This document shows, piece after piece, positions 1 through 64,000 of a stretch of DNA of 64,000 nt; position 1 is the first letter of the stretch; each line of letters opens with the position of its first letter. The notes beneath the pieces were generated by a model. The model ran no database searches and was not told where the DNA came from. It saw only the letters and a program-made list of their open reading frames with translations. The translations under genes were made by a program, and so were the position numbers. The stretch is from Clostridiales bacterium (GTDB taxonomy: Bacteria; Bacillota; Clostridia; Christensenellales; UBA3700), in assembly GCA_015055975.1 (NCBI GenBank), contig SVHF01000003.1:1-64000 (forward strand), in the 5' to 3' direction.

Positions 1-77
1 AATGAGTCCGGTACAATACCGAACTCACCTTAATACCTAGTTAATACTATTTAGTCCAACTTTTTGGGTTCATAGCA
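1..77. mobile_element. Right-end remnant/terminus of an IS3-family (IS150-group-like) insertion sequence, truncated by window edge
   Basis: 52-77 TAGTCCAACTTTTTGGGTTCATAGCA; reverse complement TGCTATGAACCCAAAAAGTTGGAC.. resembles IS150-type terminal inverted repeats (TG..ACCC..AGTTGGAC). Preceded by hairpin GAGTCCGGTA-caa-TACCGAACTC (4-26). No transposase visible in window. Confidence 0.45.
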
Positions 78-152
78 TATGGGGTGTCCCTTTTTTTCTA
101 TATTGAACTATTCAATATAATTTAGTAAAATAATTATGAGGAGGAGGCACTA

Positions 153-383
153 ATGAGCGAAGAAGAGTTAGCAGAACAAATGATTAACCAAGCATTATCA
201 GCTAGAGCTATTGAAGGATTTGCTTTTACAACAATAGCATGTGATGAATTTGGTTTAGGCAAATATGATTTAGAAACCTTCAAAGAGTGTTTAGCTAAGT
301 ACGGCTTCAAGTTAATCCCAATCGAAGAGTCTCATTTAAGAAACACACCAATTAAAAACAAATATGTTATTATTGGAAGATAA
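153..383 (+). CDS. Small hypothetical protein (76 aa)
   Basis: ORF with strong SD (GAGGAGG) upstream; followed by hairpin terminator at 398-436. Confidence 0.6.
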   Translation: MSEEELAEQMINQALSARAIEGFAFTTIACDEFGLGKYDLETFKECLAKYGFKLIPIEESHLRNTPIKNKYVIIGR

Positions 384-397
384 TGAGATTTTTGAAT

Positions 398-436
398 AAA
401 AAGTTGGCGTGTGTATATACTATCACGCACTTTTTC
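398..436 (+). terminator. Rho-independent terminator
   Basis: AAAAGTtgGCGTG...CACGCACTTTTT hairpin with T-run. Confidence 0.6.
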
Positions 437-494
437 TTTGTGTTTTTCAAATAATTATGTATAATAAATCAAGTCGTATTTAGGAGGTACAAAA

Positions 495-854
495 ATGGCT
501 GAAGATAAAGAAAACGAAAGCATGTTAGCTGATGAAGATATTATCGTTCTTCAAGATGAGGACGGAAAGGAAATAGAATTTGTACAAATTGCTACTTTAG
601 ATTATAAAGATGAATGGTATGCATTCTTACAACCAACAGAACTTGGTGATATGGAAGAAGATGAAATGTTATTGTTCAAATTAGAATCTGATGAAAATGG
701 TGATGATTATTTCGTTCCAGTTGAAGATAAAGAAATTACAGACGCACTATATAATGAATATTTGAAAGAATATGCAGCTCAAAACGGAGAAGAAGAATTC
801 TGTGATGGCGCTTGTTCTATGTGCAATAAATCAGATTGTGGCGATAGACAATAA
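495..854 (+). CDS. DUF1292 family protein
   Basis: Acidic protein with IIVLQDEDGKEIEFVQIATLDYKDEWYAFLQP motif typical of DUF1292; SD AGGAGG; C-terminal Cys cluster. Confidence 0.8.
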   Translation: MAEDKENESMLADEDIIVLQDEDGKEIEFVQIATLDYKDEWYAFLQPTELGDMEEDEMLLFKLESDENGDDYFVPVEDKEITDALYNEYLKEYAAQNGEEEFCDGACSMCNKSDCGDRQ

Positions 855-873
855 TTCAAATAACGCTAATTTA

Positions 874-905
874 GTCGGCCTCAAAAAATTGAGGTCGATT
901 TTTCT
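874..905 (+). terminator. Rho-independent terminator
   Basis: GGCCTCAA-aaaa-TTGAGGTC followed by T-rich tract. Confidence 0.7.
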
Positions 906-927
906 TTATAAATATATATAAATTTAG

Positions 928-957
928 TTGCGCGATTTAAAAACGCTTTGTTATAAT
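928..957 (+). promoter_or_regulatory. Sigma-A-type promoter of rpsB
   Basis: TTGCGC (928-933), 18-nt spacer, TATAAT (952-957). Confidence 0.6.
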
Positions 958-963
958 CATCCT

Positions 964-1062
964 AGCCAAATAAGCACTCATAGCGAGTTTGCAGCCGTTG
1001 CCCGAGCCAGGGTGGCCAAAAACGTTAAGTTATGGGGAAGAAATTAAACAAAAAGGAGAATA
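964..1062 (+). promoter_or_regulatory. Structured 5' leader of rpsB (candidate ribosomal-protein leader)
   Basis: GC-rich island in AT-rich intergenic DNA: GCACTC-atagc-GAGttTGC and GCCgttgCCC-gagcca-GGGtGGC hairpins between promoter and rpsB SD. Confidence 0.4.
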
Positions 1063-1068
1063 TTTAAA

Positions 1069-1815
1069 ATGGCAGTTGTAGAAATGAAGAGCCTATTAGA
1101 GGCCGGCGTACACTTTGGACACAAGAAAAGAGATTGGAATCCAAAGATGAAAAAGTATATCTATCCAAAGGAAGATAGATCAGAAATCCACATCATCAAC
1201 CTAGATATTTCAGTTGAAAAGATTAACGAAGCTTATAACTTTGTTAAAGATGTAGTTAAGAGCGGAAAGTCAATTTTGTTCGTTGGAACAAAGAAGCAAG
1301 CTCAAGAAGTTATCAAAGAAGAAGCTGAAAGATGCGGTATGTTCTATATGAACCAAAGATGGTTAGGTGGTACATTAACAAACTTTGAAACAGTTAAGAA
1401 GAGAATTGATAGATTAAACAAGATCAATCAACAAGAATTAACAGGTGAATTCAGCCTATTACCAAAGAAAGAAGTAGCTTTATTAGTTGCTGAAAGAGAT
1501 AAGTTAAATCTAAATCTTGGTGGTATCAAGACTATGACAACACTTCCAGGTGCATTATTCGTAGTAGATTTATCAAAAGAAGCAAACGCTATTAAAGAAG
1601 CTAAGAAGTTAGGAATCCCAGTTGTAGGTTTAGTAGATACAAACTGTGACCCAGATCTAGTAGATTACGTTATCCCAGGTAACGATGATGCTATCAGAGC
1701 TGTTAAGTTAATTTCTAGCATTATTGCTGATGCAGTTATTGAAGCAAAAGAAGGCGAATCATTTGTAGCAGCTAAGGAAGAAGCTCCAGCTGAAACAACA
1801 GAAGTTAAAGAATAA
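1069..1815 (+). CDS. rpsB: 30S ribosomal protein S2
   Basis: [22 protein letters not shown]...GTKKQAQ...[12 protein letters not shown]; classical S2. Confidence 0.98.
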
Positions 1816-1829
1816 TTAGGAGAAATACT

Positions 1830-2699
1830 ATGAATTTCACAAATAAGGACATTTTTGATCTACGTGCTAGAACTGGCGTAGGCGTTATGGATTGCAAAAA
1901 GGCTTTAATCGAAGCTGATGGCGATATGGATAAGGCTGTAGAACTTTTAAGAGAAAAGGGAAAGGCTACAAGCGAAAAGAGAGCTGGAAAGATTGCTTCT
2001 CAAGGTATCGTATCTACATATATCAATGGAAACGTTGGTGTTATCGTTGAAGTTAACTGCGAATCAGATTTCGTAGCAAGAGGCGATCAATATAAAGATT
2101 ATGTTAACCAAGTTGCTAAATACATCGCAGAAAATGATGTTAAAGATGTTGAAGAATTAACAGCAGCTTTATCAGAATTAACAAGCGAAGTTGTTGCTAA
2201 AATTGGTGAAAAGATTTCTATCAGAAGATTTGAAAAATATGTTTCTTCAAACAAGTTATCTGATTACATCCACATGGGTGGTGCAATCGGTGTATTAGTT
2301 GAAACAGAAGGCGCATCTGATGAAGTTGCTCATGACGTAGCATTACAAATTGCTGCTGCAGCTCCAAGATACATCGCTCCAGAAGAAGTTCCAGCTGATG
2401 AAGTTAACCATGAAAAGGAAATCTTATTAGCTCAAGCTATGAACGATGAAAAGAATGCTAATAAGCCAAAGGAAATTCTTGAAAAGATGATCCAAGGTAA
2501 GATTGGTAAGTTCTACAAAGAAGTTTGTCTTCTAGAACAACCATTCGTTAAAGATCAAGGCGTTGCTTTAAAATCTATTCTAAACGGCGCTAAGGTTTTG
2601 AAGTTCACTCGTTTAGTTATGGGTGAAGGCCTAGAGAAGAAGGAAGAAAATCTTCAAGATGAAGTTGCAGCGCAAATTGCCGCAGCTAAGAAAAACTAA
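1830..2699 (+). CDS. tsf: Elongation factor Ts
   Basis: LRARTGVGVMDCKKAL...NCESDFVAR. Confidence 0.98.
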   Translation: MNFTNKDIFDLRARTGVGVMDCKKALIEADGDMDKAVELLREKGKATSEKRAGKIASQGIVSTYINGNVGVIVEVNCESDFVARGDQYKDYVNQVAKYIAENDVKDVEELTAALSELTSEVVAKIGEKISIRRFEKYVSSNKLSDYIHMGGAIGVLVETEGASDEVAHDVALQIAAAAPRYIAPEEVPADEVNHEKEILLAQAMNDEKNANKPKEILEKMIQGKIGKFYKEVCLLEQPFVKDQGVALKSILNGAKVLKFTRLVMGEGLEKKEENLQDEVAAQIAAAKKN

Positions 2700-2705
2700 C
2701 AATTA

Positions 2706-2736
2706 AGGGGAAACCACTTAGGTTTCCCTTTTTTTC
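2706..2736 (+). terminator. Rho-independent terminator after tsf
   Basis: GGGGAAACC-actta-GGTTTCCCTTTTTTT. Confidence 0.75.
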
Positions 2737-2777
2737 TATCTTATGTTAAAATAATTACAAAAGGAAAGGAGTTCATT

Positions 2778-3482
2778 ATGGCATACAAGAGAGCGATTAT
2801 TAAAATTAGCGGTGAAGCATTATCAGGAGACAAAGGTTTCGGACTAGACGAACCAACAATCAAAGAAGTTGTTGCTCAAATCAAAAAAGTTAGAGAAGCA
2901 GGAATTGATGTAGGTTTAGTTATCGGTGGTGGAAACTTCTGGAGAGGTAAGCAACATGATTCTACTATGGATAGATCAGCAGCCGACCACATGGGAATGT
3001 TAGCTACTATAATGAATGCTATTGCTATGCAAGATGCTTTGGAAGCTGCAGGAATCTCAACAAGAGTTCAAACAGCTTTAACAATTACAAGAATCGCTGA
3101 GCCATATATCCTTAGAAAAGCATTAAGACACTTCGAAAAAGGAAGAGTAGTTATCTTTGCAGCAGGTACAGGTAACCCATTCTTCTCAACAGACACAGCA
3201 GCATCTTTACGTGCAGCTGAAATTCACGCAGATGTTTTGCTTCTAGCAAAGAACATCGATGGTGTTTATGATTCTGATCCAAAGAAGAATCCTAATGCAA
3301 AAAAATATGACGATATCACATATAAAGATGTTATTGCTCAAGGTCTACAAGCTATGGATACAACAGCAATCACATTATGTATGGACAATAATATTCCAAT
3401 CGTTGCTTTCGGCCTAAAAGAAAAAGACAGCATTTTACGCGCTGCAAAAGGCGAAAAAATTGGAACTTTGATTCATAATTAA
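2778..3482 (+). CDS. pyrH: UMP kinase
   Basis: KISGEALSG...[12 protein letters not shown]...[15 protein letters not shown]. Confidence 0.97.
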
Positions 3483-3541
3483 TTTTAAATTAACTTAGGT
3501 AGAGCATAATATTACTAACTATATCGGATAAAAGTGGAAAA

Positions 3542-5149
3542 ATGAAGAAACTTTTATATGCATTGCTTATTGTAATGCTTTTGGTGGTATCGATGTGCGT
3601 ACTTATTGCTTGCGGAGAGGATTCGCAAGATACTTTGGCGCAAGTTAACGTTAAATTCATGATAGGCGATGCCGTTATTTCAGAAGCAACTTATACAGAA
3701 GGTGATACTGTTGCTAATCCAAATATTTCTGAATACCAATCTTTAACAGTTTCTTATTGGACAGTAAATGGAAATTCAAGACGTGCAATATTCCCATATA
3801 AAGTTGGTAATACTGATTTAGTGTTCTACGCTCATACAACTCAAAGCATAAATGCAACATTCTATGCTGATGGAACAGAAGTCCAAAGTGGTACATATAG
3901 TTCAAATGACTTTATTCAAGCTCCACAAAGCCCTACAAAGGATGGCTATAGATTTAGATATTGGGCAATCAATAATCAAGAAGCATCGTTCCCATATTAT
4001 CTTAATAATGAAACTGAAACTAGATTGAGATTTGAGGCCGTATTTGAAAAATTATATACAGTTCAATTTGTATCTGATGGAAATGTAGTTACAACAAACG
4101 AATATCTAAAAGGCGATACTATTGTTATGGCTCCAACTCCAACAAAATCTAACAATACATTTATTTATTGGCAAGATGCTAATGGCAATAGATTTGAAGA
4201 AGGATCTAAAGTTGTAGACGATGCAACATATACTGCCATTTTTGAAAAAGATTTTTATAGTGCAACATATTATGTTGGTACATCTCAAAAAACATATAAA
4301 GTGCTATATACATCTGGTAAAGTTTTGGATTTAAAATATGAAGGAGATGGCAATTTCTACGGTTGGTATACAACTAAGAATTACACTCAAAAATATGATT
4401 TTTCAAAACCAATTTCTGGTAATGTTTCAATATACGGAAAAGTATATTCAACAGACTATGAAATAATTTATTCAAAAGGATCAAACCAAAAAGCACCTAT
4501 TGACCCATCTAACTTTAATTCAACATACGGTTTTTCTGGCACATCATATCCAACATATATATCAATTAGCGTTGGTGGTGCAAATATTAAAGCTACTTAT
4601 ACTTTCTACAATAATGGTCAAAAATTAACAATTGCATATGATATGATGACTAATGGCGAAATTTTATGCACATATGGTGCTTATTCTCAAATAAAGATTG
4701 TTGTTCCAAAATATAACTATGAAGCTATTAGCTTTAATTCATATACAACATATGATTTGAAAAATGGTGAAGGCAATACATATTACAACGAAAAACTTGA
4801 ACAATTTGGTCTATTTATAGCAAGCGAAGCAAATGCTTATATACAAAGTATATATGATACAACAAAAGCCGATGGAATTATATCTACAGGCGTTGAAGAT
4901 CCAGATTTAAATGTATCATTAAATGTAACTACTTTAAATAACAAAATTTCTGCTACAACAAACTTAAATTACTATTCATTAAAAGTTCAAGATAGCTCTG
5001 GAAATTATGTATATTATTCTCAAAATGCAAACTCTTCATTGACTCAAGAATTAAAAGAAGGAACTTATAAAGTTATTGCAATTTTTGAAAATCCAAAAGA
5101 GGGTTATGTATTAAGACAGATTCTAACTTACGCAATTTATATCGCGTAA
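3542..5149 (+). CDS. Secreted lipoprotein with InlB B-repeat-like (Listeria-Bacteroides repeat) domains
   Basis: N-terminal lipobox ...CVLIAC; repeats of the form GYRFRYWAINNQEASFPY / NNTFIYWQDANGNRFEEGSKVVDDATYTAIFEK. Confidence 0.7.
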   Translation: MKKLLYALLIVMLLVVSMCVLIACGEDSQDTLAQVNVKFMIGDAVISEATYTEGDTVANPNISEYQSLTVSYWTVNGNSRRAIFPYKVGNTDLVFYAHTTQSINATFYADGTEVQSGTYSSNDFIQAPQSPTKDGYRFRYWAINNQEASFPYYLNNETETRLRFEAVFEKLYTVQFVSDGNVVTTNEYLKGDTIVMAPTPTKSNNTFIYWQDANGNRFEEGSKVVDDATYTAIFEKDFYSATYYVGTSQKTYKVLYTSGKVLDLKYEGDGNFYGWYTTKNYTQKYDFSKPISGNVSIYGKVYSTDYEIIYSKGSNQKAPIDPSNFNSTYGFSGTSYPTYISISVGGANIKATYTFYNNGQKLTIAYDMMTNGEILCTYGAYSQIKIVVPKYNYEAISFNSYTTYDLKNGEGNTYYNEKLEQFGLFIASEANAYIQSIYDTTKADGIISTGVEDPDLNVSLNVTTLNNKISATTNLNYYSLKVQDSSGNYVYYSQNANSSLTQELKEGTYKVIAIFENPKEGYVLRQILTYAIYIA

Positions 5150-5185
5150 TATTTTGCGCTCTCTTATATTTATAAATATTTAATA

Positions 5186-5214
5186 TTGTAAAACTTTTGT
5201 ATGTTTGTTATACT
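5186..5214 (+). promoter_or_regulatory. Promoter of frr operon
   Basis: TTGTAA-17 nt-TATACT. Confidence 0.55.
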
Positions 5215-5242
5215 ATTTTTAGCAAACTTAAGGAGAAAATAT

Positions 5243-5815
5243 ATGCTTGATAGTATAGAAGTTTTAGAAGTGTTTGACACACTTGATGAAAAAACAAATA
5301 AGAGTATCGATGCTTTAATTCGTGAATTTAACGAAATGAAGGCTGGTCGTGCTAATCCACATATTCTAGATAAAATCATGGTTGATTACTATGGAACACC
5401 AACTCCAATTAAGCAAATTGGTAATGTTACAGTTCCAGAAGCTAGAATGCTTATGATTGCAGTTTGGGATCAAAGTGCATTAAAAGCTGTAGAAAAAGCA
5501 ATCCTTGCAGCTAACATCGGAATTACTCCAACAAATGATGGAAAGAACATTAGATTAATATTCCCAGAATTAACACAAGAAAGAAGAAAGGAACTTGCAA
5601 AGCAAGTTAAAGCTGCTGCTGAAAACATTAAGATTCAAATTAGAAATGCAAGACGTGATGCAAACACTGCATTAAAGAATCTAAACAAAGATAAGTTAAT
5701 TTCTGAAGATGAACAATCTGTTCTTGAAAAAGATGTAGATAAGAATGTTTCTCAAGCTATCGATAAGGTAGATAGATTAACAAAGGAGAAAGAAGACGAA
5801 ATAATGAGCGTATAA
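5243..5815 (+). CDS. frr: Ribosome recycling factor
   Basis: MKAGRANPHILDKIMVDYYGTPTPIKQIG; start moved from 5201 (inside promoter) to ATG 5243 preceded by AAGGAG. Confidence 0.97.
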   Translation: MLDSIEVLEVFDTLDEKTNKSIDALIREFNEMKAGRANPHILDKIMVDYYGTPTPIKQIGNVTVPEARMLMIAVWDQSALKAVEKAILAANIGITPTNDGKNIRLIFPELTQERRKELAKQVKAAAENIKIQIRNARRDANTALKNLNKDKLISEDEQSVLEKDVDKNVSQAIDKVDRLTKEKEDEIMSV

Positions 5816-5890
5816 GCTTATCGTTTTCTTCAATATAAGAAAATTTCGACAAGCTGGCGATTTATCACGGCTTGTCATTGCTTTAAGAAG

Positions 5891-6583
5891 ATGGAAGAAA
5901 TAAAGATACCAAAACACATAGCATTTATTATGGACGGCAATGGAAGATGGGCAAAAAAGCGTGCGCTTCCAAGAAAGGCTGGTCATAAAGCAGGGGTTGA
6001 TGCACTAAAGAAAGTTATAGAAGAGTGCCAAGCTCGCGGTGTTCAAATGTGTTCATTCTATGCTTTTTCTACAGAGAATTGGAAACGTCCTCAAGACGAA
6101 ATCAATGCGATTTTTAAATTAGTTGAGGATTTTGCAGCTAATGAATTGAAAAAATATGTAGATAAAAACTATAGAGTTATGTGTATGGGAGATTTATCTC
6201 TTCTTCCTCAAAAGACCCAAGATTCATTAAAAGAAATTGTAGATAGTGGCAAAAACAATACAGGAATGATTGTAAATATCGCTATAAACTATGGTGGAAG
6301 ACAAGAAATAGTTAACGCTATAAACTATATACTTCAATCTGGTATTAACAAAGTTGATGAACAAATGGTTTCAGATTGCATCTATACAGCAGGTCTTCCA
6401 GATCCAGATATTATTGTTAGAACATCTGGAGAAGAAAGAATTTCTAATTTCATGTTATGGCAATTGGCTTATTCAGAATTTTTGTTTATTGATACGCTAT
6501 GGCCAGATATGGATAAAAAAGATATTGATTATATAATAAACGAATACTCTAAACGTAATCGTAGATTTGGAGATATAAAATAA
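5891..6583 (+). CDS. uppS: Isoprenyl (undecaprenyl) diphosphate synthase
   Basis: HIAFIMDGNGRWAKKR...GHKAG; cis-prenyltransferase motifs. Confidence 0.96.
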   Translation: MEEIKIPKHIAFIMDGNGRWAKKRALPRKAGHKAGVDALKKVIEECQARGVQMCSFYAFSTENWKRPQDEINAIFKLVEDFAANELKKYVDKNYRVMCMGDLSLLPQKTQDSLKEIVDSGKNNTGMIVNIAINYGGRQEIVNAINYILQSGINKVDEQMVSDCIYTAGLPDPDIIVRTSGEERISNFMLWQLAYSEFLFIDTLWPDMDKKDIDYIINEYSKRNRRFGDIK

Positions 6584-7440
6584 TGCTAAAAAGAATTTTA
6601 ACAGCACTAGTTATGATAGTAGTTGTATTTGGCTTTATCTTAGGATTAAGACAAGTGCATCCTGCAATTTTGGCTGGATTTATTGCTTTGATTACTATTG
6701 CTGGGGCTTATGAGATGTGCGATGCATTGAAAAAAGCAGAGTATAAGACAATGATGATACTTGACATGATAGCCGCTCTTGCAATATGTGTTTTAACATA
6801 TTTCTTTAACTATCTTGGATTAGCGTTATCTATGGCAGCTTTTGTTATTATCGCATTATCTATATTTACATTTGATCATAAATACGAACTAAAAGATGTC
6901 TTTGCAACAATATTTATATTGTTCTATCCAATTTTACCAATGGCACTTTTAGTTATAATGAATAATTCGCCACTTGGATTATATGCAATATTACTTACTG
7001 TATTTATTCCAGTGTTAACAGATACACTTGCATATTTCACAGGAAGATTTTTAGGCAACAAGAAGCTATGCCCAGAGATAAGTCCGAAAAAGACTATTGC
7101 TGGAGCAATAGGTGGCGTTATTGGGGCAATTTTGGGCGCACTTTTAGTATTCTTGCTATTTGACGTTCTAAATGTATTTGAATCTTTCAATTATGTAGAA
7201 TCATTTGCGCTTTCTGATGAATATTGGAAATCTGCATTGATATATATAGCGTTTGGTATAGTTGCTGGTCCTATTTGCGAAATAGGTGATTTAATTGCAT
7301 CTTGGATTAAAAGAAAGGCTGGAATTAAAGATTATGGCAATATATTCCCAGGGCATGGTGGATTTATGGATAGATTAGATAGTGTTATTGTAAATATTCC
7401 TATCGTTCTATGCTTCATCGAAATTATCACAAGGATTTAA
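6583..7440 (+). CDS. cdsA: Phosphatidate cytidylyltransferase
   Basis: Polytopic; SPKKTIAGAIGG and KDYGNIFPGHGGFMDRLDS signature. Confidence 0.95.
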   Translation: MLKRILTALVMIVVVFGFILGLRQVHPAILAGFIALITIAGAYEMCDALKKAEYKTMMILDMIAALAICVLTYFFNYLGLALSMAAFVIIALSIFTFDHKYELKDVFATIFILFYPILPMALLVIMNNSPLGLYAILLTVFIPVLTDTLAYFTGRFLGNKKLCPEISPKKTIAGAIGGVIGAILGALLVFLLFDVLNVFESFNYVESFALSDEYWKSALIYIAFGIVAGPICEIGDLIASWIKRKAGIKDYGNIFPGHGGFMDRLDSVIVNIPIVLCFIEIITRI

Positions 7441-7441
7441 T

Positions 7442-8572
7442 ATGAAAAAGAGAATTATTATACTTGGTTCAACGGGATCTATTGGAACACAAACTCTTGA
7501 TGTAATAAGACAGTACAAGGATGATTTTGAAGTAGTTGGACTTGCTTGTAATACAAATATCTTGCTTTTACAAAAACAAATTCAAGAATTTAAACCAAAA
7601 TACGTAGCTGTTTCTGATGAAAAAGCAGCTAGCCGTTTGCCAAAAGGTGATTTTACTTTGTTTGATGGCGATATGGCTATCACAAGTTTGTGTACAATCG
7701 AGTGTGATATCTTATTGAATTCTTTAGTAGGTATTGAAGGACTTGCTCCAACAATTACCGCAATTAAGTTTGGAACAAACATTGCGCTTGCAAATAAAGA
7801 AACATTAGTTACCGGCGGAGATATCGTTATGAATCTTGCAAAAGAAAATAACGTTTCTATATTACCTGTTGATTCAGAACATTCTGCAATTTGGCAATGT
7901 ATGGATTTTAACAAAGATAAGAAGATAGATAAAATCCTTTTAACTGCATCAGGTGGTGCATTTAGAGGAAAGACAAAAGATGAAATCAAATTCCTTAAAG
8001 CTTCAGATGCGCTAAAGCATCCAACTTGGAATATGGGAAATAAGGTAACAATAGACAGTGCTACTTTAATGAACAAAGGTCTTGAAGTAATTGAAGCTAT
8101 GCATCTTTTCAATATGGCCCCAAAGGACATCGAAATTATCGTTCATAAGGAAAGTATCATACATAGTATGATTCAATACAAGGATGGCTCTATAATTGGC
8201 CAGCTTTCATATCCAGATATGAAGCTTCCAATACAAGTAGCTTTAAATTATCCAAAAAGAGGGGAACATCTATTTACGCCACTATCTTTTAAGGATTTAA
8301 CTTTGCATTTTGAAGAAGTGGATTTAGATACATTCCCATGCTTGAAGATTGCGTTAGATGTTGCAAATAAGCGTGGTCTTCAACCAACAATTATGAATGC
8401 AGCAAATGAAGAATTAGTTCAACTATATCTTCAAGATAAGATAGGATTTTATGATATTTCTAACTACATACAAAAGGCTCTAGATAAATTCTCTGGAGAA
8501 GATAAGCTAAGCTTATTTAATATTCAAAGAGTCGATTGGGATGTAAGGGAGTTTATTAAAAAGAGTATATGA
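7442..8572 (+). CDS. dxr: 1-deoxy-D-xylulose 5-phosphate reductoisomerase
   Basis: IILGSTGSIGTQTLDVI...PVDSEHSAIWQ...NKGLEVIEA. Confidence 0.97.
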   Translation: MKKRIIILGSTGSIGTQTLDVIRQYKDDFEVVGLACNTNILLLQKQIQEFKPKYVAVSDEKAASRLPKGDFTLFDGDMAITSLCTIECDILLNSLVGIEGLAPTITAIKFGTNIALANKETLVTGGDIVMNLAKENNVSILPVDSEHSAIWQCMDFNKDKKIDKILLTASGGAFRGKTKDEIKFLKASDALKHPTWNMGNKVTIDSATLMNKGLEVIEAMHLFNMAPKDIEIIVHKESIIHSMIQYKDGSIIGQLSYPDMKLPIQVALNYPKRGEHLFTPLSFKDLTLHFEEVDLDTFPCLKIALDVANKRGLQPTIMNAANEELVQLYLQDKIGFYDISNYIQKALDKFSGEDKLSLFNIQRVDWDVREFIKKSI

Positions 8573-9666
8573 CATTTATACTATCAGTAACATTTGTAGA
8601 GGTCTTAAAATGGATTGGCTATGTTTTAGTCGCTCTACTATGTTTGATGGTTATGATAATGATTCACGAAACTGGTCACTATCTAGTTGGAAAGGCATTT
8701 CATTTTACAATTCTTGAATATTCAATAGGTTTTGGCCCAAAGATTTTCCAAAAGGTAAACGAAAAGACAGGAGAGAAGTTCACGCTTCGTTGGATTCCAC
8801 TTGGTGGTTATTGTCAATTTAAAGATGAAGATGAAGAAGCAACAGATCCTGGTTCATTTAATGCAAAGCCAGTTTGGCAAAGAATATTAGTACTATTTGC
8901 TGGCGCTTTTATGAACTTTATATCTGCAATTGTTTTCGTTATCATATTTTTATGTGCATTTGGAGATTTCGTTCCAAAGGTTTATAAAACATATGATTTT
9001 GTAGACCCAGCTTATACTCAACAATTAGAAGTGGGGGATGTCATCTACAAAGTAGATGGTAAAAACACATATTCGCTAGCAGATCCAAATAAGTTGAAAT
9101 ATTTGATATCTGGTAAAGAAGATGTTGTATTAACAGTAGATAGAAATGGCGAGATTATGGATATCAATGTTCATATCGCTGAATATCAAGGACAAGTCAC
9201 TACAGATACTGGTGAAGTTATAGATATACATGGAACGGGTATTGGTATGAGTGCATCATATCTTCAACAAAAGGTATCGTTTTTTAAAGCAATACCAAGA
9301 GCCTTCCAATTTGCATATGAAGAAGTCGTCTTTATATTTAGAACATTTGGATCAATATTTAGGGGAGCTGCAAAAGTATCCGAAAACATGGGTGGTACGG
9401 TTACGGCTATAACAGTTTTGTCTCAACTTGCTCAAAATGGATTCCAAGCCGTATTTTATGGGCTTTGTGTATTATCTGTATCAATAGGTGTGATGAATTT
9501 GTTACCATTCCCAGCATTGGATGGATGCAGAATTGTATTTTGTATAGTAGAATGGATTAGAAGAAAGCCAAATAATAGAAAAATAGAAGCAATAATTAAT
9601 TTTGCTGGATTAATTGTATTAATCTTGCTCGCAGTAACTTTAGATTTATTGCATTTTCTGGGGTAG
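8569..9666 (+). CDS. rseP: Site-2 metalloprotease RseP/RasP
   Basis: IHETGHYLVGKAF zinc motif, PDZ-like region, LLPFPALDGCRI. Confidence 0.94.
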   Translation: MTFILSVTFVEVLKWIGYVLVALLCLMVMIMIHETGHYLVGKAFHFTILEYSIGFGPKIFQKVNEKTGEKFTLRWIPLGGYCQFKDEDEEATDPGSFNAKPVWQRILVLFAGAFMNFISAIVFVIIFLCAFGDFVPKVYKTYDFVDPAYTQQLEVGDVIYKVDGKNTYSLADPNKLKYLISGKEDVVLTVDRNGEIMDINVHIAEYQGQVTTDTGEVIDIHGTGIGMSASYLQQKVSFFKAIPRAFQFAYEEVVFIFRTFGSIFRGAAKVSENMGGTVTAITVLSQLAQNGFQAVFYGLCVLSVSIGVMNLLPFPALDGCRIVFCIVEWIRRKPNNRKIEAIINFAGLIVLILLAVTLDLLHFLG

Positions 9667-9668
9667 AT

Positions 9669-10706
9669 ATGAGTATTAAAAAAGTAAAAGTTGGAAATCT
9701 AACAATTGGAGATAAGGATATCATTGTTCAATCAATGACAAATACTAAAACATCAGATGTAGATGCTACAATTGCACAAATTCTTTCTTTAGAAAAGTGT
9801 GGTTGTGAATTAGTTAGATGTACTGTTCCAACAAAAGAAGATGCATATGCATTAAAAGAAATTGTTAAAGCTGTTCATATTCCAGTTGTTGCTGATATTC
9901 ATTTTTCATCTGAACTTGCAATACTTGCAGCAGATAATGGTGCAGCAAAAATTAGAATCAACCCAGGAAATATTGGATCTTTAGATAAAGTGAAGTATTT
10001 AGCTCAATATCTAAAAGAAAGACAAATTCCTATACGTATTGGAGTAAATGGTGGTTCTTTAGATAAAAAATATAAGCATTTGAATCAAGTAGACGGCATG
10101 GTTGAAAGTGTTTTAGAACACGTTCATCTTTTAGAAGATAACAATTTTGATGACATAGTCATCTCTTGTAAATCTTCAAATGTATTCAACATGATAAAAG
10201 CATATAGAAAAATACATGAATTATTACCATATCCATTACATATTGGAGTAACTGAAGCTGGAACATATACTCAAGGCTTAATTAAAAATTCAATTGGTAT
10301 TGGTGGGTTATTAGTTGATGGCATAGGAGATACAATAAGAGTTTCTTTAACAGATACTCCAGAAAAAGAAATCTATGCAGCACAAAATATTCTAAAGGCT
10401 TGCAATTTATACAATAAACCATATTGTGAGGTTGTATCTTGTCCAACATGTGGAAGAACTGAAATAAAGGTACAAGAATATGCTGATGCAATAGCGGATT
10501 ATTGTAAAGATATAAAAAAGAACATCAAAATCGCCGTTATGGGATGTATTGTGAACGGTATTGGAGAAAGTGAAGGATCTGACTTTGGTGTTGCTGGCGG
10601 AAAGGATAAATCCGTTATATTTAAAGATGGTAAACAACTTGAAGTTGTATCAAATGATAAAATTTTAGATAAATTAAAGGAGCTTGTAGATAATTTCAAT
10701 GGATAA
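9669..10706 (+). CDS. ispG: 4-hydroxy-3-methylbut-2-enyl diphosphate synthase
   Basis: VQSMTNTKTSD...RINPGNIG...CPTCGRTE...GCIVNGIGE. Confidence 0.97.
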   Translation: MSIKKVKVGNLTIGDKDIIVQSMTNTKTSDVDATIAQILSLEKCGCELVRCTVPTKEDAYALKEIVKAVHIPVVADIHFSSELAILAADNGAAKIRINPGNIGSLDKVKYLAQYLKERQIPIRIGVNGGSLDKKYKHLNQVDGMVESVLEHVHLLEDNNFDDIVISCKSSNVFNMIKAYRKIHELLPYPLHIGVTEAGTYTQGLIKNSIGIGGLLVDGIGDTIRVSLTDTPEKEIYAAQNILKACNLYNKPYCEVVSCPTCGRTEIKVQEYADAIADYCKDIKKNIKIAVMGCIVNGIGESEGSDFGVAGGKDKSVIFKDGKQLEVVSNDKILDKLKELVDNFNG

Positions 10707-12291
10707 ATTCCTTATTGAATTTAACGAAGTAACTAACAATAAATTTAGTTATTTAAGAATAGACGACGTTGTGCCTGTTAAAAATGAAGAAACAAATACA
10801 GTTTCTTTATCTATAACGTTTGTCGTTCCATATGATATCTACAACGATCCAGAAAAATTTAATATGGATGTGAAAGCAGAAATAGAGAATGCAACAATAT
10901 CTTTACTTCCTAAAAATGTGAATTGTCATTTCAAATATGACAAAATCATGGTTATCCCTCAAGTTGTTACAAGATTTGTAACCGATTTTATTAGAGATAA
11001 TTATCAAAAATTATTTAATGGTAAATATTTAGCAAAAGATATTCAAGTAACTGTTTCTTCAAACGATGTAAATATTGTAATACCTGTAGATGAAACAATT
11101 TATAGTTTTTGTGAAAATAAAGGAGTAGGCGATAAGCTTATTGAGTATTTGGACTCAAAATACAGCGCAAATAACGTTGTAAAGTTCAAGTCAATGAAAA
11201 TGCCCGAAACCGAAGAATTCAAGTTAAATCACGCTACAAAATTCGTTGACGATGGGTTGATTATTTGCAAAAAGAATTTGGTAATTGTAGGTGGCCCAAT
11301 TGCTGATCCTCCAATTGCTATTCAAAAATATAAAAAACCAGTTGCTGAAGCTACAATTTGTGGGGAAGTTATTAGCATTGAAAAGAAGAATTATACAAGT
11401 AAAAAAACTGGCAAGCAAAGGATATTCTATGCTATAAGCATAAAAGACCCATTGGGAGCTGTTATGCCATGTGTATATTTTGTTAAAAATTCAAGAGCTA
11501 AAAAGTCCACTGCAGATAAAATAAAAGTTGGAGATCAAGTTATTGCAAACGGGGAACTTGTAACATCAAATTACAATGGCGCTTTGAATATGTTTATAAC
11601 AAATGTAATGTCATGCTTTATAGATTATGATGGTACAAAACAAAAATTTGCATACATTAAAAAGCTTACTCAAAAAGCAGTTATTCCAACTCCAAAGCCA
11701 TATACAAAAAAAGAAGAAGAAAAACCTTTAACACTATTTGATGAAGTTCCATATATTTGTCCATATCTAAGAGAAAATGAATTCACAATATTTGACTTAG
11801 AAACAACCGGACTTATTTCAAAAGAATTTATGCCAAAGATTGTAGAAATTGGTGCTGCAAGAATTAAAAATGGAGAAATTATATCTACATTTGAAACACT
11901 TGTAGATCCACAAGAGCATATTCCAGAAGATGCCTCAAGAGTTAACCATATCTACGATAATATGATTGATGAAGCGCCAATTATTGCGGATGCAATAGGA
12001 CCATTTTTGAAATATGCATTGGGCTCTATTCTAGTTGGACATAATGCAGTTAATTTTGATGCAAAAATTGTTGAATATTATGCAAAAGAAAATGGATATA
12101 CATTTGATTTTGAAGTTTTAGATACAAATAAACTTGCACTTGAAGCTGGAATTACAAATAAATATATGTCTTTAGCAAATCTATGCAAAGCTTTCAATAT
12201 TGTAAATGATAATCCTCATAGAGCATTAGGGGATGTTATAGCTACAGCAAAAGCCTTTATTGAGCTTGCAAATAAATTGAGATTAGAATAA
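10699..12291 (+). CDS. PolC-like protein: N-terminal and OB regions plus DEDDh 3'-5' exonuclease; no PHP or polymerase core
   Basis: OB-like ICGEVISIEKKNYTSKKTGKQRIFYAISIKD; exonuclease motifs FDLETTG / HNAVNFD / HRALGDV. Ends after the exonuclease domain at 530 aa; follows ispG where polC lies in many Firmicutes. Confidence 0.8.
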   Translation: MDKFLIEFNEVTNNKFSYLRIDDVVPVKNEETNTVSLSITFVVPYDIYNDPEKFNMDVKAEIENATISLLPKNVNCHFKYDKIMVIPQVVTRFVTDFIRDNYQKLFNGKYLAKDIQVTVSSNDVNIVIPVDETIYSFCENKGVGDKLIEYLDSKYSANNVVKFKSMKMPETEEFKLNHATKFVDDGLIICKKNLVIVGGPIADPPIAIQKYKKPVAEATICGEVISIEKKNYTSKKTGKQRIFYAISIKDPLGAVMPCVYFVKNSRAKKSTADKIKVGDQVIANGELVTSNYNGALNMFITNVMSCFIDYDGTKQKFAYIKKLTQKAVIPTPKPYTKKEEEKPLTLFDEVPYICPYLRENEFTIFDLETTGLISKEFMPKIVEIGAARIKNGEIISTFETLVDPQEHIPEDASRVNHIYDNMIDEAPIIADAIGPFLKYALGSILVGHNAVNFDAKIVEYYAKENGYTFDFEVLDTNKLALEAGITNKYMSLANLCKAFNIVNDNPHRALGDVIATAKAFIELANKLRLE

Positions 12292-13236
12292 TTATTTCAA
12301 TTTATTTTTATCTGCGCCTTTTACCAAAAATTCCCAAAGTAGAGAATCGTCCGGCAAAATAGATTCATCTAAATATCCACAATATTGTAGTTTTTCATAC
12401 AATTCTTTTCCATATGGATTTTTAGAATCTTTAAGCATTTTTTCAAGATATGTATGGTATAAAAGTGGCTCATATAGGTGAGTTGTATCTAAAAGATAAT
12501 TTGCAGATACTCTATATGGTTTAATATATTTATCTTCGCCTGCACATACGTTATTCCACATCTCTAGAGTTTCTTCAACAGTTGTTCCACGAGTTAGAGA
12601 ATCTCTAATCAGTCTTCTCATGAATCTTAATAATTTAGCAGGTATTATAGTCGTTCCGTTTATTTGGAAATTTGAATATACGCAGATGTAAACTCTATAA
12701 AATAGAGAAGACTCCATTTTTAATAATTTTGGATTAAGTGCGTGAGTACCTTCAATGACAATTATATCTTGGTCGGTCACTTCAATATGATTTACTTCTT
12801 TCTTTCTTGTACCTGTTTCAAAATCAAAGATAGGAAGATCTGTTTCATAGCTTGTTATTAAATCTTGGATACATGAATTAAACTTTTCTAAATCAAGGAT
12901 ATCAAAGTTTTCAAAATCGTATTTTCCATCAGGAAGGATAGGGGTTTGATCTCTATTGATATAAAAATCGTCTAAAGATATTGCAACGCATCCTTTCCCT
13001 AATTCATTAAGGGCGGCTTCTAGCTTTTTTGAGGTTGTAGTTTTCCCTGAAGAAGAAGGTCCTGCAAGTAAAACAAATCTTTTTGAACCATAGATAATTG
13101 AATTTGCAATTACATCGATTTCATCTTCATATTTTCTAGAAGAAAACTTGATAAGTTTATCTAACTCATATTGTGCTTGTTCATTGATTTTTTGTAAATC
13201 AAGTTGTGTTTTTGTTACGCCCGTAATATTTTCCAT
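12292..13236 (-). CDS. Uridine kinase-like nucleoside kinase
   Basis: GPSSSGKTTTSKKL P-loop, SLDDFYINRDQTP; start trimmed to ATG 13236 (MENITG) with SD GTGAGG; track start 13263 lies upstream of a TATACT -10. Confidence 0.85.
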   Translation of the reverse strand: MENITGVTKTQLDLQKINEQAQYELDKLIKFSSRKYEDEIDVIANSIIYGSKRFVLLAGPSSSGKTTTSKKLEAALNELGKGCVAISLDDFYINRDQTPILPDGKYDFENFDILDLEKFNSCIQDLITSYETDLPIFDFETGTRKKEVNHIEVTDQDIIVIEGTHALNPKLLKMESSLFYRVYICVYSNFQINGTTIIPAKLLRFMRRLIRDSLTRGTTVEETLEMWNNVCAGEDKYIKPYRVSANYLLDTTHLYEPLLYHTYLEKMLKDSKNPYGKELYEKLQYCGYLDESILPDDSLLWEFLVKGADKNKLK

Positions 13237-13395
13237 TTTTGCCTCACGCAAATAGTATAACATACTATAACTTAATTTTACATAAAGATTTATTTCCCTT
13301 AAATACGCACAAAATTATTTTTCTTTACATTTATAATACATTTGCGCTAAAATATTTGTATCGTAAAAAGTTATTTTATAAACGGAGGATTAGTT

Positions 13396-13815
13396 ATGGC
13401 TAAATGTAAAGTTTGCGGAAGCGATTTAGTTAAGAAGAAGACAAAGTCTGGAGAAGTTGTATTATACTGCCCAGATTGCAAAAAGATTTACAGATTAAAA
13501 GCAAAGGCTGAAGAAGCAGCAAAGAAGGTAGAGGAAGAGGAAGAAGAAGAGGAAGAAGAAGCTCCTGTTGTAGCTCCAAAGAAAATACCTGCTAAGAAGG
13601 CTCCAGTCGTTGAAGAAGAAGAGGAAGAAGAAGAGGAAGAAGTAGCAGCTCCAGCTCCAAAAGCAGCTCCAATTCCAGTTGTTGCTAAGGAAGAACCAAA
13701 GGCAGCTCCAGCAGTAGATAACAAATCTTTAGAATCAATTGCTGATTCTTTAGCAGAAATCAATGCTTCATTGAAGGGATTACTAAAGATCTTCAACAAC
13801 ATCTATAAGTCTTAA
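13396..13815 (+). CDS. Zinc-ribbon protein with Glu-rich low-complexity linker
   Basis: CKVCGSDLVKKKTKSGEVVLYCPDC zinc ribbon; two E-runs; C-terminal helix; SD GGAGG. Confidence 0.75.
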   Translation: MAKCKVCGSDLVKKKTKSGEVVLYCPDCKKIYRLKAKAEEAAKKVEEEEEEEEEEAPVVAPKKIPAKKAPVVEEEEEEEEEEVAAPAPKAAPIPVVAKEEPKAAPAVDNKSLESIADSLAEINASLKGLLKIFNNIYKS

Positions 13816-13942
13816 TAAATAAATATATTATATAAAACGCTTTACTTTTAAATATTTATTGCGTAATATAATAGTAGTTTTAAGATTGAATAACTTAAAA
13901 GCGGCTTGAAAAAAGTCGCTTTTAGTTTTGAAAGGAGGACGT

Positions 13943-14401
13943 ATGTCACAAATTACTGATAAAGTTGCAGAATTTGTAAGACCAATTATCGAAAATAACG
14001 GTATGGAACTCGTTGATGTTGAATTCAAAAAGCAATATGGACAAGATACTTTAACTGTTTTTGTAGATAAAGAAGGTGGTATGGATTTAATCGCTTGCGA
14101 AAAAATTCACAACGCAATTTCTGACCCACTAGACGAATTAGATCCAACAAATGGTAAGGCATATGTTTTAAATGTTTCATCTCCAGGATTGGATAGACCA
14201 TTCAAAACACAAAGAGATTATGAAAAGCATTTAAATCAAGATGTTGAAATCTCTCTATATGCACCAATTGAAAAACTTAAGAAATTTGAAGCTAAACTTT
14301 TAGCATACAATGTTGATTCTATCGACGTTGAATACAAAGGTAAAAAAATAAACATAGATATTAAAAACATAGCTTTAATCCATGAAGCTATAAAATTTTA
14401 G
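13943..14401 (+). CDS. rimP: Ribosome maturation factor RimP
   Basis: PIIENNGMELVDVEFKKQYG...VSSPGLDRPFK; start at ATG 13943 after AAAGGAGG. Confidence 0.95.
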   Translation: MSQITDKVAEFVRPIIENNGMELVDVEFKKQYGQDTLTVFVDKEGGMDLIACEKIHNAISDPLDELDPTNGKAYVLNVSSPGLDRPFKTQRDYEKHLNQDVEISLYAPIEKLKKFEAKLLAYNVDSIDVEYKGKKINIDIKNIALIHEAIKF

Positions 14402-14410
14402 GAGGACAAA

Positions 14411-15523
14411 ATGGCAAACAAGAAAGAGGCTACTACAAAGAAAGCAAGTAGCGCAAAGAAAGAAATTACAAGCAAAGACTTTTTCGAAGCATTAGACGGA
14501 CTAGAAGCTGCTACAAAAATCACTAAAGAACAATTTATTGAATATTTAGCTGCTGGTATTTCATCTGCTTATAAGAAAGAATGCGGTGAAGCTCGTAATA
14601 TTCTTATTCAATTAAACCCTGAAAAATGCACAATCAGAGTTACAGCTTACAAGAAAATTGTTGAAGAAGTAGAAGATCCAGAGAAGGAAATCTCTCTAGA
14701 AGATGCTTTAGAAATCAATCCAAAAGCTCAAATCGGTGGTGTTATTTCAGAGGATTTAAAACCAAAGGAATTCTCAAGAATTGCAGCTCAAACTGCAAAG
14801 CAAGTTATCACTCAAAAGCTAAATGATGCTACAAAGAGTATAGTTTTAGAAGAAATGTCTAAAAAAGAGGGTGAAATCGTATCTTGCCAAATCAGAAGAA
14901 TTGAAGGTGACAATATTTACGTAGATATTTCAGGTTCTACTATGGAAGGTTTAATGTTAAAGGGCGATCAAGTTCCAACAGAAGAATATTCAGTAGGCCA
15001 AAGATTAAAAGTATATGTTCGTAAGATTTCTACAGATACAAGAGGAAATAGCCATGTTTTAGTTTCTAGAACAAATAATGGATTTATCAGAAGATTATTC
15101 GAAATGGAAATTCCAGAAATCAAGGCTGGTCTTGTTGTTATCAAGAAGATCGTTAGAGAACCAGGATACAGAACAAAGGTTGCTATCGCTGCAACTGATC
15201 CAACAATCGATGCTGTTGGTGCATGTATCGGACAAAAGGGTATGAGAATCACAAACATCGTTGACGAAATCAACGGCGAAAATATTGATATCGTACCATA
15301 TTGCGAAGATAAGAGAGAATTTATCGCAAGAGCTCTAAGCCCAGCAAAGGTTGTAGCTGTTGCTATCAACGAAACTTTAAATACTGCTAAAGCTTTAGTT
15401 CCAGATGATATGTATCTAAAGGCTATCGGTAAGAAAGGTTATAACGCAAAGCTTGCTGTTAAATTAACAGACTTCAAGATTGACGTTAAGAAGATGAGCG
15501 AAGAAAGCGAGGGAACATATTAA
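14411..15523 (+). CDS. nusA: Transcription termination/antitermination factor NusA
   Basis: S1/KH architecture; VAIAATDPTIDAVGACIGQKGMRI. Confidence 0.97.
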   Translation: MANKKEATTKKASSAKKEITSKDFFEALDGLEAATKITKEQFIEYLAAGISSAYKKECGEARNILIQLNPEKCTIRVTAYKKIVEEVEDPEKEISLEDALEINPKAQIGGVISEDLKPKEFSRIAAQTAKQVITQKLNDATKSIVLEEMSKKEGEIVSCQIRRIEGDNIYVDISGSTMEGLMLKGDQVPTEEYSVGQRLKVYVRKISTDTRGNSHVLVSRTNNGFIRRLFEMEIPEIKAGLVVIKKIVREPGYRTKVAIAATDPTIDAVGACIGQKGMRITNIVDEINGENIDIVPYCEDKREFIARALSPAKVVAVAINETLNTAKALVPDDMYLKAIGKKGYNAKLAVKLTDFKIDVKKMSEESEGTY

Positions 15524-15524
15524 T

Positions 15525-15791
15525 ATGGTAAAAAAGATACCTCAAAGAATGTGTATAGCTTGTAAGGTTCATAAGGATAAAAAAGAACTAATTAGAGTTG
15601 TTAAATCACAAGATGGACAAATCTCACTAGATTTTACGGGCAAGAAAGCAGGAAGAGGCGCATATATCTGCAATGATATTAACTGTATTAATAAAATGGT
15701 GAAGAATAAGTTATTAAATAAAGCTTTTGAAACACCAATCGATGAGGAAACATATTTAGCATTACAAAATGAGTTTGAATCAAAAATGTAA
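15525..15791 (+). CDS. ylxR: YlxR family RNA-binding protein
   Basis: PQRMCIACKVHKDKKELIRVV...GRGAYIC. Confidence 0.93.
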   Translation: MVKKIPQRMCIACKVHKDKKELIRVVKSQDGQISLDFTGKKAGRGAYICNDINCINKMVKNKLLNKAFETPIDEETYLALQNEFESKM

Positions 15792-16065
15792 TTCGTATAT
15801 TCATTTTGCTGTTAAAGCAAACAAAGTCCTTTGGGGTTTGGATTTTATTAAAAAATCTAAGTTCATTCCATATGTTATTATCTTTGATAATACACTTGGA
15901 GAGAATAGCAAAAAGCAAATGTTAAACTATTCTGAAGAAAACGAAGTTGAATTAATAGAAGTTGAAGAAAACTATTTAAACAACTTGTTAAAAAGAAAAA
16001 ATGTAAAAATGATTGGCATAATAGATGAATCACTAGCCAATGCGATACTAAATAATAATCAATAA
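15769..16065 (+). CDS. ylxQ: L7Ae-like ribosomal protein family (YlxQ)
   Basis: Position between ylxR and infB; L7Ae-like length and pattern. Confidence 0.75.
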   Translation: MSLNQKCNSYIHFAVKANKVLWGLDFIKKSKFIPYVIIFDNTLGENSKKQMLNYSEENEVELIEVEENYLNNLLKRKNVKMIGIIDESLANAILNNNQ

Positions 16066-16084
16066 CGTTACGGAGGATTATAAC

Positions 16085-18544
16085 GTGGAAATAAAAGATT
16101 TAGGCGAGTTTATTACTAGTAGTTTAAAAACACTAGATTCTGAAAAGGAGAGATTGACAAAGGCTCTACAATTGTTGCTTAACGCTCAAAATGTGCTAAA
16201 TTCAGAATTTGAAAAGCGCGGAAGTGAAGCACCAGTTGAGAAAGAGGTTCCAATTGATACTCCAGCTGAAGAAGTTCAAGAACAACAAGAGACTCAAGAA
16301 GAAGTTGCTCCAGCTAAAGTTGAAGAGGAAACTCCAAAGCCACAACCAAAGAAAGAAGAAGAAAAGCCACAATATGTAGCAACAGACTTTGGTAGAGGTG
16401 TAAAGAGAGATCAACGTGGCGAGCAAAAACCATTTAATAAAGATGGCAGACCTCCATTCAATAAGGAAGGAAGACCACCATTTAATAAAGATGGTAAGCC
16501 AGGTTTCAATGGACCTAAACCAGGTTTCAAACAACAAAGCCAATCTAATTTCGTTGCTAGTGATGTAGTTGAGAAGAAAGACACTCAAAGAAATAAGAAT
16601 AATCCTCATAAGCCAGTTGTTGAAGAAAAGAGTAAAGGTGGACTATCTAAGCGTGATTTATTCAAACGTGGATATGAATACGATGCATCATTGGAAAGAT
16701 TAGATGATGAAGGCGACGGATACGTAAGAATTAAGTCAGGTAAGAAGGAAAAGAAGCATGAACCAATTCAAAAGGTTGAAATTACAGAAGCAACTTTAAC
16801 TTCAGATATCGTGCCACTAAAAGTATTTAGCGAAAAGATTGGTAAACCAGCTTCAGAACTTGTAAAGAAGTTCTTCGAACTTGGAAAGATGATTACAATC
16901 AATTCTTCAATCACATATGAAGAAGCTGAACTTATCGCCATGGATTACGGCATTACTTTAACTTTAGAAAAAGAAAAGACTGCTGAAGATAAGTTGGAAG
17001 AATTGATGCATACAGATACAGACGAAAAGATGGTTAAACGTCCTCCAATCGTAACCATCATGGGTCACGTAGATCATGGTAAGACATCTTTGTTAGATTA
17101 CATTAGAAAGACAAATGTTATCGCAACAGAAGCCGGTGGTATCACTCAACATATCGGTGCTTATACAATCGATGTAAATGGAGAAAAGATTACATTCTTA
17201 GATACTCCAGGACACGAAGCATTCACAGCAATGAGAAAGCGTGGTGCTCAAGTTACAGATATCGCTATTATCGTTGTAGCTGCAGATGATGCTATCATGC
17301 CTCAAACAATTGAAGCTATTAACCATGCTAAAGAAGCTGGCGTTTCAATTATCATTGCAGCAAATAAGATTGATAAAACAAATGGAGATTATTCAAAAGT
17401 TCTTCAACAATTACCAAATTATGACTTACTTCCAGAAGAATGGGGTGGTGATACAATCGTATGCCCAATCTCAGCTAAAACTGGACAAGGTGTTGATAAA
17501 TTATTAGAAAGCGTTCTATTAGTTGCTGAAATGCTTGATTTGAAAGCTACAAAGAAGGTTCCAGCTACTGGATCAATTATCGAAGCAAGACTAGATAAGG
17601 CAATTGGACCAGTTGCAACCGTTCTTGTAAAGAACGGAACATTGAAGATTAAAGACTTCCTTGTTGCTGGTACAAATATTTGTAGAGTTAGAGCTATGAC
17701 AGATTGTACAGGTAAAGCTTGTAAAGAAGCATATCCATCATACGCTGTTCAAATTCAAGGATTCCAAGCAGTTCCAAATGCAGGTGATACATTTATCGTT
17801 GTTAAAGATGAAAAACTTGCTAAGCACGTTGCTGAAGAAAGAATTGAAAAGGAAAGAAACGCAATGCAAGCAACATCTACAAGAACACTAGAAGATTTGT
17901 TAAAAGAACAATCTGGTGAAATTAAAGTTCTTGCAATCATCATCAAGTCAGATGTACAAGGTACTTGCGAAGCCGTTAAGCAAGCTCTATTAAAGATTAA
18001 TGAAGAAAGAGTAGATGATAACGTTAAGATTAAGGTTGTACATGCTGGTGTTGGTGCTATTAATGAATCAGATATCATGCTTGCTGATACAACAAACGCA
18101 ATCGTTTTAGGATTTAACGTAAGACCAGAAGCAAAAGCAAAAGCTCAAGCTGAAAGAGATGGTATTGATATTAGAACATACAGCATCATCTACGATGCAA
18201 TCGATGATATCAACGCAGCATTATCTGGTATGATCGCTCCAACATATAAAGAAACAGCTTTGGGTATGGTTGAAATTAGAGACCTATTCAAGATCACTGG
18301 TGTTGGTATGATTGCTGGATGTTATGTACTAGAAGGTAAGATTGCTAGAAACTGTGGTTATAGATTATTAAGAGATAACTTAGTTATCCATACAGGTAAG
18401 ATAGCTTCTCTAAAGAGAATGAAGGATGATGCAAAAGAAGTTGCAGCTGGATACGAATGTGGTGTTGGCTTAGATAACTTCACAGACTTCAAGGTAGGAG
18501 ATATCTTAGAAACATTCTTATTAGAGGAAGAAAAACATGAGTAG
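16085..18544 (+). CDS. infB: Translation initiation factor IF-2
   Basis: RPPIVTIMGHVDHGKTSLLDYIRKT; GTG start with SD GGAGG. Confidence 0.98.
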   Translation: MEIKDLGEFITSSLKTLDSEKERLTKALQLLLNAQNVLNSEFEKRGSEAPVEKEVPIDTPAEEVQEQQETQEEVAPAKVEEETPKPQPKKEEEKPQYVATDFGRGVKRDQRGEQKPFNKDGRPPFNKEGRPPFNKDGKPGFNGPKPGFKQQSQSNFVASDVVEKKDTQRNKNNPHKPVVEEKSKGGLSKRDLFKRGYEYDASLERLDDEGDGYVRIKSGKKEKKHEPIQKVEITEATLTSDIVPLKVFSEKIGKPASELVKKFFELGKMITINSSITYEEAELIAMDYGITLTLEKEKTAEDKLEELMHTDTDEKMVKRPPIVTIMGHVDHGKTSLLDYIRKTNVIATEAGGITQHIGAYTIDVNGEKITFLDTPGHEAFTAMRKRGAQVTDIAIIVVAADDAIMPQTIEAINHAKEAGVSIIIAANKIDKTNGDYSKVLQQLPNYDLLPEEWGGDTIVCPISAKTGQGVDKLLESVLLVAEMLDLKATKKVPATGSIIEARLDKAIGPVATVLVKNGTLKIKDFLVAGTNICRVRAMTDCTGKACKEAYPSYAVQIQGFQAVPNAGDTFIVVKDEKLAKHVAEERIEKERNAMQATSTRTLEDLLKEQSGEIKVLAIIIKSDVQGTCEAVKQALLKINEERVDDNVKIKVVHAGVGAINESDIMLADTTNAIVLGFNVRPEAKAKAQAERDGIDIRTYSIIYDAIDDINAALSGMIAPTYKETALGMVEIRDLFKITGVGMIAGCYVLEGKIARNCGYRLLRDNLVIHTGKIASLKRMKDDAKEVAAGYECGVGLDNFTDFKVGDILETFLLEEEKHE

Positions 18545-18875
18545 AATAGAAAGAATCGAAGCAGAAATTGCAAAGCAATTAGCACTAGTTATTCAACAAG
18601 ACGGGGTTAAAGATCCTCGTGTTAAGGGCTTGATTTCTGTGCTTAGAGTAACCGTTGATACAGAACTTAGCTATGCTAAAGTGTATATTAGTGTACTTGG
18701 TGCTGATGGTCATGAACAAGAAGTTGTCGATGGATTAAATTCAGCAGAAGGATACATCAAAAGTAGATTAAACAAAAAGATGAGATTACGTGCGCTACCT
18801 GAACTTCATTTTATATATGATGATGCTTTAGTATATGGTGCATATATGAATCAAAAACTAACGGATAAAAAATAA
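18537..18875 (+). CDS. rbfA: Ribosome-binding factor A
   Basis: RIERIEAEIAKQLALVIQ...DPRVKGLISV; overlaps infB end. Confidence 0.94.
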   Translation: MSRIERIEAEIAKQLALVIQQDGVKDPRVKGLISVLRVTVDTELSYAKVYISVLGADGHEQEVVDGLNSAEGYIKSRLNKKMRLRALPELHFIYDDALVYGAYMNQKLTDKK

Positions 18876-19840
18876 TGTTTGAAAATATTTTAAACGAAAT
18901 TGAAAAAAGTGAATCTATATTAATTATTTCTCACATCAATCCAGATGGTGATACATGTGGTTCAGCTCTTGCCATGTATTTAGCTCTAAAACAAATAGGT
19001 AAAGATGTAGCAGTTGTTTGTGATTCTGATTTCAATACAAAGCTAAGTTTCTTACCAAGTTTTGATGCATATAATAAATACGACGCAAACAAGAAATACG
19101 ACCTATACATCGCTGTAGATTGTTCAGATGAATTACGACTTGGAAAATTCCAAAGCGCCTTTTTAAAGGCTAAATATAGCGTTTGTATTGATCACCATGG
19201 AACTAATACTAAATTTGCAAAACTTAACTATGTTAACACTAACGCTGCAGCAAACTGTGAAAATATATATAAACTACTTTGTGAATTAGATTCAAAAACT
19301 CCATGTTTAAATAAAGAAATCGGAATTTGTCTATATTCAGGAATAATTACAGATTCAGGAAACTTTATGAACAACAATACGACTCATGTAACAAAACAAA
19401 TCGCTCAAGAAATTGAAGAAAGATTTGATTTAAATACAGGGGAGATTGTTAATCACTTTATGAACGAAGTATCTTATGATGTATTCATGTTAAAAACAAG
19501 AGTTTTAGCTAAAACTAAATTCTATGATAATAATACAATTGGAATCATTTATTTTTCTCAAGAAGATTTCAAAGCAACAAATACATCAATGTCAGATACG
19601 GAAGGCATTATAAATGAAATTAGAAATGTAGATACAGTAAAGATTGCTGTTGCTGTAACTCAAAAGAATGATATTGAATACAAAGTAAGCTTAAGAAGTG
19701 TACCAACTTGTAGAGTAGATAGATTAGCAGCTTCATTTGGTGGCGGTGGCCATCCATTAGCCGCAGGCTTTTCTATCCAAGGAAACTTTTACGACGTCAT
19801 GGAGCGCATTTTAAAAGCTTGTAGGGATTATGTCGAATAA
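18875..19840 (+). CDS. nrnA: DHH/DHHA1 bifunctional oligoribonuclease/pAp phosphatase
   Basis: ISHINPDGDTCGSALAM, CIDHHGTN, GGGGHPLAAGF. Confidence 0.92.
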   Translation: MFENILNEIEKSESILIISHINPDGDTCGSALAMYLALKQIGKDVAVVCDSDFNTKLSFLPSFDAYNKYDANKKYDLYIAVDCSDELRLGKFQSAFLKAKYSVCIDHHGTNTKFAKLNYVNTNAAANCENIYKLLCELDSKTPCLNKEIGICLYSGIITDSGNFMNNNTTHVTKQIAQEIEERFDLNTGEIVNHFMNEVSYDVFMLKTRVLAKTKFYDNNTIGIIYFSQEDFKATNTSMSDTEGIINEIRNVDTVKIAVAVTQKNDIEYKVSLRSVPTCRVDRLAASFGGGGHPLAAGFSIQGNFYDVMERILKACRDYVE

Positions 19841-20711
19841 TTTACTGATTGCTATTAATAAAGAGCAGGATTGGACCTCTAGCGACGTCGTTATAAAAGC
19901 TCGCAATGTTCTTTCAAAATACTTCAATGAAAAAGTTAAGATTGGACATATGGGAACATTGGATCCAATGGCAACAGGAGTATTATTGCTTGGTGTTAAT
20001 AAAGCAACTAGGTTATTCGATTATTTATTGTCTAAAGATAAAACATATATTGGAACATTAACATTTGGAACATCAACAGATACACTTGATTCAACAGGAA
20101 ACATAGTTTCAACATCTTCATTGCCAAAAAAAGAAGATGTAGAAAAAGCTATAAAGAATTTTGTTGGAACAATAACTCAAATCCCTCCAAAATATTCTGC
20201 TATAAAAATCAATGGTAAAAAGGCATATGATTTAGCAAGAGAAGGCAAGGATTTTGAAATTAAAGGTCGTCAAGTGAATATCTATGATATTCAGATATTG
20301 GATTTATCGCTTGATAAAGATAAAGTAAAAGATGTTAAACTACAAGTTGCCTGCTCATCTGGAACATATATAAGAACATTGTTTTTTGATATAGCAAAAT
20401 CTATAAATGTTGATGGTCATATGTCTTCACTTAATAGAATTAAGCTTGCAAATATTGGAATTGAAAAAGCAATTACAATTGAAGACTTTGTAAATGCGCC
20501 TAAGCGTGGATTTATAAATCCTATTGATGTTATATCTTCAATAATGGATGTTTATGAATTAAACGATAAAGAATACTACGATGTTGCAAGAGGCGTTGGA
20601 ATTAAACTTGAAAATAAAGCAGAAACTTTAGCATTCACAAAAGATGGGGAACTAAAGTTTATTGCAAAAAATATAGATGGAATATATAAATCACAAGCGA
20701 ATTTAGAATGA
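19830..20711 (+). CDS. truB: tRNA pseudouridine(55) synthase
   Basis: IGHMGTLDPMATGVLLLGVNKATRL. Confidence 0.96.
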   Translation: MSNNLLIAINKEQDWTSSDVVIKARNVLSKYFNEKVKIGHMGTLDPMATGVLLLGVNKATRLFDYLLSKDKTYIGTLTFGTSTDTLDSTGNIVSTSSLPKKEDVEKAIKNFVGTITQIPPKYSAIKINGKKAYDLAREGKDFEIKGRQVNIYDIQILDLSLDKDKVKDVKLQVACSSGTYIRTLFFDIAKSINVDGHMSSLNRIKLANIGIEKAITIEDFVNAPKRGFINPIDVISSIMDVYELNDKEYYDVARGVGIKLENKAETLAFTKDGELKFIAKNIDGIYKSQANLE

Positions 20712-21637
20712 TAGAGACGATTTATAACATAAAAATTGAAGAATATGATGCTAAAAACGAAGAACCACAAGTTCTTTGCTTAGGCTTTTTCGATTGTGTT
20801 CATCAAGGCCATTTAAAGCTTATAAACAAAGCAAAACAAGTTGCTTTTATGAACAACTATCTAACTTCTATATTCACATTTTCAAACAACCCATTAACTC
20901 TATTTAAAAAAGAAGATTTAATCTTAACTTTTAAGGAAAGATGCTTTGTATTTGAAGAGTTGCAAATAGATTATGTATACCATGCTAAAATGACAGAAGA
21001 CTTTGCGAAAATAGATAAAGTAACATTTCTAGATAATCTATTATCTAAAAAGAATATAAAGGCTATTGTTGTTGGCGAAGATTATACATTTGGATATAAG
21101 AAAGAAGGGGATGTAGAATTTTTAAAAGCTTACTGCAAAGAAAAGAATATTAAATTGTACGTTGAAAAGCTTTTGAAGATAAATGATGAAAAATTATCTA
21201 CAACATATTTAAGAAAACAAGTAACAGCAGGAAATATTGACGAATTAAATGGACTTTTAGTATCTCCATATCTAGTTATTGGTAAGGTAGAAAAAGGTAG
21301 AGGAGTTGGAGAAAAAGAATTATTCCCAACTGCAAATATCTTACTTCCTCAAGATAAAATCCCGCTAAAAGAAGGAGTATATTATACTCACGTATTTATT
21401 GATGGATTGAGATATAGGGCGGTAACAAACGTTGGATCAAAGCCAACTTATGGCATCGATTCATATAATATAGAATCATATATTTTGTTCTATACAAAAA
21501 AACTTTACGATAAAGAAATCGTTGTAGAATTCGAAGAAAAGATAAGAGATGTTAAAAAATTCGATACTGTTGATGAATTAAAAAAACAAATTAAGCAAGA
21601 TATTGATTATGTAAAAAATCAAAACGGGGGATATTAA
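20708..21637 (+). CDS. ribF: Bifunctional riboflavin kinase/FAD synthetase
   Basis: CLGFFDCVHQGHLKLI; GRGVGEKELFPTANI. Confidence 0.93.
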   Translation: MIETIYNIKIEEYDAKNEEPQVLCLGFFDCVHQGHLKLINKAKQVAFMNNYLTSIFTFSNNPLTLFKKEDLILTFKERCFVFEELQIDYVYHAKMTEDFAKIDKVTFLDNLLSKKNIKAIVVGEDYTFGYKKEGDVEFLKAYCKEKNIKLYVEKLLKINDEKLSTTYLRKQVTAGNIDELNGLLVSPYLVIGKVEKGRGVGEKELFPTANILLPQDKIPLKEGVYYTHVFIDGLRYRAVTNVGSKPTYGIDSYNIESYILFYTKKLYDKEIVVEFEEKIRDVKKFDTVDELKKQIKQDIDYVKNQNGGY

Positions 21638-22491
21638 TGATTAAATTTGGTCCAAGTGGTGCATGCGAAGAATTTAACGCACAAGGTTTTAAAAAGACAT
21701 CTGATGGCGCTAAATGGTTAAGAGATAGAGGCGTTGATCTATTTGAATATTCATTTGGAAGAGGCGTTAATATCTCAGAAGAAAAAGCAATTGCCTATGG
21801 CAAAGTATTTAAAGAAGAAGGAATTGAACTATCTGTTCATGCTCCTTATTTTATAAATTTAGCAACAGTTGAAGAAGATAAAGCATTGAACAATATTAAA
21901 TATATTGAAACATCGCTAAAAGCATTAAAGGACTTTGGAGGAAATAGATGTGTATTCCATCCAGGATCTCCAGTTAAGCTTGATAGACGTGAAGCCATGA
22001 ATATTCTTTTAAAAGCATTTGAGCAAATTGTGCAAATTAAGAATGATAATGGATATAAAGATTTATATCTTTGTCCTGAAACAATGGGCAAATTAGCCCA
22101 ATTAGGCGATTTAGAAGAAATAATCGAAATAATTAACGTAGGTGACGAAAATATTATTCCTTGCATTGATTTTGGCCATCTAAATGCAAGGACTCAAGGA
22201 TGTTTTAAATCAAAAGACGACTATAAACGAGTAATCGATAGGTTAATTGATGGAATTGGCGAGAATAAGACAATGAATATGCATGTCCATTTCTCAAAAA
22301 TTCAATATACAGATAAAGGGGAATTAAGACATTTAACATTTGAAGATAATTATTATGGGCCAGATTATGAACCATTAATGGAAGTATTTTCAGATTATAA
22401 AATGTCACCATACGTTGTATGTGAATCAGCTGGCACGCAAACTAGAGATTCTATGGCAATGAAGGATTATTTTGTAAAATATAACAAATAA
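21637..22491 (+). CDS. AP endonuclease IV-like TIM barrel protein
   Basis: ELSVHAPYFINLA...CVFHPGSP...LCPETMGK...CIDFGHLNAR. Confidence 0.82.
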   Translation: MIKFGPSGACEEFNAQGFKKTSDGAKWLRDRGVDLFEYSFGRGVNISEEKAIAYGKVFKEEGIELSVHAPYFINLATVEEDKALNNIKYIETSLKALKDFGGNRCVFHPGSPVKLDRREAMNILLKAFEQIVQIKNDNGYKDLYLCPETMGKLAQLGDLEEIIEIINVGDENIIPCIDFGHLNARTQGCFKSKDDYKRVIDRLIDGIGENKTMNMHVHFSKIQYTDKGELRHLTFEDNYYGPDYEPLMEVFSDYKMSPYVVCESAGTQTRDSMAMKDYFVKYNK

Positions 22492-22557
22492 ATTCTTTAC
22501 GTGTGCGCGATTAAATCTTTACATAAAAATAAAACGTATGATAATATAATAAAGGCT

Positions 22558-23595
22558 ATGGACATTTGTAGAGAAATATACAATTCAGTAAATTTAGATG
22601 CTATTGTTGTGTATTCGCCTTCAAATACATTCTATTTGAGCGGGTTTGAATCTTCAAATTGCCAAATAGTTATAACAAAAGATAATCAGTTTTTTATTAC
22701 AGATGATCGCTATATAAATGAAGCGAAAATAGTATTAAAAGATAGATTTAAAGTTGTCTCTGGCGGAATTGATACAATTGAGTTTATTTGTAGAGATTGC
22801 AAATCAATCGGTTGGGATAGCAATGTAACTTACAATACCTATAAATTGCTTCATGATACATTTGGTGAAAAACTATTTGATATCCAAAAGGTAATAGAGA
22901 GCTTTAGAATGATTAAATCTCAAGACGAGATAAATAATATCGTAAAAGCTCAAGAAATTACAGAGCTTGCTTTTAAAGAAGTCCTAAAGGACTTAAAAGA
23001 AGGAGTATCTGAAATTGAAATAGCTGCAAAGATAGAATATATCTTCTTGAAAAATGGTGCAGGATTAGCATTTGATTCTATTGTAGCTTTTGGAGAAAAC
23101 GGCGCATCACCACATGCTCATAGAACATTTAGAAAACTTAAAGATGGAGATTTAATTACTATCGATATTGGTGCTAAATGGAATGGTTATTGTGCAGATA
23201 TGACAAGAACAGTTGGCTTTGGTCATTTGAGTGATGAACAAGTTAAAGTTTATAACATTGTTCTAAATGCTCAACAAACTGCAGAAGATAAAATTAGAGT
23301 TGGCATGAGTGGTTATGAAGCAGATAAGATAGCTCGTGATATAATAGAAAAAGAGGGCTATGGTAATTATTTCACACATTCGCTTGGTCATAGCGTTGGG
23401 GTAGATATCCACGAAAAGATAACTTTATCTCCAAGATCAACTGATGAAATAATAAAAAATGGTATGATAGTTACTGTTGAACCAGGGATATATATCCCAA
23501 ATAAGTTCGGCGTTAGAATCGAAGATTCTGTATTGATAAAAGATAATAAAGCTAATTCATTAGCAAAAATAGATAAAAAATTAATAATTATATAA
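22558..23595 (+). CDS. M24 family Xaa-Pro peptidase
   Basis: [18 protein letters not shown]...[19 protein letters not shown]...[13 protein letters not shown]...[10 protein letters not shown]. Start uncertain: track GTG 22501, ATG 22558 fits family N-terminus and lies just 3' of a -10 box. Confidence 0.88.
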
Positions 23596-23611
23596 TTATT
23601 GGAGGTACATA

Positions 23612-24175
23612 ATGGGCTACGTAATGGCAGGTGACTTTAGAAAGGGCGTAACTTTCAAATATGAAAGTAAGGTTGTAACAGTAGTTGAATTCTTACACGT
23701 TAAACCAGGTAAGGGTGCAGCTTTCGTTAGAACAAAATTAAGAGATGTTATCAACGGCGGTGTTGTTGAAATGACTTTCAACCCAACAGCAAAGTTTGAA
23801 ACAGCTGAAATCGTTTATAAGAAGATGCAATATTCTTATACAGATGGAAATCTATATTATTTCATGGATCCAGTTACATTTGATATGATTCCAGTTAACT
23901 ATGAAATGTGTGAAGATGCATTAAAGTTCGTTGTTGAAGGTGGAGAAGTTACAGTTAACTTCTACGATGGCAATCCATTCTCAGTTGAAGCACCAAACTT
24001 CGTTGAATTAACAATTACACATTCAGAACCAGGCGCAAAGGGTAATACAACACAAGGCGCTACAAAACCTGCTACTCTTGAAACAGGATATGAACTACAA
24101 GTTCCTCTATTTGTTAACGAAGGTGATAGAATCAGAGTTGACACAAGAACTGGCGAATATATGTCAAGAGTTTAG
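23612..24175 (+). CDS. efp: Elongation factor P
   Basis: [38 protein letters not shown]. Confidence 0.98.
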
Positions 24176-24193
24176 TTTCATTTTGATATATAG

Positions 24194-24227
24194 ATGGGTG
24201 CTCAAGAATTTGGGCACCTATTTTTTT
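24194..24227 (+). terminator. Rho-independent terminator after efp
   Basis: GGGTGC-tcaagaattt-GGGCACC followed by T7. Confidence 0.75.
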
Positions 24228-24295
24228 GAATTATTTTAACTAAACTTGTATATATTTAAATATATATGCTAAAATATTGCATGTGAGGTACATTT

Positions 24296-24631
24296 ATGGA
24301 AAAGCATATTGACGGCAAAAAGTATGAAAGTATTGCTAGTTCAATCGTTGTAGGAGCTGCATCTCAAGTAGATGGCATCGCTTCAATAACTTACGAACCA
24401 GGACTTTTGATTCCATCAACAGAGAAAAAGAAAAAGGGTTCTGCAGTAGAAGTTAATATCGTTGACGATCAAGTTACTATCAATATTTCAGTAAATGTTT
24501 ATTATGGTAAAGTAATTCCAGTAGTTGTATGTAACCTTCAAGAAAAAGTAAAGAAAGAATTTGAAGCCGCTACATCACTAAAGGTAAAGAAAGTTAACGT
24601 TACAGTTGTAGGATCAATCGTAACAGCATAA
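24296..24631 (+). CDS. Asp23/Gls24 family envelope stress response protein
   Basis: IASSIVVGAASQVDGIASI...VNISVNVYYGKVIPVV...VNVTVVGSIV. Confidence 0.88.
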   Translation: MEKHIDGKKYESIASSIVVGAASQVDGIASITYEPGLLIPSTEKKKKGSAVEVNIVDDQVTINISVNVYYGKVIPVVVCNLQEKVKKEFEAATSLKVKKVNVTVVGSIVTA

Positions 24632-24646
24632 ATTATGTAATTATCC

Positions 24647-24679
24647 GGCCTTTTGTATATACAAAGGGCCTATTTTTTG
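24647..24679 (+). terminator. Rho-independent terminator
   Basis: GGCCTTTTGTATATACAAAGGGCC followed by T-rich tract. Confidence 0.7.
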
Positions 24680-24692
24680 AGGTATATAGAAA

Positions 24693-25097
24693 ATGAGTAG
24701 AAAATCAGCTAGAGAGTATGCATATAAATTAGTATTTGAATTTATCTTTGATAAAGATGCATCTACTCCTACAAAAAGTGAAATTTTTAAAGATCCAAAT
24801 TTAACTCAATTAGACGCAGATTATATATCAGCCGTTTATGAGGGTGTACAAGCACATTATGACGATATCATTGAAACAATTAAGAGAAACGCAACAAACT
24901 TTAAAATTGAGCGTATTTTCAAGCCAGATTTAGCAGCTTTAGTTTTGGCAATTTGTGAAATGCAATATATTGATGATATCCCATTAAATGTTTCAATATC
25001 TGAAGCAGTTGAACTTGTTAAGATGTATTCTACAGATAAATCTTATCAATTCGTAAATGGTGTTTTAGCTGGCGTGTATAAGGAGTTAAATAAATAA
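24693..25097 (+). CDS. nusB: Transcription antitermination factor NusB
   Basis: RKSAREYAYKLVFEF...DIPLNVSISEAVELVKMYSTDKSYQFVNGVLAGV. Confidence 0.95.
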   Translation: MSRKSAREYAYKLVFEFIFDKDASTPTKSEIFKDPNLTQLDADYISAVYEGVQAHYDDIIETIKRNATNFKIERIFKPDLAALVLAICEMQYIDDIPLNVSISEAVELVKMYSTDKSYQFVNGVLAGVYKELNK

Positions 25098-25098
25098 A

Positions 25099-25953
25099 AT
25101 GTTAATCTTAGGTAAAGAAGTATCTAAACAAACTAGAGAAGAAATTAAGCAAGGTGTAGAAGGATTTTCTAAAAAATATGGTAGAGTTCCATGTTTAGCA
25201 GTAATTATTGTTGGTGAGGATCCAGCATCTCAAACATATGTCAAGAACAAAGTTCTTGGATGTGAAGAAGTTGGTATGAAATCTTTAAAGTATGAGATTC
25301 CAAACGGAACAAAGCAAGAAGATATTGCTGCAACTATTAACACACTTGTTAAAGATAAAAATGTAGATGGTATTTTAGTTCAATTACCACTTCCAAAGGG
25401 TTATGACGAAAAGTATTTACTAGATTTAATCCCAGAAGAAAAGGACGTAGATGGCTTCTGTGCATCAAATATTGGACTTTTAGCTATGAATACACCAAGA
25501 ACTATTTCTTGTACACCATTTGGTGTTATGAGACTTCTAAAATCTACAGGTGTGGATTTAGCGGGTAAAAATGCAGTAGTTATTGGTAGATCAAATACCG
25601 TTGGAAAACCTATGGCAATGTTACTATTAAATGCAAATTGCACGGTTACAGTTTGCCATTCAAAGACACAAAATATCAAAGATATTACTAAAAATGCAGA
25701 TATTTTAGTTGTAGCTATCGGAAAACCAAAGTATCTAAAAGCAGATATGGTAAAAGATGGCGCAATTGTTATTGACGTTGGTATTAATAGAGTTGATGGA
25801 AAATTAGTAGGTGATGTGGATTTCGATGAAGTTGAGAAAAAAGCATCATTTATAACACCAGTTCCAGGTGGAGTTGGCCCTATGACAATATCAATGCTTT
25901 TATATAACACATTAGAGGCAGCAAACCAAAGAGAAGAAAATGCCAGAAAGTAA
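25099..25953 (+). CDS. folD: Methylenetetrahydrofolate dehydrogenase/cyclohydrolase
   Basis: GILVQLPLPKG; VVIGRSNTVGKPMAMLLL; PVPGGVGPMT. Confidence 0.97.
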   Translation: MLILGKEVSKQTREEIKQGVEGFSKKYGRVPCLAVIIVGEDPASQTYVKNKVLGCEEVGMKSLKYEIPNGTKQEDIAATINTLVKDKNVDGILVQLPLPKGYDEKYLLDLIPEEKDVDGFCASNIGLLAMNTPRTISCTPFGVMRLLKSTGVDLAGKNAVVIGRSNTVGKPMAMLLLNANCTVTVCHSKTQNIKDITKNADILVVAIGKPKYLKADMVKDGAIVIDVGINRVDGKLVGDVDFDEVEKKASFITPVPGGVGPMTISMLLYNTLEAANQREENARK

Positions 25954-27127
25954 CATAATTAAGGTATCACAACTAAATAATGTTATTAAAAACATATTTT
26001 ATGCAGAGGAAATGCTGCATAATATTGTTATTATGGGGGAAATTTCTGGGTTTAAAATCTCAGGCCAACATGCTTATTTTGCTTTAAAAGACGAAGAAAG
26101 TGCTATTCAATGTAATTGTTTTAACTATCAAAAGACATACATTCCTAAAGAAGGAGAGCAAATTTTAGCAAAAGGGAGCGTAGATTACTATACAAAAATC
26201 GGTAGATTAAACTTTAATATCACTCAAATTCAACCATATGGTGCAGGTGCACTTGCAGCAATGCTTGAAAAATTAAAGAAAGAATTGGCAGAAAAAGGGT
26301 ATTTTGATATAGCTCATAAACAACCAATTCCTAAATTTCCAAAAAGAGTTTGTGTTATTACATCTAAAACAGGCGCTGTAATTCGCGATATAATCACTAC
26401 TATTAGAAAAGTTAATGACTTAATCGATATCGTAGTAAAAGATGTCAAAGTGCAGGGAATAGGAGCGGAAGATGATATAGCTCAAGCAATCAAGCAAGTT
26501 GACGATTTAGGATTCGATGTTTTAATCGTTGCAAGAGGTGGTGGATCGCTTGAAGATTTAATGCCATTCAATTCAGAAAAGATTGTTTATGCTATATACA
26601 ATGCTAAAACTCCAATCATATCTTCTGTTGGGCACGAGACGGATACAACCCTTTGTGATTTAGCAGCAGATATAAGAGTTCCAACTCCAACTGCAGCTGG
26701 AGAACTTGTAGGATATAACGTAGAAGAGTATAAAAATTATATTCAAGATTTAGGAAATAGATTATCTTCACAATTGAGTGCATGTCTTGATCATGCCAAG
26801 ACTAAGCTTGATTTGCAAATGCAGAGAATTATAGGTGCATTTAATGGTGTATATTCTAAAAATTCAAATAAATTAGAACTATATTCAGCCAAAATTGGGC
26901 TATTAGCCAATAATATACTAAAAAATAAGGAACATGAATTCGGCAATCTATCTGTAAGATTAGATGCTGTTAATCCATTAAAGGTATTTTCTCGTTCGTA
27001 TTTGTATGCACAAAAAGATGGACAAAATATCACATCAATTGAGGACATAAAAGTTAAAGATAAGATAGAAATTACAACCAAAGGCGGTAAAGCCAAAGCG
27101 GAAATTATTGAGGTTAACAAACTATGA
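25940..27127 (+). CDS. xseA: Exodeoxyribonuclease VII large subunit
   Basis: ITSKTGAVIRDI...VARGGGSLEDLMPFNSE...SSVGHETDTTL. Confidence 0.96.
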   Translation: MPESNIIKVSQLNNVIKNIFYAEEMLHNIVIMGEISGFKISGQHAYFALKDEESAIQCNCFNYQKTYIPKEGEQILAKGSVDYYTKIGRLNFNITQIQPYGAGALAAMLEKLKKELAEKGYFDIAHKQPIPKFPKRVCVITSKTGAVIRDIITTIRKVNDLIDIVVKDVKVQGIGAEDDIAQAIKQVDDLGFDVLIVARGGGSLEDLMPFNSEKIVYAIYNAKTPIISSVGHETDTTLCDLAADIRVPTPTAAGELVGYNVEEYKNYIQDLGNRLSSQLSACLDHAKTKLDLQMQRIIGAFNGVYSKNSNKLELYSAKIGLLANNILKNKEHEFGNLSVRLDAVNPLKVFSRSYLYAQKDGQNITSIEDIKVKDKIEITTKGGKAKAEIIEVNKL

Positions 27128-27342
27128 AATTTGAAGAATCATTAAAAGAACTTGAAGAAATTGTAGCTAAGATGGAACAAGGAAATTTAACCATCGATGA
27201 ATCTATTGCTGCATTTACAAAAGGTATCGAACTTTGCAAAAACTGTTCAAAAGCTTTAGAAGACGCAAAGGGTAAGATTACAATTTTGCAAAAAGAAATG
27301 GAATCAATTAAAGAAGTTCCATTCGAGGTAAGCAATGATTAA
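27124..27342 (+). CDS. xseB: Exodeoxyribonuclease VII small subunit
   Basis: MKFEESLKELEEIVAKMEQGNLTIDESIAAFTKGIEL. Confidence 0.95.
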   Translation: MKFEESLKELEEIVAKMEQGNLTIDESIAAFTKGIELCKNCSKALEDAKGKITILQKEMESIKEVPFEVSND

Positions 27343-28270
27343 TATCTTTGATTTGTTTAAACAATCATTTGATAAATATCTAGATGGATATCTAAAGCAT
27401 GTCTATTCGTATCAACCTTTAGATGATGCATATAAATATTCCATTTTAAATGGTGGTAAAAGAATTAGACCATCACTAGTTTTCTTAGGTGCATATGCAG
27501 TTGCTCCTAGAAACGAATTCTATAATCCAGAAGAATTGGTTGTAGAATTAGCAGTTGGGATTGAATTAATTCATTCTTATTCGCTAGTTCATGACGATCT
27601 ACCTTGCATGGATAATGATTCATTGCGTCGTGGAAAACCTACAACCCATATAAAATATGGGGCTGGCATGGCAACAATTACAGGAGATGCAATGTTAAAT
27701 GGTGCTGCAGAAGAAATGTTATCTGCTTTAGATAATGATTTTTATATGTCATGTCCATTTGTAAAAGATAACTATAAAGCACAAGTTAATGCTACAAAAT
27801 ACATTTTAAAATGTTCTGGAATGAACGGAATGATAGGTGGACAATGTTTAGATATTCGTGAAAATACTAAAAATCCATCTAAATCTGATCTAATTAGAAT
27901 GTATAAATTAAAAACATCAGCTCTTTTAAGAGGCGCTTTAGTTGCTGGTGCTTTAAGATTTGAAGCAAGTGAAGATATAATAAATGCTTTTGAAAAATTT
28001 GCAGATAATTTTGGAATTTTATTCCAAATCCAAGACGATATTCTAGATTTAACCTCAACTAGAGAAGAACTTGGAAAAGATGTACATCAAGATGAAGCTA
28101 ATGATAAATTCACATATATTGATGCAGTTGGCGGCATAGATCAAGCAAAACTTGATGTTATGTCTTATGCAGATGAAGCTAAAGCTGCAATAAAGACAAT
28201 TGAAGGAAAGATTAACGGAGCTGAGTATTTCTATGAACTAATAGACAATATGATTGCTCGCAAAAAATAA
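27335..28270 (+). CDS. ispA: Polyprenyl (farnesyl/geranyl) diphosphate synthase
   Basis: GGKRIRP; SLVHDDLPCMDND; FQIQDDILD. Confidence 0.94.
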   Translation: MINIFDLFKQSFDKYLDGYLKHVYSYQPLDDAYKYSILNGGKRIRPSLVFLGAYAVAPRNEFYNPEELVVELAVGIELIHSYSLVHDDLPCMDNDSLRRGKPTTHIKYGAGMATITGDAMLNGAAEEMLSALDNDFYMSCPFVKDNYKAQVNATKYILKCSGMNGMIGGQCLDIRENTKNPSKSDLIRMYKLKTSALLRGALVAGALRFEASEDIINAFEKFADNFGILFQIQDDILDLTSTREELGKDVHQDEANDKFTYIDAVGGIDQAKLDVMSYADEAKAAIKTIEGKINGAEYFYELIDNMIARKK

Positions 28271-28288
28271 ATAATATAAAATAGAGCT

Positions 28289-29986
28289 ATGGGATTACTA
28301 GAAAATATTAATTCACCAAAAGATTTAAAATCACTTTCTGTTGAAGAATTATATTCTTTAGCACAAGAACTTCGTGATGTTATAATAAATACCGTTTTTA
28401 AAAATGGTGGCCATTTGGCATCAAATTTGGGCGTAATTGAATTAACAATCGCCATAGAATACGTATTTAACTTACCCAAAGATAAATTAATATTCGACGT
28501 AGGACACCAATGTTATGCTCATAAGCTATTAACAGGAAGATACAAAGATTTCTCAACGCTTCGCCAAACAAATGGTATAGCAGGATTCCCAAGAATTGAA
28601 GAAAGTATATACGATACAGCGACAACAGGACACGCTTCAACAGCGCTATCTATTGCTTGTGGACTTGTTCGTTCTAATCCAGAAGGAAATATAATTTCCT
28701 TGATTGGTGATGGATCTTTAACAGGTGGCCTTTCATATGAAGCATTAAATGATATGGCAACTCTTCGACAAAAACAAATCATCATATTAAATGATAACGA
28801 TATGTCTATATCTAAAACAGTTGGATATATTTCAAGATATTTAAATGGTGTACATAGTGGTGATGCATTTGGCGAATACGGATTAAATTATCTAGATAAT
28901 ATCGATGGCCATAATATCGAAGAGCTTATAAACGCATTAACATATGCAAAAAATTCAAAACGTTCAATTGTATTGCATGTTAGAACAATCAAGGGAAAAG
29001 GGCTTACAGAAGCTGAGATTGACCCTGAAGGATATCATGGATATTCTCCAAAACACTGGGACAAGCCATCTTTTTCTAAAATCATGGGTGCTAAATTAGC
29101 CAAAATGGCTAATCAAAACAAAGATATCTTTGCAATTACAGCAGCTATGGAAGAAGGAACAGGCCTTGAAATATTTGAAAAAACACATAAAAACAGATTT
29201 ATAGATGTTGGTATTTGCGAAGCACACGCAGCAACTATGGCATCAGGCTTAGCACTTGGTGGTAAAAAACCATATTTTGCGGTATATTCTACATTTATGC
29301 AAAGAGCTTTTGACTCAATTCTTCATGATATTTGTTTATCTAATCTTGATGTAACATTCTGCGTAGATAGAGCAGGTATCGTATCTGGAGATGGTGAAAC
29401 ACACCAAGGTATATACGACGTATCATTCTTAAGATTAATGCCAAATATGGTAATTGCATCTCCTAAAGATTCAATAGAGCTTGAGAATTTATTAGATTTT
29501 TCTTTGGCACACAAAGGACCAATGGCTATAAGATATCCAAAAGGAAACATTAGAATAGAATATTCTATCCATGAACCAATTCAACTTGGAAAGTGGGAAT
29601 ATCTAAATAGAAATGATGATTCAAATATCGTTATTTTAGCAACTGGAGCTACATGCGTATCTGTTGCATCTCATGCTTTAGAGTTTTTGAAAGAAGAAGG
29701 AATTAATCCAACACTTATAAACGCTAGATTTGTAAAACCTTTGGATTCAGAAATTTTAAATGAAATAAAAGGAAAAACAATTGTAACTTTAGAAGATAAT
29801 GTTTTATCTGGATCATTTGGATCTGCAGTTGCAGAATATTATGTAGAAAACAACATCTATGGCGTTAAATTACATATGTTAGGTATAAATGATAAAATCC
29901 TAAAAACCGCATCTCAACCAGATTTGTTAAAAGATAATGGTCTTGATTCATATTCTGTTAGAGATTTTATAAAGACTTTAAAATGA
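28289..29986 (+). CDS. dxs: 1-deoxy-D-xylulose-5-phosphate synthase
   Basis: HLASNLGVIELTIA...GDGSLTGGLSYEALND...DRAGIVSGDGETHQG. Confidence 0.97.
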   Translation: MGLLENINSPKDLKSLSVEELYSLAQELRDVIINTVFKNGGHLASNLGVIELTIAIEYVFNLPKDKLIFDVGHQCYAHKLLTGRYKDFSTLRQTNGIAGFPRIEESIYDTATTGHASTALSIACGLVRSNPEGNIISLIGDGSLTGGLSYEALNDMATLRQKQIIILNDNDMSISKTVGYISRYLNGVHSGDAFGEYGLNYLDNIDGHNIEELINALTYAKNSKRSIVLHVRTIKGKGLTEAEIDPEGYHGYSPKHWDKPSFSKIMGAKLAKMANQNKDIFAITAAMEEGTGLEIFEKTHKNRFIDVGICEAHAATMASGLALGGKKPYFAVYSTFMQRAFDSILHDICLSNLDVTFCVDRAGIVSGDGETHQGIYDVSFLRLMPNMVIASPKDSIELENLLDFSLAHKGPMAIRYPKGNIRIEYSIHEPIQLGKWEYLNRNDDSNIVILATGATCVSVASHALEFLKEEGINPTLINARFVKPLDSEILNEIKGKTIVTLEDNVLSGSFGSAVAEYYVENNIYGVKLHMLGINDKILKTASQPDLLKDNGLDSYSVRDFIKTLK

Positions 29987-30699
29987 GATTAGATCAGTAT
30001 ATTTCTCAAAATTTTAATCATACAAGAACAAAAGCCAAACAATTAATAGAGTCTGGCTTTGTTTTAGTTAATGGGAAAAAAGTAGATAAGGTTTCATTAG
30101 ATATAAAAGATGGAGATAATGTAGAAATTGCTAAAGAATTTCAATACGCTTCATTAGGTGGAGATAAACTTGCAAAAGCTTTAAAAGATTTCGATTATTG
30201 TCTTAAAGACAAAATTTGCATAGATATTGGGGCATCTAATGGTGGATTTACCGATTGTATGCTACAAAATGGCGCTAAAAAAGTATATGCGCTAGATGTA
30301 GGTGAGTGTGCATTTTCCGATGAATTAAAATCTAATCCAAAAGTAGTTATAAAAGACAGATTAAATGCAAGATATGTAACCGTAGAAGATATTGGAGAAT
30401 ACTGCGAATTTGCTTCCATTGATGTTTCTTTTATATCTTTAACTTATATTTTAGAAAATGTGTCGAACCTTTTGGTTCCAAATGGGGAGATTATAGCCCT
30501 TATAAAGCCACAATTTGAGGTAGGCAAGAAGTATTTATCAAAACGAGGAATTGTTCAATCTCAAAAGGTAATTGATCAAACTATTGAAAATATAAAAGCT
30601 TTTGCTTTATCTATAAATTTACAACCAATTCAAGTTACAAACGCTCCAATAAAACCAGATAAAAACAAAGAATATTTAATACTTTTAAAGAAGATCTAA
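29983..30699 (+). CDS. tlyA: TlyA family rRNA 2'-O-methyltransferase
   Basis: S4 domain plus DIGASNGGFTDCMLQNGA. Confidence 0.93.
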   Translation: MRLDQYISQNFNHTRTKAKQLIESGFVLVNGKKVDKVSLDIKDGDNVEIAKEFQYASLGGDKLAKALKDFDYCLKDKICIDIGASNGGFTDCMLQNGAKKVYALDVGECAFSDELKSNPKVVIKDRLNARYVTVEDIGEYCEFASIDVSFISLTYILENVSNLLVPNGEIIALIKPQFEVGKKYLSKRGIVQSQKVIDQTIENIKAFALSINLQPIQVTNAPIKPDKNKEYLILLKKI

Positions 30700-30711
30700 C
30701 TTTACATAATT

Positions 30712-30740
30712 TTGACATTCAATGTAAATAATATTATAAT
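30712..30740 (+). promoter_or_regulatory. Strong promoter for lipoprotein gene
   Basis: TTGACA-17 nt-TATAAT. Confidence 0.75.
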
Positions 30741-30781
30741 ATTATGTGTGCATCGAGAGCACAAAAAAGGAGTTAGACACG

Positions 30782-32008
30782 ATGAAAAAGATTTTAGCAT
30801 GTTTATTAGTAGTTGTTTTACTATGTTCGCTATCAATTATGTTATTCTCATGCGATTCTGATGAATTAAAGAAATTGGAATATACAAATGAAAATGGTGA
30901 AGTAGTTAAAACAAATGTTAAAAAGACAGACGATCCAGAAAAGGTTACAGCAGCAGTTTGCGCATTAGCAAACAAACAAATTGATACAACTTCATTATAT
31001 AGTTTATTGGTATCAGCATCAGTAAATGCAAGTTTAGCAGGAACACAAAAAGATAAAGCTTGGGATGCAAATCTTGGGGCTTCTGCAACTGTTGGAGTTG
31101 CGCTACCTGAATATTATGAAGGCATGAAAGTTGCAGAATTTGCAAATGGATTGAAGTTATATGCAGATATTTCTGCACAAGGAAAACTTCCAAAGAATAT
31201 TGGTGCGCTAAATGATGATGACGATGAAACACCATTCCCAGATTTAACAGATACCGTAGATTTGAATGAATCATTAAAGTTATATTTAGATACAGCAAAA
31301 ATCTATACAAAAGCTGCAATTTCTGAAGGAGCCATCGCAGCTATGCCAGATTTTGAATCTTTAATTACAATGGTTAACAACAAGACAGGTAAGATTGATT
31401 TATCTTCATATTTGTCTATGATTATAGGTATGCTTGGCTTAAAGGATGATGCTATCCCTACAGTATATTCTACAATTCAAAACGCAAGCAATTCTTACAT
31501 AAAGGCAATTAATTCTTTAAATTCAAAAGATACAGATACAGATACAGAAGATCCATCTTCTATTGAAGCAAATATTGAATTTAATTATGCAAATGTTAAG
31601 AAATTTGTAGAAGCATTCAATATTAAGATTACAAAGACAAAGGGAAGCGTTGCTACATTTTCTGCAACAATTAACGCTGAATCTATGAAAAAATTAAATG
31701 AAGCTTTCCCTCCAAAAGAAGGTGAAGATCCTGAATTTAATGAAGATCTAAAAGGTTCATTTGATGTTGTTTTATCTATTGACGCTAAGACTATGTTAGA
31801 TGTTTCTTTAACAGTTACAGCTTCTGGATTTGGTGAAATGCTAGCAAATGCTGAAGAAGGCGTAGTTGTAAATACATCTTCAGCAACTATAAATGCTACG
31901 ATTTCAACACAAGGTATTCCAACAATTTCTGATGAAGAAAAAGAAGCTGCTCAAGCAATAAATGCAATGGATTTCTTATCAGAATTAATGAAAATTATTA
32001 TGGGTTAA
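30782..32008 (+). CDS. Hypothetical lipoprotein
   Basis: Signal peptide with lipobox IMLFSC; start set to ATG 30782 after AAGGAG (track start 30746 lies at the predicted TSS). Confidence 0.75.
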   Translation: MKKILACLLVVVLLCSLSIMLFSCDSDELKKLEYTNENGEVVKTNVKKTDDPEKVTAAVCALANKQIDTTSLYSLLVSASVNASLAGTQKDKAWDANLGASATVGVALPEYYEGMKVAEFANGLKLYADISAQGKLPKNIGALNDDDDETPFPDLTDTVDLNESLKLYLDTAKIYTKAAISEGAIAAMPDFESLITMVNNKTGKIDLSSYLSMIIGMLGLKDDAIPTVYSTIQNASNSYIKAINSLNSKDTDTDTEDPSSIEANIEFNYANVKKFVEAFNIKITKTKGSVATFSATINAESMKKLNEAFPPKEGEDPEFNEDLKGSFDVVLSIDAKTMLDVSLTVTASGFGEMLANAEEGVVVNTSSATINATISTQGIPTISDEEKEAAQAINAMDFLSELMKIIMG

Positions 32009-32028
32009 TATAGCAACATAATACATTA

Positions 32029-32063
32029 GGCCAGGGGTGCATAAAAAACTCCTGGCCTTTTTC
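32029..32063 (+). terminator. Rho-independent terminator
   Basis: GGCCAGGgGT...ACtCCTGGCC TTTTT. Confidence 0.85.
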
Positions 32064-32121
32064 ATTAAAAAATTTAAAATTTTATTTTAATAATATGCAT
32101 AATTGATGTATAATTATGAAT

Positions 32122-32949
32122 ATGAAAATCGGAATTTATTCAAATGAACACAAAGACAATAATTTAGTGGCAGCAAAAGCCTTGATAAATATCCTAGACA
32201 AAAAGGGTATTTCTTATTCTTTTTCAACAAACGCTGAAAATATCGATATAAAAGGTGCAATTCCACTTCAAGATTTATCTAATGATTCAGATATAGTTAT
32301 TGCATTTGGTGGTGATGGTACAATGCTTAATGTAATTTCATATATCGATGATAAAGCTATCCCAATTCTCGGCGTCAATATGGGCAAGATAGGATTTTTA
32401 ACAGAGATCGACAAAGATAATCTTGAAAAAGCAGTCGATGCGTTAATTTCGGGCAAATATCAAATTGAAACAAGAACGCTTATAAGAGCTCAAGTTCCAA
32501 CAGGCGAAAAGTTCTATGCTTTAAATGAAGCAATATTAACTTCATCGAATTCTCAAGTATCATCAATAAAGATAAACATTGACGATTCTTATACAGCAAC
32601 AGTTAGAGGAGATGGTGTATTAGTTTCAACACCAACTGGATCTACCGCATATTCACTTGCATGCAATGGTCCAATTCTTGCTCCATCTGTAAAAGGATTT
32701 ATTGTAAATACAATATGTCCTCACTCACTTCATTCTGTTCCAATTGTTGTAGATGATGGTTCAGAAATCATGTTATCTTCAAATTCTCGTAATATGAAAC
32801 TTGTTATTGATGGCAAGGATAGATATGAATTTGTAGGCGATGCTGAAATTAAGATTAGAAAAGCAAGTTTTTGTGCTTCATTTGTTAGATTGAATAATCA
32901 AAACTTTTATCAAAAATTATTACAAAAACTAAGTTTTTGGGGAGAATAA
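32122..32949 (+). CDS. nadK: NAD kinase
   Basis: IVIAFGGDGTMLNV; VSTPTGSTAYSLA; start 32116 or 32122 (see findings). Confidence 0.95.
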   Translation: MKIGIYSNEHKDNNLVAAKALINILDKKGISYSFSTNAENIDIKGAIPLQDLSNDSDIVIAFGGDGTMLNVISYIDDKAIPILGVNMGKIGFLTEIDKDNLEKAVDALISGKYQIETRTLIRAQVPTGEKFYALNEAILTSSNSQVSSIKINIDDSYTATVRGDGVLVSTPTGSTAYSLACNGPILAPSVKGFIVNTICPHSLHSVPIVVDDGSEIMLSSNSRNMKLVIDGKDRYEFVGDAEIKIRKASFCASFVRLNNQNFYQKLLQKLSFWGE

Positions 32950-32952
32950 ATT

Positions 32953-33396
32953 ATGAATCGTAGGCAAAACGCAATTATCGAATTAATTACGAAATACGAA
33001 ATCGAAAAGCAAGAGGATTTAGTAGATAAGCTAAATGAAATGGGCTTTGCATCAACTCAAGCTACAGTTTCAAGAGATATTAAACAACTTGGACTTGTTA
33101 AGATGCATGGCACAAAGAAAAAGTTTAAATATACTCAAGTTAAATATACAACCGATGGTATATCTGTAAAATTTGGCAATCTATTTAAAGAATCTGTATT
33201 ATCTATTCAAACTGCAGGAAATATGATAGTTATCCGTACCGTATCTGGTGGTGCTAACTCAGCTGCAGCATTTTTAGATAAGCAAGAATTTGAAGAAGTA
33301 TTAGGTACAATCGCAGGGGATGACTGTATATTTGCAGTAGCTTCATCTCCAGAAGCAGCACTAGATATAGCAAGAACACTAAAGAGTTATTTCTAA
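32953..33396 (+). CDS. argR: Arginine repressor ArgR
   Basis: ATVSRDIKQLGLVK...GTIAGDDCIFA. Confidence 0.94.
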   Translation: MNRRQNAIIELITKYEIEKQEDLVDKLNEMGFASTQATVSRDIKQLGLVKMHGTKKKFKYTQVKYTTDGISVKFGNLFKESVLSIQTAGNMIVIRTVSGGANSAAAFLDKQEFEEVLGTIAGDDCIFAVASSPEAALDIARTLKSYF

Positions 33397-33397
33397 T

Positions 33398-35080
33398 ATG
33401 TTAAATTCGTTACAAATCAAAAATATCGCCATAATTGATTCGCTTGAAATAAACTTTGAAAAAGGTTTAAACGTCTTGAGCGGTGAAACAGGTGCTGGTA
33501 AGTCAATTATTATTGACTCACTAAACTTTGTTTTGGGTAAGCGTGCAGATAAAACGCTTATATCTTATGGTAAAGATAGTGCTCAAGTTGTAGCATTTTT
33601 CGATATTTCAGATTGTAAGAAAGCTCAAGATATTCTAAAAGAATATGATATCGATTCAGATGATGAATTGATGATAAAGCGTACAATGACACAAGATGGC
33701 AAAAACACATGCAATATAAATGGTCAAAAAGTTACGCTTCAAATGTTAAAAGAATTAACAGAAACATTAGTAGATATCTATGGCCAAAACGATACTGCAT
33801 TTATAATGAATCCAAAAACTCATTTAGATGTATTAGATAACTTTAGCCAAGATAAAATCATTCCAAAAAAGATTAATTTATTAAAAATCTACGACGAATA
33901 TAAAGAAACCCAAAAGAAGATTAAAGAATTTGGTTCATCTCAAGATATAGCAAAAAATCTTGATCTATATGAATACCAAATTAAAGAAATAGAAGAAGCA
34001 AATATTCAAGAGGGTGAAGAGGAAGAATTAGTAGCTCTTCGCCATAAGATGAATAATTCAGAAAGATACGTAGAGGCAATATCTGGCGCATTTGAAAGCT
34101 TAAATGGATATTCAGATATGAATGCTGTAACGCTTATTTCTAATTCAATAAACGAGCTAAAAAAGCAGGCATCAGAAGATGCTCAAATTCAAGAGTTAGT
34201 AGATAGATTAGAAAGCACGAAAATTGAATTGAAAGACATTGCATCATCATTAGATGATATGGTTCAATCTTTCGATTTTTCTCCTCAAGATTTACAACGT
34301 GTAGAAGAACGTTTATCTTTGGTTAGATTAATAAAGAGAAAATATGGAGATTCTTTTGAACAAATTCAAAACTATCTAAACGACATAAAAGCAAAGGTAG
34401 ATTTCTTACAAAATGGAGAACAAGCTTTAAAAGATTTAGAAATCGATTTAGAAAATTTAGAATCAGATTTTTACGAAGCTGCAAAAGATTTAACAAAGAC
34501 AAGAAAAGAAGTAGCAAAGGAATTATCTTCGAAAATTGAAAAAGAACTTGCAGAACTTGGCATTAAGAATGCAAAATTTGAGGCAAAATTCAAAGAAATA
34601 CCAGAATCTGGAATCTACTTCGATGAAATGGATTTTTTATTCTCAGCAAACCTAGGACAACCTGTAAGAGAATTAACAAAGATTATCTCGGGCGGTGAAT
34701 TGTCTAGATTTATGCTAGCTTTAAAAAATACAATTGCAAATTTGGATAGCATAAATACTATGGTATTCGATGAAATAGATACAGGTATCTCTGGAAACAT
34801 TGCAGATACTGTAGCACAAAAGTTATATAAGATTTCTAAAAATAAGCAAGTTTTAGCAATTACTCACTTGCCACAATTGGCATCAATGGCGGATGCAAAC
34901 TTCTTAATTGAGAAATCTGTTCAAGATGGAAAAACAAAAACAAATGTAACTCGTCTTGAAAACGAAGCATTAATCGATGAATTATTGAGATTAATTGGTG
35001 GTATAAACTCTAAAGAGTTTGGTAGACCACATGCTCAAGAAATGAAGAAGAATGCAAATGAATTGAAAAAAAATATTTAA
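33398..35080 (+). CDS. recN: DNA repair protein RecN
   Basis: LSGETGAGKSIIIDSL; FDEIDTGISG; ITHLPQLAS. Confidence 0.96.
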   Translation: MLNSLQIKNIAIIDSLEINFEKGLNVLSGETGAGKSIIIDSLNFVLGKRADKTLISYGKDSAQVVAFFDISDCKKAQDILKEYDIDSDDELMIKRTMTQDGKNTCNINGQKVTLQMLKELTETLVDIYGQNDTAFIMNPKTHLDVLDNFSQDKIIPKKINLLKIYDEYKETQKKIKEFGSSQDIAKNLDLYEYQIKEIEEANIQEGEEEELVALRHKMNNSERYVEAISGAFESLNGYSDMNAVTLISNSINELKKQASEDAQIQELVDRLESTKIELKDIASSLDDMVQSFDFSPQDLQRVEERLSLVRLIKRKYGDSFEQIQNYLNDIKAKVDFLQNGEQALKDLEIDLENLESDFYEAAKDLTKTRKEVAKELSSKIEKELAELGIKNAKFEAKFKEIPESGIYFDEMDFLFSANLGQPVRELTKIISGGELSRFMLALKNTIANLDSINTMVFDEIDTGISGNIADTVAQKLYKISKNKQVLAITHLPQLASMADANFLIEKSVQDGKTKTNVTRLENEALIDELLRLIGGINSKEFGRPHAQEMKKNANELKKNI

Positions 35081-35098
35081 TATATAAGGAGTATAGAT

Positions 35099-36529
35099 AT
35101 GGCATTACCTTACGTAGATCCACTAACAACTAGATACGCAACAAAGCCTATGCTAGACATGTTCTCAGAAGAAACTCGTATGATTCTTTGGAGAAAACTA
35201 TGGGTAGCGTTAGCAGAAAGCGAAAAAGAATTAGGCTTAAACATTACTGATGAGCAAGTAAACGAATTAAAAGCTCATGTAACAGATATCAACTTTGATG
35301 TCGCAAAGGCAAGAGAAAAGGTTTGTCGTCACGACGTTATGGCATATGTTTATGCATATGGTCAACAATGTCCAAAAGCTGAACCAATTATTCACCTTGG
35401 TGCTACATCTTGTTATGTAACAGATAACTCTGATGCAATTATTTATCATGATGCATTAGTCCTTGTTAAAAACAAGTTAGTTAACGTTATGGATAAGCTT
35501 GCAAAATTTGCTAAAGAATATGCAGGTCTTCCAACACTTGGATATACACACCTTCAACCTGCACAATTAGTAACAGTTGGAAAAAGAGCAGCTTTATGGC
35601 TTCAAGATTTGCTATTTGATTATCAAAATATAGAATATTTGTTAGATAACACTAGATTAAGAGGCGTAAAGGGCACAACTGGAACTCAAGCAAGTTTCTT
35701 AGAATTATTTGATGGGGATCACGAAAAGGTAAAACAATTAAACAAATTAGTTGTAAAGAAGATGGGATTTGATAAAACATTTGCTGTCTCTGGACAAACA
35801 TATACAAGAAAGTATGACTATAACATCTTATCTGGACTTTCTCAAATTGCACAATCTGCATACAAGTTCGCTAACGATGTAAGAATACTTCAAAGCTTCA
35901 AGGAAATAGAAGAACCATTTGAAAAGAATCAAATTGGTTCATCAGCAATGGCATATAAGAGAAATCCTATGCGTTCTGAAAGAATCTGTTCGCTTGCTAG
36001 ATATGCCATGAATTTACCAGGAAATGCAGCTCAAACAGCAGCAACACAATGGATGGAAAGAACTTTGGACGATTCTGCTAATCGTAGATTAGTTATGGCT
36101 CAAGCTTTCTTATCTATAGATGCTATCTTAGAAATCTACATGAACGTTGTAGATGGTATGGTTGTATATGATAAAATCATCAATAAGCGTGTAATGGCTG
36201 AACTTCCATTTATGTCTACAGAAGTTATCTTAATGGAATGCGTTAAAGCTGGTGGAGATAGACAATTCTTACACGAAAGAATTAGAGTGCATTCTATGGA
36301 AGCTGCTATGCAAGTTAAGAAAGAAGGTAAAGATAACGACCTAATCGAAAGAATTAAGGGTGATGAAGCATTTGCTGCAATCAAAGATAAGATTGATTCT
36401 ATCTTAGATCCAAAGAACTTCATCGGTCGTGCTAAAGAACAAACACTAGAATTTATAGAAGAGGAAATCAATCCAATTCTAAAGAAAAATGCTGACATAC
36501 TAGGTGCGCAAGGAGTCGTAAACGTATAA
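35099..36529 (+). CDS. purB: Adenylosuccinate lyase
   Basis: GSSAMAYKRNPMRSERICSLAR signature. Confidence 0.96.
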   Translation: MALPYVDPLTTRYATKPMLDMFSEETRMILWRKLWVALAESEKELGLNITDEQVNELKAHVTDINFDVAKAREKVCRHDVMAYVYAYGQQCPKAEPIIHLGATSCYVTDNSDAIIYHDALVLVKNKLVNVMDKLAKFAKEYAGLPTLGYTHLQPAQLVTVGKRAALWLQDLLFDYQNIEYLLDNTRLRGVKGTTGTQASFLELFDGDHEKVKQLNKLVVKKMGFDKTFAVSGQTYTRKYDYNILSGLSQIAQSAYKFANDVRILQSFKEIEEPFEKNQIGSSAMAYKRNPMRSERICSLARYAMNLPGNAAQTAATQWMERTLDDSANRRLVMAQAFLSIDAILEIYMNVVDGMVVYDKIINKRVMAELPFMSTEVILMECVKAGGDRQFLHERIRVHSMEAAMQVKKEGKDNDLIERIKGDEAFAAIKDKIDSILDPKNFIGRAKEQTLEFIEEEINPILKKNADILGAQGVVNV

Positions 36530-36533
36530 AAAT

Positions 36534-36557
36534 AAGTACTAAGTTAACTTAGTACTT
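36534..36557 (-). terminator. Palindromic terminator of tRNA-Trp
   Basis: Perfect 24-bp palindrome AAGTACTAAGTTAACTTAGTACTT followed on the - strand by ATTTTTA. Confidence 0.55.
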
Positions 36558-36559
36558 GT

Positions 36560-36634
36560 TGGCAGGGGAGACGCGACTCGAACACGCAACCGACGGTTTT
36601 GGAGACCGTAGCCCTACCATTGGGCCACTCCCCT
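36560..36634 (-). tRNA. tRNA-Trp (anticodon CCA), 3' CCA encoded
   Basis: Reverse complement AGGGGAGTGGCCCAATGGTAGGGCTACGGTCTCCAAAACCGTCGGTTGCGTGTTCGAGTCGCGTCTCCCCTGCCA folds as cloverleaf; loop CTCCAAA. Confidence 0.95.
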
Positions 36635-36700
36635 AAGAGCATTATTATTATATATGCGAAGATTTTTAGTGTCAAGGGAAAAAGGAGAAGAAAAAACAAA

Positions 36701-37489
36701 ATGGAATATAGATATAAATTAGGGTTTTTAGGTGCTGGAAATATGGCTAAAGCTATTGCAAATGGCATCATAAAATCAAACATTTTAAAAGCAGACGAAG
36801 TTGTAATGTCTGATCCATTTGTAACAGGTAATGTTGCTGGAATAAAAGTTATAAATGATAACAAAGTTATCTTCAATGATTGTGAATATGTATTGCTTGC
36901 TGTAAAACCACAAATTTTCAATCAAATTGTAGATGAACTAAAAGAAACAAAAGTTAAGAATGTTATATCAATTATGGCAGGCGTTAAAATGGCCAAAATA
37001 AAGAACATTTTGCCTAACGCTCAAGTAATTAGAATAATGCCTAATCTTCCAGCCTCTGTTGGCGCAGGAATGGCTGGCATTGCAAAGGACAATAATGCAT
37101 CAAAAGAAGCAAACGAATTTACTAAGGCTATTTTTGATTCAGTTGGTAAAGCAATATTTGTAAACGAATCTGATTTAGATGCAGTAACTGCAATATCTGG
37201 ATCTGGTCCTGCATATGTATATTACTTTATTCAATCTATGATAAAAGGTGGTATAAAGAATGGTCTTTCAGAAGAAGCAGCAAAAGAATTAACTCTTCAA
37301 ACATTCGTTGGTGCAGTTGAGATGGTAAAGCATTCTAATGATGATTTAGACACTATGATTGATAGAGTTTGCTCAAAAGGTGGCACTACTATTCAAGCAA
37401 TTGATACTTTTAGATCTTATGATCTAGATGATAAAATAATAGAGGGTATCGATAAGTGTAGAATAAGAAGTGAGGAGCTTTCTAAATAA
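36701..37489 (+). CDS. proC: Pyrroline-5-carboxylate reductase
   Basis: LGFLGAGNMAKAIANGI...SGSGPAYVYYFIQSM; start at ATG 36701 (track start 36599 runs through the tRNA). Confidence 0.95.
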   Translation: MEYRYKLGFLGAGNMAKAIANGIIKSNILKADEVVMSDPFVTGNVAGIKVINDNKVIFNDCEYVLLAVKPQIFNQIVDELKETKVKNVISIMAGVKMAKIKNILPNAQVIRIMPNLPASVGAGMAGIAKDNNASKEANEFTKAIFDSVGKAIFVNESDLDAVTAISGSGPAYVYYFIQSMIKGGIKNGLSEEAAKELTLQTFVGAVEMVKHSNDDLDTMIDRVCSKGGTTIQAIDTFRSYDLDDKIIEGIDKCRIRSEELSK

Positions 37490-37926
37490 TGAAAAAAGTT
37501 ACAATCTATACAGATGGTGCATGTTCTGGAAATCCTGGTCCTGGTGGATGGGGCGCTGTTTTGATGTATAACGGCGTTGAAAAGGAAATGTCTGGAGCAG
37601 AAAAAGAAACGACAAATAATAGAATGGAATTATTTGCCGCCATTTCTGCGCTTCGTGCACTAAAAGAACCATGCGAAGTGGACTTATATTCTGATTCTGC
37701 ATATCTTTGTAACGCAATAAATGAAGGCTGGTTATTTGATTGGAAACAAAAAAATTGGAGAAATTCAAATAAAAAAGATGTTAAAAATGTAGATTTATGG
37801 GAAGAATTAATTACATTAATGGGACTTCATAGAATTACATTTATAAAAGTAAAAGGTCACGCTGATAACGTGTACAACAATAGATGTGATAAATTAGCAA
37901 CATCAGCTATACTAACAATAAAATAA
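37489..37926 (+). CDS. rnhA: Ribonuclease HI
   Basis: VTIYTDGACSGNPGPGGWGAVL; TTNNRMEL; VKGHADNVYNNRCD. Confidence 0.96.
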   Translation: MKKVTIYTDGACSGNPGPGGWGAVLMYNGVEKEMSGAEKETTNNRMELFAAISALRALKEPCEVDLYSDSAYLCNAINEGWLFDWKQKNWRNSNKKDVKNVDLWEELITLMGLHRITFIKVKGHADNVYNNRCDKLATSAILTIK

Positions 37927-37935
37927 GGGGAAATT

Positions 37936-38853
37936 ATGTGTTTAATTAGTAGAAAAGTATTCTTTACGATGTTTAAAAGAAATCCAAATGCAAATCATGA
38001 CAATGATAACAACATTGAAGATCCAACAAGAAACAAATTGATGGGCCCACATTTGGATGATTATGTGGCAACAAAGATTGAAACTCAAGAAAAGTTCACG
38101 AATTTGCCATTTGAAATATTAACTATAACAACTGAAGATGGAATTAAATTGGTTGGTAGATTATTGAGAAATGAAAAACCTTCTCAAAAAACAGCTATTT
38201 TAATCCATGGATATAACTCATATGGTACAAGAGAATATTGCTATACTGGATTTAAATATTTAGATGCAGGATACAATATCTTTATGCCAGATAACCGTGC
38301 TTGTGGAGATTCTGAAGGAGAATATTGTACATTTGGGTTAAAAGAAAGCGAAGATGTTAAGCTTTGGATAGCAGAAATCAATAAAATCTTCCCAAAGGGT
38401 GAAATTGTACTTCAAGGATCATCTTTGGGTGGGGCAACAGTATTGATGTTATCTAATCAAGATTTACCAAAGAATGTTAAAGCAATCGTTTCAGATTGTT
38501 CATATTCTTCAATGGTAACGGAATTTAAGCATCTTGCTGGATATCTAATTGGAGTTCCTGCATTCCCAGTTATGCAATTTACAGAAATGTATTTTAAAAG
38601 ATGCTGTGGTTGCGATTTTAAAACAAAATCACCACTAAAATCTGTAAAACAAGCAAAGCTTCCAATCCTATTTATACATGGGGAAGCCGACAGATTCATT
38701 CCAAAGGAACAATGTCAAGAATTATATGATGCATGTGCATCAGAAAAAGAAATCCTATATGTACCAGAAGCTGGTCACGTTGGAGCATATGTACAAGGAA
38801 AAGATATGTATTTTAATACATTATTTAATTTCTTAGCAAAATATACAAAATAA
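37936..38853 (+). CDS. Alpha/beta hydrolase
   Basis: AILIHGYNSYGTRE...LQGSSLGGATVLM...HGEADRFIP; start could be 37972. Confidence 0.85.
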   Translation: MCLISRKVFFTMFKRNPNANHDNDNNIEDPTRNKLMGPHLDDYVATKIETQEKFTNLPFEILTITTEDGIKLVGRLLRNEKPSQKTAILIHGYNSYGTREYCYTGFKYLDAGYNIFMPDNRACGDSEGEYCTFGLKESEDVKLWIAEINKIFPKGEIVLQGSSLGGATVLMLSNQDLPKNVKAIVSDCSYSSMVTEFKHLAGYLIGVPAFPVMQFTEMYFKRCCGCDFKTKSPLKSVKQAKLPILFIHGEADRFIPKEQCQELYDACASEKEILYVPEAGHVGAYVQGKDMYFNTLFNFLAKYTK

Positions 38854-38879
38854 ATATCATTTAAAAGGAGAGCACAAAA

Positions 38880-39599
38880 ATGAATGATTTATTAAAAAAA
38901 GCTATCGCTGAATGTGTTGGTACATTCGTGCTAGTATTCGTAGCATGTGGTGTAGCTGGCGCAACAGGTGGTAGTTTAGTAGCAACATCTTTAGCATTCG
39001 GTTTAACAATCGTTGCTATGGCTTATTCTGTAGGAAGAGTTAGTGGATGCCACATCAATCCTGCAGTATCTTTAGGATGTCTTTTAACAAAGAGAATGAC
39101 ACTTAAAGAATTCGGCGTATACGTATGCGCTCAAATTATCGGTGGTTTCTTAGGCGCTGTATTAGTATTTGGTATCTTCAAGATGGCAAATGTTAATCCA
39201 CTTGGGGATGCTTGTAACTATGCTGTTGGATTTGGTGCAAATGGTTTAACAGCTGGCGGAATCGTTGGAGGACTTATCACAGAAATCGTTTTAACATGTA
39301 TTTTCGTATATGCTATTTTAAACGTTACTGATGAAAAGGCTGGAAATGGTAAGATCGCTGGTATCGTTATCGGTTTAACATTAACACTTGTTCACCTAAT
39401 TGGTATCAATTTAACAGGAACATCTGTAAACCCAGCTAGAAGTATCGCTACAGCTATTTCTGCTGCTATTTACAATGGTACAACTGATGCACTTGCTCAA
39501 ATTTGGATCTTCATCGTAGGACCTTTAGCTGGTGCTGCTTTAGCTGCTTGCTTATATTCTATTTTGAATACAGAAAAAGCAGAAAAAGAAAACGCTTAG
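38880..39599 (+). CDS. MIP-family aquaporin
   Basis: Polytopic with two NPA motifs HINPAVS and SVNPARS. Confidence 0.93.
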   Translation: MNDLLKKAIAECVGTFVLVFVACGVAGATGGSLVATSLAFGLTIVAMAYSVGRVSGCHINPAVSLGCLLTKRMTLKEFGVYVCAQIIGGFLGAVLVFGIFKMANVNPLGDACNYAVGFGANGLTAGGIVGGLITEIVLTCIFVYAILNVTDEKAGNGKIAGIVIGLTLTLVHLIGINLTGTSVNPARSIATAISAAIYNGTTDALAQIWIFIVGPLAGAALAACLYSILNTEKAEKENA

Positions 39600-39624
39600 T
39601 TAGAATTTAAAACCAAAAGTTTTG

Positions 39625-39668
39625 ATATGCACATCTTGTTTTGCAGGAAGTGCATATTTTTTTTGTAT
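39625..39668 (+). terminator. Rho-independent terminator after aquaporin
   Basis: ATATGCAC...GTGCATAT followed by T-run. Confidence 0.75.
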
Positions 39669-39716
39669 TTTTTTTGCTATTTGTGGCAAGTTTGTTGCAC
39701 TTGATTATGTATTATT

Positions 39717-39806
39717 AAAGTAGTTAGTTCTACTTTGAATCGATTGCAATAGGCATCGAGATACTATTAGCTGACTTTGAGGGCATCGAGTCAGCTAATT
39801 TTCTTT
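39717..39806 (+). ncRNA. Candidate small structured RNA with intrinsic terminator
   Basis: Three consecutive inverted repeats (39717-39736, 39740-39759, 39767-39798), the last followed by TTTTCTTT; no ORF; sits between convergent genes. Confidence 0.4.
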
Positions 39807-40410
39807 ATATTGAATTAATAATTAAATTATATAAAGCGTTAGCTAAACTAAGATGAGCATCTTTTGTTAAATGTAATCCATCTTGACCCACATCTAAGAT
39901 ATTATTTGGAACAAATTGACAATTATTTAATTTTGCTAGATATTCATAGGCTTTTTCGAAATCTTTTGATTTAATTTTTGCGTTTTCAAAGCCTTCAAAG
40001 TTCGAATTTTCAATTTCTTTAGGAATTACGATAATTATCTTAGTATTTGGTGAAATTTGTTTAATTTTGCCAATTATGAGCTCATCTAAAGCAAGCGCTG
40101 CATCAAAAGCGTTAAAAGTGAAGTAGTCTTTCATGTCGTTAGAACCTAAAAACAATATCAATAAATCAACAGGCATATGAGATTTAAAACAATTTTCAAA
40201 ATGTCTTTTTGCAATATACTCATCGCCTGAATGCTTTGGATCTTGATTTGCAATGGTTCTTGAGCATAGACCTTCTTCTATAATTTCATAATCATTTCCA
40301 AGCAATTTTTGCAAAACCATAGGATATCTTATATCTTCTGGATACCTTTCATGCTTGCCATTTGGGATATATCCCCATGTATTTGAATCGCCATAACATA
40401 ATATTCTCAT
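39805..40410 (-). CDS. SGNH/GDSL-type hydrolase
   Basis: RILCYGDSNTWGY; LFLGSNDMKD; DGLHLTKDAH catalytic blocks. Confidence 0.9.
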   Translation of the reverse strand: MRILCYGDSNTWGYIPNGKHERYPEDIRYPMVLQKLLGNDYEIIEEGLCSRTIANQDPKHSGDEYIAKRHFENCFKSHMPVDLLILFLGSNDMKDYFTFNAFDAALALDELIIGKIKQISPNTKIIIVIPKEIENSNFEGFENAKIKSKDFEKAYEYLAKLNNCQFVPNNILDVGQDGLHLTKDAHLSLANALYNLIINSI

Positions 40411-40416
40411 GCCTAT

Positions 40417-40446
40417 ATTATATATATTGGATTAATTTGTTTGCAA
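40417..40446 (-). promoter_or_regulatory. Promoter of SGNH hydrolase gene
   Basis: - strand TTGCAA-18 nt-TATAAT ending 6 nt before ATG. Confidence 0.65.
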
Positions 40447-40513
40447 TAAATTGTAAATATCTATAGAATAGATAATGACGATTATATTTCAAGAAAATAT
40501 AAGAGGAGTTTAA

Positions 40514-42223
40514 ATGGACGCACTAGATATACTAAAAGCATTTTTAATGCTAATAGCAGGTTTAGGAACCTTCTTAATCGGCTTGAAAATCATGGGTGAA
40601 AATCTTGAAACCCTAGCCGGAGACAGGTTAAAAGTTTTATTCACTAAAATCAGCGATAATAAATTCTTAGGTATTGCTACCGGTGCAGTTACAACTGTAT
40701 TGACACAATCTTCAACAGCAACAACTGTCATGGTTGTAGGTTTCGTTAACACAGGTGTTATGACACTTATTCAAGCAACCGCAATTATCATGGGTGCTAA
40801 CATCGGTACAACTATTACTGCATATTTAATTGCCTTACAAAAAATCCCAGTAGCTGCATTCTTCTCAGCATTAGCTGGTGCTGGTGTATTTATGCAGATG
40901 GTTAAAAAGAATAAGAAAGTTAAAAATATTGGTACAATATTTACCGGCGTAGGTTTGTTATTCGTAGGTTTGTATGTAATGAGTAACGCTATGAGTGGTG
41001 TTACATCTATTACTACAGCGGATGGTGAATTGTTAATTCAAACTTGGATTATTAAGCTTGCTACTTTACCAGGCGCACCTATCATTTTAATGGTATTCGG
41101 TGCAATTTTAACAATCATAGTTCAATCATCTGCTGGTACAACAGCTATCTTGGTTGGTTTATGTTCGGCAGGTGCTATGGAATTAGAGCCAGCACTATAT
41201 ATTACACTAGGTATGAACGTTGGTACCTGTTTGACGGCCCTTGTTTCTTCAGCTGGTGCTACAACAAACGCTAAAAGAGCATCAGTTGTTCACTTGTTGT
41301 TTAACGTTATAGGTACAATAATATTCGGTATAGTATTAGCATTTGCTGGAGATTATATTATAAAATTCATCAAATCAATTAGAATTGGTTCAGATGATGG
41401 TACTATAATTTCAATGCAAATTGCTTTATTCCATACAATATTCAACGTAACAACAACAATATTACTTGTTCCTATTATGAAGCAATTTACAAAATTAGCT
41501 TCGCTAATAGTTCCAGAATCTAAGAACAAGAATGTAAACCCTCAAGATCTTATTTACAAATTCAGATATATCGATAACCGTTTGTTATCTACGCCATCAA
41601 TTGCTATGGCTATGCTTAGAAAAGAAATATCTGCAATGATGGATGATGCTCAAACTAACTTAGAACTTGCAGTAGAGGCTGCAATGACGAAAGATCTTTC
41701 TAAGAAAGAGGAGTTTGAAAATAGGGAAACACACATCAACTTTATTAATAAAGAAATCACTAAGTTCTTAGTTGAAGTTTCTAACTTGGATATTACATAC
41801 GAAAATGAGCAAGAAATCGCCGCATATTACCACAATGTCTCTGACATTGAACGTATTGGTGACTATGCTGAAAATATCGTAGAATACGCTGAAGAATTAA
41901 TTAAAGCAAACGTAGATTTCTCAGAAGATTGCAAAGAAGAATTAAAAGACATGACAAATGCTGTTTATCAAGAAATTGCATCTGTTAAGTTTGCTTTTGG
42001 AAATAAGACATTAAAAGATTATAACGAAATAGAAGCTTACGAAGACTTAGTTGATACATATTACAATAAGTTATCTGAAAACCATATTGTAAGATTAAAC
42101 CAAGGTGTATGTAATGCAGAAGCTGGTAGTGTATTTATTTCAATGATTGGTAATTTGGAACGTATCGGTGACCACTCTATGAACGTTGCAAAATCAATGC
42201 TAAACTACGTGTCTTTGAAATAG
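40514..42223 (+). CDS. Na/Pi cotransporter family protein with C-terminal PhoU-like domain
   Basis: VTTVLTQSSTATTVM and TIIVQSSAGTTAI repeats; PhoU-like helical C-terminus. Confidence 0.92.
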   Translation: MDALDILKAFLMLIAGLGTFLIGLKIMGENLETLAGDRLKVLFTKISDNKFLGIATGAVTTVLTQSSTATTVMVVGFVNTGVMTLIQATAIIMGANIGTTITAYLIALQKIPVAAFFSALAGAGVFMQMVKKNKKVKNIGTIFTGVGLLFVGLYVMSNAMSGVTSITTADGELLIQTWIIKLATLPGAPIILMVFGAILTIIVQSSAGTTAILVGLCSAGAMELEPALYITLGMNVGTCLTALVSSAGATTNAKRASVVHLLFNVIGTIIFGIVLAFAGDYIIKFIKSIRIGSDDGTIISMQIALFHTIFNVTTTILLVPIMKQFTKLASLIVPESKNKNVNPQDLIYKFRYIDNRLLSTPSIAMAMLRKEISAMMDDAQTNLELAVEAAMTKDLSKKEEFENRETHINFINKEITKFLVEVSNLDITYENEQEIAAYYHNVSDIERIGDYAENIVEYAEELIKANVDFSEDCKEELKDMTNAVYQEIASVKFAFGNKTLKDYNEIEAYEDLVDTYYNKLSENHIVRLNQGVCNAEAGSVFISMIGNLERIGDHSMNVAKSMLNYVSLK

Positions 42224-42243
42224 TCAAAATGATATCAATAACA

Positions 42244-42280
42244 ATAGGACCCAGTTCAAAAAAACTGAGTCCTATTTTAT
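42244..42280. terminator. Terminator hairpin between convergent genes
   Basis: ATAGGACcCAGT...ACTGaGTCCTAT followed by T-rich tract. Confidence 0.7.
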
Positions 42281-42297
42281 TTTAATTAATTTATTAA

Positions 42298-42843
42298 TTA
42301 TTTTTTAGATTTAGAACTTTTTTGTTTTGACATTATAAACATAATGATTTGCTGAATAGCAATTAATATAAGAATAATACCGAACATTAATGATGCATAT
42401 TCTTTAAAATCATCAATGAATAATAAACAGAATCCAAGTGTTAAAGATACAGCACCAAGTGCTAATTCGATTCCGAATATTAAATTATCTTTTCCATGTC
42501 TTACCGTTAAGTACAAAATAGAGTCAATAATTAAGTATCCGCCGATGAATATTAAAAGATATGGAATATATCCAATAATAATGCCAGCTAGGTGATCTAC
42601 GATGAAATATACACCAAAAGCACCTACAGCTGCAGATACAATTCCGTTATATGCTGTAATAGACTTTGTTTCTAAATAACAAGAAATAAGCAATAATATT
42701 GCAGCTACAATTAGGAAAATACCTACTGTCCATGAAATAGCGGCAATGCCCATAGCTAAAGAACAGCAGAATAGAACTCCAAATACTAGTAGAATAGCAA
42801 ATGAGAGAATTTTTGAAAGATCTTGATTTCCTTCTTTTGTCAT
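42298..42843 (-). CDS. Polytopic membrane protein, DUF308/HdeD-like
   Basis: Approximately six hydrophobic segments, GGYLIIDSILYL motif; SD GGAGG. Confidence 0.6.
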   Translation of the reverse strand: MTKEGNQDLSKILSFAILLVFGVLFCCSLAMGIAAISWTVGIFLIVAAILLLISCYLETKSITAYNGIVSAAVGAFGVYFIVDHLAGIIIGYIPYLLIFIGGYLIIDSILYLTVRHGKDNLIFGIELALGAVSLTLGFCLLFIDDFKEYASLMFGIILILIAIQQIIMFIMSKQKSSKSKK

Positions 42844-42867
42844 AATATATATGCCTCCAATAAATAA

Positions 42868-44196
42868 TTAGTTAACGTGATAATGTGTAGAACTATATAA
42901 CCATGAATAGATTAATATAGATACTGGAATAGTTAATATCATAATTGTAGGGAATACAATTGGTTGAACAATTGTAGATAAATCTACAAAGTTAGCTTTA
43001 AATCCTACAAATCCTATTAATATAATTAATAAAAACGCATTTACTAAGAATATTGATGCAGTAGATAGCGTCTTTTTCAAATCAAACGATGCAATAATCT
43101 TTTTATTTGGATCTATAACATAGTTAAGTCCAAGTGCAGCTGGAACTGCTAAAGCTACAAGTAGTGGAATTAAGAAGCTGCTAACTGGTGTTCCAAATAC
43201 ATTCATAGTAGATAAATGCAAAATTGTAAGCAATATTGCAAATACAGCATATGAATATAAAGATGTAACGGCTAATATCTTATTTATGTAGATATACTTG
43301 TTAACATAGAATTCTGTTGTGTTCTTTTTGTAATAAGGTTTAATTGTAAAGCCTTGAGAGGCGAATTTAGAGCTAATTGACTCAAGGGAATAATTTGATG
43401 CGTATTCAGCATCGTTTACCTTGTAATCAGCCCCAGAATTGTCTCCGAATTGAGATGCATAATATGAAGCATAGCTTCCAGTAGGTTGTTTTGGAGCAAC
43501 TGATCCATGGAAAATATCTCCTAAAACTCCAACATAATCTACATCTTGTTCATATATTACGCTATCTTTATTTACAATAACTGTTTTTAAATCTGGATTA
43601 ACAATTTTAATTGTTTGTTGATAATCTGCAGGAACTTCTTGTACATGAATTGGTGCAGAATTATCGCTTTGTTCGCTTGGAGAGTCTAAATTGAAGGCCA
43701 TTTGTCCTTCTTCAGCATCTTCTAGTGGTTCATTTAAAACGATTTGATTATCATAAACCGATGCAGATTCTGCAGCTGAAGGTTCAGAACGAGGTTGTCT
43801 TTTTGTTCTTGGTCTTAAATCAGATGCTTGGAATGGTGGGGTAGATGTAGGATCAAAATCCTTATCAGATAATAATCCATTGATAATTGTTCTTGAATAT
43901 TCCCATTGATATTGGTCATTTTCTAAGAATTTTCTACCATCATCAAGTAGAGAATAGTAAACTCTTTGAGCTCCATTTGAAGAATCGCCCTTGTATGAAG
44001 TTACATATCCAAGCTTTTCCAAACGCTTTAAACATGAATATAGGGTAGGTTGTTTTAATTCATATAAACCTTTTGACTTATCTTTGATTTCAGTAAGAAT
44101 CTCCAATCCATATCTATCTCCATTTGCAAGAGTAGATAATATGATTGTGTCTACGTGATCTCTGATTAAATCGATATTTACTGAAGAATTATCCAA
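42868..44196 (-). CDS. PadR-like winged-helix regulator fused to C-terminal four-TM membrane domain
   Basis: N-term TIILSTLANGDRYGLEILTEIKDKS...YELKQPTLYSCLKRLEKLGYVTSYKG (PadR); hydrophobic segments in C-terminal ~130 aa; TTG start after AAAGGAG. Confidence 0.8.
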   Translation of the reverse strand: MDNSSVNIDLIRDHVDTIILSTLANGDRYGLEILTEIKDKSKGLYELKQPTLYSCLKRLEKLGYVTSYKGDSSNGAQRVYYSLLDDGRKFLENDQYQWEYSRTIINGLLSDKDFDPTSTPPFQASDLRPRTKRQPRSEPSAAESASVYDNQIVLNEPLEDAEEGQMAFNLDSPSEQSDNSAPIHVQEVPADYQQTIKIVNPDLKTVIVNKDSVIYEQDVDYVGVLGDIFHGSVAPKQPTGSYASYYASQFGDNSGADYKVNDAEYASNYSLESISSKFASQGFTIKPYYKKNTTEFYVNKYIYINKILAVTSLYSYAVFAILLTILHLSTMNVFGTPVSSFLIPLLVALAVPAALGLNYVIDPNKKIIASFDLKKTLSTASIFLVNAFLLIILIGFVGFKANFVDLSTIVQPIVFPTIMILTIPVSILIYSWLYSSTHYHVN

Positions 44197-44219
44197 CTTT
44201 AACTCCTTTCACAATAAAT

Positions 44220-44248
44220 ATAATACTATATTGCGCGCGAAATTTCAA
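44220..44248 (-). promoter_or_regulatory. Promoter of padR-like gene with GCGCGC palindrome in spacer
   Basis: - strand TTGAAA-17 nt (TTTCGCGCGCAATATAG)-TATTAT. Confidence 0.6.
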
Positions 44249-44456
44249 TAAATACCCAAAATTATAAGTTTAATTTCAAAATAGGGAAGTTTAGAAAATA
44301 GAAAAATGAACAAAGTGTAGGGAAAAGTGAACAAATATTTACTAAATAATCCATATTTTCACTTGTCTAGAATTCATATTAACTTAGAAGCTCAATTTTT
44401 AGAATTCTCGCCTTATTTCGCCCTGGAGAGTATAAGATTCTGAGTCCGATATCGTG

Positions 44457-44816
44457 CCATAATGATTATTGCGCAAAATTACACCTATGAGTAAAAATAA
44501 GGCGAAATAATTATGAATTACAAATGTTTTCAATTATCAAAACCAATTTTAGCCACATTTTTACTATACGATTTTTATAACTATACTTATTGTTTTTGGC
44601 TGATTTTTGACCAATTATTCTGATATTCAAATTTGCTCTCATTTGTAAAAATCGGTTTTTAGTAATATAAATCCCTATCTTTTATTTTTTAACTTTGACA
44701 CATATTTTGAATATTTCGTCTGATTTGTAAAAATAACAATTTTTGAATACATTTGGTCATCCCACATATATTTTACAATATTAAAAATCAATATATTATG
44801 CGCAATAATTTTATGG
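44457..44816. repeat. Inverted repeat flanking the recombinase upstream region
   Basis: 44457-44475 CCATAATGATTATTGCGCA vs reverse complement of 44799-44816 CCATAAAATTATTGCGCA. Confidence 0.55.
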
Positions 44817-44829
44817 TATAATGGTTGCG

Positions 44830-45903
44830 ATGAAAAAATCTTATTTCGACGAACGCGAACAAAATACCATATTAAAGCTTAGACAGGTTCTTCAGGATTT
44901 GCCTATGGTTTGTAATGAATTCTTTATAGCCATAGATACATATACATCGCCATTAACCAGACTTGAATATGCTTTAGATTTAAGAATCTTCTTTGATTTT
45001 CTATCTAAAGAAATTGATTATTTTGTTGGCAAAAACATTCGTACGTTGACTTATGATGATATCAATAAGGTTGAAACATTCCATATTGAGATGTTTTTAA
45101 ACTATCTATCTTTGTATACATTCAATGGCGTTGAATACAAAAATACTATAAAAACTAAAGCCAGAAAGCTATCTACGCTAAAATCTTACTTTAAATTCTG
45201 TTATGAACATGATTATATCTTTAGAGATCCTGCAGCTCGTGTTAAATCTCCAAAGATACACGAAAAGCCTATCATTCGTTTTTCTCAAGACGAAATGACC
45301 GATTTTTTGGATGTTGTTGAATCTGGAGACGGTTTATCTGAAAGATCTAGAGCCTTCCATGACACCCTTAAAGAACGTGATTCAGCGATTATGACCTTAT
45401 TTTTAGGCACAGGAATAAGAATTTCAGAACTTGTAGGTCTTAATATATCTGATGTAGATTTTGAGCACAATGCGTTTAAAATCACGCGAAAAGGTGGAAA
45501 CCAAGCTATCCTTTATTTCAATGATGAGGTAAAAGATGCTCTAAATAAATATTTGGATAAAAGATTCGCAAATGGCCAAGAAAGCGAAGATGAAGAAGGC
45601 ATTCCTTTGTTTATTTCGCTAAAAAACAAAAGAATTAGTGTCAGAAATGTTCAAGTATTGGTTAAAAAGTATGCGCAAATCGCATCTCCGCTAAAGAAAA
45701 TTACGCCTCACAAGCTTAGAACTACATTTGGTACAAATCTTTATAACGAAACAAAAGACATATTCGTTGTAGCTGAAGTTTTAGGCCATAAAGATGTAAA
45801 TACTACTAAAAAGCATTATGCTGCTATTTCTGAAGAAATCAAAAAAGCAGCTTCAACTAAGATTCATTTGAGAAATAACGAAGAAAATGAAGATAATTCT
45901 TGA
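44830..45903 (+). CDS. Tyrosine-type recombinase (XerC/D-like)
   Basis: Catalytic GTGIRISELVGL, TRKGGN, HKLRTTF, GHKDVNTTKKHY; start probably ATG 44830 rather than 44821. Confidence 0.92.
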   Translation: MKKSYFDEREQNTILKLRQVLQDLPMVCNEFFIAIDTYTSPLTRLEYALDLRIFFDFLSKEIDYFVGKNIRTLTYDDINKVETFHIEMFLNYLSLYTFNGVEYKNTIKTKARKLSTLKSYFKFCYEHDYIFRDPAARVKSPKIHEKPIIRFSQDEMTDFLDVVESGDGLSERSRAFHDTLKERDSAIMTLFLGTGIRISELVGLNISDVDFEHNAFKITRKGGNQAILYFNDEVKDALNKYLDKRFANGQESEDEEGIPLFISLKNKRISVRNVQVLVKKYAQIASPLKKITPHKLRTTFGTNLYNETKDIFVVAEVLGHKDVNTTKKHYAAISEEIKKAASTKIHLRNNEENEDNS

Positions 45904-45974
45904 CATTTTCGCCCTATTTCATTTGTCAAGTCCTATTTTTATAATTTAAAATCAAACAAATTTTCGTTTTTATA

Positions 45975-46004
45975 TTGACAAGTAATTTTTTCTTTTATTA
46001 TAAT
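45975..46004 (+). promoter_or_regulatory. lexA promoter
   Basis: TTGACA-18 nt-TATAAT. Confidence 0.7.
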
Positions 46005-46051
46005 AACATTGCGAAAATCAAAACTTTGTTCACTTTTTATAGGAGAAAATT

Positions 46052-46738
46052 ATGGCAGAAAAGACTAAGAGATTAAATAAAACAATCGAAAAAGCTGATA
46101 TTATTTACAATTTCTTACGTGAATATACATTGAAATATGGATATCCACCAACAGTAAGAGAGATCGTAGATAATCCAAAATGTGGTATTAAATCTACTGC
46201 ATCAGCTAAACAATATTTAGATTTACTTGCCGAAGATGGCAAAATTATCAAATCAGCATCTAAATTTAGAGCTATCGAAGTTGTAGATGTAAAGAAACCT
46301 GTTCCAGATAAACCATTGGCTGACGATTCTTTATCATCTGTAAATGCTACAAGAATCCCATTACTTGGTAATATTGCTGCAGGACAACCTTTATATGCAG
46401 CCGTTGAAGATAGCCAATCATATACACTTCCAAATGATTATTTCGAAATCAAAAACGAAATGTTCTTACTACAAGTTAAAGGACATTCTATGGAAAAGAT
46501 TGGAATCATGGATGGCGATATCGTTTTAATTAAGAGTCAACCTACAGCAAACAATGGTCAAATCGTTGTAGCTCAAATAGATGGAAACGAAGTTACACTT
46601 AAGCGTTTCTACAATTGCGGCTCATATATCAAATTAAAGCCTGAAAATGACGATTACGACGATATTATCGTAACTCCTGATCAATCTTTCAGAATCTTAG
46701 GTATTGCTAAAGGATTGATGAGAAATCATATTGTATAA
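46052..46738 (+). CDS. lexA: LexA repressor
   Basis: wHTH N-terminus YGYPPTVREI; cleavage region GNIAAGQP; GHSMEKIGIMDGD (Ser) and EVTLKRFY (Lys). Confidence 0.95.
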   Translation: MAEKTKRLNKTIEKADIIYNFLREYTLKYGYPPTVREIVDNPKCGIKSTASAKQYLDLLAEDGKIIKSASKFRAIEVVDVKKPVPDKPLADDSLSSVNATRIPLLGNIAAGQPLYAAVEDSQSYTLPNDYFEIKNEMFLLQVKGHSMEKIGIMDGDIVLIKSQPTANNGQIVVAQIDGNEVTLKRFYNCGSYIKLKPENDDYDDIIVTPDQSFRILGIAKGLMRNHIV

Positions 46739-46746
46739 GGTAAAAT

Positions 46747-46905
46747 ATGGCAATTATTACAGTTGAAATCGAAGACGATATTTTAGAACAGGCAAAAGAT
46801 ATTTGCGCTAAAAATGGATTAACTTTAGAAGAAGCGGTAATTCTATTTTTAAAGAAATGCATCGAGATTAAAGGAATACCTTTCCCAATAACCGACTGCC
46901 ATTAA
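46747..46905 (+). CDS. RelB/DinJ-like orphan antitoxin, short (52 aa)
   Basis: Own translation: MAIITVEIEDDILEQAKDICAKNGLTLEEAVILFLKKCIEIKGIPFPITDCH*; GLTLEEAVxLFLxxxxxxxGIPF is the RelB/DinJ RHH signature; below the ORF-track length cut-off. Confidence 0.75.
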   Translation: MAIITVEIEDDILEQAKDICAKNGLTLEEAVILFLKKCIEIKGIPFPITDCH

Positions 46906-46996
46906 TTAAAAATAAGCCGCAATCAGATTACGTGAATCTAAAATGTTAGACAATATATGAATCATTGCATTTAAAATAGTATTAAAATGTAAATAT

Positions 46997-47038
46997 CCCA
47001 AATGTCTTAAATTTTTTACCCCAAATGTCTTAAATTTT
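46997..47038. repeat. Two-copy 19-bp direct repeat, 23-bp period
   Basis: CCCAAATGTCTTAAATTTT at 46997-47015 and 47020-47038. Confidence 0.9.
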
Positions 47039-47054
47039 GTCCCTTCTTTGCCAT

Positions 47055-47097
47055 AAAAATATGCACCTCCTTGTTGTCCAACAATTGGGGTGCATAT
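47055..47097 (-). terminator. Rho-independent terminator of hydrogenase gene
   Basis: ATATGCACC...TTGTTG-tc-CAACAA...GGTGCATAT; - strand copy followed by T5. Confidence 0.75.
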
Positions 47098-47131
47098 CAC
47101 AAATGCGGTTTTTTCTATGCTTTGAATATAT

Positions 47132-48568
47132 TTAAATGTTTTTTAGATTCTCTTCTGATACAGCACCAGATATTGTTTGATTTGAAGCTTGCTTTCCGTA
47201 CATATCAATCTTTGCTGCGTTAGATAAACCATGAGTTAAACATCCAGCGCCACCAATACATCCACCAACACAAGCCATACCTTCAATGAAGTTTGCATCT
47301 AAAAGTCCCTTTGATTTCTTCATTAAAGCAACTTTACAAGCTTCGATACCATCACAAGTACATGGTTTAAATTCGAAATCTGTATAACCGTGTTCTTTCA
47401 ATCCTTGGCGAACAGCTTCAGTTAAACCGCCAGATCTTGCGAATATACGACCAAAGAATGATGCATTATCTAATTCGCTAACTGGCAATTCTTCTTCAAT
47501 AATGTCCCTACTATCAATCATAGCAAGCAATTCTTCAAATGTAATTGCTGAATCAATATATGGTCCAACTGAATCTAATTTGATTTCTTGCTTTTTAGCT
47601 GTACATGGTCCAATAAATACAATCTTACATGTTGGATCTTTTTCTTTGATGTATTTAGCAACAGATGCCATTGGTGATAAGTTATGTGAAATATATTGAA
47701 CTAAATCTGGGAATTGTTGCTTTACAAGTTGTACAAATGCAGGACAACAAGAACTTAATAAGAATCCTTTGTCATGTAATTCTTGAGATTCGTTGAAAGA
47801 AACCATATCAGCGCCAAGAGCTGCTTCAAATACTTTATCAAATCCTAGACGTTTTATGGCTGTAATAATTTGACCAGTTTTAGCATATACGAATTGGCCA
47901 GCGATTGCTGGAGCTACAACTGCATATACCTTGTAGTTTGTATTATTCTTACTTTGCTTAATGATATCGATTACATCTAGTACATATGATTTATCTGTAA
48001 TTGCACCAAATGGACATTGATATACACAAGCTCCGCATTGTGTACATTTAGAATCGTCTACTACAGCTGAGTCATCAGAAGAAATTGATATAGCCTTTAC
48101 CTTACATGCTGTTTGGCATGGACGCTTTCTGTTGATAATAGCTGAATATGGACATACCTTTGAACAAGCACCGCACTCTACACACTTTGTTTTATCAATA
48201 TGTGCTTGGTGATGTTGATCAAAAGAAATTGCTCCCATCTTACAAGCTTCAAAACATCTATGTGCTAAACAACCTCTACATGATGCTGTAACTTCATATC
48301 CAGATGCTGGACAGTCTTCACAAGCAATATCGATAACATTAATAACGTTTGCTGTTTCTTCTTTAGATTGTAGATTTAATTTAACTCTTTCTGTTAAGAT
48401 GGCTCTTTCTTTATATACACAACATCTCATTGTTGGAACTTTACCAGGAACAATAATCTTTGGAACGTCCAATATGTTATCCATTAATTTGTCATCCCAA
48501 GCTAATCTTGCCATTTCTTTAATGGTTTTGTATTTAATGTATTGAACTTTAGTATCGAATTGACGCAT
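47132..48568 (-). CDS. [FeFe]-hydrogenase-like protein (group B-like), with 4Fe-4S ferredoxin domains
   Basis: Ferredoxin motifs CVECGACSKVCP and CTQCGACVYQCP; H-cluster-type motifs SSCCPAF, GPCTAKKQE, EGMACVGGCIGGAG. Confidence 0.88.
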   Translation of the reverse strand: MRQFDTKVQYIKYKTIKEMARLAWDDKLMDNILDVPKIIVPGKVPTMRCCVYKERAILTERVKLNLQSKEETANVINVIDIACEDCPASGYEVTASCRGCLAHRCFEACKMGAISFDQHHQAHIDKTKCVECGACSKVCPYSAIINRKRPCQTACKVKAISISSDDSAVVDDSKCTQCGACVYQCPFGAITDKSYVLDVIDIIKQSKNNTNYKVYAVVAPAIAGQFVYAKTGQIITAIKRLGFDKVFEAALGADMVSFNESQELHDKGFLLSSCCPAFVQLVKQQFPDLVQYISHNLSPMASVAKYIKEKDPTCKIVFIGPCTAKKQEIKLDSVGPYIDSAITFEELLAMIDSRDIIEEELPVSELDNASFFGRIFARSGGLTEAVRQGLKEHGYTDFEFKPCTCDGIEACKVALMKKSKGLLDANFIEGMACVGGCIGGAGCLTHGLSNAAKIDMYGKQASNQTISGAVSEENLKNI

Positions 48569-48613
48569 AAACTCCCTCTCGTTTATTATTTTACCATAGT
48601 CACAAATTGACTA

Positions 48614-49846
48614 TTACATTAGTTTTAATTTTTGTACGCAATACATACATGCAAGTTTCACGTGCTCATATGTTAACCCGCCTTGTAAGTATGCTATATA
48701 TGGTTCTTTAATTGGCGAATCTGCAGAAAGCTCAATTGATGAGCCAGCTACAAACGAACCAGCCGCCATTATTACTTGATCTTCATAACCTGGCATATCC
48801 CAAGGTTCTAGCGTTAAATTGCTATCTACTGGAGATATTTCTTGGATGGTTCTACAGAATGTAATTAGTTGATCTTTTGTATCAAACTTAATTGAACGAA
48901 TAATATCATTTGGTTTTGATGTAACTTTAGGCATTGTATCAAATCCTAATTCTTCAAATACCTTACCAAATAATAAAGATCCTTTAACAGCTTGAGCTAC
49001 AATATGTGGAGCTAAGAAAAATCCTTGATAGAAATCTTTATAGCCATAAGCATATGATCCAACTTCCATACCAATTGATGGAGATGTTAGCCTAAATCCG
49101 ACTAAATCTACATATTGCTTTTTACCACAAATATAGCCACCAGTTGGAACTATTCCGCCACCTGGATTCTTAATTAAGGAACCAGCCATCAAATCAACAC
49201 CAGCTTGAGTTGGTTCATATATATCCATAAATTCGCCATAGCAGTTATCACACATAATGCATACATCTTGTTTTTTCGAACGGATAAATTTACATACCTT
49301 TTCAATTTGTTCAAATGATAATGCATCACGCCATTCATAACCACGAGAACGACCAATAAATATCATCTTTGTTTTTGGAGAAATTGCTTGAGCAATCTTA
49401 TCATAATCAAAATCTCCATTTACTAAATTAACTTGTTTATATGTTACCAAATGATCCTTTAGCGAACCATTTCCTTCTCCATTTATAACTTCCATTAAAG
49501 TATCGTATGGAGCGCCAGATATTGCTATTAATTCATCATTTGGTCTTAATACTCCCATTAATGCTAAAGTTAATGCGTGTGTGCCAGATACAATTAATGG
49601 TGATACGATTGCTGCTTCACATTTAAATACATCAGCATAAATCTTGCATAGCGTATCACGGCCTATATCGTCGTATCCGTAGCCATTTGTTTGAGCAAAG
49701 TGTCTTTGTCCAACCTCGTATTTTCTAAAGGCTGAAAGTACCTTATCTTCGTTATATAATGCGATATCATCTACGCGTTTAAATTCTACGCTTAAATCTT
49801 TTTCGCATTTTTCTACAAACTTTAATATATTTTCGCTTACATTCAT
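48614..49846 (-). CDS. Methionine gamma-lyase family (aluminum resistance/YnbB-like) PLP protein
   Basis: GYGYDDIGRDTLCKIYADVF; SGTHAL; NPGGGIVPTGGYI; position downstream of miaA. Confidence 0.87.
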   Translation of the reverse strand: MNVSENILKFVEKCEKDLSVEFKRVDDIALYNEDKVLSAFRKYEVGQRHFAQTNGYGYDDIGRDTLCKIYADVFKCEAAIVSPLIVSGTHALTLALMGVLRPNDELIAISGAPYDTLMEVINGEGNGSLKDHLVTYKQVNLVNGDFDYDKIAQAISPKTKMIFIGRSRGYEWRDALSFEQIEKVCKFIRSKKQDVCIMCDNCYGEFMDIYEPTQAGVDLMAGSLIKNPGGGIVPTGGYICGKKQYVDLVGFRLTSPSIGMEVGSYAYGYKDFYQGFFLAPHIVAQAVKGSLLFGKVFEELGFDTMPKVTSKPNDIIRSIKFDTKDQLITFCRTIQEISPVDSNLTLEPWDMPGYEDQVIMAAGSFVAGSSIELSADSPIKEPYIAYLQGGLTYEHVKLACMYCVQKLKLM

Positions 49847-49847
49847 T

Positions 49848-50753
49848 TTATTTACCTACAAACTCGTCAATTGCTTTATATATATTTTCTTTATCATTTG
49901 GTTCAAAGAACTTACAAAAATCGTAACGCTTAAACCAAGTTATTTGTCTTTTTGCATAATGTCTTGAATTAGTTTTTATTTCTTCCTTTACTTCTTCAAG
50001 CGATTTTCTATCTGAAATAAAGTCTCTAAATTCTTTATATCCGATAGCTTGCATAGATTGAAGATTGAAATTATATCCCATGTTTACTAAATCTTGAACC
50101 TCAATTTCTAATTTGTTATCAAACATGTCTTCAACTCTATCGTTTATTCTTTCATATAATTCATCTCTATCTGGATTTAAACAAATCAAAAGCGCATCGT
50201 AATTCAATTCTTTTTCACGATCATCTTGTTCAGATTTTGTTTTTCCAGTAAGTTCATATATCTCAAGCGCCCTCAATACTCTTTTAACATTATTTGCATG
50301 AACCTTTTCAGCTTCTTTAGGATCGATAGCTTTTAGTTTATCATGCATATAATTTGCGCCATGCTTTTCGTATTCTTCTTGAAGTCTTTCACGAACCGCA
50401 TCATCTTTTGCACCCAATTGTAATGGATATAAAAGCGCATCTACATATAATCCAGTTCCACCACAAATAATTGGAATCATATTCTTTTTATGCATATCAT
50501 CGATAATTGCTTTAGCCTCTTTTGCATAATCTGATACAGAATATTCTTCATCTGGATTTACGATATTTATCATATGATGCTTGATTCCTTGCATCTCATC
50601 TTCCATAATCTTTGCAGTTCCTACATCCATATATTTGTAGATTTGCATTGAATCGCATGAAATGATTTCAGAATGAAGCTTTTTTGCAACTTCAATTGCA
50701 AGCTTAGATTTCCCAGATGCAGTAGGTCCAGCAATTATGATAATCTTATTCAT
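49848..50753 (-). CDS. miaA: tRNA dimethylallyltransferase
   Basis: IAGPTASGKSKLAIEVAKKL; SCDSMQIYKYMDVGTAK. Confidence 0.96.
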   Translation of the reverse strand: MNKIIIIAGPTASGKSKLAIEVAKKLHSEIISCDSMQIYKYMDVGTAKIMEDEMQGIKHHMINIVNPDEEYSVSDYAKEAKAIIDDMHKKNMIPIICGGTGLYVDALLYPLQLGAKDDAVRERLQEEYEKHGANYMHDKLKAIDPKEAEKVHANNVKRVLRALEIYELTGKTKSEQDDREKELNYDALLICLNPDRDELYERINDRVEDMFDNKLEIEVQDLVNMGYNFNLQSMQAIGYKEFRDFISDRKSLEEVKEEIKTNSRHYAKRQITWFKRYDFCKFFEPNDKENIYKAIDEFVGK

Positions 50754-52690
50754 TATTCAATCCTCTTAAACATCTTATCCAAATCCGTTCTTGTAAATGT
50801 AAAGATACAAGGACGACCGTGTGGACATTGCATTGGAAGCCCAGCTTTCATTTGTCTAAACAATTCTTTAACCTGTGCTTCAGATAATGTATCTCCAGCT
50901 TTAACTGCTGCTTTGCATGCCCATTGAGCAAGTTTTGATTTGATTAAATCTGATGCTTTTATATTTTGTGATATGTATTTGTCTTGCAATACGTTTTCAA
51001 AGAATGCTGCCAAATTGATATTAGATAAATCTGCAGGAATCGCTGAAATCTTAAATGTAAGCTTTCCAAATTCCTCAATTTCAAATCCTAAATCTTCAAG
51101 GTTTTGTTTTATTTGCAACATAATTTCATATTGATTAGATGTTAAATCCAAAACATATGGCAACATTAGAGGTTGTGATACAATCTCTCTTCTATTGATT
51201 TTGTCAATCCAATTTTCATATAGGAATTTTTCATGACATGCGTGTGTATCTATCAAATATGCATACGAACCATTTTGTACAACTAAGAATGTATCAAACA
51301 ATTGACCCACAACTTGGTACATGTCAATAAGATTATCTTCAATTTCGTTAAATTTAGAATTGATATCTCCTATTTTAGAAGTTTTAGTATCAGCCATATT
51401 TTGACTACCGCTCAAAATAGAACTTAGCTTTTCGTCATTTTTAGAAGTATTTTGTAATTTAGAATTGTATGAATCGACCCAATTTTGAAGATCATCCAAT
51501 TTAGAACTATGATTAGAGCCCAAATTTTTATCTATATTAGGGTCAATTTTAGAATTGAAATTAGGGTCAAAATCAGATGGATTATTCGATGCAAACATTT
51601 GTTCGTTTTTATTTTGAACAAATGTTCGGTTTTCGAACGCTAACATTGATTGTTGTTCGTAATTTTTTTCGGTATTTTCGGCGTTTTTCGTTAAATCTAG
51701 ATTTGTTTGTTCATATACAAAAGCTGATGATATAGCCCTGTATACTACAGAAAATACTTTATGATTATCTTCAAATCTAACGTCAGCTTTAGTTGGATGC
51801 ACATTTACATCAACTTTATCAAAAGGCATAACAATATTTAGAATATAGATTGGAAATGTTCTCTTCATCAATCTATCTCCGTATGCTTGCATAACGGCTA
51901 CTTGTATATTTTGATTTTCAATTGCTCTGCCATTTACGATAATTGTTTGGAAGTTTTTGTTGTGCTTAACTAGATCTATTTTTGAAGTATATCCGTATAC
52001 CTTATATTGATTATCTTCATATTCAAAAGGAATTAGATTGTTTGCAATATCATTTCCATATACAGAATATATTGCATCTTCAAGTCCTCCTGATGTTTGA
52101 TATATCGTTTCCCCATCAATTTCAAATGTAAATTTAATATCTGGATTTGCAAATATAAGCTGAGTTACTCTAAATCTTACTTGTGATTCTTCTTGCTTTG
52201 GATTTTTTAAGAACTTAAGTCTTACTGGCGTATTGTAGAACAAATTAGAAACAGTAATTGTTGTTCCTTGATTAAATCCGATTTCCCCTTCTTCCTCAAT
52301 CTTGCCAGATGATACTAATACTTCATATCCAAGGCCGCCTTGGTTGTCTGAAGATTGTATCTTTAGGTGCGATACAGCCGCAATAGAAGCTAAAGCTTCT
52401 CCTCTAAAGCCAAGAGTTGAAATGTTGTCTAAATCGCTTGCAATCTTCAATTTCGAGGTCGCATGAGGAAGATAAGATAGATATATATTTTCTCTATCCA
52501 TACCAATACCATTATCTTGGACTTTGATTTCCTTAATACCACCATCTATTATTGAGATATTAATTTCAGTAGCGCCGGCATCGATTGAGTTTTCTACAAG
52601 CTCTTTTATAACAGATGCTGGATTTTCAACAACTTCACCTGCTGAAATTAGATTATATATGGATGGATCAAGTTTATTTATCTTTGCCAT
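50753..52690 (-). CDS. mutL: DNA mismatch repair protein MutL
   Basis: GEVVENPASVIKELVENSIDAGA; GFRGEALASIAAVS; C-term CPHGRP. Confidence 0.97.
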   Translation of the reverse strand: MAKINKLDPSIYNLISAGEVVENPASVIKELVENSIDAGATEINISIIDGGIKEIKVQDNGIGMDRENIYLSYLPHATSKLKIASDLDNISTLGFRGEALASIAAVSHLKIQSSDNQGGLGYEVLVSSGKIEEEGEIGFNQGTTITVSNLFYNTPVRLKFLKNPKQEESQVRFRVTQLIFANPDIKFTFEIDGETIYQTSGGLEDAIYSVYGNDIANNLIPFEYEDNQYKVYGYTSKIDLVKHNKNFQTIIVNGRAIENQNIQVAVMQAYGDRLMKRTFPIYILNIVMPFDKVDVNVHPTKADVRFEDNHKVFSVVYRAISSAFVYEQTNLDLTKNAENTEKNYEQQSMLAFENRTFVQNKNEQMFASNNPSDFDPNFNSKIDPNIDKNLGSNHSSKLDDLQNWVDSYNSKLQNTSKNDEKLSSILSGSQNMADTKTSKIGDINSKFNEIEDNLIDMYQVVGQLFDTFLVVQNGSYAYLIDTHACHEKFLYENWIDKINRREIVSQPLMLPYVLDLTSNQYEIMLQIKQNLEDLGFEIEEFGKLTFKISAIPADLSNINLAAFFENVLQDKYISQNIKASDLIKSKLAQWACKAAVKAGDTLSEAQVKELFRQMKAGLPMQCPHGRPCIFTFTRTDLDKMFKRIE

Positions 52691-55296
52691 TAGTTATCCC
52701 TCTTTGCTAACTCCACAAGTTCTTGCAATCTTGCAAATGCTTGAATTGGAGATAAAGTATCCATATCTATATTTTTAAGCATTGACTTTAATTCATTTGT
52801 CTTTGCTATATCTAATAAATCGTCGCCTTCTTTTTCAACCTTTGCTTGAGTTGATACAGAAATCTTATCCAAAAGCTTTTGCACTTCTTTTGCACGCTTT
52901 ATAACGCTATCTGGAAGCCCTGCAAGCTTAGCAACTTCTACACCAAAGCTCTTATTTGTACCACCTTGCATGATCTTGTGTAAAAATACAATTCCTTTGT
53001 CCTTTTCACAAGCAAGAACTTTATAGTTCTTAACTCCAGATAAAAGCGATTCTAACTCTGTTAGTTCATGATAGTGAGTTGAGAACAATGTTCTACATTT
53101 AATCTTTTGAGATATCTCCTCAATAACCGCTCGAGCTATAGCTAGGCCATCAAATGTTGATGTTCCACGCCCAATTTCATCCAAAATAAGAAGTGATTTA
53201 TATGTAGCATTATGAAGTATATTTGCAACTTCTAACATTTCTACCATAAATGTAGATTGACCAAATGCTAAATCATCCGAAGCTCCAATTCTTGTAAAGA
53301 TTCTATCTGTAATTGCAATTTCTGCACTCTTTGCGGGTACAAACGAACCCATATGAGCCATGATTGTAATTAAAGCTACTTGTCTCATATATGTAGATTT
53401 ACCACTCATATTTGGACCAGTTATTATCATGGTTCTATTTAAAGTGTTATCTAAAAGCGTATTGTTTGGTACAAATGCTTCTTTTGCAATTTGCTCTACA
53501 ACTGGATGACGACCATCTTTTATATCTATTTTATCTACCGTATCATTTATGATAGGTTTTACATATTTATTTTTTAGGGCAACATTTGCAAGCGATAAAA
53601 GCGTATCTAGATCTGCAATTGCTTGAGATAATATCAAAAGCGTTGGAACTCTATCTTGAATAACGCCCTTTATTTGTTCAAATAATTCAATCTCTAATCT
53701 TATTGCGTTATCTTGAGCAGAAAGTAATTTATCTTCGATAACTTTTAGCTCTTCTGTTATAAATCTCTCGCCAGTTGTTAGAGTTTGACGCCTTATATAT
53801 GTTGCTGGAACTTTATCTAAAGCGCCTTTTGATACTTCGATATAATATCCAAAGACTTTATTGTATCCAACTTTTAGCGTCTTTATTCCTGTTTCTTCCC
53901 TAGCGTCTGCTTCAACTTTAGCTAGCCACTCTTTGCCATGTCTTGATGCATCTCTATATTCGTCCAATTGTTTATTGAATCCATCTTTAATAAATCCACC
54001 CTCTCTAATGACAATTGATGAATCTTCATCTATAGATGATTCTATCAATTTGCATACATCTTCTAATGGGTTTATTTTTGAGTCGATTTCTTGAAGTAAG
54101 CTAGATTTAGCTAAAGCTAAAAGATTTTTAATATTTGGCATATTTTTAAGCGATACGCCAATTGCAAGAAAATCTCTAGGGTTAGGATTTCCATATACAA
54201 CTTTTGCTGCCATACGTTCAATATCTCTTATATCTTTAAATGCTTCATCTAGATTTGAACGAAGCTTTGTGTTTTTAGTTAACTCCTCAATTGCATCTAA
54301 TCTTCTATTGATTTCTTTAGAATTTCTAATAGGACGCTCTATCCACTTTCTTAAGTTTCTTGCACCCATAGCAGTTTTTGTTCTATCTAAAACTCCTAAA
54401 AGCGTTGCTTTTTTTGAGCCATCTCTCATAGATTCAACTAACTCCAAGTTACGAAGTGCTATAGAATCTATAATAAGATTTTCGTTATTTTTAATTACTT
54501 TAATTGATGAAATATGCCATAGATCTCTTTTTTGAGTCATTTCGACATATTGCATTAAAGCCCCTGCAGTTTGAATGCACAAAGGTTTATCTGAAATTTC
54601 AAATATATCTAAAGATATACACTTAAATTGACGAAGTAATTTATCTTTAGCCGTCTTTAGATCAAATGGCCAAGATGGATATTTTTGAATTCTAGGTAAT
54701 TTATCCATCTCGATTGTTTGCAAATCTTTGCACATGTAATATACACGCTCTGATGCAATTATTTCAGCTGGCTTTATTTGAAGTAAGATTTCTTCAATGT
54801 TTTGAGCATTTTTATATGGCAAAAGCATTGTATTGAACTCACCTGTTGATACATCAACAAATGAAACCGCAAAATTAGTATCGTCGCAATCTACACAAGC
54901 AAGATAATTATTCCGGTCTTCTTTTAAAATATTATCTTCGATAACGGTTCCTGGAGTTATAACTCTGACAACTTCTCTTGTAACTAGTTCTTTTCCAGCT
55001 TCTTCAGGTGTATTCATTTGCTCGCAAATTGCTACTTTTTTTCCTGCTTGAATAAGTTTTTGAACATATGCATCAACTGCATGATATGGAACTCCACACA
55101 TTGGAGCCCTTTCTTCAAGTCCACAATTTCTTCCAGTTAGCGTTAAGTCTAAAATTTCAGATGCTTCTTTTGCATCATCAAAGAACATTTCATAGAAATC
55201 CCCTAGTCTATACATAAGTATAGCGTCTTTGTATTGTTCCTTCATTTCGAAGTAACCTTGCATCATAGGAGAAAGCTTAGACTTAATTATTTCCAA
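52690..55296 (-). CDS. mutS: DNA mismatch repair protein MutS
   Basis: GDFYEMFFDDA; ITGPNMSGKSTYMRQVALI; LDEIGRGTSTFDGLAIA. Confidence 0.98.
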   Translation of the reverse strand: MEIIKSKLSPMMQGYFEMKEQYKDAILMYRLGDFYEMFFDDAKEASEILDLTLTGRNCGLEERAPMCGVPYHAVDAYVQKLIQAGKKVAICEQMNTPEEAGKELVTREVVRVITPGTVIEDNILKEDRNNYLACVDCDDTNFAVSFVDVSTGEFNTMLLPYKNAQNIEEILLQIKPAEIIASERVYYMCKDLQTIEMDKLPRIQKYPSWPFDLKTAKDKLLRQFKCISLDIFEISDKPLCIQTAGALMQYVEMTQKRDLWHISSIKVIKNNENLIIDSIALRNLELVESMRDGSKKATLLGVLDRTKTAMGARNLRKWIERPIRNSKEINRRLDAIEELTKNTKLRSNLDEAFKDIRDIERMAAKVVYGNPNPRDFLAIGVSLKNMPNIKNLLALAKSSLLQEIDSKINPLEDVCKLIESSIDEDSSIVIREGGFIKDGFNKQLDEYRDASRHGKEWLAKVEADAREETGIKTLKVGYNKVFGYYIEVSKGALDKVPATYIRRQTLTTGERFITEELKVIEDKLLSAQDNAIRLEIELFEQIKGVIQDRVPTLLILSQAIADLDTLLSLANVALKNKYVKPIINDTVDKIDIKDGRHPVVEQIAKEAFVPNNTLLDNTLNRTMIITGPNMSGKSTYMRQVALITIMAHMGSFVPAKSAEIAITDRIFTRIGASDDLAFGQSTFMVEMLEVANILHNATYKSLLILDEIGRGTSTFDGLAIARAVIEEISQKIKCRTLFSTHYHELTELESLLSGVKNYKVLACEKDKGIVFLHKIMQGGTNKSFGVEVAKLAGLPDSVIKRAKEVQKLLDKISVSTQAKVEKEGDDLLDIAKTNELKSMLKNIDMDTLSPIQAFARLQELVELAKRDN

Positions 55297-56614
55297 CTAT
55301 TTCACCAAATAAAGAAGCTGATTGAGATCTGTTAATCTTTACATTAACAAATTGCCCAATTAATTCTTTATCCCCTTCAAATGTTACTAATCTTCCAGAA
55401 TCTGTTCTACCACATACAAAGCCTGGTTTTTTCTCAACTGTATCTTCAACTAAAACTTCGAAAACTTTGTTTTCGTAATCTTTAGATAGTTGTTTTGTCA
55501 TACAATTTTGCTCTTTTATTAAACGCATGATTCTATCTTGAGATATCTCATATGGAATTTGAGGCATTTCTGCAGCCTTTGTTCCACGACGAATTGAATA
55601 AATGAATGTGAATGCTGAAGAATATCCAACTCTTCTTACTATATCCATAGTATCTTGGAAATCTTCTTCCTCTTCGTATGGGAATCCAACCATTAAATCT
55701 GTTGTTATTCCACAATCTGGGATTTTTGCCTTGATTTTCTCGATAATTTCAAGATAATGCTCTCTTGTATAGTGACGATTCATTAATTTAAGAATCTTAT
55801 TTGAACCAGCTTGAATTGGCAAATGGATGTTATGACAAATATGCTTAGATGAAGCGATTATGTCTATGACATCGTCTGTTAAATCCTTTGGATGAGATGT
55901 CATAAAACGGATTCTATATTTACCATCAAACTTATCTGCAGCCTCTAGTAGCTTTGCAAAAGTTGATCCATCTTGTAAATCATGACCATATGAATTAACA
56001 TTTTGACCTAAAAATGTGATTTCTTTGTACCCTTCTTTTAGAAGATTTTCAAATTCTTTTAAAATATCTTCCATTTTTCTTGATCTTTCTCTTCCTCTTA
56101 CATATGGCACAATACAATATGTACAGAAATTATTACAACCGAATGTAATGTTAATCCAAGCATTTGGATAAGAGGTTCTTAGAACTCTTTCATCTTCGAT
56201 GATATCTGGTTTTTCATTAGGATCAATTAAATATTGTTTCTTTTTTGTATTGAAAACTATAGTTACGGCTTTATCTAACATATTTAGATTATTTGTTCCA
56301 AGAACAATATCTACATATGGATATTTCTCTTTAATTGTATCTACAGTTCCTTTTTCTTGAGCTAAACAGCCCATAACCACGATAATTAGGCTCTTTTTTG
56401 CCTTTTTTAACTTTTTGATGGCGCCAATATTTCCAAAAGCTTTCTTTTCGGCGTTATCTCTTATGCAGCAAGTATTAAATAAAATTAAATCTGCTTGCTT
56501 TTCATCATTTGTTTCACTATACCCTAAATTCTCCAAAATACCTGCAGCCTTTTCAGACTCATGTATATTCATTTGGCATCCATAGGTTATTATCTTATAT
56601 TTTAAATTATTCAT
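55283..56614 (-). CDS. miaB: tRNA-2-methylthio-N6-dimethylallyladenosine synthase
   Basis: TYGCQMNIHESE; FGCNNFCTYCIVPYVRGRERSR; start at ATG 56614 (track TTG 56620 precedes the likely TSS). Confidence 0.97.
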   Translation of the reverse strand: MNNLKYKIITYGCQMNIHESEKAAGILENLGYSETNDEKQADLILFNTCCIRDNAEKKAFGNIGAIKKLKKAKKSLIIVVMGCLAQEKGTVDTIKEKYPYVDIVLGTNNLNMLDKAVTIVFNTKKKQYLIDPNEKPDIIEDERVLRTSYPNAWINITFGCNNFCTYCIVPYVRGRERSRKMEDILKEFENLLKEGYKEITFLGQNVNSYGHDLQDGSTFAKLLEAADKFDGKYRIRFMTSHPKDLTDDVIDIIASSKHICHNIHLPIQAGSNKILKLMNRHYTREHYLEIIEKIKAKIPDCGITTDLMVGFPYEEEEDFQDTMDIVRRVGYSSAFTFIYSIRRGTKAAEMPQIPYEISQDRIMRLIKEQNCMTKQLSKDYENKVFEVLVEDTVEKKPGFVCGRTDSGRLVTFEGDKELIGQFVNVKINRSQSASLFGEIVGNN

Positions 56615-56622
56615 ACGCAAAT

Positions 56623-56651
56623 ATTATAAATAATTCGCGCGCACATAACAA
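56623..56651 (-). promoter_or_regulatory. Promoter of miaB-mutS-mutL-miaA operon
   Basis: - strand TTGTTA-17 nt-TATAAT, 8 nt before ATG. Confidence 0.7.
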
Positions 56652-56662
56652 GTCAATTTTGA

Positions 56663-56701
56663 AAATAGACACAAAATGCTGCTTTGTGTTTGTGTCTATT
56701 T
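56663..56701. repeat. Perfect 13-bp inverted repeat upstream of miaB promoter
   Basis: AAATAGACACAAA (56663-56675) / TTTGTGTCTATTT (56689-56701). Confidence 0.85.
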
Positions 56702-56773
56702 ATACCCTATTTTTGGCTATACGTTATAAAAATCGCTTTAATTTATAATAATTTAGGGCTATTTTAGAAACAA

Positions 56774-56809
56774 ATAGGCTATAATGCACATTTTTACACT
56801 ATAGCCTAT
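56774..56809 (-). terminator. Terminator-like hairpin downstream of nitroreductase
   Basis: ATAGGCTATA...TATAGCCTAT 10-bp perfect arms. Confidence 0.55.
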
Positions 56810-56827
56810 ATTGATTACGATTTTAGA

Positions 56828-57496
56828 TTAATCAGCCCAAATTGATGAATCTTTACCAGATCCAATTTCAAAATTATACTTAACAATACCAAGATCAGTT
56901 TTAGTAAATACGCCAAGACCATATCTTGCTTTAACTTTACCATCAACATATTCAAATGAGAACTTTTGTTGATTTAAGGCTGTTGGAGCTTTTAGCGCTG
57001 CTTCAACCCCATCTTTAAACCAATCTGGCACATTTACACCTTTTGCTACTTCTTCATATGTTTTTGACTTTCTAGCGCCTCTTGTTCCATTTGGATATCC
57101 AACATATAGAACTAAATCTAAGCTTTCGCCCTTTTCTAATGAATATTTATCTTTATTGTTTGTATATGAAAGACCAACAAAACATGTTCCAAGGCCCATT
57201 GTTACGCAATTTAGTGCTAGACATTCTCCTGCATAGCCTAACTTTTCGTTTAGGTTTTTACATCTTTTCCCTGCCAAAACGAAATAGTTATATGCATTTT
57301 CAAATGCACCGTATTTTGGTTTACCATTTTTTGTTGAAACAGCGGTATCATTCAACACAAGTTGAATATGTAAATCTAAAGTCTTATTTAATTCGTCTAT
57401 TATTTCATTTAATTTATCTACTTTTTCTTGCTCAATTGCAACATCTAGATATCTTCTTGTAGATCTTCTTAAATTAATAGCTTCTTTTAAGTTCAT
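56828..57496 (-). CDS. Nitroreductase family protein
   Basis: NLRRSTRRYLD; MGLGTCFVGL; APTALNQQKFSFE. Confidence 0.87.
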   Translation of the reverse strand: MNLKEAINLRRSTRRYLDVAIEQEKVDKLNEIIDELNKTLDLHIQLVLNDTAVSTKNGKPKYGAFENAYNYFVLAGKRCKNLNEKLGYAGECLALNCVTMGLGTCFVGLSYTNNKDKYSLEKGESLDLVLYVGYPNGTRGARKSKTYEEVAKGVNVPDWFKDGVEAALKAPTALNQQKFSFEYVDGKVKARYGLGVFTKTDLGIVKYNFEIGSGKDSSIWAD

Positions 57497-57717
57497 ACTT
57501 CTTCTCCGTTTTTGATGTACATTTTGTCGCTATTTTTAGCCATTACTCCATTTTCTACATCATTTACCCAATTACTTGGGTCAACTTCTTCGAAAGATAT
57601 AGAGATAGCTTCTTTTTTGCATCCCCATTCTTCAAGAAAAATGTTTTCGATTTTTTGAGCTACGCTCTTTTTGATTTTTTCGTCCTTTGGATATGCTCTA
57701 ATTTCAATGTATGGCAT
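57493..57717 (-). CDS. 4-oxalocrotonate tautomerase-like small protein
   Basis: MPYIEIRAYP (Pro-1) N-terminus; short beta-alpha-beta size; overlaps nitroreductase by 4 nt. Confidence 0.65.
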   Translation of the reverse strand: MPYIEIRAYPKDEKIKKSVAQKIENIFLEEWGCKKEAISISFEEVDPSNWVNDVENGVMAKNSDKMYIKNGEEV

Positions 57718-57720
57718 AAA

Positions 57721-58902
57721 CTATTCCTCCACATAATTTGGTTTTAATTTCATTTCTTCTGTGTTGTCAATAGCATCCTGTATCAATTCTTCTAGATTAA
57801 CAATCTTTGATTGTTCGTCAATTGCAACTTGCAATTTTGGTTTTATAACTGGAAAATCTGGCAAAAATACTGTGCAGCAATCTGGATATGGAAGCTCAGA
57901 TAGTTTTGCAGTTCCAATATGTTCAGCAGTTTCAATAATTTCCATCTTATCCATACCAATTAATGGTCTAAATACTGGCATTAACTCTACTGCTTGATTT
58001 GTCGATGTAATAGATTCAACAGTTTGAGAAGCAACTTGTGCTAAACTCTCTCCTGTAATTAAAGCACCGCATCCATTATTCTTTGCGATACGCTCAGCAA
58101 TCATAATCATAATTCTACGCATGATGGTTATCATGAAATCTTCTTTGCATTTTTTATGGATTTCTTCTTGAATTTTTGTAAAAGGAACTATAAATAGTTC
58201 AATCTCTCCGCAATATTCAGTCATAACTTTAGCAAGATCGATTACTTTTTCTTTTGCTTGAAGTGATGTATGAGGATAAGAATGGAAATGGATAGCAGAT
58301 ATCTTCATACCTCTTCTTGCCATTCTCCAACCAGCAACTGGCGAATCAAAACCGCCGCTCAATAAAAGCATACCTTTTCCAGATGTGCCAACTGGCATAC
58401 CTTGAGCACACATAATCTTATCTGCAAAGATATATGTATATCCTTGCTCTCTTATATCTATAGATATAACCTTTTGAGGCTCATGCAAATCAACGGTAAC
58501 ATTTTTAACATTAGATAGAATAACTCCTCCCATCTTTGCTGCAAATTCAAAAGATTTATATGGGAAAGTCTTATCTGCTCTTGTGCATGTAATTCTAAAG
58601 CTTTGTCCAGGATTTGGCGCATAGTCTAAGATATATTTAGCAATTTCTTCTTCTGATGTTTGAACCTTTGTGGCAATAGATAGCGAATGAAGCCCAAATA
58701 CCTTTGTTACTCTATCGACAATCGTATCCAAGTCTTCTTCCTTGAATTCTTCTAAATAGTATCTATTTTGGCTCTTTCTGAACTTATAATCTAATCCAGT
58801 TAAACTTTTTCTTAGATTGTTTATAAGCATGTTATCAAAATAACTCTTATTTTTTCCTTTTAGGAAAATCTCGCCAATCCGTAAAACAATTACCTTTTCC
58901 AT
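57721..58902 (-). CDS. thiI: tRNA 4-thiouridine synthetase
   Basis: THUMP region; LLLSGGFDSPVAGW PP-loop. Confidence 0.95.
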   Translation of the reverse strand: MEKVIVLRIGEIFLKGKNKSYFDNMLINNLRKSLTGLDYKFRKSQNRYYLEEFKEEDLDTIVDRVTKVFGLHSLSIATKVQTSEEEIAKYILDYAPNPGQSFRITCTRADKTFPYKSFEFAAKMGGVILSNVKNVTVDLHEPQKVISIDIREQGYTYIFADKIMCAQGMPVGTSGKGMLLLSGGFDSPVAGWRMARRGMKISAIHFHSYPHTSLQAKEKVIDLAKVMTEYCGEIELFIVPFTKIQEEIHKKCKEDFMITIMRRIMIMIAERIAKNNGCGALITGESLAQVASQTVESITSTNQAVELMPVFRPLIGMDKMEIIETAEHIGTAKLSELPYPDCCTVFLPDFPVIKPKLQVAIDEQSKIVNLEELIQDAIDNTEEMKLKPNYVEE

Positions 58903-60035
58903 TATTTTTGTAAATTCCTTTCTATAATTATTGCCTTTGCTAATTCATCTAAAGCCGTATCAATATCTTGATAGCTATCAAAAGTATCAAAAGATATACG
59001 AAGCATTCCGTTATGATAAGCTGGATCTAGATTTAGTGCTTGTGGGATTCTCTTTAACCCCTTCTTTGCAGAACAAGCAGACCCAGTCCCAATTATAATG
59101 TCTTTTGCTTCAAGTGTATGTACCACACCTTCTCCTCTAACATTTTTTAGAGAAAACGATACGATATATGGAGATGAATTCTCAATATTTGTATTGATAA
59201 TACAATCATCAAACTTAGATATATAGTCCATGATATATTTTTGCTTTTCTTTTGCGCCTTGCATTTCATCTAAAACACTTGGAATCTTCATATCTATAGC
59301 TTTAGAAAATGCAGCAATGCCTGGAACGTTTTCTGTAGCGGATCTGATATTATTTTCTTGACCGCCACCATAGATAAATGTCTTTGGATGAACAGATTCT
59401 TTAATATATATTGCCCCAACGCCTTTTGGCCCATGAATTTTATGAGAAGATATTGTATAAACATCTACTCCTAAATTTTTTAAATTTACTGGAATCTTTC
59501 CAAAAGCTTGTACACCATCTGAATGGAATATACATCTAGGGTTTATTTCTTTTGCAATTTGGCATAGCTCTCTAATTGGGTTAATAGCGCCTGTTTCGTT
59601 ACAAACATGCATAATTGAGCAAAAGATTACATCTTTCGTCATTTTCGCCCTAAAATCGGCTAAGATTACACGTCCGTAAGCATCTACATCTACAAAATCT
59701 AGGTCAAATCCTTGTTCTTTCATGTGGCATGCCATATTGTACACTGCAGCATGTTCAACAGAAGATATAAGGATTTTCCCTTTCTTTTGCTTAATTGAAG
59801 AGATAAATGCCATATTATCTCCTTCAGATCCTGACGCTGTGAAATAAATCTCTTGAGGATTTACAGATAATTTCTTGGCAAGATTTAATCTCGCTTGTTT
59901 TAAAGCTTCGCCACCAATCATAGATTGAGAATATAAAGCAGATGGATTGTAGTAAAGTTCACATGCGTATTTTTCATACACATCCATACACTCTTTATAC
60001 ATTCTTGTTGTAGCTGCATTATCTAAATAAATCAT
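58902..60035 (-). CDS. Cysteine desulfurase (NifS/IscS-like)
   Basis: IYLDNAATTRMY; SSHKIHGPKGVGAIY; GTGSACSAKKG. Confidence 0.94.
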   Translation of the reverse strand: MIYLDNAATTRMYKECMDVYEKYACELYYNPSALYSQSMIGGEALKQARLNLAKKLSVNPQEIYFTASGSEGDNMAFISSIKQKKGKILISSVEHAAVYNMACHMKEQGFDLDFVDVDAYGRVILADFRAKMTKDVIFCSIMHVCNETGAINPIRELCQIAKEINPRCIFHSDGVQAFGKIPVNLKNLGVDVYTISSHKIHGPKGVGAIYIKESVHPKTFIYGGGQENNIRSATENVPGIAAFSKAIDMKIPSVLDEMQGAKEKQKYIMDYISKFDDCIINTNIENSSPYIVSFSLKNVRGEGVVHTLEAKDIIIGTGSACSAKKGLKRIPQALNLDPAYHNGMLRISFDTFDSYQDIDTALDELAKAIIIERNLQK

Positions 60036-60489
60036 AGTTCTCCTCGCAAGTTAAAGCTGCATACATAGTATCATCCAAAGATAGGATATACTTTTCGCCA
60101 TTTTTTAGTTCTACAAGATATTTATCAAAGATACATGTTTTTGAATAAATGTTCTTTGCTTCAACATCTTCACCATTATATAGCGAAATTGATTTAATTT
60201 CACTCTTTTTTACATTAATAAATGTAATTGGTTTTCTATAATAAATCTTATCTACTTTTAATTCGCCTTTATAATATGAAAACTCAACTTGATATGTCAT
60301 ATAAATAGTTGAGATTCTAAGACCCAAAAAGCCTATAAATATTAAAGCTATGTATAATATATACATATGGTCAATAATTGCTGATGGAATCATGAAGATA
60401 TTAACTAAATCTGTAAGCAATGCTATTGCTAAGATTGTTAAACGAAGTGGATTCAATTTATTGTTTTGATAAGTATATGAATGTCTCAT
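60019..60489 (-). CDS. Hypothetical membrane protein (two TM, PH-like C-terminal half)
   Basis: Two hydrophobic helices then beta-rich region; overlaps both neighbouring genes. Confidence 0.6.
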   Translation of the reverse strand: MRHSYTYQNNKLNPLRLTILAIALLTDLVNIFMIPSAIIDHMYILYIALIFIGFLGLRISTIYMTYQVEFSYYKGELKVDKIYYRKPITFINVKKSEIKSISLYNGEDVEAKNIYSKTCIFDKYLVELKNGEKYILSLDDTMYAALTCEENYDLFR

Positions 60490-62846
60490 TTCTTCATTGT
60501 AACGATGGTAACACCCACATCGCCCTCACCGTATCCACCTAATCTATATGATGCCACATATTTTGACTTCTTTAGATATTCTTGCACTGCTTTACGAAGT
60601 ATTCCTTCACCTTTTCCGTGCACAATTCGAACCGTTTCGTATCCTTTTGCCTTAGCTTTTCCTAGATAATATTCAAGTTCATATAAAGCTTCGTCTGTAT
60701 TTTTGCCAATTAAATTTAATTCTGTTGAGATATCAAAAGAATAATCTCCTGCAAACTTTACAGATACATTCTTTTTCTTTTCTTCTTTTGGTTGATTTAC
60801 CTTTACTTTTTCAAGCTCTTTTAATTTAACGTTCATAGTTAGAACGCCAACTTTAACTTGAGCTTCTTTTTTATTTTGAGCTATGCTCAATACTTTTCCT
60901 ATTTCATTTAAAGCCTTAACAAATACATCATCGCCAACTTGAATTTCGCCACTCACTTTGTTGTAATGCATCGTCTCTTTAGATTGAACTTGCATCTTTT
61001 CTAATTGTTTCTTTAGTTTTCTTGCTTCAAATAATGCTTGTTCATCACCTTGTTGGACTTTTTCTTTCAATTCTTCAACTAATTCTTCAGCTTCATCTAG
61101 ATAATCGCCTAATACTTCTTTAGCGCTCTTTTGTAATTTTTCTTCAAGCTTTGCTTTCTTTTGCTCTTCAATTTCAATTAATTTGTTGTAGTATTCTAGC
61201 TTTTCGTCTATTTCTTTTAATTCGTCGAGTGCCTTTTGTTTTAGATCTTCAGCTTCCTTTCTTGTAATTTCAGCACCACGGATTATGTTATTGAATTTAT
61301 TATCTTCATCCGAAATCAAAGATTTCGCGTTATTTACGATATCTTCTTTTAATCCTAATAGTTTTGCTATCTCAAGCGCGTTTGATGATGCCGTTTGGCC
61401 CATAATTAAGCGATATGTAGGCTTAAATGTTACAGGCTCAAAATCCATACCAGCAATTGTTACATCATTTGAAGAATATGCAAATTCTTTCAATTCTTTA
61501 TAGTGAGATGTAACTATAGTTTTTACATGGCGCTCTTTTAGATATGAGATAACCGCAATAGCAAGCGCAGCTCCCTCGACTGGATCTGTTCCAGAGCCCA
61601 ACTCGTCTAGAAGAACTAAAGACTTGTCATTTGCCTTATTAACAATGTTAATAATTGTCATTAAGTGTGCTGAGAATGTAGATAAATTATTCTCTATTGA
61701 TTGTTGATCTCCGATATCACATAGAATATCTTCAAATATAGAAATCTTTGTGCCAACACGTGCTGGGACAAAGATTCCACTCATCGCCATAAGGGTTAGA
61801 ATGCCAACAAGTTTAATAGAAACTGTCTTACCACCTGTGTTTGGTCCAGATATTAAAAGCGTATTGTATTTTTCGCCTAACGATATTGAAACGGCTACCA
61901 CTCTAGATTTGTCAATTAGTGGATGTCTTCCCTCAATAATATCGATTTGGCCATTTGTATTTAAGTCTGGATAAATACCTTTTATAACTCTTGAATATTG
62001 AGCTTTTGCAAATATAATATCTAATTTTATGATAGTTTGATATGTTTCTACTATTTCATAGTAGCTAGCATCGATAGTATCCGATAGCATTCTTAAGATC
62101 TTTTCGATTTCTTGTTGCTCTTCTATCTCTAAAGAACGTAATTCATTATTTAATTCTACAATAGCAATTGGCTCAATAAATGTAGTTGAACCAGTTGAAC
62201 TTTGGTCATGAATTAAACCTTTAACCATCCCCTTATATGCAGTTTTAACTGGGATTACATAACGACCAGATCTAACAGTTACAATATTATCTTGCAAATA
62301 TGATGCATATTGAGAAGATGAAATATAACTTTGTAACTTCTCTCTTATCTTTCTATTTGTATTTGCAATTTCTTGGCGAACTTCATAAAGCTTTGATGAT
62401 GCATTTGAAGATACTTCAGTTTCAGAAACAATGCAAGAATCTATCTTTTCATCGATATCTGTAGCAACAAATATATGATTAGTTAACTCCTTAAGGAGTT
62501 GTACCTCGCCATCTGGGGCTGATAATATATTTTTCTTAGCAACTTTAGCAACTTTTATAGCACGAGCTACTTTTAATAATTGATCTGGATTTAGAGTTAC
62601 TCCACGATGTACAAGTTCTAATGATTCTGATATATCGTCAAAAGCAAGTGAGATATTTACTGCCATTTCATATAGAAGCTTATCTGCATCAGCTGTCAAA
62701 TCTAGCAGATATTTAACCTTTTCTATATCATTTTCAGGCATTTCTTTAAGAATTTGCTCTCTTGCTGGACGTGAAAACGCATAACTAGATACTAGTTTTA
62801 AGATTTCTTGATATTCTAAAACGTTCAATGTATTTTCGCTAATCAC
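60486..62846 (-). CDS. mutS2: Endonuclease MutS2 with Smr domain
   Basis: ISGPNTGGKTVSIKLVGIL; LDELGSGTDPVEGAALA; C-term VRIVHGKGEGILRKAV; GTG start. Confidence 0.96.
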   Translation of the reverse strand: MISENTLNVLEYQEILKLVSSYAFSRPAREQILKEMPENDIEKVKYLLDLTADADKLLYEMAVNISLAFDDISESLELVHRGVTLNPDQLLKVARAIKVAKVAKKNILSAPDGEVQLLKELTNHIFVATDIDEKIDSCIVSETEVSSNASSKLYEVRQEIANTNRKIREKLQSYISSSQYASYLQDNIVTVRSGRYVIPVKTAYKGMVKGLIHDQSSTGSTTFIEPIAIVELNNELRSLEIEEQQEIEKILRMLSDTIDASYYEIVETYQTIIKLDIIFAKAQYSRVIKGIYPDLNTNGQIDIIEGRHPLIDKSRVVAVSISLGEKYNTLLISGPNTGGKTVSIKLVGILTLMAMSGIFVPARVGTKISIFEDILCDIGDQQSIENNLSTFSAHLMTIINIVNKANDKSLVLLDELGSGTDPVEGAALAIAVISYLKERHVKTIVTSHYKELKEFAYSSNDVTIAGMDFEPVTFKPTYRLIMGQTASSNALEIAKLLGLKEDIVNNAKSLISDEDNKFNNIIRGAEITRKEAEDLKQKALDELKEIDEKLEYYNKLIEIEEQKKAKLEEKLQKSAKEVLGDYLDEAEELVEELKEKVQQGDEQALFEARKLKKQLEKMQVQSKETMHYNKVSGEIQVGDDVFVKALNEIGKVLSIAQNKKEAQVKVGVLTMNVKLKELEKVKVNQPKEEKKKNVSVKFAGDYSFDISTELNLIGKNTDEALYELEYYLGKAKAKGYETVRIVHGKGEGILRKAVQEYLKKSKYVASYRLGGYGEGDVGVTIVTMKK

Positions 62847-62913
62847 GTAAATAATATTAGCATAATTAATATTTTTTATAAATATTTTGTGCGTATATAA
62901 AATGCGTGCTTGA

Positions 62914-63117
62914 TTATTTATTTAATTGATTTTCGTATAAAGAAAGTAAATATAAAGCAGATTCCCCATATAAACCAGTCTCATCATCGTCCAACAGCTC
63001 TATAACATTTGATGCATAGAATCTATCTCGCGCTTCTTCAATACTAATTTTGTATTTGTTTGCAATTAGCTCGATAGTTTGTGATATTAAGATTGTTTTT
63101 GAAAGAACGTGTTTCAT
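62914..63117 (-). CDS. Small protein of DUF3791-associated type
   Basis: MKHVLSKTIL...SIEEARDRFYASNVIELLDDDETGLYGESALYLLSLYE; start set at ATG 63117 with SD AGAGGA, 1 nt after upstream stop (TGATATG). Confidence 0.6.
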   Translation of the reverse strand: MKHVLSKTILISQTIELIANKYKISIEEARDRFYASNVIELLDDDETGLYGESALYLLSLYENQLNK

Positions 63118-63118
63118 A

Positions 63119-63559
63119 TCATCCTCTAGATAATCTTTTATCAATATATTCATTTAATGAATATGTAGACATACCATGCATATCTTCATAATCATCTTTC
63201 AATTCTTTAATAACACCAATTTCATTTAATTTACTGTATACAGAACTGCTACTTTGATTAACGCTATAAGCATATTGCTCGACACACATAACAATAAATC
63301 TATTAATCTTTTTGTCTAAAACGCTATTTACCCTTGTCGCCCTTCTTCTAGTCTCTTTCGCTTGCTCTTCGAAATTGATAGAAATGTTCAAATAGTTCAA
63401 TATTTTAAATAAAACATCAATTGAATAATTACCCTTTCCATTTTCAATGGAGCATAAAGTAACTCTAGTGATACCAACTTCCCTAGCTACATCATCCATT
63501 CTTAAATTTTTCTGTAATCTTTTGCTCTTAATTATTTTACCGATTTCTATCTTATTCAT
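63119..63559 (-). CDS. XRE-type HTH regulator fused to DUF3791-like domain
   Basis: HTH LRMDDVAREVGITRVTLCSIENGKGNYSIDVLFKIL; C-term FIVMCVEQYAYSVNQSSSSVYSKLNEIGVIKELKDDYEDMHGMSTYSLNEYIDKRL. Confidence 0.75.
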   Translation of the reverse strand: MNKIEIGKIIKSKRLQKNLRMDDVAREVGITRVTLCSIENGKGNYSIDVLFKILNYLNISINFEEQAKETRRRATRVNSVLDKKINRFIVMCVEQYAYSVNQSSSSVYSKLNEIGVIKELKDDYEDMHGMSTYSLNEYIDKRLSRG

Positions 63560-63584
63560 ACTAAAATTATATCACTAATAAAAT

Positions 63585-63608
63585 TAATGTAAAATATATT
63601 ATACATTA
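63585..63608. promoter_or_regulatory. Palindromic candidate operator overlapping XRE promoter
   Basis: TAATGTA-10 nt-TACATTA; left arm overlaps - strand -35 TTTACA (63588-63593); -10 TATAAT at 63566-63571. Confidence 0.55.
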
Positions 63609-63712
63609 TCTATCATATACATAAAAATATTGCAGCAAGAATAATTGCTATCTACTACCACAAGCAAAATTTATTATAAAATAAAAATATATATCGTATA
63701 GAGGCGAATAAT

Positions 63713-63991
63713 ATGAGAATTAATTTACGCGAGATATTTATTGAAAATATATTAAACAATTATGAAAGTTTTGACGATCCAAAATTCTTAAAGGATTATA
63801 ACGAAAAAGAAAGAAATATGTGGGATTTTATAGATTCTATTGGAAGAAGAAACATTGATAATCCTATTATTGATACAATAGTTGACAAGAATTGGTTAAA
63901 TAATGCCTTGGAAGTATTTAATTCTGGAATACAATCTAACGCAACGTTTGATTATACAGATTTCGTTAGTTTTATTTCAAAACACAAATAG
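63713..63991 (+). CDS. Hypothetical protein (92 aa), divergent from XRE gene
   Basis: ORF with purine-rich GAGGCG upstream; no family recognised. Confidence 0.5.
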   Translation: MRINLREIFIENILNNYESFDDPKFLKDYNEKERNMWDFIDSIGRRNIDNPIIDTIVDKNWLNNALEVFNSGIQSNATFDYTDFVSFISKHK

Positions 63992-64000
63992 TTTTATTAG

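Follow-up and report, generated by a model that had tools for sequence, protein, structure and literature searches.

Three sets of DNA polymerase III alpha subunits (DnaE1; PolC with DnaE1; PolC with DnaE3) are distinguished in the relevant passages of surveys from 2013 and 2026, which also record exonuclease-less PolC variants and DnaE1-only Clostridia. A passage of PMC3919608 asks what PolC is for if DnaE1 performs bulk replication in Clostridia. The division of work between PolC and DnaE1 in this class is experimentally uncharacterised. In Bacillus subtilis, PolC proofreads DnaE in trans (PMC5627055). Cryo-EM structures of PolC do not resolve its N-terminal domain (NTD) (PMC12592400).

The protein described here, henceforth referred to as NOE (a name coined from NTD-OB-Exo), has the same gene slot as the PolC-type Pol III of Clostridia with PolC and DnaE1. 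It shares with that PolC the domains NTD-I and NTD-II, the OB fold and the DEDDh exonuclease, in the same order, but lacks the PHP domain, the polymerase core, HhH and the C-terminal clamp motif, and a linker with a clamp-like motif replaces the first half of PHP. Like E. coli Pol III epsilon (DnaQ), NOE is a separate DEDDh polypeptide with a clamp-like motif beside its exonuclease, and it would be expected to proofread for a DnaE1 alpha subunit through putative alpha binding. Unlike epsilon, it descends from PolC, contains an additional NTD and OB fold, and carries the motif before rather than behind the exonuclease. In B. subtilis, the PolC exonuclease corrects DnaE errors and a polymerase-deficient PolC is the laboratory counterpart of NOE; that organism differs from the NOE lineages in having a DnaE3-type DnaE and in still relying on PolC as its main polymerase (PMC5627055). 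The exonuclease-less PolC of some Clostridia and Negativicutes, as presented in passages of PMC3919608, is likewise a domain loss within the PolC of Clostridia with DnaE1, but the opposite one, with the polymerase kept and the exonuclease dropped. The stand-alone DnaQ proteins of mycobacteria and Treponema are treated in part of PMC12926913 as non-canonical, proposed additional proofreaders beside the DnaE1 PHP domain. Unlike NOE, these proteins are not derived from PolC. To our knowledge, they contain neither a PolC NTD nor a PolC OB domain. No retained NTD-OB-Exo protein appears in the relevant passages of those two surveys from 2013 and 2026, and no description of a NOE-like protein was found in the open-access literature, to which the search was confined; the architecture does not belong to an already described family there.

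The NOE gene lies in the window, by which the whole 64,000-nucleotide stretch of DNA analysed is meant. The features of the locus are as follows.

9669–10706, plus strand: ispG, upstream neighbour of NOE.
10699–12291, plus strand: NOE, a truncated PolC (NTD-OB-Exo) of 530 aa in the polC slot; exact ORF coordinates.
10699–10947, plus strand: PolC-type N-terminal domain I, residues 1–83, from the AlphaFold2 model and a profile match to full PolC NTDs (probability 98.1).
10957–11202, plus strand: PolC-type N-terminal domain II, residues 87–168, from the AlphaFold2 model and the profile match to full PolC NTDs.
11266–11622, plus strand: OB fold, residues 190–308, colinear with the OB fold of PolC 9qpc/3f2b.
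11623–11772, plus strand: linker, residues 309–358, in place of the N-terminal half of the PHP domain of full PolC, from alignment with 19 full-length PolC of the order.
11725–11745, plus strand: PLTLFDE, residues 343–349, a degenerate copy of the QxxLF clamp-binding-like motif.
11773–12282, plus strand: DEDDh 3'-5' exonuclease domain, residues 359–528, catalytic residues D366, E368, D454, H507 and D512.
12292–13815, both strands: a udk-like gene (minus) and a Glu-rich, low-complexity, zinc-ribbon-like gene (plus), between NOE and rimP in this genus only.
13928–15523, plus strand: rimP and nusA, the genes 3' of polC in relatives.

An RNase_T exonuclease was detected by Pfam at residues 364–520 (E = 6.8e-27), and all five DEDDh residues are invariant among 27 members of the window's family (f1). 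The OB fold match (residues 219–302, E = 7e-4) is under the Pfam cut-off when taken alone, yet 27 of 27 family members match. The N-terminal ~190 aa were aligned by hhalign to the NTD of full-length PolC from the same order with a probability of 98.1% (E = 1e-13) over 151 columns spanning both NTD halves; seven control families, unrelated to PolC and encoded at these same loci, scored 0–1.4%. The curated Pfam NI and NII models gave no match to single NOE sequences. Pfam likewise gave no match to PHP in NOE or the other family members, and none in NOE to the polymerase core (PF07733, finger, HhH), whereas control PolC proteins matched PHP and full PolC controls matched every polymerase model.

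The AlphaFold2 model of NOE (pLDDT 90) contains two alpha/beta N-terminal domains, the OB fold, the linker and the exonuclease. Its best PDB match by Foldseek was Enterococcus faecium PolC 9qpc, which was also the best match in a PDB profile search with the 27-member family profile (E = 9e-51, OB fold and exonuclease colinear); the T. maritima PolC exonuclease was among the best matches of that search as well. The PolC exonuclease outscores DnaQ/epsilon as the nearest sequence to NOE, and the DEDD exonuclease equivalogs NF005903–NF005907 (PRK07883) gave 65–113 bits, under their cut-offs of 454–1038. NOE retains NTD-I, NTD-II, the OB fold and the DEDDh exonuclease of PolC and has lost PHP, palm, thumb, fingers, HhH and the C-terminal clamp motif. 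The first-pass annotation, made from the window sequence, had described a PolC-like ORF with a related N-terminal part and a complete DEDDh exonuclease but no polymerase, and these results agree with it on each point. It had also placed the loss past the exonuclease; the absence of a polymerase there stands, but the extent of the loss was understated, as the first half of PHP, in front of the exonuclease, has been lost as well.

The end of ispG (10706) overlaps the start of NOE by 8 nt, and the two genes form an operon, with likely translational coupling. The gene order dxr-rseP-ispG-[NOE or PolC]-rimP-nusA was found at every locus with sufficient flank except those of f28, which are without dxr and ispG, so the assignment of NOE to the polC position by the first-pass annotation was well founded. 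NOE-rimP gaps are no longer than PolC-rimP gaps, local insertions aside; the polymerase debris is therefore gone. In the window, the convergent uridine-kinase-like gene has its stop side at 12292, directly after NOE. The polC-rimP interval is otherwise fixed, and this insertion of udk-like and zinc-ribbon-like genes is genus-specific. At the f28 loci (L099–L101, genomes of 0.8–1.3 Mb), rseP stands directly 5' of NOE, and the MEP pathway has possibly been lost or relocated.

NOE was found in 16 of about 33 families of the order. Fourteen were read at sequence level (f1, f3, f7, f9, f13, f14, f16, f18, f19, f24, f28, f29, f30 and f32), and f8 and f20 were assigned by frame length only. Full PolC of about 1400–1480 aa was read in f2, f4, f10, f11, f12, f15, f17, f21, f23, f31 and f33, with one f12 copy cut by a contig end. 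A tree of eight neighbour genes (81 taxa, 2899 columns, outgroup from other orders) grouped the 51 NOE taxa together to the exclusion of every PolC taxon (FastTree 1.0, SH-aLRT 100). FastTree and fast IQ-TREE recovered the same NOE clade with differing sister groups. Since the NOE taxa are monophyletic, one old truncation accounts for all of them, and NOE is almost certainly this lineage's own polC, shortened in situ by a single event in an ancestor shared by at least 16 families.

Outside the order, NOE was absent among the matches listed from a sample of 391 genomes of the class, which included 19 from the order itself; the best outside-order match listed (240 bits) covered the exonuclease only, within a 1456-aa frame. 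It was also absent among the matches listed from 81 genomes spread over the phylum. Many phylum members outside the class (G697, G725, G743 and others) have a PolC of ~1200–1280 aa that was matched only in NTD/OB; the exonuclease insertion is apparently absent from it, the reverse of NOE. The NOE of f30 (L125:5154–6500) has just 448 aa, with NTD and exonuclease kept and the OB region missed by the profile.

A search of the genome that contains the window (1.59 Mb) for full PolC or a PolC fragment recovered as Pol III alpha only a single PF07733 protein, a DnaE of 1229 aa that begins with PHP and ends with OB. One other RNase_T protein, KapD-like and of 313 aa, is encoded in that genome. Exactly one alpha subunit, DnaE-sized where the frame was complete, was found in 44 of the 46 genomes of the window's family, and two in none. 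Across 297 genomes of the order only two states were seen, NOE or full PolC. The 163 NOE genomes gave one alpha match in 146 cases, none in 4 and two in 13, the second matches being split DnaE genes or DnaE-like or short proteins that score higher with the DnaE than with the PolC profile. All 25 full-PolC genomes tabulated have at least two alpha matches, PolC and DnaE. The DnaE PHP site was intact in 21 of 21 sampled sequences and the strict clamp motif present in 20 of 21, from NOE and PolC lineages alike; in a passage by Timinskas and colleagues (PMC3919608), these two features mark a DnaE1 that can replicate a genome unaided. DnaE1 is the sole replicative alpha subunit after the truncation of PolC. 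A second DnaE-like protein, of 740–1070 aa in some cases and 270–400 aa in others, occurs in several NOE genomes (L213–L226).

Three other accounts of the gene were weighed against truncation in place. The first-pass annotation had considered that polC was split and its polymerase half moved elsewhere, and a gap in one genome could hide it, the window's own assembly being 98% complete in 42 contigs. No PolC polymerase occurs in any of the 163 NOE genomes, many of them >95% complete, and this clade-wide absence refutes the split, to which we give practically no credence. Its other suggestion, a stand-alone paralog, is superseded, as the conserved slot identifies NOE as the truncated polC ortholog itself. 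That an independent DnaQ-type exonuclease merely occupies the polC site could draw on the exonuclease-domain tree, which rests on too short a segment to separate NOE from PolC, is poorly resolved by itself and requires 2 label changes for NOE, though it is compatible with a single origin. The PDB profile matches, the homology of NTD and OB fold to PolC, their colinearity and the conserved slot rule this out, and its probability is negligible. A frameshift or assembly artefact is excluded by the same architecture in 16 families, and the earlier remark that simple frameshift decay was not evident proved correct: in f1, NOE has 500–565 aa and the same architecture in 42 of 46 genomes, at 21–69% identity.

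In full PolC, the first PHP half (ELHxHTxMS...TDHGVVQAFP) lies between OB fold and exonuclease. The alignment with the 19 full-length PolC showed ~50 residues of other sequence, not PHP, at this place in NOE. A strict motif, defined as Qx[SDNTAG][LMIVF][FLYM], was found in the linker of 19 of the 21 NOEs outside f1 with an intact exonuclease, where shuffled sequences would give 0.5; its variants include QLNLF, QQNLF, QASLF, QLDLF and QENLF. The clamp-binding consensus given in a passage of PMC3919608 is QL[S/D]LF, with positions 1, 4 and 5 mattering most. Among 18 complete sequences of full PolC from the order, 17 have the strict motif at the very C-terminus and the other ends in SQVCLF; the NOE C-terminus is without this motif (QLSLF), and the similar one sits in the linker. 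Because the linker motif is present on both deep NOE branches, it is probably ancestral in the clade, and its sequence suggests clamp binding. The motif is weakened within f1, where the strict form is found in 14 of 42 copies (28 without) and a looser NLFD-type form in 36 of 42. The window's copy, PLTLFDE, has lost the Q, and its congeners have QYTLFDE and QTSMFEE. Among exonuclease-dead NOE copies, the strict motif was found in 3 of 16.

DEDDh residues have been lost in f16 (6/6), f32-g84 (3/3) and f19 (7/8 sampled). These lineages are three separate branches of the eight-gene tree, and the loss occurred independently at least three times. The dead-exonuclease NOEs keep length, locus, operon and fold, and mostly also the ispG overlap. 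A model of one of them (L110, pLDDT 87) still matches PolC as well as the DnaQ fold. In the dead exonuclease domains pN is far below pS; synonymous sites are saturated, so only pN < pS was used and no single dN/dS ratio. The retention of length, locus and fold together with pN < pS shows that the protein is selected without catalysis, and the loss of catalytic residues in three lineages means that proofreading is not the sole selected function. Compensation by solo ~190-aa exonucleases (L146–L149) was considered and rejected, as several dead-exonuclease genomes have a single profile match and some intact genomes also have a solo protein. A degenerate DEDDh site was also seen in the full-length PolC L133 and L134 (f10) and L135 (f12); exonuclease decay thus occurs inside intact PolC as well.

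The function that we consider probable for NOE, judged from its sequence, is that of a clamp-tethered subunit of the DnaE1 replisome that would proofread in trans and would have a non-catalytic role besides. The sliding clamp would hold NOE at the fork through the QxxLF motif of the linker, probably together with NTD contacts; the OB fold would take the frayed single-stranded 3' end, and the exonuclease would correct DnaE1 errors in trans. NOE would in this way play the part of an epsilon subunit, added to the PHP nuclease of DnaE1. Trans-proofreading of DnaE1 is proposed because B. subtilis PolC performs this service for DnaE; in structure, NOE is a PolC pared down to that service. With an intact PHP nuclease in DnaE1, a second proofreader may not be needed. 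The non-catalytic role is suggested by the persistence of the protein after its exonuclease died in three lineages, where a tethering or organising activity would suffice.

The same three deaths suggest, more tentatively and as something we hold rather less likely than not, that the NTD-OB-Exo module of PolC suffices by itself as a replisome hub. Retained once the polymerase was discarded, it would organise a DnaE1-only fork while bound to clamp and ssDNA, and the function under selection would be partly or mainly non-catalytic. It is unlikely that NOE as a whole is mainly a non-catalytic replisome scaffold, binding clamp, ssDNA and DnaE1 via NTD, OB fold and linker, with a secondary or dispensable exonuclease. 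The repeated loss of DEDDh with length, locus, operon and fold kept, and the constraint even on dead exonuclease domains, are consistent with such a scaffold, but every other lineage has an intact active site, the window's family among them (27 of 27 members), so that selection maintains catalysis across most of the clade. Many roles, such as repair trimming and RNA processing, are filled by stand-alone DEDDh proteins, and NOE could by that analogy have been repurposed off the fork, as a clamp-guided nuclease trimming 3' ends in repair or as an RNA-processing exonuclease; the absence of the strict clamp motif from part of f1 would fit. This we regard as distinctly improbable, as the PolC-specific NTD and OB architecture is kept rather than the exonuclease alone, NOE is the only PolC-type exonuclease of the genome, and the clamp-like motif is probably ancestral in the clade.

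The NOE clade, a large group of gut-type Clostridia, amounts to a natural separation-of-function experiment in at least 16 families. With DnaE1 present, the PolC polymerase turned out to be dispensable there and the N-terminal module with its proofreader did not. As a small protein, NOE lends itself to direct tests of the PolC NTD, trans-proofreading and clamp sharing. Bacteria with NOE are predicted to be naturally insensitive to inhibitors of the PolC polymerase, e.g. ibezapolstat, and annotation of NOE as 'PolC' from its exonuclease is misleading.

Elsewhere in the window, a 535-aa lipoprotein-like secreted protein with InlB-type repeats (recognised by eye) is encoded at 3542–5149 between pyrH and frr, and the only Rfam match of the window is a single tRNA gene at 36563–36634 on the minus strand.
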